39,985 nucleotides of DNA, from assembly GCA_031288285.1 (NCBI GenBank), contig JAITRQ010000003.1:1-39985 (forward strand), given 5' to 3'. Below are positions 1-39,985 of this stretch, in pieces. Source of the DNA: Mycoplasmataceae bacterium (GTDB lineage Bacteria > Bacillota_I > Bacilli_A > Mycoplasmatales > Mycoplasmoidaceae). The position numbers and the translations under genes are program-made. The stretch's first letter is position 1. The number at the start of each line of letters is the position of its first letter. The notes beneath the pieces were generated by a model, which was not told the origin of the DNA, ran no database searches, and was given only the letters and a program-made list of their open reading frames with translations.

Positions 1-51
1 TTTTTTTTTTTTTTTGAAGTTATAATTTATTCATGATTTTAGATAGTCTTT

Positions 52-68
52 CACACACACACACACAC
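52..68 (+). repeat. CA dinucleotide microsatellite, 8 units
   Basis: (CA)8C lies between the -10 box and the start codon of the surface protein gene. The homologous leader at 39672-39704 has (CA)16C, exactly twice the unit number, while the flanking bases are almost identical. Confidence 0.9.
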
Positions 69-100
69 TTGCGAATTAAGTAAGTTAATTTTTTCAACAC

Positions 101-134
101 AAACAAAGTGGTCTAACCGACTACTTTGTTTTTT
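101..134 (+). terminator. Terminator-like leader hairpin (possible attenuator)
   Basis: The arms 101-113 and 119-131 form a 13-bp stem with one G-U pair and a 5-base loop (114-118), followed by a T run (129-134). This is the form of a Rho-independent terminator, yet it lies between the promoter and the start codon of the gene. It is conserved in the second family member, where the only change is in the loop. Confidence 0.65.
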
Positions 135-167
135 ATTTGTACCCAAGTTGGTAAGGGTTAAATAGTT

Positions 168-2267
168 ATGAAGAAATTTTCATTTAAAAAACTCACAACC
201 ATTTCACTATTCTTTACTAGTATCATTTTCACATCCGCATTTACTACTTATTTCATTCCTATAGTTTCAACTAGTCACTCTAGTGATCAACCTAATGCTA
301 CAAAAATTGATTTACATGATTACGACGGAAAAACTTTACCCGAATTTTATAAACCCGAACCCTTGGATAATATTAAGGAAATCCTAATAGGACAATTAGA
401 AAATATCGAATCAACTCGGCCTGTTGGATGAGAAGATTGAAAATGTTATCCAAATCAATTTGAAGATTTCGTTCCCACACTTATTGATACTGGTGGTAGT
501 TTTACATTAACTGCCAAAACTAATGCTGTCAACTACGTTGGTAGTAGTACTGCCACGATTTCCTTTAACTACACTAATTATTCTAAAACTGATATATCCA
601 CAATTATTACTCAACCCATGTTAAATACAACTATTGACTATGACTTGTGAAATAACAGCACATTATCTAAACAATATATTTTGTCCCAGTTCAAACAAAT
701 GTATCCGATACTAGATACAAATGAATTAGATATTACTGCTGATTATTCATCTGATGCTGTATTAAAATCGGGTATTGGTACTGCTACAATTAGTGCTAAA
801 AGCGGATCTTTAATATACACACCAAGTTCAATAGATGTGCAATTTCACTTCAAACCGCGATTAGATTTAATTTTAGTTAATGTGAATAAAATTCAAATAG
901 CACACCAATGATATTCGGGCTTTACTACACATATAGATGAAATTAAATTTTCAATTTATTCTGCCAATCTTTCAAGAATTAATGTTTTCGACAGTTTTAG
1001 TGATTCTATAACAGTACTATTAGAAGACAATGGTGATGAAAACAATTCATATCTTGAAGTGTCACCAATTGTAAATGGAATCTTTTATTTTCGTACTGGT
1101 CAAAATTTGGATGTTAATTGTTATCCCAAATTAACAAGCGATTACAAACCAATTCCAATTAGTTGAATTGATTATGATGAAGACAGTAGAACTATTAATG
1201 GCTTGAAAAGTGATGTGCAGTTTACTGATCAATACGATACATTGGACTTGTCGAGTTTTTCAGAATGTACCACTATTGCGAATAGCGCATTTATCTGTGA
1301 AGGTTCAACTGCAAAATATGTTTTAAATAAACAGTTTTTTGGTTCAACTGCAATTTATGTAAGTGGATCTAAAAATTATTTTGATGGCAATGGTAATTTA
1401 TCAATTGTTCACAATCAATCACTTGATGGCCCTATTAAATATTTATTTTTACCTGATTCGCTTATTACCATAGGAGAAAGAGCGTTTCGATTAGCATATT
1501 CATTTGATTCTTTGCTAATTTTTCCAAAAAATTTAACATTTTTACCAGGATACTGCTTAAACTTTATTGGATTCACATCAATTTGGATTAATGAAAATTA
1601 CGCTTCGCAGCCCATTAATACTTACTCTGTAATTTTTTCTCCATTTTTGTTGTGTATGGGAATGGATCATAATAATTCTGCATTTACTTTCTATTATCAT
1701 TATGATAAATCTAATGTTGCTAATGGGTGAATGATTTATCCATCAAAATATGCCTTAACTCAAATTGGCACATCCGGATATTATTTGTCTGACGGAGATA
1801 GTAATAATAATAAAATGGGTTTTGGACAGAAACCAGTATTAGCATTAGGCGTAATTGATATGCGCAACATGCTAGATTACACTAAAAAATGAGATGGTAC
1901 AGAGCGAATTGGTGTTGATACTAGTTCCTATACTTTTTATGATTCATTTACAAGTGATGGTTTTTTTGTTCATAATAATGCTACTGAAGTTATTTTGCCT
2001 AGTGAATATACAACTTGGACATCAGTATCCATGCGTGCTCCATCTCTTTTAACTGCTTTCTGGGTAACTGATACGCAGAATGTATTACAACCGACTAACT
2101 TTGAATTAGCAAATCGAGACAAATATAATGGTAGTGAATTTGCGTGATGCAATTTCGTTTTACACGTACCGAACGCATTACTAAACAACTATCTGTCTAT
2201 TTGGGAAAATATGATTTCAGGCACGCAAAGTTTATCTATTATTGGTGATGCTGATTTGATAATTTAA
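168..2267 (+). CDS. Surface/secreted protein with BspA-like LRR region, variable family
   Basis: The frame is 699 aa long with several TGA-Trp codons. The N-terminus (about 1-38) has Lys-rich residues, then about 25 hydrophobic residues, so it is a Sec signal peptide or membrane anchor. There is no lipobox Cys, so it is not a typical lipoprotein. Two related beta-rich modules are visible at about 105-137 (core FTLTAKTNAVNYVGS) and 185-225 (core GTATISAKSGSLIYT). They resemble repeats in mollicute surface proteins. Around 420-475 a BspA/LRR_5-like pattern occurs (LPDSLITIGERAF, then FPKNLTFLPGYCL). The protein is likely exported and displayed; adhesion or host interaction is inferred. The signal peptide is shared with the partial gene at 39804, and the two diverge soon after it. 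Expression is probably controlled by the T/CA tracts and leader hairpin upstream. It stands alone and is followed by 162 bp of non-coding DNA. Confidence 0.8.
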
Positions 2268-2429
2268 GTCATTACGTTAACACTTGTTGACTAGATAAAA
2301 TCACAACATTGATTGAAATATTTAACCAAAACTAAAATAATTTTTATCAAAACATAAATCCCTTATATTGTTTTATTTTCACATTACAAAAAAACTTGTA
2401 AAATACAATAACTTTGTTATTACATTTAT
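2268..2429 (+). promoter_or_regulatory. Intergenic region with candidate dnaX promoter
   Basis: No gene is seen here. A possible promoter is TTGATT (2309-2314), an 18-bp spacer and TAAAAT (2333-2338). A second candidate -10, TACAAT, lies at 2404-2409 without a good -35. A weak 6-bp hairpin just after the surface gene stop has no T-run, so no clear terminator is visible. Confidence 0.3.
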
Positions 2430-4115
2430 ATGTCATATATTTCACTTTATCGTAAGTATCGACCCCAAAATTTTGGTGAGATTATTGGACAAAAATATAT
2501 TGTTACTACATTACAAAACGCAATTAAGTTAAACAAGTTAACCCACGCTTATATTTTTGCTGGTCCTAAAGGTATTGGTAAAACAACCATTGCTAAAATT
2601 TTTGCCAAAGCATTAAACTGTTTGCACCCTATTAACGGCAATGCTTGTAATCGATGCGTTAATTGCATCGCAATTAACCAAAATCAAACAACAGATATTT
2701 TAGAATTAGATGCTGCTAGTAATAATGGGGTAGATGATATTCGCAATATTATTGAAGAAGTGAAATTTGTCCCAGCAGTGCTAACTAAAAAAGTGTACAT
2801 CATAGATGAAGCACACATGTTAACTGTCCCTGCATGAAATGCAATGCTTAAAACGATTGAAGATGCACCAAACCACGTTGTTTTTATTTTTGCTACTACC
2901 GAAATCTATAAAATTCCACCCACTATTTTGTCACGTTGTCAACATTACCAATTTAGCCGTTTGTTAGATGCAGAATTGATTAATATGATTAACGAAATTG
3001 CTAAATTAGAAAATATTATTATTGATGCGAACGCTACTAACAAAATTGCTGAATTGGCTGATGGATCAGCGCGTGATGCTTTAAGTATTCTAGAACAATT
3101 AGCTTTATACAGCGATAACCACGTTACAACTCCAAAAATTAATGAAGTTTTTGGTTTGATCGATGACCAACATAAAATTACTTTATTAAATGACATTAAT
3201 TTACAAAAAACCCAAGATATCGTACAAACAATTAACGATTATGCAATTCGGGGAGTTAATTTTAGTCAGTTAGTGAATGAATTAATTATTATTTTGTTAG
3301 ATAAGTTGGTTTATTTACAAACCAAAGATCTTTCATTATTAAAAAAACTCAATGTTAATAATGTCGACAGTATTCAATTAAACCAAAAGCAAGTAATTGA
3401 CTTAATCACGGTTTGACAACAAGCATATATGAAAATACGCACTAGTGCTGACCCAAAATTCTATTTTGAAGCAGCGATTTTTAGTGCATTTAAGGTTCAA
3501 CAGCAAACAGCTATACAACCAATTACTAATACCACTACGCCTATTATTGATTCATCTGTTTCATTGAAAGAAGACACTAAAATTAAACTGGCTCCCATTG
3601 ATAGCGTTTTTTCATATCATGAGCATCCGGTTGAAACCAAAACAAATCATTTGCAAACTAAAACCGAGAATAAAATTCCGTTAACGATTGAAGATATTTT
3701 TATTGGTATTGCCGCTAATAACAATGCCGAAAGTAAACAAAAAGCCCAAGAATTTTTGGCTTCTGTTAAAACAGAATTACATCCGGGAGTGTTGAGCTTT
3801 TTGATTCCTGCAGCAAAAATTATTGTTGCCTCAAAACATGGTTTTGTGTTAGTTTATGATGATGAGTTAGATGCACAATTTTTAAATGATAAATATAATA
3901 ATTTTGATTTCTTAAATAAAGTTCGTAAATATTTTGGTAAACCAATGTACATTATTGGTGTAAGTCGTCACCAACTATTATCATTAGCGGATAAATTTAA
4001 AAATTTAAGAAATCAAGGACGTTCATTCTTAGAACCACCCATTGATGATTTAGAAGAAATATTAAAACGTAATAGTTCAATTACTCAAACTGCTTATGAA
4101 ATATACAATAACTAA
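2430..4115 (+). CDS. dnaX: DNA polymerase III subunit gamma/tau
   Basis: DnaX is the clamp-loader ATPase of the replicative polymerase. It loads the beta clamp and joins the polymerase cores to the helicase. The frame is 561 aa when TGA is read as Trp. It opens with the family signature YRKYRP, then Walker A GPKGIGKT (45-52), a four-Cys zinc module after residue 63 (NCLHP..ACNRCVNC), Walker B IIDEAH and the SRC sensor motif (LSRCQ). The C-terminal third, after about residue 330, is poorly conserved, as is usual for tau. The start ATG directly precedes the conserved N-terminus; no Shine-Dalgarno site is obvious. It heads a run of plus-strand housekeeping genes. No slippery A-run is needed to explain the full frame. 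Confidence 0.95.
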
Positions 4116-4148
4116 TTCTTCGCAATAACATCGCATTATCTAAATTAA

Positions 4149-4859
4149 ATGCATCATTGAAGATATCAACAAATCACTAAACCCATCATCATTACGTTCG
4201 TTTTGTTATTTTTATTATTGTTATTTATCGCTGTTTGAGTATTGTTAGGTGAATTTGATGTTCTAAATTTAAATTGACTAGTGCCTCATAATGGAATTTT
4301 ATGACGTGGTAAATTGACATCAGAAGCATTAGCTATCAAATTATTTGACCGTTATCATTATTTACCAGAATTTGGTTATAACAATGCCCAAGCATTTTGA
4401 CAAGCGCAGCAAAATCAAAATATTCAAATCATCAATACCCTATCGTTAATATTCAATCCGTGACTAATTGTACCAATAGTAAGTCTTGTAATTATGGCGG
4501 TGGTATTGCCATTGTTATTAAAGTTGTGCAAATGGGCTGAACTTGATGTTATACCGTTTGCTTTATCATTGGCGATGGGTTTTAGTGTTTTAATTATTTC
4601 AGCGGCTATTCCCAAATGAAATGATGTTGACGTATGGATAATTCGCATCGCCATATTATTAAGCACTTTGCTAATTAGCTTTGTATTAACCAATTTTTTG
4701 TTAAATTCTTTTTGACTTAAGCAGGTATATGCACCAGCGGTAGTGAAACAAATGCAACAACGCGATCAGGACATTAGCAGTTATCGTCAAACATTACAAG
4801 ATTTAAAAGAACAATATCGTCAACAAGATAAAATAGATAGTGTGGAAGTGGATAAGTAA
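4149..4859 (+). CDS. Hypothetical integral membrane protein, four TM segments
   Basis: An uninterrupted 236-aa frame is visible only when its eight TGA codons are read as Trp. I do not recognise the family. The protein has a hydrophobic segment at about 14-34, then a roughly 70-residue polar region rich in Gln and aromatic residues. Three more hydrophobic segments follow at about 105-123, 132-152 and 163-185. The last 40 residues are charged and Gln-rich (QQRDQDISSYRQTLQDLKEQ), likely a cytoplasmic coiled coil. It lies 33 bp after dnaX and 11 bp before obgE, so it is probably co-transcribed with them. The arrangement suggests a structural or scaffold membrane protein, but no function can be assigned. 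Confidence 0.75.
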
Positions 4860-4870
4860 CTTTTTAATTT

Positions 4871-6154
4871 ATGCAATTTGTTGATGAATGTTATTTGCAT
4901 CTTAAAGCCGGTGATGGTGGTAATGGTGTTGTCGCTTGACGGCGAGAAGCTCATTACCCCGAAGGCGGTCCGTGAGGTGGTGATGGTGGTGATGGTGGTG
5001 ATATTATTTTGATTGGTGATCATAACGTTAGTACTTTATTTCATTTGCGTAATCAAAAGAATGTCATTGCACCTAATGGTCAAAATGGTCAAACAAAAAT
5101 GGCTACAGGTAAAAGCGGTAAAACAGTTTATTTACCAATACCTTTAGGTACAGTAGTTTATTTTGTTAATGCAACTGAACCAATAGTGGAAATTTTAACT
5201 TCAGGACAAACACACACAATTTGTCATGGTGGGAAAGGTGGGCATGGTAATGCTTTTTTTAAATCTTCTTTTAACAAAGCACCAACACTACATGAGAATG
5301 GTGATATTGGTGAATCATGTCACGTTATATTGAAACTTAAATACATTGCAGATGTGGGAATTATTGGACTACCCAATGCTGGAAAATCAACACTAATTGG
5401 TCAAATATCAAATGCTAAACCCAAAGTAGCAAATTATCAGTTTACAACATTAGTACCAGTACTTGGTAAAGTAAAAATCGGACACAATGAATTGGTTTTT
5501 GCTGATATTCCGGGATTAATTGCTGGCGCGGCACACGGTAAAGGTTTGGGGCATGAATTTTTAAAACATATTGAAAGATGTCATGTTTTAATCCATTTAA
5601 TTTCATTAAATACGACTGATCACGATAATATTATTGATGCTTATAAAACTATTTTGGATGAACTTCAACAATATAACCCGATTCTTGCACAAAAAGCAAC
5701 CATTATTGTTGCTAATAAAAATGATTTACCTAATGCAACAACAAATTTAGAAATATTAAATGATTATCTTAAACAAGAAGTTTTAAGCATTAGTGCAGTT
5801 AAAGGCAACAATATTAACAAATTATTAGAACAAGTACGATTAACTTATGAAAACGTGAAAAAGCACTTAGATCAACAAGCGCCTTCTCCAAGTCATATAA
5901 CGATTGAATTAAAACAACAAAAAGACTATACAAAAGATTTGGTTATTAAACAAATTGCTGACCACACTTGATCTATTCAATCTGAATTTATGGCTTATTG
6001 AACTAAAAAAATTCCATTAGATTCGAAAGATAATATTATTCGTTACAATCAAAAAATGCAGACCATTAAAGTTGAAGAAACAGCAAAAAAACTTGGTGCT
6101 AAACCCGGTGATACATTATTAATATATGGTAATGAATTCGTTGTAGATCGTTAA
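4871..6154 (+). CDS. obgE: GTPase Obg (ribosome assembly)
   Basis: Obg is an essential GTPase that binds the 50S subunit during assembly and stress control. The frame is 427 aa. The N-terminal glycine-rich Obg fold includes GGDGGDGGD (encoded by repeated GGTGAT units near 4976-5002). The G domain follows with G1 GLPNAGKS (166-173), G3 DIPG (212-215) and G4 NKND (282-285). The C-terminal part after about 345 fits the OCT domain and ends with GDTLLIYGNEF. The ATG chosen gives the canonical start MQFVDE. In-frame TGA codons encode Trp at conserved sites (VAWRRE, PWGGDGG). It follows the membrane protein by 11 bp and precedes nadE by 10 bp. Confidence 0.95.
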
Positions 6155-6164
6155 AATAAATATT

Positions 6165-6899
6165 ATGGATAACAAGTTATTTTCTTACATCAAATACCTT
6201 AACAAGTGAATTACAAATTATGTTAAGCAAGCTAAAGCCGGCGGTGTAGTTGTGGGAATTTCTGGGGGTGTAGATTCAGCACTAGTTGCTAACATTGCTA
6301 GTATGCAAAAAAATATCAAAGTACTTGGCGTGTGGATGAACATTGATAATAGTCCGCTAGATAATCATTGTGTACAAGCATTAAAACTTCAAAATCGTTT
6401 TTCCATCATTGATGTAGATTTAACCAAGGATTTTGAACATCTGGTTAAAACGTTAAAGATTACTAACAAATTAGCGGTTGCTAATCTCAAGGCACGTTTA
6501 CGAATGACTACATTGTATGCTTTAGCTCAACAACATAATTTGTTAGTGGCAGGAACTTCAAATGCAGACGAAGCTTACATTGGTTATTTCACAAAATATG
6601 GTGATGGGGCAGCGGATATTTTACCAATTATTAATCTCATCAAATCTGATGTTTTTACTGCAGCTAGCTTATTAAAAATACCACAATGTATTATTGAACG
6701 TGAGCCTTCAGCGGGTTTATACCAAGGTCAGACCGATGAAAAAGATATGGGAATAACATACGTACAAATAGATAAATTCCTAACCGGTGCAAAAAGTGAG
6801 ACACTAGCTAGGAATCGTATCCAGCAATTTCACGCTAATAATTTACACAAATTAATGCTTGCACCCAAGCCCAAATCATTTCGCAAATTAAGAACATAA
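6165..6899 (+). CDS. nadE: NH3-dependent NAD+ synthase
   Basis: NadE converts nicotinic acid adenine dinucleotide to NAD+ using ATP and ammonia, the last step of NAD synthesis. The 244-aa length matches the short, ammonia-dependent form without a glutaminase domain. The ATP-pyrophosphatase loop SGGVDS is at 33-38, and the substrate-binding region contains AGTSNADEAYIGYFTKYGDG. The family signature PSAGLYQGQTDEKDMGITY is present near the C-terminus. The ATG at 6165 lies 10 bp after obgE. An internal valine-coding GTG just before the loop would remove the first helix, so it was not used as the start. No Shine-Dalgarno site is obvious. Confidence 0.95.
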
Positions 6900-6932
6900 C
6901 ATAAAACTACTTATAAGAGTGATAACATAAAC

Positions 6933-6952
6933 ATGAAAATTAACAATTTCAT
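6933..6952. terminator. Possible bidirectional terminator between convergent genes
   Basis: ATGAAA (6933-6938) pairs with TTTCAT (6947-6952), extended by a few A-T pairs with a bulge, in an AT-rich stretch between the ends of nadE (+) and the small minus-strand gene. The stem is weak. Confidence 0.3.
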
Positions 6953-6962
6953 TTAATTAAAT

Positions 6963-7211
6963 TTAGAATCACATTCCAACAGCGCTACGCAATGGCATCG
7001 GTGAAAGACGTGCATAAGTATTAGACTTTTTGCTAATCTTATGTGCTTCACTATGACCATTATTATCTGGTTTATATTTAGCACCAATGTCATCAACAAT
7101 GGAACAGATTGTTTGACACACCATTACTGCACCCATTAATGCTACCCAAATCAATGTTGGTGTTACACCACCATAAATCTGTTTTTTATTGGTATTATCC
7201 ATTTTAATCAT
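6963..7211 (-). CDS. Small single-TM peptide with Gly-Gly motif, bacteriocin-like (unproven)
   Basis: The 82-aa frame ends Trp(TGA)-Phe-stop. It has the strongest ribosome binding site outside the ribosomal cluster: a GAGGAGG on the minus strand about nine bases before the start. The N-terminus is short and polar, ending KKQIYGG (Gly-Gly at about residues 14-15). A hydrophobic segment of about 23 residues with two Cys follows (TPTLIWVALMGAVMVCQTIC), then a polar, His/Lys/Ser-rich tail. Ile at -4 before Gly-Gly recalls double-glycine leader peptides of bacteriocins, but the leader is very short and no transporter gene is nearby. Alternatives are a small membrane protein or a stress peptide. 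An internal ATG (M4) could also be the start. It is transcribed divergently from hsdM. Confidence 0.6.
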
Positions 7212-7531
7212 TTTTTATAACCTCCTCATTAGTATTAATATGATGAGAAAGTCAAAATTTCTTAAAAAATCATTACCTTCATATATAAAAGTTTAGAAAA
7301 CTTTTCAGAATAATTCACGATTAATTTTATAAAAGAACATTGAATGATATTTTGGGATACATTTTTTATAAATGTATCAGTAACTTTAAAAATAAAAGTA
7401 AAACTCGTTATCAAAACTAAAAATAAATTAATTATTTAGTGAAAGTTTTAATTATTTTTTATTTTAAATATGTATATATATAATGAATGGAAATATTCGT
7501 TTGATATTTATTAATAAGAGAAGAAATAATT
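7212..7531. promoter_or_regulatory. Divergent intergenic region with two inverted repeats and hsdM promoter
   Basis: This 320-bp AT-rich region separates two divergent genes. Inverted repeat A has arms AAAAGTTT (7287-7294) and AAACTTTT (7298-7305). Inverted repeat B has 9-bp arms GATACATTT (7356-7364) and AAATGTATC (7370-7378) with a 5-base loop. Neither is followed by a T-run in either direction, so they look more like operators or RNA structures than terminators. A TATAAT box at 7479-7484 is a good -10 for hsdM, giving a leader of about 40 nt; its -35 is poor. No coding frame is convincing. Confidence 0.45.
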
Positions 7532-9079
7532 GTGGGCAAGAGAGAAGAACAAAGAAAAGAATTATTTAGAGTTATTTGAAAGATAGCCAATGAACAAAGG
7601 GGAGCGGTTGATGGATGAGATTTTAAGCAATATATTTTAGGAACATTATTTTATAGATTTATAAGCGAAAATTTAACTAACTATATTAATAAGTTAGATT
7701 CTGGTGTTAGTTTTGATAACATGAAAGATGAAGAAGTAGAAGAAGGAAAAAATGACATTATTAATGAAAAAGGTTTTTTTATTTATCCTTCTCATCTTTT
7801 TTCAAATGTAATTAAAAAATTGAATATTCCAGAATTTAAGCAACATCTAAATGAAAATTTGAACAAAATTTTAAAATCTATTGAGAATTCTTCTATGGGA
7901 TTTCCGGGCGAAGAAAATTTTAAAGGATTGTTTAGTGATTATGATGTCAATTCGGATAAATTAGGTGTTACTATAGAAGATAGAAATAAAAGATTAACCA
8001 ATTTATTGCTAGCTATTAATGATTTAAAACTTGGAAATTTGTGTGACAACACTATTGATTTATTTGGTGATGCTTACGAATATTTAATGGCCATGTATGC
8101 TAGTTCTGCAGGTAAGTCGGGGGGGGAGTTCTTTACTCCGCAAGAAATATCAGAACTACTTGCCCAACTCGTAATCGGTGATAAAACAAGCGTGAGCAAA
8201 GTTTATGATCCGGCTTGCGGGTCTGGTGGATTGCTATTGAAGTTTGCAAAAATTTTGGGTAAAAATAATGTTCATAAAGGCTTCTTTGGGCAAGAATTAA
8301 ATCCTACAACATTTAATCTTTGCAGGATTAACATGTTTTTACATGATATTAACTACGAAAAGTTTAATATAGCATGTGGTAACACGCTATTAAAACCAAA
8401 ACATAAAAATGATGAACCGTTTGAGGCGATAGTATCAAATCCGCCTTATTCTGTTTCTTGAGAAGGCGATACTAATCCGTTGCTAATAAATGATGATAGA
8501 TTTAGTCCCGCTGGAGTTTTAGCACCTAAATCTAAAGCTGATTTAGCTTTCGTTATGCATTGTCTAGCGTGATTAGATACTAATGGAACGGCGGCTATAG
8601 TAAATTTTCCTGGTGCGTTATATCGCGGTGGGACTGAACAAAAAATTAGAAAATATTTAGTTGATAATAATTTTATTGATGCAATTATTCAACTTCCTAG
8701 TAATTTATTTTTTGGAACTACAATCACGACTTGTATTATGGTTTTAAAGAAATCTAAAAAAACAAATGATATTTTATTTATTGATGCGTCTAGAGAATTT
8801 GAATCTCACATTAATTCTAATAAATTGAGTGGAACTAATATCGCTAATATTTTAAAGTATTTTAAAAATAGAGTAGATATTAGCAATATAAGTAAATTAG
8901 TTGTTAATACTAATGTAGTAGCTAAAAACTACAACTTATCAATTAATACTTATGTTGTACAAGAAAATATTAGGGAACCTATTGATATTGATGTTTTAAA
9001 TCAGCAAATTAAAACAACAGTTAGTAAGATAGATACTTTAAGAAAAGAAATTGAGAAGATTACGGCGGAATTGAAGTAG
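7532..9079 (+). CDS. hsdM: Type I restriction-modification system, DNA methyltransferase subunit
   Basis: HsdM methylates adenine in the target site and, with HsdS and HsdR, forms the restriction complex. The frame is 515 aa. It starts at GTG 7532, giving [16 protein letters not shown], which matches the family N-terminus; later ATGs would lose this helical domain. The SAM-binding motif I DPACGSGG is at 226-233 and the catalytic NPPYS at 303-307, with VSWEGD directly after (Trp by TGA). The C-terminus is a coiled-coil ([17 protein letters not shown]) that contacts HsdS. The similarity pattern fits the EcoR124I (type IC) group. A G8 run (8119-8126) in the codons for SGGE could switch the frame off. 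It is the first gene of hsdM-hsdS-hsdR. Confidence 0.95.
8119..8126 (+). repeat. G8 homopolymer inside hsdM
   Basis: Eight consecutive G lie in the codons for Ser-Gly-Gly-Glu, upstream of the catalytic motifs, in a strongly AT-rich gene. Gain or loss of one G leads to a stop codon within about 25 codons, so the tract could act as an on/off switch. Confidence 0.8.
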
Positions 9080-9101
9080 TGATTTTTGGTTATTTAACAA
9101 T

Positions 9102-10238
9102 ATGAAAACAATAAAACGATTAATTAAAGAATTATGTCCTAACGGAGTCAAATATGTTAATCTTTCTAAATTAATTAGTAAAAACACTTTTAAACAAATT
9201 ACTTCAGCTCATGAATTTGAATCAATGAATAAATTTAGCGGAAATATTAAAATGCTACCAAGTTCTAAGAATTATGATTGAGCCACAGATGAATTAACAG
9301 CTGGTGAAAATATTCAAAAAGGTAAAGTTATTTCGTTGGGAAGGGCAAGATATGCAAACATTAAGTATTGAGAAGGAAAATTCATTAGTTGTAATAATCA
9401 TTTAATTACTTCTTTTGATGAATCCAAAATTTTAACAAGATATTTGTTTCATTTTATTAATAATAATATTAAGCATTTTTATATCGATACTGCAACATAC
9501 CCGAAATTGGAAGATTCAATATTTGAAAATTTTAAAACACCATTTCCTCCATTAGAAATTCAGCAAAAAATAGTAGAAATATTAGATAAGTTTACTCTGC
9601 TAGAAGCAGAGCTAGAAGCAGAGCTAGAAGCAAGAAGAAAACAATATGAATACTATAGAGATAAGTTATTAAAGTTCCCAGATGAGGGGGGGGTGATGAT
9701 TAAAGATATGATTGATTATATTCAACCCACTAAATACATAGTTTTTTCAACAAAATACAATAATGAATATTCGATTCCTGTATTGACCGCCGGAAAGTCT
9801 TTATATTTAGGCTACACAAATGAAACAAATAATATTTATAAAGCTTCAAAAGATAAACCCGTGATAATTTTTGATGACTTCACTTGCAATTTTCATTGGG
9901 TAGATTTTGAATTTAAAATTAAATCTTCAGCTATGAAAATATTAATACCTAGGAATGTTACTAAATATGATTTTAAATTTTTATTTTATTTAATGAAAAC
10001 TTTAAAATATGACATTGGTAGAGGCGACCATAAACGACATTGAATTTCAAAATATTCTGAACAAATATTAAACGTTCCAAATATTTCGCGGCAAAAAGAG
10101 ATAGTCAAAGTTTTAGATTCATTTAATATTCTAGTAAATGATATTTCTAACGGTTTACCAAAAGAAATTGAATTAAGGCATAAACAATATGAATATTATA
10201 GAAATGAATTATTAAATTTTAAGGATGTTGTGGGTTAA
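9102..10238 (+). CDS. hsdS: Type I restriction-modification system, specificity subunit
   Basis: HsdS recognises the bipartite DNA target and directs HsdM and HsdR. The frame is 378 aa. It has two target recognition domains, at about 1-150 and 200-330. Each is followed by a conserved helical region with matching ends: KQYEYYRDKLLKF (near 182-194) and KQYEYYRNELLNF (C-terminus). The central spacer has tandem LEAE repeats (12-bp DNA unit, 9600-9635), comparable to the TAEL repeats that set target spacing in EcoR124I. A G8 run (9686-9693) follows the central region and is itself followed by ATG codons. It starts 22 bp after hsdM, and its stop shares one base with the hsdR start. The intact frame suggests a functional subunit. 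Confidence 0.93.
9600..9635 (+). repeat. 12-bp tandem repeat in HsdS spacer
   Basis: The unit CTAGAAGCAGAG occurs at 9600-9611 and 9612-9623, with a third, slightly changed copy at 9624-9635. Each unit encodes four residues (LEAE) of the helical spacer between the two target recognition domains. A change in copy number keeps the frame but alters spacer length. Confidence 0.9.
9686..9693 (+). repeat. G8 homopolymer between the two halves of hsdS
   Basis: Eight G follow the first TRD and central helix. One extra G gives a stop three codons later; one fewer G gives a stop about 15 codons later. ATG codons at 9696 and 9708 lie just downstream in the original frame, and the G-rich run could serve as a ribosome binding site for a separate second half. 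Confidence 0.8.
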
Positions 10239-13200
10239 TGATTGATATCAAAATCGTTTCTCAAAATAATAATTCCACTGTTGTAGAAGAATATAAAGAA
10301 ACGACTAAAAAGTCTATAACTTACCAATCTGAGATAGAACTAGAAAATGAGTTTATTAAATTATTGCAAACTCAAGCATATGAGTATGTAAGAATTAGAA
10401 ATAACACTGATTTAGTTAAAAATTTAAGAACACAAATTGAAAAATTAAACAATTTCAAATTTAACGACGAAGAGTGAACATCATTTTTTAAAACTAATAT
10501 AGCTAATGAAAATGAAAGTATCAAAGAAAAAACGAGAAAACTCCAAGATGGTGATGGACAATTATTATTGATTAGAAAAGACGGTTCATTCAAGAATATT
10601 AAAATAATTGATAAATCTAATATTCATAATAATTCTTTGCAAGTTATTAATCAATATGAAATTAGTGGAATTCATAAAAATAAATATGATGTGACAGTTT
10701 TAGTAAATGGTATTCCTATGATTCATATTGAACTAAAAAGAAGAGGAATTGCCTTAAAAGAAGCATTCAATCAAATTAATAGATATCAAAGAGATTCTTT
10801 TTGGTCTGATTCAGGATTGTTTGAATTCATTCAAATATTTGTTATTAGTAATGGGACATTAACTAAATATTATTCAAATACTACAAGATTTCAACACATC
10901 AAAAATACGATTAAGCAGGTCAAAACATCTAATAGTTTTGAATTTACTTCTTGATGAGCTGATGCTAAAAATAAAAGAATAGATGATTTGATAGATTTTA
11001 CTAAAACATTTTTTTCTAAACGCACGATATTAAATATATTAACTAAATATTGTGTTTTTACAAGCGATGATTTACTATTGGTTATGAGACCATATCAAAT
11101 AGTAGCCACAGAAAGAATACTTAACAAAATTGAAATGTCAAATAACTATAAATATTATGGTACGACTAAAGCTGGTGGATATATTTGACATACCACCGGA
11201 AGTGGTAAAACGCTTACAAGTTTTAAAGCTGCCAGATTAATTAGCAAAACTGAATATATTGATAAGGTTTTGTTCATTGTTGATAGACAAGATTTAGACT
11301 ATCAAACGATGAATGAATATGACAAATTTGAAAAAGGTGCAGCAAATGCAACAAAAGATACTAAAGAATTAGAAAAAAAATTGAGTAGTGCTAAGACGGA
11401 GGACAAAATAGCAATTACAACCATTCAAAAGCTCAATTGTTTTATAGATAAATTCAAAAACCACATTGCTTTTAATAAGAAAATTGTTCTTGTGTTTGAT
11501 GAATGCCATAGAAGTCAATTTGGTGAATTCCATAGAAATATAGTCAAATATTTTAAAAATTATTATATTTTTGGTTTTACGGGAACACCAATATTTACTA
11601 TTAATTCAAATACTAGTAATTCAGTTAATTTAAAAACAACCCAGCAAGCCTTTGGTGATAGATTACATTCTTATACTATCATAGACGCAATTAAGGATGG
11701 AAATGTATTACCCTTTAGAGTCGAATATATCAATACTATGAAAGTCAATCAAAGTATTGAAGATATGAAAATCTGAGATATTGAAAGGGAAGAAGCGTTA
11801 TTAGCTGGTAAAAGAATCGAAGAAGTAACTAATTACATCCTAAAACATTTTGATCAAAAAACTAAAAGAAATGAGTTTTATAAATTAAAGGAAAAAAGAG
11901 TTAGTGGTTTTAATGCTTTATTCTGCGTTAGTTCAATTCGTGCAGCCAAAAAATATTATCTTGAATTCTTAAAAAAACAAAAAGATAAAAACAATACTGA
12001 AAAACTTAAAGTAGCTACAATATTTAGTTTTTGTGCTAACGAATCTGAAGATATTTCTACAGTTGATGAGGACATGGATACTATTAAGTTAGATAAAACT
12101 TCCAGAGATTTCTTAGATTCAGCCATGAAAGATTACAACAAAATGTTTACAACTAACTTTTCGACTGATGGTGAAGGATTCAGGAATTACTACAAAGATA
12201 TTTCTAAACGAATGAAAAAAAGAGAATTAGATTTATTAATAGTTGTAAATATGTTTTTAACTGGTTTTGATGCAACTACGTTAAATACATTGTGAGTTGA
12301 TAAAAATTTAAAATTACATGGACTATTGCAAGCATATAGTCGAACCAATAGAATTTTAAATTCTGTCAAAACATTTGGAAATATAGTTTGTTTTAGAGAT
12401 TTAGAAAAAAACTCTAATGATTCTATAGCATTATTTGGTGATAAAGATGCTAGTGGAATAGTTATTCTAAAATCTTATAGTGATTATTACAATGGTTATG
12501 ATAATAACGGCAAGCATGTACTTGGCTATAAAGAACTTATTGATAAACTAAAAAAACAAAAAGTATCTTCTTTAAGTTCTTTTTCGGATGAAAAAGAAGA
12601 GCAAGAATTTATCAGACTTTATAGTGGAATTTTAAAAATTAAAAATATTTTGACTTCTTTTGATGATTATATTGGAAATGAAATATTAACTGAAAGACAA
12701 TTTCAAGATTATCAATCGATTTATTTAGAGTTATACGATAAATATAGAAAGATTGAAAAAGCTGATGCCGAAAATATTAGTAGTGATATAGTTTTTGAAA
12801 TTGAATTAATTAAACAGGTTGAAATTAATATTTACTATATTCTTCATCTAGTTGAAAAATATCATGCAAATAATTGCAAAGATAAAGAAGTTTTAACTCG
12901 AATTAATTTGGCCATAAGTTCATCCCCTAGTTTGCGAAGCAAAAAAGAATTAATTGAGGAATTTGTTAAGAGAATGAATGTAGAAAGTGATATTAGATGA
13001 GAAGGATATATAAAATCTAAAAAAATTGAAGAATTAAAACAAATTATTAAAGATGAAAAATTAAAAGAAAAAGAAACAATTGAATACATAAATGAATGTT
13101 TTAGAGATGGTGAAGTCATTGAAAATGGTCCAAAAATAAGAGAAATAATGCCTCCGGCAAGTCCTTTTACAAAAAATACTATAATTAAAAAGATGAATGT

Positions 13201-13264
13201 TTTACAGAAAATTAATTATTTTTTTACAAAATTTTTTGATATTTCACCGTCCAAAATAGATTAA
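10238..13264 (+). CDS. hsdR: Type I restriction-modification system, restriction/translocase subunit
   Basis: HsdR translocates DNA with ATP and cuts it when the site is unmethylated. The frame is 1008 aa and intact when TGA is Trp. The N-terminal PD-(D/E)XK nuclease is visible: Asp151 (YDV), Glu165-Leu-Lys167 (HIELKRRG) and the HsdR-specific QxxxY (Q179 to Y183). The helicase part follows with Walker A TTGSGKT (319-325), DECH (421-424), the GFTGTP motif and the later motifs TGFDA and QAYSRTNR. The C-terminal helical region after about 800 is likely for assembly. The ATG overlaps the hsdS stop by one base, so translation is coupled. No homopolymer switch is seen here, so restriction activity would be set through hsdM and hsdS. 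Confidence 0.95.
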
Positions 13265-13313
13265 CCAATAATAAGAGTTTGTTTGAATAATTTGGGATTA
13301 ATTTAAGATTAGT

Positions 13314-13342
13314 TTGACAAATAAAGAGTTTACATATACAAT
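13314..13342 (+). promoter_or_regulatory. Near-consensus promoter of the ribosomal protein cluster
   Basis: TTGACA (13314-13319), a 17-bp spacer and TACAAT (13337-13342). It sits 90 bp before rpsJ, in the 167-bp gap after hsdR, and is the best promoter in the window. The leader of about 80 nt contains no clear L4-type or terminator structure. Confidence 0.85.
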
Positions 13343-13431
13343 TATTGTCCCTATATTTTTTTATCTTGCCGATACACCAAGAAGTGTTGTCGTGATTTGT
13401 GAGAGAAAAAAATGAAGGGAATTGAAGCAAA

Positions 13432-13737
13432 ATGAACCAAGAACTACGGATTAAATTGTTTTCGTATGATCACGATTTATTAGATAAATCCGTTAAAAAA
13501 ATTGTAGAAATCGCTCGTAACTTTAATTGTGGTATTAAAGGTCCAATACCTTTACCAACAAAAAAAGAGATTTTTACTATTTGTCGTTCGGTTCATGTGG
13601 ATAAACCCTCGCGTGAACAATTTGAACGTCGTACTCACAAACGCTTGATTGTATTGAGCAAAACCAATATGCAAACAATTGATGCATTACGACGTTTAGT
13701 AATTCCTTCGGGAGTAGAAATTCAAATACAACTATAG
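13432..13737 (+). CDS. rpsJ: 30S ribosomal protein S10
   Basis: S10 is a 30S head protein that also serves in NusB-dependent antitermination. At 101 aa it is of normal family length. The family patterns [16 protein letters not shown] and GPIPLPTK are present, and [14 protein letters not shown] matches the conserved loop. The chosen ATG gives [14 protein letters not shown]; an ATG at 13412 is out of frame. An AAGGGA about 11 bases upstream may be the ribosome binding site. It is the first gene of the S10-spc-alpha cluster, behind the promoter at 13314. Confidence 0.97.
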
Positions 13738-13748
13738 TGGTGAATATT

Positions 13749-14561
13749 ATGAAAAGTATTGTTGGAACTAAAGTAGGTATGATGCAAATCTTTGATGTTG
13801 CTGGGAAGCAATTAGCCGCGACAGTAATTCATTGTCCACCAAACAAAGTATTAGAAATTAAAACACCCCAAAAACATGGTCATACTGCAGTTAAAATTGG
13901 CTGTTATGATGTTGATGAAAAAAAGGTTAATAAATCCGTTGCGGGTATTTTTAAAAAAGTTAATGTTAAACCTGCACGTTATATTCGTACATTAACAACT
14001 GATCAAAAATACCAAGTAGGTGATGAAATTAAAGTTGATACTTTTACTAAAGGTGAATTTATTGATGTTCAAGGTGTAACTAAAGGTCATGGATTCACTG
14101 GTGCAATTAAACGTTGGAATTTTAAAATTGGTCCTTTGTCACATGGTGCTGGATTTCCACATCGTTATCAAGGTTCGGTTGCTTTTGGTCGTGGTGGTAG
14201 TCAAGCGCAACGTGTGATGAAAGGCAAAAAAATGGCTGGACGTTATGGCCACGAAACAGTAACCATGCAAAATTTATTGGTTTTAGAGTCGGTGTTAAAA
14301 CGAAATATTTTAATTGTGTTAGGTGCAATTCCCGGTCCAGCGGGTAGTTTAGTAACTGTTAAATCAGCAGTTAAAAAACCGCAAACAGCTAAGAAAATTT
14401 ATCAAATTGTCACAAAAGAATTACAAGAAATTATTCAAGAACAAAATAAAGAATTAGAAAATAAAGAAGCATTACATCAAGCTGAAGTTGCTTCAGCTAG
14501 TTCTACTGATTCTGCTCCTGTCGCTAAAACTGAAGTCAAAACAGAAGGGAAGGAGAAATAA
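13749..14561 (+). CDS. rplC: 50S ribosomal protein L3, C-terminally extended
   Basis: L3 is an early-assembly 50S protein that reaches toward the peptidyl transferase centre. The start ATG gives the canonical MKSIVGTKVGMMQIF; two in-frame GTG codons 9-12 bases upstream are not needed. The signature GHGFTGAIKRWNF and the AFGRGGSQAQRVMKGKKMAGRYGH loop region are present. At 270 aa it is longer than the usual 205-215 aa. The last 60 residues form a charged, Ala/Glu/Lys-rich tail (coiled-coil region, then low complexity). An AAGGAG inside its 3' end (14550-14555) is the ribosome binding site of rplD. Confidence 0.97.
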   Translation: MKSIVGTKVGMMQIFDVAGKQLAATVIHCPPNKVLEIKTPQKHGHTAVKIGCYDVDEKKVNKSVAGIFKKVNVKPARYIRTLTTDQKYQVGDEIKVDTFTKGEFIDVQGVTKGHGFTGAIKRWNFKIGPLSHGAGFPHRYQGSVAFGRGGSQAQRVMKGKKMAGRYGHETVTMQNLLVLESVLKRNILIVLGAIPGPAGSLVTVKSAVKKPQTAKKIYQIVTKELQEIIQEQNKELENKEALHQAEVASASSTDSAPVAKTEVKTEGKEK

Positions 14562-14564
14562 TTT

Positions 14565-15206
14565 ATGGTCGCAGTTAAAGTAATTGATCTTGCTGGTAAA
14601 ATTGTTAAAGAGATTAATATTGATCGTGAAGTTTTACCTGCTCAACCCCATCACCAAGCATTGTTTGATGCGGTAATTAGTGAACGTGCTGGTCAAAGAC
14701 AAGGTACACATAGTACTTTAACCAAAGGTGAAGTGCGTGGTGGTGGTAAAAAACCATTACCGCAAAAACACTCGGGTAATGCTCGTCAAGGTTCAATTCG
14801 TAATCCACACTGGGTAGGTGGTGGAGTGGCCTTTGGTCCTAAACCAACGCGTAATTACAAAATTAAAGTTAATCGAAAAGTAACGCGATTGGCTTTGAAT
14901 TCGGCTTTAGCAATTAAATTTAATCAACAAGCCGTTTATTTTTTAGATGAAAATATCCAGTTAGATAAACCATCTACTAAAACGATTGTAAAATTGTTTA
15001 GCGCTTTAAAACTTAAACAACAAAATACATTATTTGTCTTACAACCACAAATGATTAACTTAATTAAATCTATCAATAACATGGTTCGTGCTACTGCTAA
15101 AACTTGACAGCAAGTATCAACCCAAGATGTTTTACATGCTAAAGTGTTATTTACCACTCAACCAATTTTAACTAAATGAGTAGGCTTAGGCGAGGTTAAA
15201 AAATAA
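14565..15206 (+). CDS. rplD: 50S ribosomal protein L4
   Basis: L4 lines the ribosome exit tunnel and in many bacteria regulates the S10 operon. The frame is 213 aa, close to the family length. It contains RQGTHSTLTKGEVRGGGKKP and the tunnel loop with KPLPQKHSGNARQGSIRNPHW, where Trp is TGG. Two later TGA-Trp codons carry the frame to TAA 15204. Start ATG 14565 lies three bases after rplC and has a good AAGGAG site. The next gene, rplW, starts two bases after the stop. Confidence 0.96.
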
Positions 15207-15208
15207 TT

Positions 15209-15598
15209 ATGGACTTCACAAGAATTATCATTCGCCCCTTACATTCTGAAAAAACCTATGCCTTGCAATCATTAGCAAGTAAGAAATATTGTTTTGTTGT
15301 TGATATTAAAGCGACAAAACACGATATTGCAATTGCTTTTGAATCTATTTATGGTATTCATCCTGTTAAAGTTGCAACCCAAATCCGTAAACCAACTAAT
15401 ATTCGTACTGGTACAGCTAAACCTGGATATAGCAAGATGTTAAAGCTTGCTTATGTTACTTTACCGGTTGGTAAAGATATTAGTAATTCAGCAACTACGG
15501 ATAAACCAACAGCCAAAACAACCAAAAAAGAACATCCAGATTTAGCTAAAAAAGAAGTTGTTAAAAAAGAAGTAGTTAAGAAGGAGGCGGATAAATAG
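15209..15598 (+). CDS. rplW: 50S ribosomal protein L23
   Basis: L23 lies at the tunnel exit and is the docking site for trigger factor and SRP. The core [19 protein letters not shown] and the conserved region [19 protein letters not shown] identify it. At 129 aa it exceeds the usual 95-100 aa. The C-terminal extension is Lys-rich, with a short repeat of VVKKE near the end, encoded by near-repeated DNA at about 15546-15590. It starts two bases after rplD and ends two bases before rplB. Confidence 0.96.
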
Positions 15599-15600
15599 TT

Positions 15601-16443
15601 ATGGCGATTAAAACAATTGTCGCACGTAGTCGTGGTCGACATACCACAATTTTGGTAGATTACAAACAGCACTTAACAACTGATCAACCAACCAAATCAC
15701 TCACCAAAAGTATTCACAACCAATCAGGTCGTAATAATCGTGGTGTAATTACAACGAGACATAAAGGTGGTAAACACAAGCGTCAATACCGCATCGTTGA
15801 TTTCAAACGTGATTTAATTGATATCAAAGCCGTAGTTAAAACCATTGAGTATGATCCAAATCGTACCGCCTTTATTTCACTAATAATTTATGCTAATGGC
15901 ATTAAAAGTTATATTCTTGCTCCGCAAGGTATTAAAGTTGGTGATGAAGTTATTAGTAGCGATAAAGCCGATATTAAATTAGGTAATTGTCTACGGATTA
16001 AAAACATTCCCGAAGGTACATTTATCCATAACATTGAAATTGTTCCTAATAAAGGCGGTCAACTAGTTCGTAGTGCTGGTACAGCGGCGCAAGTATTAGG
16101 AAAAGACGAAACGGGTAATTACATTATTGTCAAACTTTCTTCAAGTGAAGTACGTAAAATTCCCAATGATGCGAAAGCAACGATTGGTGCAGTAAGTAAT
16201 GAAAGTCATAACCTAATTAATTTGGGTAAAGCAGGCCGTAGCCGTTATTTGGGTATTAGACCAACTGTGCGTGGTTCAGCAATGAACCCTAACGATCATC
16301 CCCACGGTGGTGGTGAAGGTCGACAACCCGTTGGATATGATGCGCCACGAACCCCATGAGGTAAGCGTCATATGGGTGTAAAAACGCGTAAACAAACCAA
16401 GCCATCAACGGCTTTAATCGTTCGCCGTAAGCGCGATGCATAA
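15601..16443 (+). CDS. rplB: 50S ribosomal protein L2
   Basis: L2 is one of the largest 50S proteins, needed for subunit joining and peptidyl transferase function. The frame is 280 aa, as expected. Visible family regions are [33 protein letters not shown], the loop [19 protein letters not shown] and the C-terminal [15 protein letters not shown]. One TGA-Trp lies just after that loop (TPWGKRHMG), the site of a conserved Trp. An AAGGAGG (15581-15587) inside the end of rplW serves as the ribosome binding site. Confidence 0.97.
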
Positions 16444-16458
16444 AGGAGTAAAGTAGAT

Positions 16459-16767
16459 ATGTCAAGAAGTAGTAAAAAAGGAGCGTTTGTTGATAAGCAT
16501 TTAATGAAAAAAGTTAATGATATGAAAAAACAACCAAAACATAAACCGATTAAAACGTGATCAAGACGTAGTACTATTTTCCCTGAATTTGTGGGTTTAA
16601 ATTTTAGTGTTTACAATGGTAAATCATTTATTAATGTTTATGTGACCGAGGATATGGTTGGTCATAAGTTAGGTGAATTTGTCCCAACACGTGTATTTAA
16701 ACTACACTCTTCAAATAATAAAGCTGAAGAAGCTGCAAAAGAAGGTTCAGCTGAGGGAGCGAAATAA
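16459..16767 (+). CDS. rpsS: 30S ribosomal protein S19
   Basis: S19 binds 16S rRNA in the 30S head beside S13. The frame is 102 aa with one TGA-Trp ([16 protein letters not shown], a conserved Trp). The family pattern [14 protein letters not shown] and [18 protein letters not shown] are present, and the C-terminus has a short Ala/Glu/Lys tail. AAGGAG at 16443-16448 overlaps the rplB stop and gives a good ribosome binding site. The stop TAA shares one base with the rplV start. Confidence 0.96.
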
Positions 16768-17291
16768 TGAAAACGCGTGCGTTACAAAAAAACATTCATA
16801 TTGCTGCTCGCAAAGCTAATCTTGTTTGTGCACTAATTCGACACAAAAAAGTTAATGAAGCTTTGGTGATTTTGGATCATACCGAAAAAAAAGTTGCGCG
16901 TATCATGAAAAAAATTCTTAATAGTGCGATTGCTAATGCGACTAACAACCACAACATGAGTGGTGAGAAGCTGTATGTTTATCAAGCGATTGCTAATCAA
17001 GGAACGACGATTAAACGTAGTTTACCACGTGCCAAAGGTAGTGCGCATATGCTTCGTAAGCGTCACACACATATTACGATTGTTTTGTCTGATGATTTAC
17101 AACAAGGCTTAAAAGACCGTATGAAAACACCAGCAACTAATCCCAACAAAAAACCGCATAAAACAACTAGTAAAGTTGTAACCCGCGCACAATCTGCTAA
17201 TCCAAGTGTCAAACATCATAAACCTGTAATTAAATTGGATGAAACACCAGTTGCGGTAACAAAAGATAATAAAGCAAAGGAGCACAAGTAG
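16767..17291 (+). CDS. rplV: 50S ribosomal protein L22, C-terminally extended
   Basis: L22 spans the 50S body, and its beta hairpin lines the exit tunnel. The core of about 110 residues is clear: [20 protein letters not shown], then [15 protein letters not shown], then the hairpin end of the form [20 protein letters not shown]. The protein is 174 aa against about 110 normally. The last 60 residues form a Lys/Thr/Pro-rich tail without recognisable fold. The start overlaps the rpsS stop by one base (TAATG), so translation is coupled. Confidence 0.95.
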
Positions 17292-17292
17292 T

Positions 17293-18048
17293 ATGGGTCA
17301 AAAAGTCAATCCGAACGGTTTACGTTACGGTATTAATAAAAATTGGCAATCACGTTGAATTGCCAAAAATAATGAGCAAATGGCAAATTGGTTAATCCAA
17401 GATGAAAAAATTCGCAAGCTTTTTATTCAACAATATAAAACTGCACAAGTAGTGCGTGTGGAAATTGAACGTACTGAAAAAAATATTGATATCTTTGTTT
17501 ATGCTGGACAACCGGGACCAATCATTGGTAAAGATGGTGGTAATATTCCTGTCGTTACTAAAGCAATTAACAAGATTGTTGGTCGCAAAATTAAAGTGAA
17601 CATTAATGTTTTAAAATACGACAATGTTGGTTGAAGCGCACGCGTGATTGCACGCGAGATTGCTGATGCTATTGAAAATCGTGTTTCGTTCCGTACTGCC
17701 CAAAAAATGGCAATTAAAAAAGTAATGAGTTCTAAAGCTAAAGGCATTCGAACTAATGTTTCAGGACGACTAGGTGGAGTCGAAATGGCTCGTGAAGAAG
17801 GTTATTCGGAAGGAATCATTCCGCTAACGACACTACGAGCAGATATTGATTATGCAATTGAAGAAGCACATACAACATACGGCAAAATTGGCGTGAAGGT
17901 TTGAATTAATCGTGGTGAAATTTTTGGACGGGGTTTAAACAACCAAAACATTCCACCAAAAATTGAACCACGTTCAAACACGCGTTTTAACCGTCGCCGT
18001 AGTTTCGCAAATCCTAATGCTGAGAAAGGTGAAAGTAAGGAACAATAA
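17293..18048 (+). CDS. rpsC: 30S ribosomal protein S3
   Basis: S3 sits at the mRNA entry of the 30S subunit and helps unwind mRNA. The frame is 251 aa when TGA is Trp. It starts with the canonical [14 protein letters not shown], followed by Trp(TGG)QSRW(TGA). The KH domain has [18 protein letters not shown], and the C-terminal domain has [18 protein letters not shown]. The short, charged C-terminal tail is Asn/Arg/Glu-rich. The start lies one base after the rplV stop, and rplP begins two bases after its end. Confidence 0.96.
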
Positions 18049-18050
18049 TT

Positions 18051-18473
18051 ATGATGCAACCAAAACGTACTAAATATCGTAAACCGCACCGCACACCTTA
18101 TGATGGCAAAGCCAAAGGTAATAAATATGTGGCCTTTGGTGAAATGGGTTTAATGGCAACTACTGGCAATTGGGTTAGTGATAAACAAATTGAAGCGGCG
18201 CGTGTGGTGTTATCACGTGCGCTAGGGAAGACGGGTAAGTTGTGAATTCGCATCTTCCCCCAATTATCTTTAACCAAAAAACCATTAGAAGTGCGTATGG
18301 GTTCAGGTAAAGGTAATCCGGAATTTTGGGTTGCCGTAGTAAAAAAAGGGACAGTGATGTTTGAACTTGCGGGTTTAGATGAAGCATTAATGAAAGATAC
18401 ATTACGTAAAGCTGGTAACAAGTTAAATGTTGTTTGCCGTGTTGTAAAACGAGGGGAGATTAGTCGTGAATAA
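18051..18473 (+). CDS. rplP: 50S ribosomal protein L16
   Basis: L16 helps to form the tRNA A-site region of the 50S subunit. The frame is 140 aa, the usual length. It begins [14 protein letters not shown] (two adjacent ATGs; the first is used). Other family patterns are [10 protein letters not shown], the region around [20 protein letters not shown] (Trp by TGA) and [12 protein letters not shown]. Its end overlaps the GTG start of rpmC by eight bases. Confidence 0.96.
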
Positions 18474-18951
18474 AGAATTAAAAGCCAAAACCAATGAAGA
18501 ACTATGTTCTTTGATAATGCGTTTAAAACTGCAATTATTAGAGTCGCGTTTTCGCATGGCTCATGGCGAACTAGAAAAAACTAATGTTTTGTATGACATT
18601 CGTAAAACCATTGCGCGTGCCATGACCATTTTAACCCAACGTCATATTAAATTAACTATTGGTGTTCATGGAATTACCATGTATAACACCCAAACCAAAG
18701 AAGTTAAATCAATTACTAATGCTGTTGAACAAGCTTTAAAAGCTCATGCTGAAAACAAAAAGAATTTAACTGAAAAAGAGGCAATCAAACAAGCTACAAT
18801 TGCTAGTGCAAATGCTGATGTAGCTAATACTAACACTAATGAAATTAAAGAAAAAGTGACACCAATTGCAAAAAAAGAATTGAAATCACACATGGAAAAA
18901 CCCAAAGCTGATAGCACTGTGATTCGTAAGACCGTAGGGGGTGGATCATAA
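18466..18951 (+). CDS. rpmC: 50S ribosomal protein L29, with long C-terminal extension
   Basis: L29 lies at the tunnel exit next to L23. Residues 1-65 match the family: [17 protein letters not shown], then [17 protein letters not shown], then [16 protein letters not shown]. The protein is 161 aa against 60-70 aa in most bacteria. The extra 95 residues are Ala/Lys/Glu/Asn-rich and probably helical or disordered. The start is GTG 18466, inside the rplP end, so it is translationally coupled. Long L29 proteins are known in other mollicutes. The function of the tail is unknown. Confidence 0.92.
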
Positions 18952-19208
18952 TGACAACAAGAAAACCGCGTAAAGCTTTTGTAGGGATAGTAGTAACAAC
19001 AAAAATGGCTAAAACCGCCGTTGTAAAAGTTGAACGTGCGGGCTTACACCCACGTTATAAAAAACTAGTTATTACGCATAAGAAATACCATGCCCATGAT
19101 GAAACTGGCATTGCGCACGTGGGTGATAAAGTCCGAATTGTTGAAACGCGTCCGATTAGTAAAACGAAGTTTTACCGTGTTCAGAAAGTTTTGGTTAAGG
19201 CTAAATAA
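18951..19208 (+). CDS. rpsQ: 30S ribosomal protein S17
   Basis: S17 is a primary 16S rRNA-binding protein with an OB fold. The frame is 85 aa, the normal length. The patterns RKAFVGIVVTTKMAKTAVV, HPRYKKLVITHKKYHAHDE and VGDKVRIVETRPISKTKFYR are all family signatures. The ATG shares one base with the rpmC stop, and a GGGGGTGG stretch just upstream may serve as ribosome binding site. Confidence 0.96.
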   Translation: MTTRKPRKAFVGIVVTTKMAKTAVVKVERAGLHPRYKKLVITHKKYHAHDETGIAHVGDKVRIVETRPISKTKFYRVQKVLVKAK

Positions 19209-19232
19209 TTAGGAGGTATGAAGGAGTAAATT

Positions 19233-19601
19233 ATGATTCAATTTATGAGTAGATTAAATGTGGCTGATAATTCTGGCGCAAAAGCCGTGGGTGTCATTAA
19301 AGTTCTAGGTAATTCACGTCAGCGTTACGCTAGTGTGGGTGATGTGGTAAAAGTATCAGTGAAAGAAGTATTAGCTGAAAGTGGCGTGAAAAAAGGGCAA
19401 ATGTTTTTAGCCGTAATTGTGCGTACCAAAAAAGGTGTGAAGCGTGAAAACGGCAATAAAGTTGCTTTTGATGATAACGCTTGTGTGATCATCAAAGAAG
19501 ACATGACACCGCGTGGCACACGGATTTTTGGTCCAGTAGCACGCGAACTGCGTGATAAAGGTTTTATGAAAATTGTTTCATTAGCGCCAGAGGTATTATA
19601 G
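19233..19601 (+). CDS. rplN: 50S ribosomal protein L14
   Basis: L14 binds 23S rRNA at the subunit interface and forms part of the L14-L19 bridge. The frame is 122 aa, exactly the usual length. It begins [17 protein letters not shown]; the family also shows [25 protein letters not shown]. Two purine-rich sites precede it: AGGAGG (19211-19216), one base before an ATG-AAG-GAG-TAA micro-frame, and AAGGAG (19221-19226), well spaced for the rplN start. Confidence 0.97.
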
Positions 19602-19603
19602 TT

Positions 19604-19942
19604 ATGCAACGAATTAAAAAAGGTGATAAAGTCCGAGTAATTTCAGGGAAATTAAAACCCCAAGAAGGGATTGTTTTATTAGTGAATAACAAAAAACAAG
19701 CCGCAATTGTTGAAGGATTAAACAAAGTTAAACTACACCGTAAAGCCAATGCGAAACAAGAAAAAGGTGGAATTACTGAAAAAGAAGCATTATTACCACT
19801 AAGTAAATTAGCACTAGTCGCACCTAAATCTTCAACTGGTGTATCGCGCATTAGTTACCGTGTTGAAAAGGATGGAAAGAAATTACGCATTGCTAAAAAA
19901 ACCAATGTTGCGATTGGTGCTAGCAAAGCTAAAGCTAAATAG
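19604..19942 (+). CDS. rplX: 50S ribosomal protein L24
   Basis: L24 starts 50S assembly and lies near the tunnel exit. The frame is 112 aa. The KOW motif is visible (IKKGDKVRVISGKLKPQEG, near the N-terminus), followed by VEGLNKVKLHRKANAKQEKG, the conserved second region. The C-terminus is Lys/Ala-rich. It starts two bases after rplN and ends five bases before rplE. Confidence 0.96.
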   Translation: MQRIKKGDKVRVISGKLKPQEGIVLLVNNKKQAAIVEGLNKVKLHRKANAKQEKGGITEKEALLPLSKLALVAPKSSTGVSRISYRVEKDGKKLRIAKKTNVAIGASKAKAK

Positions 19943-19947
19943 ATTTT

Positions 19948-20493
19948 ATGGAAAAACTTAAAAATAAATATCAAAGAATTATTAAAGACACTTTAATGTC
20001 AGAATTACAACTTAAATCAGTTATGCAATTACCACGATTAGAGAAAGTTGTAATTAATGCGGGAATTGGTGATGCAACACAAGATGCAAAATTCATTGAA
20101 GCAGCCGCTAATGAAATTATGGTCATTACTGGTCAAAAACCTGTGTTGACTAAATCCAAAAAAGCGATTGCCACATTTAAGCTGCGTGAAAACCAAGCAA
20201 TTGGTGTCAAAGTAACTTTACGTGGTGAAAGAATGTGAAACTTTATTGAAAACTTAATTAATGTGGCTTTACCACGGGTACGTGACTTTAAAGGTTTATC
20301 GAATAATGCTTTTGATGGTCACGGTAATTATTCGATTGGTATTAAAGAACAAATCATTTTTACTGAAGTAAACTATGATGATGTCAAACGTGTGCGTGGG
20401 TTTGATGTCACGCTTGTTACATCCACTTCCAAAGATGAACACGCACACGCATTACTAAAAGCAATTGGCTTACCATTTGCGAAGCAAAATTAA
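19948..20493 (+). CDS. rplE: 50S ribosomal protein L5
   Basis: L5 is a 5S rRNA-binding protein of the central protuberance. The frame is 181 aa. Family patterns are [36 protein letters not shown] and, after one TGA-Trp (ERMWNFIENLI), [21 protein letters not shown]. Then comes the region with [14 protein letters not shown]-like spacing, the conserved C-terminal helix. It has no obvious Shine-Dalgarno site and probably depends on the upstream gene for translation. Confidence 0.96.
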
Positions 20494-20510
20494 AACTGAA
20501 GGAGTAAACT

Positions 20511-20696
20511 ATGGCTAAAAAATCATTAATTGCAAAACAAAAACGACAACCGAAATTTTCCACACGTAAGTACCACCGGTGCGTACGTTGTGGACGTGTT
20601 CATGCGGTTTATGGTAAATTCGGCTTGTGCCGTATTTGCTTACGTGAGCTAGCGTACAAAGGTGCAATCCCCGGCTTGAAGAAGGCTTCATGATAG
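20511..20696 (+). CDS. rpsN: 30S ribosomal protein S14, zinc-binding type
   Basis: S14 belongs to the 30S head. At 61 aa it is the short zinc-ribbon form, with two Cys pairs (CVRC and CRIC) that hold zinc. The start is [21 protein letters not shown]; the end is KKASW, where the last Trp is encoded by TGA directly before TAG. Reading TGA as a stop would cut the conserved final residue. AAGGAG (20499-20504) is the ribosome binding site. Confidence 0.96.
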
Positions 20697-20716
20697 GAGA
20701 AAGGAATTAAGTTATT

Positions 20717-21115
20717 ATGTTTATTGATCCAATTGCTGATTTAATTATTCGTATCAAAAATGCTTCGCGTGCTCGTCACCCAAGTGTCAATATTGTCACA
20801 TCCAAATTAACTTCTGCGATTTTAGCGGTATTAAAGAGTGAGGGCTATATTGAAGATTACGAAATTAAAAAAAGCGCTAAAAACGTCAAGCAAATGACTG
20901 TGATTAAATTAAAATACAAAGAGATGACACCAACTATTTCGGGTATTAGACAAATTTCTAAACCAGGATTAAGGGTTTATCAAGAAGCGAAATTTATTCC
21001 CCGAGTATTAAATGGTTTAGGTGTAGCAGTAATTTCAACTAGTCAAGGTGTGGTAAGTGATAAGTATGCACGAGCACACAAGTTGGGTGGTGAAGTAATT
21101 GCTTATGTGTGGTAG
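20717..21115 (+). CDS. rpsH: 30S ribosomal protein S8
   Basis: S8 is a primary 16S rRNA-binding protein and in many bacteria represses the spc operon. The frame is 132 aa. Family patterns are DPIADLIIRIKNASRARH at the N-terminus and GLGVAVISTSQGVVSDKYAR near the C-terminus, ending GGEVIAYVW. It has an AGGAGAAAGGA stretch upstream. Its TAG stop overlaps the AGGAG of rplF. Confidence 0.97.
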   Translation: MFIDPIADLIIRIKNASRARHPSVNIVTSKLTSAILAVLKSEGYIEDYEIKKSAKNVKQMTVIKLKYKEMTPTISGIRQISKPGLRVYQEAKFIPRVLNGLGVAVISTSQGVVSDKYARAHKLGGEVIAYVW

Positions 21116-21127
21116 GAGATAAAAAAT

Positions 21128-21700
21128 ATGTCGCGTAAAGGAAATAAATTATTGTTAATACCAAGCGGGGTAAGTGTCACAATTAACCCCCACTTGGTTA
21201 TTTGCAAATCATCGCACGGTGAACTTAAAGTAAATGTACCAAGTGTTATTCAAGTAACACAAACTGGTCAACATTTAAAAGTTACACGTAGCAATGATGA
21301 GAAACAATCACGCATGTACCACGGTACGGTAAATTCAAATCTACATAACGCGTTAATTGGATTGAGTCAAGGTTTTAGTAAACGTTTAAAAATTGTGGGT
21401 GTAGGTTATAAAGCTGCGGTTAACAATAACCAATTGACACTAGCAATTGGTTATAGTCACCCTGTAGTTTTTACTATTCCCCATGGTATTAAACTTACTT
21501 GTCCGACCCCAACGGAAATTGTTATTAATGGCTATGATAAAATTATCGTTGGTGAATTAGCAGCTAAAATTCGCGAAGTACGTAAACCTGAACCATATAA
21601 TGGTAAAGGGATTATGTACAGTGATGAAATCATCATTCGTAAAGTTGGTAAGACTGCTGAAGGTGCAACTGCACCTGCTGCACCAGCCGCAAAAAAATAA
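21128..21700 (+). CDS. rplF: 50S ribosomal protein L6
   Basis: L6 is a two-domain 50S protein near the factor-binding site. The frame is 190 aa. The patterns seen are SRKGNKLLLIPSGVSV, the region GFSKRLKIVGVGYKA and the conserved C-terminal REVRKPEPYNGKGIMY, where the usual family reading is RKPEPYKGKGI. A short Ala/Pro-rich tail extends the C-terminus. AGGAG at 21114-21118, overlapping the rpsH stop, is its ribosome binding site. Confidence 0.96.
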   Translation: MSRKGNKLLLIPSGVSVTINPHLVICKSSHGELKVNVPSVIQVTQTGQHLKVTRSNDEKQSRMYHGTVNSNLHNALIGLSQGFSKRLKIVGVGYKAAVNNNQLTLAIGYSHPVVFTIPHGIKLTCPTPTEIVINGYDKIIVGELAAKIREVRKPEPYNGKGIMYSDEIIIRKVGKTAEGATAPAAPAAKK

Positions 21701-21713
21701 TGAGGGATAAACT

Positions 21714-22070
21714 ATGAAACAAATTAATGTAGATCGGAAAGCACGTCGGGTATTAAGACACAAACGGATTACTAATAAATTACAACGTCAGGGATATGCT
21801 AAACCCCGTTTGGTAATTAGTAAAACTAATAAACACATTTTTGCCCAGATTATTGATGATTTGACTAGTCGCACCTTAGTGGCTAGTTCAACTTTGCAGT
21901 TGAAAAAAACTGGTACAATTGCTAATGCTAAATTGGTTGGTGAAGATATTGCCAAAAAAGCTTTAGCTCAAAAAATTAAACAAGTCGCATTTGATCGTGG
22001 TGGAAGCAAATATCACGGTCAAATCTTAGCGCTAGCAAATGCGGCACGTGAGAATGGCTTGGAATTTTAA
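21714..22070 (+). CDS. rplR: 50S ribosomal protein L18
   Basis: L18 carries 5S rRNA together with L5. The frame is 118 aa, the usual length. Family patterns are RRVLRHKRITNKLQ at the start, KPRLVISKTNKHIFAQIIDD, and the final block VAFDRGGSKYHGQILALANA with AARENGLEF. A GAGGG site precedes the ATG. It lies between rplF and rpsE with gaps of about 10 bp. Confidence 0.96.
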   Translation: MKQINVDRKARRVLRHKRITNKLQRQGYAKPRLVISKTNKHIFAQIIDDLTSRTLVASSTLQLKKTGTIANAKLVGEDIAKKALAQKIKQVAFDRGGSKYHGQILALANAARENGLEF

Positions 22071-22080
22071 GGGGTAAATT

Positions 22081-22731
22081 ATGACTGAACAAAAGCAAAA
22101 AGATACAACATCAACTACACAAACCACAGAAGCAATAGTAGCTGAAACAAAAACAGCACCCGAAAATAAATCAGCCGAAAATCCAAATACAAGAAATAAA
22201 TTTGGTAATCGCAATCGTACTTTTGGAAGACGCCAAACACGTACACGTGTTAGCGCATCGGGATTTGAAGAAAAAGTTGTGGGATTAAAACGTATTTCCA
22301 AAACTACCAAAGGTGGACGTCATATGCGTTTTTCAGCTTTAGTAGTTATTGGTGACAAGAATGGTCGTGTGGGATATGGCATTGGTAAATCAACCGAAGT
22401 CCCAAACGCAATTCGTAAAGCAATCAAAAATGCTCGTAACCAAATGTTTAAAATTACCATGAATAAACGTAATACAATTTATCATGAAATCATTGGTAAA
22501 CACGGTGCTTCTTCTGTTTTATTAAAACCAGCGCCGATTGGTACAGGAATTATTGCTGGTGGAGCGATTCGTGCAATCGTGGAATTAGCAGGGTTTAAAG
22601 ATATTTATACTAAAAATTTAGGATCAAATACTTCGTTAAATATGGTTCAAGCAACTTTAGATGGTTTATTAAAACAACGACACCCATCAGCGATTGCGAG
22701 TTTACGTGATAAGAATGTGGGGGAATTGTAA
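22081..22731 (+). CDS. rpsE: 30S ribosomal protein S5, N-terminally extended
   Basis: S5 acts in mRNA entry and decoding accuracy. The 216-aa frame is longer than the usual 160-170 aa because of an N-terminal extension of about 55 residues, rich in Thr/Asn/Glu and then Arg. The conserved part starts near [20 protein letters not shown]. Other patterns are [20 protein letters not shown] and [27 protein letters not shown] precedes the ATG. Its stop shares one base with the rplO start. Confidence 0.96.
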
Positions 22732-23177
22732 TGCAATTAGAGTCATTGAAATACACTAAGGGAGCACGCGGTCATAAACGTAAAACTTATGGTCGTGGTT
22801 TTGGTAGTGGTATTGGTAAAACTAGTGGTAAAGGTACTAAAGGTCAAAAGCAACGTAAGTCGGGGAAAGTTCGTTTAGGTTTTGAAGGTGGTCAAACACC
22901 AATTTATCGTAAAGTTGGTAAAATGGGTTTTAATAATTTTAATTTCCGAACTAACTACAACATTTTAACTATTAAGCAATTAGGACAAATTAAACTCAAC
23001 CAAATTGATTATGAAAGTTTAACGAAATCACATATTATCCCTGATAATCATTTACCGATTAAAATTATTGGAAATGATAAACTTACTAAAGCTTTAGTAT
23101 TGCATGTTCATAAAATCACACTTCAAGCTAAAAAAGTGATTGAAGATGCCAAAGGGACAGTGACGATTATCAAATAA
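22731..23177 (+). CDS. rplO: 50S ribosomal protein L15
   Basis: L15 is a late-assembly 50S protein. The frame is 148 aa. The N-terminal glycine-rich region typical of L15 is visible ([20 protein letters not shown] and [20 protein letters not shown]). It is followed by the block [17 protein letters not shown]. The C-terminus ends with [20 protein letters not shown]. The rpmD (L30) gene, often found between rpsE and rplO, is absent, as in other mollicutes. The start overlaps the rpsE stop by one base. Confidence 0.96.
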
Positions 23178-23179
23178 GC

Positions 23180-24601
23180 ATGGCGAATAATAAGCAAGCA
23201 CAGAAAAAAATTACGGTTACACTAAAAGAAATTTTTACCAATAAAACGGTATTGGTTGCGATTGCGATTACTTTATTTTTATTAATTTTGTTCCACTTGG
23301 GTTCAATTATTACCATGCCGGGAATCGCATTACCTAGTAGTGCAAATATTTCTGGTGACTCATTTGCGGGAATGTTAAACTTGCTAGCAGGTGGTGGAAT
23401 GACACATATGTCCCTTTTTGCTGTTGGTTTAGGACCTTATATTACCGCCCAAATTATTGTGCAATTATTATCAAGCGACTTAATTAAACCGATGTCCAAA
23501 ATGGCTAAATTAGGTGAACGTGGTCGTCGAAAACTAGAGATTATCACGCGCTTTATCACATTACCGTTTTGTGTGGCACAAGCTTATGCATCATTAGCAT
23601 TAATTTTAAATAACAGTTCTTCAGCTGCCCAAATCACCATCTTTGGTAAAACTTCACTAGGTGATTTAAGTGGCTTGGAAATCTTTTATTTATTAGCAAT
23701 GTTTACAGCAGGGACTTATATTGCCATTTTCATTGGTGATATTATCACTAAACGTGGTGTGGGTAATGGTGTTACTTTATTGATTCTTGCTGGTATTTTG
23801 TCATCGGTTATTTCAAATATTAAAGTGGCGTTGCAATACATTGAATCAAAATTTAATCCCCAACAATCAACTTACATGATTTCGGTTGTTTTGAGTTGTT
23901 TTACCTATTTGATGTTTTTTGTCACGATCCTGGTGGTGGTGGTGTTTATTAATGGTTCAACAAGAAAAATTCCCGTACAACAAACTGGTCAAGGGTTGAC
24001 TAGTCAAATTAGCGATTTACCATTTTTACCAATTAAGTTAAATGCGGCGGGAGTGATTCCCGTCATTTTTGCCTCGTCCATTATGACTATTCCCGGTACA
24101 ATTGCCCAGTTTTTACCAAACGATTCGGGGAAATGGTTTATCCAGCAATTTCTGGTGATTCAATCCTGGAGCGGATTATCGATTTATTTTGTTCTGATTA
24201 TTGCTTTTAGTTTTTTCTATTCGTATGTCCAAATTAATCCAATGCAATTAGCCGAGAACTTTGAAAAAGCCGGTAAATTTATTCCGGGTGTGAAAAATGG
24301 TTTGGATACAGAAAAACACATTACACGTGTTTTAAACCGGATTAATTGACTAGGTGCACCATTTTTAGCGGTTGTGGCTGTTTTGCCTTATGTTGTGTCG
24401 TTGATTACGGGAATTCCTTCAGGACTAGCACTGGGTGGTACGGGAATTATCATTATTGTGACAGCAACAGTGGAATTATGAAATTCAATTAAGAGTGCTT
24501 CTACGACTAGTGGTTATAACGTGACTAGAACCAGGATTGAATCGCGATTTTATCAAGAACCGGCTGACGAAGAAGATCCGCGAATATCGCAACTATGATA
24601 A
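23180..24601 (+). CDS. secY: Protein translocase subunit SecY
   Basis: SecY forms the membrane channel for protein export. The frame is 473 aa with ten predicted hydrophobic segments. Family patterns are [17 protein letters not shown] (TM1), the [13 protein letters not shown] region, [27 protein letters not shown]-like [17 protein letters not shown] and the conserved [20 protein letters not shown]. The last TM pair follows a TGA-Trp ([11 protein letters not shown]). The C-terminus ends Leu-Trp(TGA)-TAA. If TGA were a stop, the frame would break within TM9. It starts two bases after rplO and is part of the same operon. Confidence 0.96.
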
Positions 24602-24637
24602 ATTTTTTTATTTGGGTTAAGCAAAGCAACGATTAAT

Positions 24638-25270
24638 ATGCGTATTGTTTTATTAGGAGCACCAGGTTCGGGTAAGGGAACACTATCACGATATCTTGTC
24701 GATCATTTTCATTACCAACATCTTTCCACCGGTGATTTATTTCGCAAGAACATTAATGAGCAAACACCATTAGGTATTGAATTAAAAAACATTGTGGTGT
24801 CAGGAACATTAGTGTCAGACGAGATTACTAATACTGTTGTCAAAAATGCTTTATTAACTACATATGCTAATGCTAACAATTTAATCTTTGATGGTTATCC
24901 GCGGACTGTAGCACAAGCCCAATTTCTTGATGCGATCACTAGTGTCGATTTAATTTTATTATTAAATGTGGATCAAAATATCGCGGTTAAACGAATTGTG
25001 GGTCGACGGATTTGCCCCCAATGTAAAAAAATCTACAATATTTATTTTGATCCACCTAAAAAACCCGGTATTTGTGATTTAGACGGTAGTATTTTGATGC
25101 AACGGAAAGATGATAATATCACTACTATCAAACAGCGTTTTGCAACTTATGACGCGGCGAAATTAGCATTAATTAGTTATTACCAAAAAACAAACAAATT
25201 ACACCAAATCAATTCGGATAAAGGGATTGATAAACTTATCCCGACGGTTAATAAACTTATTAAAAAATAA
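24638..25270 (+). CDS. adk: Adenylate kinase
   Basis: Adk converts ATP + AMP to two ADP, balancing adenine nucleotides. The frame is 210 aa. The P-loop GAPGSGKGT is at 7-15; LSTGDLFRKNI binds AMP, and FDGYPRT is the conserved catalytic block. The lid carries a zinc ribbon of the Cys3-Asp type (CPQC, then CDLD), common in Gram-positive bacteria and mollicutes. It follows secY by 36 bp and precedes map by two bases, as in the standard cluster. Confidence 0.96.
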   Translation: MRIVLLGAPGSGKGTLSRYLVDHFHYQHLSTGDLFRKNINEQTPLGIELKNIVVSGTLVSDEITNTVVKNALLTTYANANNLIFDGYPRTVAQAQFLDAITSVDLILLLNVDQNIAVKRIVGRRICPQCKKIYNIYFDPPKKPGICDLDGSILMQRKDDNITTIKQRFATYDAAKLALISYYQKTNKLHQINSDKGIDKLIPTVNKLIKK

Positions 25271-25272
25271 TT

Positions 25273-26019
25273 ATGATTTATATTAAAAGCAGTTACGACA
25301 TTGAATGTATTAAAGCCGCAGCGACTATTTATAAAAAAGTCAAAGTCGCTTTAACACAAGCTGTTAAGCCTGGTATTAGTTTGATTACACTCGACAATCT
25401 AGCAAACGAAATTATTGAAGCTAATGGCGCGACAGCGGCTTTTTACCAATACCGTCATTTTCCCAAACACATTTGTATTAGTGTCAACCAGCAACTAATT
25501 CATGGTGTACCGAGTGAATATGTGATTCAACCTGGTGATTTAGTTACTTTTGATGTTGGCGTGAAATACCGCAATCATTTTTGTGATGCCGCTTTTAATG
25601 TTTTAATTCCACCCGCATCAACTGCTGCTAAAAAAATTGTGGATGCTACTGAAATATCATTAGCGAACGCAATTAAAATCATTCGTGATGGTATTTACAC
25701 TAATGACATTGGATCGATTATTAATCAAACCGCCAAGCAGTACCATTACGAAGTAATTAAAGATTATGGTGGTCATGGCTGTGGGAATAAGTTACATGAA
25801 GATCCAATCGTTTATAATTATGAAACCAATCTGCCACAAACACAACTTAAAACCGATATGATTATTTGCATTGAACCAATGTTAATGACTGCTAGTGATC
25901 AATACGACATTGATCCTGTCAATCATTGAACAGTCATTGCTAAAAATCAACAATTAACATGTCATTGTGAACATATGGTTTTAATCAAGAAAGATGGATG
26001 TGAGGTGCTAACAGCTTAA
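25273..26019 (+). CDS. map: Methionine aminopeptidase
   Basis: Map removes the initiator Met from new proteins. The frame is 248 aa with one TGA-Trp in the conserved NHWTV. The metal ligands expected of type I enzymes can be seen: Asp in [15 protein letters not shown] (two), His in YGGHGCG, Glu in IEPML and Glu in CHCEHMVLI. No N-terminal extension is present. It starts two bases after adk and is followed by infA after a 23-bp AT-rich gap. Confidence 0.95.
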
Positions 26020-26042
26020 CTAAAAAAAAGCTAAAAAATATT

Positions 26043-26255
26043 ATGGCTAAAGATACAATAAAGATGAATGGTAAAGTGATTGAAGTGATTCAAAGTGGAA
26101 ATTATAAAGTCCAATTAGAAAATAATGCTATCATTAGTGCAACGATTTCTGGAAAAATGCGACTTCACCACATTCAAATTCTTATGGGCGATAAAGTTCA
26201 AGTTGAATTAAGTCCGTATGATTTAACCAAAGGTCGGATAGTTTATCGAGAGTAA
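26043..26255 (+). CDS. infA: Translation initiation factor IF-1
   Basis: IF-1 blocks the A site during initiation. The frame is 70 aa, close to the usual 72. The OB fold is recognisable from [20 protein letters not shown] at the start and [20 protein letters not shown], corresponding to the family SGKMRKNYIRILPGD. It ends [10 protein letters not shown]. It lies between map and rpmJ with a three-base gap to rpmJ. Confidence 0.95.
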
Positions 26256-26258
26256 AAT

Positions 26259-26372
26259 ATGAAAGTTCGAACAAGTGTTAAAAAAATCTGTAAAGATTGT
26301 AAAATTATTAAGCGTCATGGACGCATTATGGTGATTTGCAAAAACCCTAAACACAAACAAAGACAAGGATAA
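26259..26372 (+). CDS. rpmJ: 50S ribosomal protein L36
   Basis: L36 is the smallest 50S protein. The frame is 37 aa, the standard size: [20 protein letters not shown], then [17 protein letters not shown]. The zinc ligands Cys (ICKDC), Cys (VICKN) and His (PKHKQ) are all present. It begins three bases after infA and is followed three bases later by rpsM. Confidence 0.95.
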
Positions 26373-26375
26373 TAG

Positions 26376-26753
26376 ATGGCACGTATATTAGGAGTAGATA
26401 TTCCCAACAATAAAAAAGTACCATATGCTTTGGCACACATCTATGGAATTGGTATTCCTTCTGGTTTTAAAATTGCCCAAAAAGCAAACATTGATCCAGA
26501 AAAACGGATTAGTGAATTAACCGAACAAGAACTTGCTGCAATTCGTGAAGTAGCGATCAAGATGACAATTGAAGGTGATTTACGTCGTGATGTGGCAATG
26601 AATATCAAACGTTTAATTGAAATTGGCACATATCGTGGTATTCGACATCGTAAAAGTTTACCCGTACGTGGACAACGTACCAAGTCTAATGCTCGTACAC
26701 GCAAAGGACCACGTAAAACAATTGCTAACAAGAAAATTGAAACTAAGAATTAA
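26376..26753 (+). CDS. rpsM: 30S ribosomal protein S13
   Basis: S13 lies in the 30S head and touches the P-site tRNA and S19. The frame is 125 aa. Family patterns are [25 protein letters not shown], and the C-terminal [20 protein letters not shown] with [10 protein letters not shown]. Its C-terminus is Lys-rich. The next gene rpsK starts nine bases after its stop. Confidence 0.96.
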
Positions 26754-26762
26754 TAAAATATT

Positions 26763-27182
26763 ATGGCTGATAAGAAAAAAACAACAACCGAAACCAAACC
26801 AACTAAACGTGTTAAAGCGAAGAAGAAACGTAAATTAGCTAGTGTTAATGGCATTGCGCATATTCATGCGACTGTTAATAACACAATTGTCACGTTTTCA
26901 GATCTTGATGGTAATGTCCTAACATGAGCATCATCAGGAACTAGCGGTTATAAAGGTTCAAAAAAATCAACGCCTTATGCCGCTGGTGTGGCAGCAACAA
27001 CTGCCACTAAAAACGCGATGGCGATGGGATTAAAAAGTGTTGTTATCCATGTTAATGGGACAGGTCAAGGTAAAGATACGGCTATGCGTTCGATCGCGGC
27101 ATGCGGGATTGAAGTGACCGAATTAAATGATGTAACAGCGATTCCCCACAATGGGTGTCGCCCACCTAAAAAACCACGATAA
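26763..27182 (+). CDS. rpsK: 30S ribosomal protein S11
   Basis: S11 is a platform protein near the mRNA path. The frame is 139 aa when one TGA-Trp is read ([20 protein letters not shown], the site of a conserved Trp). The N-terminal 25 residues are Lys/Thr-rich. The end has the family block [20 protein letters not shown]-like [16 protein letters not shown]. It is followed by rpoA after a 31-bp gap with an AAGGAG site. Confidence 0.96.
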
Positions 27183-27213
27183 TTATAAAGTGTATAATCT
27201 TAAGGAGTAAAAA

Positions 27214-28197
27214 ATGGAAAAATTTCTAAAATATCAAATCACACCCCAAATTGAAAGTCAAAATTCGCAACAAGCGAAGTTTGTTATTGCCCCGCTTGAA
27301 AAGGGTTTGGGGATTACTTTAGGTAATGCGTTAAGACGTACCATGTTATCAAATGTACCTGGTGCAAGTATGTTTGCGGTAAAAATACCTAACATCACAC
27401 ATGAGTTTCAAGCAATTAACGGTGTCAAAGAAGATGTTACACAAATCATTCTTAATTTGAAAAAGTTAGTTGTCGTTATTGATGAAAACATTTTTCCTGA
27501 CGATGAATTAAATTCGATTCGTCTTGAACAATGACCAACAATGAAATTACGAGTTAGTGAACCAAAAGCGATTCATGCTAGTGATATTGAATTACCAACT
27601 GGTTTTGAAATTGTTAATAAAGATTTATACATTGCCACAACCACTGGAGCAAATGCTAAATTAGATATGGATATCTATGCGACTCGTGGACGTGGTTTTA
27701 AATCATTTAGTCAAAACCGCGAAAGTGTCAACACGCTTTCAATTATTGCAACTGATTCTAATTTTTGTCCAATTGCGCGTGTGCAATATAGTGTTGACGA
27801 ACACAAAATTTCTAAAACCATTACGGGTGATATCTTGACAATGGAAGTTGCAACTAATGGAGCAATTTCGCCTGAAAATGCAATGGCAATTGCGGGTAAA
27901 ATTTTAGCAGAACACTTAACCCCAATTATCAATATTAACGAAGCTGTTAGTAAAATGGAAGTTTTGAAAGAACAAACCGAAAAACAAAAAACAACAACTT
28001 TATCTATTCCAATTGAAGACTTGAATTTATCAGTACGTTCTTATAACTGTTTAAAACGTTCGGGAATTCAAACAATTCAAGAATTAACAAGTATGACTCG
28101 TCTTGAAGTGGAAAAAATTAAGAACTTAGGTAAAAAATCTTTACGTGAAATTCAAAAACAATTAACAGAATACGGTTTGTCATTTAAAGAAAATTAA
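27214..28197 (+). CDS. rpoA: RNA polymerase subunit alpha
   Basis: The alpha subunit forms the RNA polymerase assembly platform. The frame is 327 aa. The N-terminal domain has the family block FVIAPLEKGLGITLGNALRR and TMLSNVPGASM; a TGA-Trp occurs at about residue 108 (EQWPTMKL). The C-terminal domain is present (LNLSVRSYNCLKRSGIQTI, then LGKKSLREIQKQL), so promoter or activator contacts remain possible. AAGGAG (27202-27207) gives a strong ribosome binding site. rplQ follows six bases later. Confidence 0.97.
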
Positions 28198-28203
28198 TTT
28201 TTT

Positions 28204-28560
28204 ATGTCTTACGTTAACAAGCCCGGTAAAACTTCGTCTTGACGCAATATGGTTATTCGTCAGCAAGTAAGCGATATCATTGCTTACAATAAAATTCAAA
28301 CAACTTTTACTAAAGCCAAAGAAACACAACGTCATGTGGAACGTTTAATTACACTTGCCAAAACAAATACGCTAGCAACTAAACGACGTATCTTATCAAT
28401 TATTAAAGATACTAAAAACGCTGACCGTCAAGCATTATTGAAGAAATTAGACGCACTAGCTAAAAAATACGCAAAACGCCATGGTGGTTACACAAGAGTG
28501 TTGCGTATTGGTAAACGTAACGGGGATAATACTGAAATTGCTGTAATTGAATTAGTTTAA
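28204..28560 (+). CDS. rplQ: 50S ribosomal protein L17
   Basis: L17 lies near the tunnel exit. The frame is 118 aa with a TGA-Trp at residue 13 (KTSSWRNMVIRQQV). Family patterns are VRQQVS-like IRQQVSDIIAYNKI, TTFTKAKETQRHVERLITLA and the C-terminal HGGYTRVLRIGKRNGDNTE. It is the last ribosomal protein gene of the cluster and is followed by mtnN after 11 bp. Confidence 0.96.
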
Positions 28561-28571
28561 CCAATACAACT

Positions 28572-29279
28572 ATGATTGGTTTTGTTATTTCTTTAAAACA
28601 AGAAGTTACTCATATTTGGCCACAATTTAATCAACCTAAAATTCATCGCGTGAATGGTTTTGAATTGGTGGTATTTAATGTTTTACAACAACCCGCAGTT
28701 TTAATTTACAGTGGTGTTGGCAAAGCCAATGCTGCGAGTGCGTCCCAAACATTAATCAACCATTTCAATGTTAGCACGATTGTAAACTTAGGATCATGTG
28801 GAGCAGTTAATGGCAACATTCAACCCATTAGTTTATTTTTACCACACACGGTAACTTATTATGATGTTGATGTTGTGGCTTTTGGTTATGCGAAAAACCA
28901 AATACCGCACTGCCCCGCATATTACGGTATCAATTCAAAGTTGCTCGATTTAGTCGAGACAACATTAAAAGGTTATGGTTTGGCATTACACACTGGTAAA
29001 TTAGCCACGGGAGAAGTTTTTATTAATCAAGCTAATGTTAATAAATACATTCAACCGCAAGAGCAAATCAGTGCTGTTGATATGGAAGCATGTGCAATTG
29101 CGCAAATTTGTCATAAAAATGATGTGAAATTTTGTACCATCAAAATTGTAAGTGACACCATTCATAATACGACAATGACTAATCAGCAGCAATGGCAAGA
29201 TACAATTAGTAAAGTGAGTGAATTTAATACCAAAATATTAGTTGATATCGCTAATCTATTGGTGTATCACAAGATTTAG
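28572..29279 (+). CDS. mtnN: 5'-methylthioadenosine/S-adenosylhomocysteine nucleosidase
   Basis: MtnN hydrolyses MTA and SAH to adenine plus the thioribose product, clearing by-products of SAM-dependent reactions. The frame is 235 aa, the usual size. Glu11 lies in the N-terminal block (SLKQEVT); GSCGAVNGNI, SAVDMEACAIAQICH (catalytic Glu) and KIVSDT (catalytic Asp) match the family. It follows rplQ by 11 bp with no terminator seen, so it is probably transcribed from the ribosomal cluster. The released adenine could feed apt (35934). It converges with the toxin-like gene, with only seven bases between stops. Confidence 0.92.
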   Translation: MIGFVISLKQEVTHIWPQFNQPKIHRVNGFELVVFNVLQQPAVLIYSGVGKANAASASQTLINHFNVSTIVNLGSCGAVNGNIQPISLFLPHTVTYYDVDVVAFGYAKNQIPHCPAYYGINSKLLDLVETTLKGYGLALHTGKLATGEVFINQANVNKYIQPQEQISAVDMEACAIAQICHKNDVKFCTIKIVSDTIHNTTMTNQQQWQDTISKVSEFNTKILVDIANLLVYHKI

Positions 29280-29286
29280 TCTTATT

Positions 29287-29880
29287 TTATTTTACCTTTT
29301 GTTTAATTAGCCCTAGTTCTTGTTTACAAAATTGTTCTACTTTTGTTTCGTTAATCATTTTATCATGAGCTTTTTGTAGTTCTCATGGATCAAATTTATG
29401 TTTATGATCTGAGTTATATTTAACGCATTGATATTGGTAAAGTATATCTGTCGCATTCTTTTTTACAAGAATAAAATCTTTTTGAGTTTCAATAAGTCAA
29501 TTTTCCACATTTTTATTATTAGCTAAATTAATTTCATGTTTAAATTTGATGATAGTTAAATATTTGGTTGGGATTAGAATGGGTGCGTTTACATTAATTT
29601 TTGTTTTATTTTCAAGAATATAATACTTCAAATCGTGCTTTTTTGTAGATGAATCAGGAGAAGAATAAGAAAAACATTTTTGAAATGTGTTTTTTTCATC
29701 GTAATCAAAAACCGTCAATGGACGATAAAATTTTGTTACAACTTTTGCCACAACAACATTTTTGTTTCACATAGCTGTTGTAATACCTGGATTATTTGTT
29801 GGATTCAAAAACGTATTCAAGCGTTCAACATAGTCGCTATGCTCTCTAGGTATATAGAGAACTTCAATTATTTTTAACAT
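29287..29880 (-). CDS. Putative type III (ToxN/AbiQ-like) toxin
   Basis: This 197-aa frame includes three TGA-Trp codons. The function is uncertain. Its pattern recalls endoribonuclease toxins of type III systems: a start like MLKIIEV, a Tyr/Leu-rich helix (HSDYVERLNTFL), a short beta run ending FYRPLT that corresponds to the family's Y.PL.S, then a helix WLIETQKDFILVKKNATDIL. That helix matches the family's LL.KQ..FI..N...I spacing. The ATG at 29878-29880 comes directly after a structured leader on the same strand, behind its own promoter. A truncated relative with HSDY and R.N.FL lies just upstream on the minus strand (30024-30131). No close family member is recognised with certainty, so only weak, pattern-based support is claimed. 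The alternative is an unknown protein with a regulatory leader. Confidence 0.45.
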
Positions 29881-29979
29881 TTCTACGATGCGATCACGAG
29901 ATAGCATCTATAACTCGGGAAACCATAGTTCCATATCTTGGATAAGCCCACAAGCGGCCGCCAACTAAGTTAGCTGACG
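29881..29979 (-). ncRNA. Structured leader RNA 2 (possible antitoxin or riboregulator)
   Basis: From the inferred start near 29979 to the toxin ATG, the minus-strand RNA has several hairpins: a stem at its 5' end (GTCAGCTAAC with GTTGGCGG), a central block, and GATGC/GCATC arms (29904-29908 and 29887-29891) ending six bases before the ATG. It shares with RNA 1 the blocks GAACTRYGGT (29922-29931) and CCGAGT (29913-29918), plus similar promoter bases. No T-run follows, so there is no terminator before the ORF. It may be an antitoxin RNA, as in type III systems, or a leader that hides the ribosome binding site. Confidence 0.45.
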
Positions 29980-29984
29980 TTTAT

Positions 29985-30012
29985 ATAATATCATAAACTC
30001 ATAAAAAGTCAA
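29985..30012 (-). promoter_or_regulatory. Promoter of RNA 2 / toxin-like gene
   Basis: On the minus strand, TTGACT (plus 30007-30012), a 16-bp spacer and TATTAT (plus 29985-29990). The spacer length and -10 match the promoter at 30296-30323 exactly, and nearby bases are also alike, so the two promoters are copies of each other. Confidence 0.6.
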
Positions 30013-30023
30013 GCAACACCGCA

Positions 30024-30131
30024 TTAGTTATTGTTACTACTTTTTTCCTTTAGAAATCTGTTAAATCTTAAAATGTAATCAGAATGACTAGTATCTAAAC
30101 AAACAATTTTAGTATTAGGTTTTTGCAACAC
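30024..30131 (-). pseudogene. N-terminal remnant of a second toxin-like gene
   Basis: On the minus strand a 35-codon frame (GTG 30131 to TAA 30024) reads KIVCLDTSHSDYILRFNRFL and then an Asn/Ser-rich end. It aligns with the start of the 197-aa toxin-like protein (KIIEV...HSDYVERLNTFL), sharing HSDY, R.N.FL and the following Asn residues. It stops just before the promoter of the second module. Its own ATG is not clear. It looks like the N-terminal stub left when a second copy inserted or recombined here, though a short functional peptide cannot be excluded. Confidence 0.55.
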
Positions 30132-30154
30132 ATTTTAATTATAAGTTATGAGAT

Positions 30155-30190
30155 AAAAGAAAAATGTGAATCTTTTGCAAGATTCACATT
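30155..30190 (-). terminator. Rho-independent terminator of RNA 1
   Basis: A perfect 12-bp stem AATGTGAATCTT / AAGATTCACATT (arms 30179-30190 and 30163-30174) with a 4-base loop, followed on the minus strand by a U-rich run ending near 30155. The T-run is only on the minus side, fixing the direction. Confidence 0.85.
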
Positions 30191-30289
30191 CTTTCACTTG
30201 GGCGTTAAAGTCTAAAGCCCCGTAAGACTCGGATTCACATCACCGCAGTTCTACGCCAGTCATAGAAGCCTTCAACCTACTAAGTTGAC
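30155..30289 (-). ncRNA. Structured RNA 1 with own promoter and terminator
   Basis: A minus-strand transcript of about 130 nt is predicted from the promoter at 30296-30323 to the terminator at 30155-30190. The parts include a 5' hairpin (TCAAC/GTTGA), a TTCTA/TAGAA hairpin, a GGCGT...ACGCC outer stem and an AGTCT/AGACT hairpin. Shared blocks with RNA 2 are GAACTGCGGT (30242-30251) and CCGAGT (30227-30232). It does not match tRNA, tmRNA, SRP or 6S patterns known to me. The bases ATGTGAATC occur both in the body (about 30232-30240) and in the terminator 5' arm, so the terminator 3' arm could pair with either. It may be the antitoxin RNA of a type III system or a new regulatory RNA. Confidence 0.6.
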
Positions 30290-30295
30290 ATACAT

Positions 30296-30323
30296 ATAAT
30301 ACTGCAAATTTATATAATGTCAA
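30296..30323 (-). promoter_or_regulatory. Promoter of RNA 1
   Basis: On the minus strand, TTGACA (plus 30318-30323), a 16-bp spacer and TATTAT (plus 30296-30301). The consensus -35 and the order promoter, RNA, terminator make it one of the better promoters in the window. Confidence 0.7.
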
Positions 30324-30360
30324 GTAGTGTTACACCGTTATTTTTCAAAAATGATTAGTC

Positions 30361-32931
30361 TTATTTTATTTTGGTAAGTGTAAGATTAATTTGTTCAAGA
30401 CGCTTTTGGTATTGTTGTTGCTTACTTTTTTCAAGTATGACTTTATTTTTGGGAGCTTTGGCTAAAAAGTTTGGATTATTAAGGATTAGTTTTGAACGTT
30501 CTAATTCAGCCAATAAAAGAACCTTTTCTTTCAATAAATTTTGTTTCTGCAATTGTTGATCTGTGAAATTGTGATCATATTCAATTGTTAATTCATCTAA
30601 TACCAAAACCGCAAATTGGTGGTTGATACGTTTAGTTGCAATATGCATTATTTGAATATTAAATAATTGGCATAGTGCATTGATTTTATTTAAAACTAAT
30701 TTATGTGGAGTAATTAAATTGATACTAATTAGTTGGGTATTTTTTAAACTATGTTTAATACGCAAGTCCTTAACAAAACTATGAATTTTTATAAAAGTAG
30801 TAATTAAATTTTTAGTAATTCCAGACGATTTTATTTTGATTTTTTTAGGTCATGACGCTAACATAATTGATTTTTCATGGTTTAAATTTTGGTAAAGATA
30901 ATCACTAACAAATGGACAAAATGGGTGCATTAATATCAAGATATTGGTAAAAATAGTATTTGCTACAAAAAGTGTTTCTTTTTTTAAATGATTATCTTGT
31001 TTTAATAATGGTTTAATGTATTCTAAATAACGGTTGCAGTAAATTTCTCATGCAAAATCATTAAGGTATTTACTAGCAACAACAAAATTGTATTGATCCA
31101 TATTTCTCGTGATGTTAGCAATCGTTTGGTTGAAAGCATCAATAATGTAAAAGTTAAAAGGATGTAAATTGATAAGTTTACTTTTAGTGAATTTGTTATT
31201 CGCTAGAAAATTACAAGCATTCCATAACTTGTTAATAAAATTTCAATAGTGCTGAATTTTAGTCTCATCATATCTTAAGTCTTCACCAATTGCTGCTGAT
31301 GAGACTAAAAAAATTCTTAATGCATCTGCTCCATATTTTTTGATAACATCCATCGGATCAATACCGTTATTTAATGACTTGGACATTTTTTGGTTGTTGC
31401 TATCACGTACTAAACCATGAATGTATACATGTTTAAAAGGTAAAACATTAGCAATGTTAGTACATTGTAAATACATCCGTACTACCCAGAAAAAGAAAAT
31501 GTCATAACCAGTGACTAACATACTAATTGGATAAAGTTGATGTGTGGCGGTGAACGGACTATATTTAGTTGAAGCTAAAGGTCATAATGTAGAGCTAAAT
31601 CATGTATCCAAGACATCAGGATCTTGAATTCATTGGGTATGATTATTGGGAACATTACCCACTTGAACTTGCTTAGTTTTAATATTGGTTCAAACAGGAA
31701 TTTTATGACCCCATAATAATTGCCGTGAAATACACCAATCATTCATATTGTGTAATCATCGTTTCGCTTCATGCTTAAAGCGTGATGGTAAAAATTCTGA
31801 AGGTTGTTCAGACATTAATTTAATAACTTTTTTAACAAGCGGTTGAACTTTGATAAACCATTGTTTGGAAAGCAATGGTTCAACGATTTCACCAGTTCGT
31901 TCACTATAACCAATTTCGTTATTGATGGTGTCAACTTTTATTAATAAATTTTGCTTGCTTAAATCATCGATAATTTTTTCTCTTGCTTGCAATCGATCTA
32001 AACCATCGTATGGTTTAGCATATTGATTTAATTGACCATTAGGTGACATTATGCTATGATATTGCAAGTGGTGTTTTTGCGCTAATTGGTAATCGTTAAA
32101 ATCATGAGCAGGTGTACATTTCATTACACCTGTACCAAAATTCATATCAACATAAGAATCTGCGAAAACTTTAATAAGTTGTTGATTAACAGGGTTAATC
32201 ACTTCTTGATTGATGAACTTTGTGTAACGCGTATCACGCGGATTAACAAATAAGCAGACATCACCAAACATTGTTTCTGGTCTAGTGGTGGCTACGGGTA
32301 GAAATGTTGTGTGGTTATGAAGAATGTATTTACAATAATACATTTTTGAAGTTGTGGGTTTGTGGATAACTTCAATATCGGAAATGGCCGATTGTAATTT
32401 TACATCCCAATTAACCAATTTATAATCTTGATAAATTAATTTAGCATCATACAATTTTTTAAAAACGTTATTAACTAGTGTTGATACTTTAGTATCAAGT
32501 GTATAGATTTCATATTCATAAGACAAACTAAAACCCAGTTGCGCTCATTGTTGATGAATAAATTCTTTTTGCTGTTTAGCTCAATCATTCAATCGTTCTA
32601 AAAATATGTCTGCTGAAAGTGATTGTCTGTCAATATTTTGTAATTTGAGAATTTTTTCAAATTTAGTTTGGGTAGCAATTCCCGCATGGTCTAATCCGGG
32701 TAATCATACGGTATGATAACCATTAAGTCGCTTGTACCGAATCATCACATCTTGCAATGTTCCGTCTCATGCGTGACCTAAATGTAATTTACCCGTAATA
32801 TTGGGTGGAGGGAGTAAAACACTAAAAGTCTTTTTTCGTTTTATCGTTTTGGCAGTACGAAATAGTTTTGCTTGTAATCAATCTTGATACAGTTTATTTT
32901 CAATTTCGCTGTGGTTATAGTGCTGTGCCAT
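30361..32931 (-). CDS. valS: Valyl-tRNA synthetase
   Basis: ValS attaches valine to tRNA-Val. The frame is 856 aa on the minus strand and is continuous when TGA is Trp. The class I signature HLGH is at 50-53 ([14 protein letters not shown]), and KMSKS at 515-519. The editing-domain block with [10 protein letters not shown] is present, as is DHAGIATQ. The C-terminus has the usual coiled-coil tail (from about 800). The ATG lies within a dozen bases of a TATAAT box (plus 32941-32946), so the mRNA may be nearly leaderless. It is divergent from the NADP reductase gene. No clear terminator follows it before the RNA 1 promoter. Confidence 0.97.
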
Positions 32932-32940
32932 ATAGCACTA

Positions 32941-32946
32941 ATTATA
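32941..32946 (-). promoter_or_regulatory. -10 box of valS
   Basis: TATAAT on the minus strand, ending 10 bases before the valS ATG. The -35 region is poor. The expected start site would leave only a few bases of leader. Confidence 0.45.
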
Positions 32947-33026
32947 TTTGTTTATTATTACGTATCTACGGATTAAATGTACTATATTTAATACGTTTTT
33001 ATCACGAAAACACTTAAAATATTGCC

Positions 33027-33995
33027 ATGGTTAGTCATTCACACAATCCCATAGATAGCTATGATGTAGTAATAATTGGTGCTGGTCCAGCGGGCATATT
33101 TGCGGCATATTTAGCGCACATTAAAGGGTTAACACCCTTACTAGTAGAAGCTACTACTAATTTAGGTGGTCAACCCCAAAATTTATATAGTCAAAAGAAA
33201 ATTTATGATTATCCCGGATTTTATGGCATTAAAGCATATGAATTAATTAATCATTTTCGCAAACAATTACACGAACATTCGCCAATAAAAACATTGTTAC
33301 AAACTACTGTTGCTTCTTGTCGCGCGCATGCTAGCGGATGAATGATTGGTTTATCAAACCAACACGAAGTATTTGCTAAAGCAATTATTATTGCCACAGG
33401 TGCTGGTATATTTAATCCCAATAAATTGACTATTAATGTTGATCAATCGAACCATATTCATTATGCTTTTGATTCATTAGATCACTTTCGCAATAAACGT
33501 GTTGTTATCCTTGGCGGGGGTGATGCAGCCGTGGACTGAGCTAATGAGTTAGCAGAGAATCAGATTTCTAATGATGTAACAATCATTCATCGTCGAAATG
33601 AATTTAGAGCCAATGGTGAAAATGTCGCGCGAATGCAAGTTAATAAAATCAAAGTTCTTCTTGATTATGAAATTATTTCTATTGCTAATGATAAAGTGGA
33701 TATTAAGCATAATATCACTCATGAAGTTTTACACATACCATACCAAGTTGTTTTGGTTCAATACGGTCAAAGTATCAATCGTAATAATTTAGAGCCATTT
33801 AAAAATGTGGCTGTGAATAGTGTGGGACGAATCGTTGTTAAAATTAACCAAATGACAAGTATTGAAAATATTTATGCCATTGGTGATGTTTGCATCTATG
33901 AAGGTAAACCTAGTAGTTTAATTTGTGCTCACGGTGAAGCTGCAGTTGCGGTTCGTGATATTGTTAATCGCATTAAGCAGTATGACAAAAAATAA
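33027..33995 (+). CDS. Ferredoxin/flavodoxin-NADP+ reductase, YumC type
   Basis: This is a flavoprotein of the thioredoxin reductase-like fold. The frame is 322 aa with TGA-Trp codons. The FAD-binding GAGPAG is at 18-23, then LGGQPQNLYSQKKIYDYPGF, the pattern of YumC-type reductases. The NADPH-binding VVILGGGDAAVDWA and the C-terminal IYAIGDVC are present. The CxxC redox pair of true thioredoxin reductases is absent between the two domains, so it should pass electrons to ferredoxin or flavodoxin, not thioredoxin. It overlaps the miaA start by 14 bases. A TAAAAT box at 33015-33020 suggests a very short or absent leader. Confidence 0.85.
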
Positions 33996-34869
33996 ATTAC
34001 CTAAAGTAATTGTCGTCATTGGCCCCACCGCTACTAATAAAACTAAATTAGCAATTTTTTTAGCACAAAAATTAAATGGGGAAATAGTAAATGCAGATGC
34101 ATTCCAAGTTTATAAAGAATTAAATATCGGTGTGAACAAACCCACAACGAAGGAGTTAAAACAAGCGCAATTTCATTTATTAAGTTGTGTATCCATTTAT
34201 GACGAATGGGATATCAAGCGATTCCAGGATGAAGCTAAAACAACAATCGATGATATTTTTGCTCGTCATAAAATTCCTATTATCGTTGGTGGTTCACATT
34301 TGTATGTTAACGCTTTAATTCAAAATTACGATTTGACTCGCGTACCCAAACGTGATCAAAAATATGCACACTTAACTACTCCCGAGTTATACAACATGCT
34401 ACTTACGCGTGATAGCGATCGTGCTCAAAAGATTGGTCCACATAATCAGCAACGTTTGGTAAGAGCATTGCAAATTTTTGACTATCCACCCACCACTAAC
34501 AAACTACCTATTTATGATCCGCTTTTTATATCGTGTATCCGACCACGTCCTTCATTGTATGCGCATATTAACCAGCGGGTATTGGTAATGTTAAAAAAAG
34601 ATTGAATTGATGAAATTAAATTATTGTGACAAAAAGATAAGAGTTTAATGAATTTGCAAGCGTTTAAAGCAATTGGTTATCGCGAGATACTCCAAGCGCT
34701 AGTACACGCACGTCCCGTTCCTACAACACTAATTCAACAAAAAACACGACAATTTGCAAAACGGCAAATTACTTGAATCAAACATCATTATGTTAATCCA
34801 TTGGTATATAACCAAAGAAATAAAACGCAAATTCTTAACCAAGTTTTAAAATGAAGCAAAGACAATTAA
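33982..34869 (+). CDS. miaA: tRNA dimethylallyltransferase
   Basis: MiaA adds an isoprenyl group to A37 of tRNAs reading UNN codons. The frame is 295 aa. The P-loop is GPTATNKT (14-21), and the family block VNADAFQVYKELNIGVNKPT follows (usually DSxQVYxxxDIGTAKP). The blocks GGSHLYVNALI and GPHNQQRLVRALQI are also present. The ATG at 33982 lies inside the end of the reductase gene; an upstream in-frame ATG at 33925 is unlikely. Its last codons read through TGA and overlap hemW by 19 bases. The ATGA at the hemW start resembles an ancestral stop-start overlap. Confidence 0.93.
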
Positions 34870-35903
34870 AACACCTTTACGTGCATATTCCTTTCTGTGC
34901 TAGTATTTGTACATACTGTGATTTTGAACGTTATGTATGTACTAATAGCGTGAAGAGTAAGTATATTAAGACACTAATCAAAGAGTTATTTACCAATTGT
35001 CACGGATGTAAATTTGATACCATCTACGTTGGCGGGGGGACACCCAACTGTCTCAATGATAAACAACTTGCTAAATTATTAAATGCACTGCACGCATGCG
35101 CTAGTGACAAATGTGAATTTAGTATTGAGTGCAATCCTGAATTTTTGACATTATCTCAAGCCAAACTGTTGCAACGATTTGGCGTGAATAGAGTGTCAAT
35201 TGGAGCACAAACCACTAATTCCATGGTCTTAAAGCGTTTTAATCGCCAGCACGGCTTTATTGATGTTAAGAAAGCAGTTGAACATTTACGCCAATGTCAA
35301 ATTACGAATATTAGTTTAGATTTTGTTTACGGTTATGAAGAAATTTCTTTGACTGATATCAATGGTGCCATTAATTTTATTCATGAGTATGCTATTCCGC
35401 ATGTTTCGTTTTATGCATTAGAGTTAAAACCGCACGCATTGCTTACAAAAACTATAACCAAACTAGATGACACATTAAGCGAACGCGATTTACGTCATAT
35501 TATTAAACGTCTGGCTGATATGGGTTATCAACGGTATGAAGTAAGTAATTGGTGTTTGCAGAAACGTTTTCAATGCCAACATAATCTTGCTTATTGGTTA
35601 ACAAAAGATTGGTGTGGTATTGGACTAGGAGCGTGCGGATACACTTACCCTAATTATTATGTTAATACTGGTAATGTTAGTAAATGGTCTAGAGAGTTTA
35701 AACACTATACATTGAGTGACCATTACTTTCAAACATTGATGATGGGACTTAGGTTAACTAAAGGATTAGATTTGCGAAAGCAGTCATTTTTGCATGCGTA
35801 CAACCACTTTAAGAAACAATTACATGATGTCCGAATTAAAAACCACCATTTAGTAGCAAATAACATCAACTTATTAGATAATATCTTGGTTGATATTATT
35901 TAG
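34851..35903 (+). CDS. hemW: HemW-like radical SAM protein
   Basis: The frame is 350 aa and has no TGA codon. The radical SAM cluster site CASICTYC gives Cys16, Cys20 and Cys23 (CxxxCxxC). VGGGTPNCL is the SAM-binding glycine motif of the coproporphyrinogen oxidase-like family, and SIECNPE and RVSIGAQ are also present. HemW proteins act as heme chaperones in bacteria that use heme. Mollicutes lack heme synthesis, so the role here may differ. A GGGGGG run lies in the codons for VGGGTP, near 35032-35039. It starts inside miaA and is followed by apt after a 30-bp gap. Confidence 0.85.
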   Translation: MKQRQLKHLYVHIPFCASICTYCDFERYVCTNSVKSKYIKTLIKELFTNCHGCKFDTIYVGGGTPNCLNDKQLAKLLNALHACASDKCEFSIECNPEFLTLSQAKLLQRFGVNRVSIGAQTTNSMVLKRFNRQHGFIDVKKAVEHLRQCQITNISLDFVYGYEEISLTDINGAINFIHEYAIPHVSFYALELKPHALLTKTITKLDDTLSERDLRHIIKRLADMGYQRYEVSNWCLQKRFQCQHNLAYWLTKDWCGIGLGACGYTYPNYYVNTGNVSKWSREFKHYTLSDHYFQTLMMGLRLTKGLDLRKQSFLHAYNHFKKQLHDVRIKNHHLVANNINLLDNILVDII

Positions 35904-35916
35904 TTAGTAATATAAT
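35890..35916 (+). promoter_or_regulatory. Candidate promoter of apt
   Basis: TTGATA (35890-35895) and a perfect TATAAT (35911-35916), with a short 15-bp spacer, end 17 bases before the apt ATG. The -35 lies inside the end of hemW. Confidence 0.45.
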
Positions 35917-35933
35917 CCATTGTGTCATTTTTT

Positions 35934-36476
35934 ATGAATAAAACCTTGCAAATCATTGCTAATAATATCCCCAATATTCCCAATTTTCCTAAAAAAGGAA
36001 TTCAGTTTAAAGATTTAACTAAAATTTTGCTTAAACCTGAAGTTTGAAATTCTGTCACTCAAAACATTATAAAAATAGCTAAAAAAATGAAATTTGATGT
36101 GATTCTTGCACCAGAGGCACGCGGTTTTTGATTTGCGATTCCTGTTGCTAATGCTCTACACAAACCTTTTATACCAGCACGTAAAACTGGTAAATTACCC
36201 CGACCAACAATTAAAGTTATGAACCGGATTGAATACGGAACCGTTAAGTTTGAAGTTCATAAACAAGATATTAAACCTCGTTCACGAGTATTAATCATTG
36301 ATGACTTGTTAGCTACGGGAGGGACAATCGTAGGTCTAACAGAATTAGTACGAAAATTAAAAGCGATTGTTGTTGGGGTAATAACAGTAGTAGAATTGCC
36401 AGAACTTAATGGTATAAAAATTTTGGCTAAAAAAAATGTTCCATGTACTGCTTTAATTCAATTACCTGGTAAATAA
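35934..36476 (+). CDS. apt: Adenine phosphoribosyltransferase
   Basis: Apt makes AMP from adenine and PRPP, the salvage route for mollicutes that lack purine synthesis. The frame is 180 aa with two or more TGA-Trp codons. The family block PNFPKKGIQFKDLTKILLKP is near the N-terminus, then APEARGFWFAIPVA, and the PRPP loop VLIIDDLLATGGT lies at about 119-131. The start ATG gives MNKTLQIIANNIPNIP. It may use adenine released by MtnN. nagA follows after five bases. Confidence 0.94.
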
Positions 36477-36481
36477 TATTT

Positions 36482-37612
36482 ATGGTAATTAAAAATCAAA
36501 CCATTGCTACTCATCAAGAAATTTATGTAGCAGACATACATATTGAAAATGGGTTAATTACTAAAGTTATTAAAAAATCAGATCAACCCAATTTTAATAA
36601 TGTATTATTACCTGGTTTTGTAGACATTCACACACACGGGGGATATGGTTGAGAATTTAATGATTTGACTAATGTCAATTACCAATTATCATTACAAAAA
36701 TATTTAAAATCTGTACCACAAGAAGGCGTGACTAATGTATTAGGAACAACGGTTAGTTGTTCTTACCATGATTTATTACAAATTGCTAATCATTTTTATC
36801 AAGCTTTATCCACTGATAAAAATGCGATTATTTTAGGTTGATATTTAGAAGGTCCGTTTTTAGCCAAAGCAAAAAAAGGAGCACATAACGCCAAATACAT
36901 CAAACCGCTAAATAATGATGTAATTGAATTTGTTAAAAATAATACGAAATTAATTAAAACTATAGCCATCGCTCCAGAAGTGAGTAAGAATGCATCTTAT
37001 ATTCACACTCTAGCTAAATCAACTGCTGTAGCACTTGGTCATTCACAAGCATCAGCAATAACCGCATTAAAAGCGATTACTAATGGTGCATCGCGTTATA
37101 TCCATCTATACAATGCGATGGCGCCATTTTCGCACCGTAACCCCTCAATACTCAATGCTGCACTGTTAAAAAATCACGCATATGTAGAGCTAATTACAGA
37201 TGGTATTCATGTAGACCCTTTGGTATTAAAAACTACTTATCAAACATTAAGTGCTAATTCAATTATCATTGTCTCCGACACTTTAAGTTGTAAAGGCTTA
37301 AAGAATGGTCGTTACAAATTGGGTGATTTAGATATTATCAAACACACAAACATTGCAACATTAGCAAGTGATAACACCATTGCTGGTGCGGTTATGCCTT
37401 ACAACCTACAAGTAGCAAATTTTTATAAAGCTACGAAATGTTCACTTACGGATATAGTCAAAATGACTTCTTATAACCCGATCCGTGCTATTAATATGCA
37501 CCAATCTGTTGGTCAAATTGCTCCAAACTATTGGGCTAATTTTGTCGTTATTGATAAGAAGTTTAATGTATTAAAAACGATTATTAAAGGTCAAGAAGTA
37601 TATCGTAAGTAA
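36482..37612 (+). CDS. nagA: N-acetylglucosamine-6-phosphate deacetylase
   Basis: NagA removes the acetyl group from GlcNAc-6-phosphate in amino-sugar use. The frame is 376 aa with TGA-Trp codons. The metal-binding block GFVDIHTHGGYG (His50, His52) and LEGPF are present. Further family blocks are ALGHSQAS, HLYNAMAPF, ELITDGIHVDP and IIVSDTLSCKG. The end shows GQIAPNYWANFVVID. It lies between apt and tlyA with short gaps, so probably in one transcript. nagB is not in this window. Confidence 0.93.
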
Positions 37613-37616
37613 ATTT

Positions 37617-38345
37617 ATGCGACTAGATTTACATTTAGTTAACTGCGGTTATTATGCCACTAGATCAAAAGCACAGCAAGCCATCAAAAATAAAATCATA
37701 AAGGTTAATGGTGCTATTGTTACTAAAGCTAATTTTTCAATAAACAACGCTGATCAAATCGCGATTATTTCGACCCAAACATATGTTTCGCGTGGAGCAT
37801 ATAAATTATTGACAGCAGTTAATTCATGAAATCTTGATTTTACTAACAAAGTAATTTTAGATGTTGGTGCAGGTACGGGTGGGTTTAGTCAAGTGTGTTT
37901 AAAATTAGGGGCTAAACTCGTTTATGCAGTAGATGTGGGTAAAGGACAACTCGATGAATCGTTATCGCATAATCCACGACTCATTAATTATCCCCAAACT
38001 CATTTTAATAAAATCAATTTGTCATTATTTAAATATAAAATTGATATTATGGTTGGTGATGTTTCGTTTATTTCGTTAACTAAACTAATTACTCATTTAA
38101 AGCAAATATTTCATTATCCTTACAAAGCGATTATGTTAATTAAACCTCAGTTTGAATTAACACCCCAAATATTAGCCAAATGTAAAGGTAAAATTCATAA
38201 TATTAAATTACGTAATTTAGCCATTACGAAAGTTAAAACATGTTTAATTGATGAACATTTTGTTATTCACGGTGTAATTCCCGCAGCAATTTTGGGTAAT
38301 AAAAAAAAGAACCAAGAATATTTAGTTTATTTCGAACAACAATAA
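37617..38345 (+). CDS. tlyA: TlyA family rRNA (cytidine-2'-O)-methyltransferase
   Basis: TlyA methylates 16S and 23S rRNA; older annotations call it hemolysin A. The frame is 242 aa. The N-terminal S4 domain covers about 1-60 (MRLDLHLVNCGYYATRSKAQ). YVSRGAYKLLTAV is followed by a TGA-Trp, and the SAM-binding LDVGAGTGGF is at 81-90. The catalytic region has VGDVSFISLTK and MLIKPQFEL, with the Lys and Glu expected in FtsJ-like enzymes. It lies 4 bp after nagA and 10 bp before dinB. Confidence 0.93.
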
Positions 38346-38355
38346 TTGATTGGGT

Positions 38356-39546
38356 ATGAAACATATTTTACATATTGACATCAATTCTTTTTTTGCATCA
38401 GTTGAAGAATTATTAAATCCTCACTATGCTAATCACCCAATCATTGTTGCGGGTAGAACAAAACGATCAGTTGTATCAAGTGCTAATTATTTAGCGCGAA
38501 GTTATGGTGTGAAAGCAGCGATGCCATTACACCTAGCGTTACGTTTATGTCCCAATGCGATTATTGCTCGACCCCATTTTGACGTATACCGCAATTATGC
38601 TGATAAATTTTTTAACATCATTGCCGTAGATTTTACTAATAGAATTGAAGTCTCTTCAATTGATGAATGCTATGTTGATATTACTCATTTAATCAAAGAA
38701 CATATTACACCATACCAAATTGCTAAGAAAATTCAAAATACCATTTTATCCAAAATTAAATTAAGATGTTCAATCGGTATTGGACCAAATAAATTTTTAG
38801 CAAAAATGGGTAGTGATTATAAAAAACCATTCGGGATTACTAGTATTTATCAAGAAGATTTGCCAACCAAAATATGACCCCAACCAATTGATGACATGAT
38901 ATGAATTGGTAAGGCAACTGCCACTTTATTAAAAAAACATGGCATCAAAACAATTGGTGATATTGCTAAATCGCAAAATAAACAAATTATTGAATCGCTT
39001 TTAGACAAGAATTGAATTGTTCATTACCAGCGTGCAAATGGTTATGACAGTGATGAATTAGATTACGCTCACAATGCACCCAAATCGATCGGAGCTAGTG
39101 AAACTTTTTTAGAAGATACTAGTGATTGAGAAGAAATTAAACTGAAATTAGTAGAATTAGTCAAAAATGTGGTAGAACGTTTACAAGAATACCAAATGCA
39201 AACAAAAACTATTTCAATAAACATTAAATACCCTAATTTTGTTAGTCAAAATCGATCGTTAACTATTGACCACCATACTGATGATTATGAAATCATTCTT
39301 TTGCGTGCTATTAAGCTATATCATAATAATTTTTTAGATCAAAACGTCCGTTTGGTGGGAGTTAGTTTATCACACTTACTTAGCAATGACAAATTGACAG
39401 TTAATAGTGAATTATTTGATGATTATGTTAAAACTGACATTAATGTAATTAATAAAAATGAAATTAGTGTTATTGTTAATGAAATTAATCGTCAATTTGC
39501 TAGAAATATTATCACAACTGCAGACAAAAAAAATAAATTGCGATAA
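38356..39546 (+). CDS. dinB: DNA polymerase IV (Y family)
   Basis: DinB copies damaged DNA. The frame is 396 aa with several TGA-Trp codons. The catalytic residues Asp8 (DINSFFASVEE), Asp103 and Glu104 (SSIDECYVD) are present, and GIGPNKFLAKMGSDYKKP matches the thumb-region signature. The C-terminal little-finger domain lies after about 240. The chosen ATG gives MKHILHIDINSF; a TTG six bases upstream is unnecessary. A beta-clamp binding motif is not clear at the end. It is the last gene of the plus-strand run that starts at 33027. Confidence 0.94.
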
Positions 39547-39666
39547 GGATAAAAGTGGATACGATTATCGGATAATTTGACGGAATAATCCATTAATGCA
39601 TTATTGTAAAAACTGTATCTTTTTTTTTTTTTTTTGAAGTTATAATTTATTCATGTTTTTAAGTAG

Positions 39667-39708
<42 letters not shown>

Positions 39709-39736
39709 GAATTAAGTAAGTTAATTTTTTCAACAC

Positions 39737-39770
39737 AAACAAAGTGGTCCAACCGACTACTTTGTTTTTT
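39737..39770 (+). terminator. Terminator-like leader hairpin, second copy
   Basis: The stem arms 39737-39749 and 39755-39767 and the T-run are the same as at 101-134; only the loop differs (CAACC against TAACC). Conservation of stem and T-run with a changed loop fits selection on structure. Confidence 0.65.
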
Positions 39771-39803
39771 ATTTGTACCCAAGTTGGTAAGGATTAAATA
39801 GTT

Positions 39804-39985
39804 ATGAAGAAATTTTCATTTAAAAAACTCATAACTGTTTCACTATTTTTTACTAGTGTGATTTTTACATCCGCATTTACTACTTGTTTCATTCCTATAG
39901 TTTCAACTAGTCATTCTAATGAACAACCTAATGCCACAAAAATTGATTTAAATGATTACAACAATAAAACTTTACCTAAACCATT
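39804..39985 (+). CDS. Surface protein family member 2, partial (cut by window end)
   Basis: The first 60 codons are visible. The signal region MKKFSFKKLITVSLFFTSVI and the following FTSAFTT.FIPIVSTS are almost the same as in the gene at 168, with about five changes. The next segment NATKIDL.DY..KTLP is still alike, then the two diverge. It is thus a paralogue in the same orientation about 39.6 kb away. Its C-terminal domains cannot be seen. Expression is probably governed by the same kind of T/CA leader. Confidence 0.8.
   Translation, partial: MKKFSFKKLITVSLFFTSVIFTSAFTTCFIPIVSTSHSNEQPNATKIDLNDYNNKTLPKP

Follow-up and report, generated by a model that had tools for sequence, protein, structure and literature searches.

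For each member of a surface protein gene family in the window (the whole stretch of DNA analysed, 39,985 nucleotides), we consider it reasonably probable, on sequence grounds, that expression is controlled by two elements in series, a T-tract promoter and a CA-repeat leader attenuator. The initial annotation had proposed a phase-variable surface gene family, a proposal favoured by the architecture of the loci, by its recurrence in sister species and by a T-tract assembled at both T16 and T17, all of which is sequence evidence. The window corresponds to the whole of contig C16 in a genome of 534,199 bases and 17 contigs (label G000) from an uncultured, wall-less bacterium. In this genome TGA was assigned to tryptophan because long open reading frames (ORFs) require it and because there is a tRNA whose anticodon is TCA. 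In a comparison of ObgE, the best named relatives were Mycoplasmataceae MAGs, with an identity of 65% at most; many of them come from termite guts according to our reading of the isolate codes. Labels such as G009, G022, G023 and G024 denote genomes within the same genus, C a contig and L a locus.

Organization of the two copies in the window

All features of both copies lie on the forward strand. In copy 1 the promoter T-tract (1..15) is cut by the contig end, since the window is a whole contig, and its length is therefore given as at least 15 nt. Downstream are the -10 box TATAAT (21..26), conserved among the copies of this type (class 1, below), a leader ORF (MILDSLSHTHTHLRIK, then stop; 33..83) whose ATG lies 6 nt past the -10 box and which spans the (CA)8C tract (52..68), an intrinsic-terminator-like hairpin with a T tail (101..131; stem of -15.7 kcal/mol), and a gene for a surface or secreted protein of 699 aa, with TGA read as tryptophan (168..2267). 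Copy 2 has a conserved -35-like element, TAAAAACTGTATC (39607..39619), upstream of a T16 tract (39620..39635), then the -10 box TATAAT (39641..39646) and a leader ORF reading MFLSSLS(HT)nLAN before its stop (39653..39715), which is in an early-stop frame at n = 16 and contains the (CA)16C tract (39672..39704). The counterpart of the copy 1 hairpin follows, with 13 pairs and a T tail (39737..39767; 1 found against 0.2 expected in shuffled sequence), and then the second family member (39804..39985), which continues past the contig end.

The upstream regions of the two copies are 89% identical across 356 nt and differ in tract length, (CA)8C against (CA)16C and T of at least 15 against T16, just as the initial annotation described. 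The T-run was also said to sit directly before TATAAT; it does lie just before this box, but the two do not adjoin, as the five nucleotides GAAGT separate them. The 699-aa protein had no Pfam domain match, and it carries Y in place of the C of the FTTC motif known from other members. Pfam domains LRR_5 or Laminin_G_3 are present in some family members or relatives.

T-tract promoters and tract-length variation

Long A/T runs are strongly over-represented in this genome. There are 141 runs of length 8, 8 of length 9, none of 10-13 and 28 of 14-17, where extrapolation of run lengths predicts 0.5-0.8 runs of at least 14 nt. A -10-like box lies 4-5 nt downstream of 19 of these 28 tracts, chiefly before surface or lipoprotein genes, and a conserved TAAAAAnTGTnTC is found just 5' of most T-tracts. 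The 19 promoter tracts comprise eight of the CA-leader type (class 1), ten of a second class with GAGATATATTTAACC-type sequence, mostly ahead of lipoproteins with a clear Cys motif and without a CA leader, and one before a cytosolic-looking gene. When the pattern T12-G-N1-6-TATAAT was searched in 298 genomes of the order, the top counts were those of this genome (8) and G009 (7), compared with about 9 summed over all 298 genomes for the reversed-pattern control; a search of named genomes with the promoter pattern gave no match.

T-tract promoters of similar layout (T14-21) precede unrelated surface genes in G009 and G022, neither of which shows a CA leader there. At least 14 paralogues in G022 start with MKKIKTINKLLSSLTLLSPL, each behind TTGCG-T15..21-G-TTAAAAT or TATAAT, and T16 would give a spacer of about 17 nt between the TTGCG element and the -10 box, which fits a promoter-spacer layout. 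Six or seven different surface genes in G009 lie behind T14-19-GA-TATAAT with their own ATG or GTG 6-9 nt after the -10 box, so that starts this close to the promoter are probably in use in the genus. The role of promoter spacer originally attributed to the T-run agrees with G022 but less well with this genome: at T16, 22-23 nt separate the conserved TTGTGT/CTGTAT element from the -10 box instead of the standard 17, and a comparable T-tract, that of Mycoplasma agalactiae vpma, was found not to switch. As in the vlp and maa2 systems, a homopolymer is present just upstream of the -10 box of surface genes, both here and in relatives, and slippage of the promoter T-tract is a plausible prediction for this genome.

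Differences in length are visible in the assembly. An end-to-end overlap of 220 nt links contigs C3 and C10, and the only difference within it is T17 against T16, so that the assembly contains a single T-tract at two lengths. The tract in question adjoins a tRNA gene, not a -10 box. Three contigs (C14, C15 and C16) end inside T15 tracts, and one contig end falls within a (TA)n tract. The T16/T17 difference and the contig breaks may reflect biological variation or read stutter, the tract lengths being those of a metagenome assembly to which sequencing stutter may contribute. The number of CA units also differs among paralogues, from 8 to 19 here and from 9 to 26 in relatives.

Other tracts were noted in passing. 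A (TA)14-15 repeat, at which the contig breaks (G000:C7:115030 and C2:1; L103, L129), lies in an ORF with a PPCQG cytosine-methyltransferase-like motif, possibly a phase-variable methyltransferase. A 354-aa membrane-protein-like ORF (G000:C12:47959; L106) carries a C10/G10 tract at residue 32, which makes translational phase variation of this product, possibly an acyltransferase, a possibility. A T17 promoter in G009 precedes a surface gene that is out of frame at 28 aa and whose signal-peptide codons include a G8 tract (L276, contig C11), a second case of one gene with two slippage tracts. G8 and G9 tracts lie just 5' of TATAAT or TATATT in a promoter-like arrangement (L313 on G023:C7; L050 on G019:C85), one of them in a CA leader. 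Many T15-20 tracts of G025 are followed by GCAACAAATTTG (L299-L308); they belong to a repeated element and are apparently not promoters.

The CA tract as part of a predicted leader attenuator

The initial annotation placed the CA tract in untranslated RNA. This is probably wrong: most likely the tract is part of a translated leader ORF that precedes an intrinsic terminator, and it probably serves as the switch in leader-peptide attenuation. The genome has eight (CA)≥8 tracts (8, 12, 14, 14, 14, 15, 16 and 19 units), every one within a class-1 leader, in which an ATG exactly 6 nt after the -10 box opens an ORF through the CA tract. At this distance the RNA would begin at or beside the ATG; the leader ORF has no Shine-Dalgarno site. 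Between the CA tract and the gene lies the 13-pair hairpin with its T tail, as in an intrinsic terminator. Stems at or below -7 kcal/mol occurred in 6 of 174 intergenic 100-nt upstream windows, the three strongest being class-1 leaders, and 3 of the 171 other upstream windows have a terminator-like stem. The fold of the whole leader was moderately stable (z -1.76). Rfam gave only sub-threshold noise for the leader, and a search of viral contigs with it gave no match.

The same order recurs in unrelated sequence in relatives. Among 36 genomes of the genus, 46 (CA)≥8 sites were found in 11, many of them in a transposon-like repeat. We excluded from the leader count the CA tracts of G021, G027 and some of G023, which belong to this repeat, and two loci with the tract within the gene itself (L378, L381), leaving 19 leader-type loci in three species (5 here, 13 in G023 and 1 in G024). 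The loci of G023 and G024, mostly without a T-tract, show a -10 box, an ATG, (CA)n, a terminator-like stem, a Shine-Dalgarno sequence and a surface or lipoprotein gene. A terminator-like stem separates tract and gene in 19/19 leaders, at or below -7 kcal/mol in 18/19, and the ATG lies 6-12 nt after the -10 box. At 21/21 loci, L378 and L381 included, an ATG no more than 12 nt from the -10 box opens a frame into the tract, against 3.5 expected from shuffles. In these two loci (G023 and G125) the (CA)n stands right after the genes' own start codons, as in ordinary translational phase variation, and the CA leaders may have evolved from genes of this type. The transposon-like repeat, TAACTATTCACCG...(CA)n...AAAATCA with inverted GGTGAATAGTTA (for example L333, L350-L353 and, on the minus strand, L356), is a separate home of CA repeats in the genus.

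We computed the consequences of repeat number for the leader frame. Repeat count toggles between an early stop and reading into or through the stem in 19/19 leaders, although the combination of one early-stop and one through frame is fairly frequent by chance in AT-rich sequence. In copy 1 the stop falls 19 nt short of the stem with n = 7 and 15 nt short of it with n = 8, and with n = 9 the frame passes through; in copy 2, n = 15 passes through and n = 16 and 17 stop early. The gap from early stop to stem is 15-19 nt here and 19-30 nt in relatives. As assembled, 17/19 leaders are in the early-stop state, against 9.3 expected with random frames (P = 1.3e-4), and without this genome 12/14 against 6 (P = 8e-4); both P values are too small because paralogous leaders share descent (perhaps six or seven lineages) and are not independent, and we regard the excess as suggestive. 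The copies on C14 and C3 carry a one-base indel beside the tract that holds the early-stop state despite the repeat number.

We hypothesise the following mechanism. A change in length of the T14-17 tract, 5 nt before the -10 box, would modulate transcription initiation. The transcript would start at or a few nucleotides before the AUG of the short leader ORF containing (CA)n; this ORF would be translated, and gain or loss of one CA would shift its reading frame. In two frames out of three (in relatives, one or two), translation would stop 15-19 nt before the terminator here, the hairpin would be free to fold and transcription would end before the surface gene (OFF). With the third, the ribosome would traverse the terminator and block its folding, and the surface gene would be transcribed (ON). 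Both tracts would switch length in vivo. Leader-peptide attenuation also operates at E. coli pyrBI. As at trp and pyrBI, the position of the ribosome on the leader peptide would decide terminator formation; those systems respond to metabolites, whereas here the repeat number would set the frame. The trp case is discussed in PMC3894217.

Several other ideas and loci deserve mention. Attenuation by His/Thr starvation (hisL/thrL-like) was dropped, since every frame of (CA)n reads His-Thr and the codons are uninformative. For an antiterminator pairing between CA tract and terminator arm we found by eye just a 5-bp complement (CACTT/AAGTG), broken in the C14 copy, and rejected it. DNA inversion as the switch was set aside, although an inverted leader pair does occur on C10: two class-1 leaders, each with its T-tract and CA tract intact, stand head to head (G000:C10:39074-39356; L112) and, without an intervening gene, meet at a degenerate hairpin. 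Together they form a near-palindrome of some 280 bp, which may have arisen by rearrangement or be an artefact of assembly. A further class-1 leader (G000:C12:24775-24887; L105) has T6 only and an altered -10 box, ends before the terminator and has no gene; it is apparently a decayed copy.

Known systems and alternative explanations

A repeat-driven attenuator of this kind has been proven in Streptococcus gallolyticus, where the number of GCAGA repeats in a leader ORF controls transcription of the pil1 pilus (Danne et al. 2014, PMC3894217). An ORF stop well before the premature terminator gives low expression and one near, in or beyond it high expression, in a translation-dependent manner, and isolates with low or heterogeneous expression have an early-stop gap of at least 28 nt (PMC3894217). 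The gap in our leaders is mostly shorter, so the OFF state may be leaky; a stop codon represses a terminator that follows closely, and efficiency returns as the distance between them grows (PMC4824070). The initial annotation took the CA tract for a second variable element not known to have been described. We found no literature report of a leader-ORF repeat attenuator in mycoplasmas, but the mechanism itself has this precedent. Our loci resemble pil1/pil3 in the order of promoter, repeat-bearing leader ORF, intrinsic terminator (predicted here) and surface genes, in the computed movement of the stop from before the terminator to in or past it, and in the presence of more than one locus per genome. 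They differ in having a CA dinucleotide in a near-leaderless ORF instead of a GCAGA pentamer and an RBS, in number (at least 13 loci in one relative, G023, against 2), in being stacked on a T-tract promoter, in the shorter gap and in being known from sequence. By analogy, a pil1-type mechanism with a dinucleotide repeat probably operates in Mycoplasmatales, in this genome on top of a T-tract promoter, and could switch surface genes randomly.

For the promoter, slippage of the spacer is reported to switch vlp of M. hyorhinis, maa2 of M. arthritidis and vmm of M. mycoides (PMC2268961, PMC10502178). In those systems as in our loci, the promoters of surface lipoprotein genes have a simple repeat separating a -35-like element from the -10 box, in vlp within a multigene family. 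The differences lie in the repeat (poly-A in vlp and a dinucleotide in vmm, a T-tract here) and in the -35-like spacing (22-23 nt here), and the accounts consulted mention no leader attenuator. The M. agalactiae vpma promoter has a T-tract immediately 5' of the -10 box of a surface lipoprotein gene, as here, and this tract was shown not to switch (PMC2268961); there a single promoter is served by Xer1 inversions, whereas here there are many separate promoters.

Switching by the promoter T-tract alone, as in vlp or maa2, with the CA tract and hairpin passive and copied along by gene duplication, is in our judgement an unlikely but real competitor. The reported spacer slippage in vlp, maa2 and vmm speaks for it, as do the T-tract promoters without a CA leader in class 2, G022 and G009; it does not, however, account for the recurrence of CA tract, ORF and terminator in G023 and G024, where the sequence is unrelated and a T-tract mostly absent, and terminators are otherwise very seldom found between a gene and its own promoter. 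We give still less credence to an effect of CA tract and hairpin on mRNA stability or translation through structure, spacing or protein binding, graded by CA length. Hairpins in 5' leaders can stabilise mRNA and the merely moderate stability of the whole-leader fold is compatible with such a role, but the T-run after the hairpin is that of an intrinsic terminator, and the ATG open into the CA tract and the frame bias would be left unexplained. That there is no phase variation at all, with fixed lengths and a T-tract that serves the promoter statically, as a UP-like element or as curved DNA, seems very improbable. The behaviour of vpma, the tight clustering of tracts at 14-17 and the absence from this genome of a -35-like element with standard spacing would agree with it; the T16/T17 double assembly, the contig ends within tracts, the range of T15-21 among G022 paralogues and that of 8-26 CA units among leaders all argue against it.

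With control by promoter and attenuator in series as our preferred reading, we tentatively propose, as a possibility somewhat short of an even chance, that a termite-gut mollicute genus independently evolved phase-variable CA attenuators at multiple loci, here each behind a phase-variable T-tract, which would form a two-input stochastic AND switch for one surface-gene family. Repeat-driven leader attenuators have been reported for streptococcal pili, and the presence of their layout at numerous loci of distant bacteria with reduced genomes would mark it as a recurrent means of randomising surface proteins. It leaves a searchable signature, namely a near-leaderless ATG, a short repeat, a terminator and a surface gene. 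Two switches in series, if true, would let the frequency of the ON state and its amplitude evolve separately, and strong surface variation is suggested for insect-gut symbionts too, beyond vertebrate pathogens.
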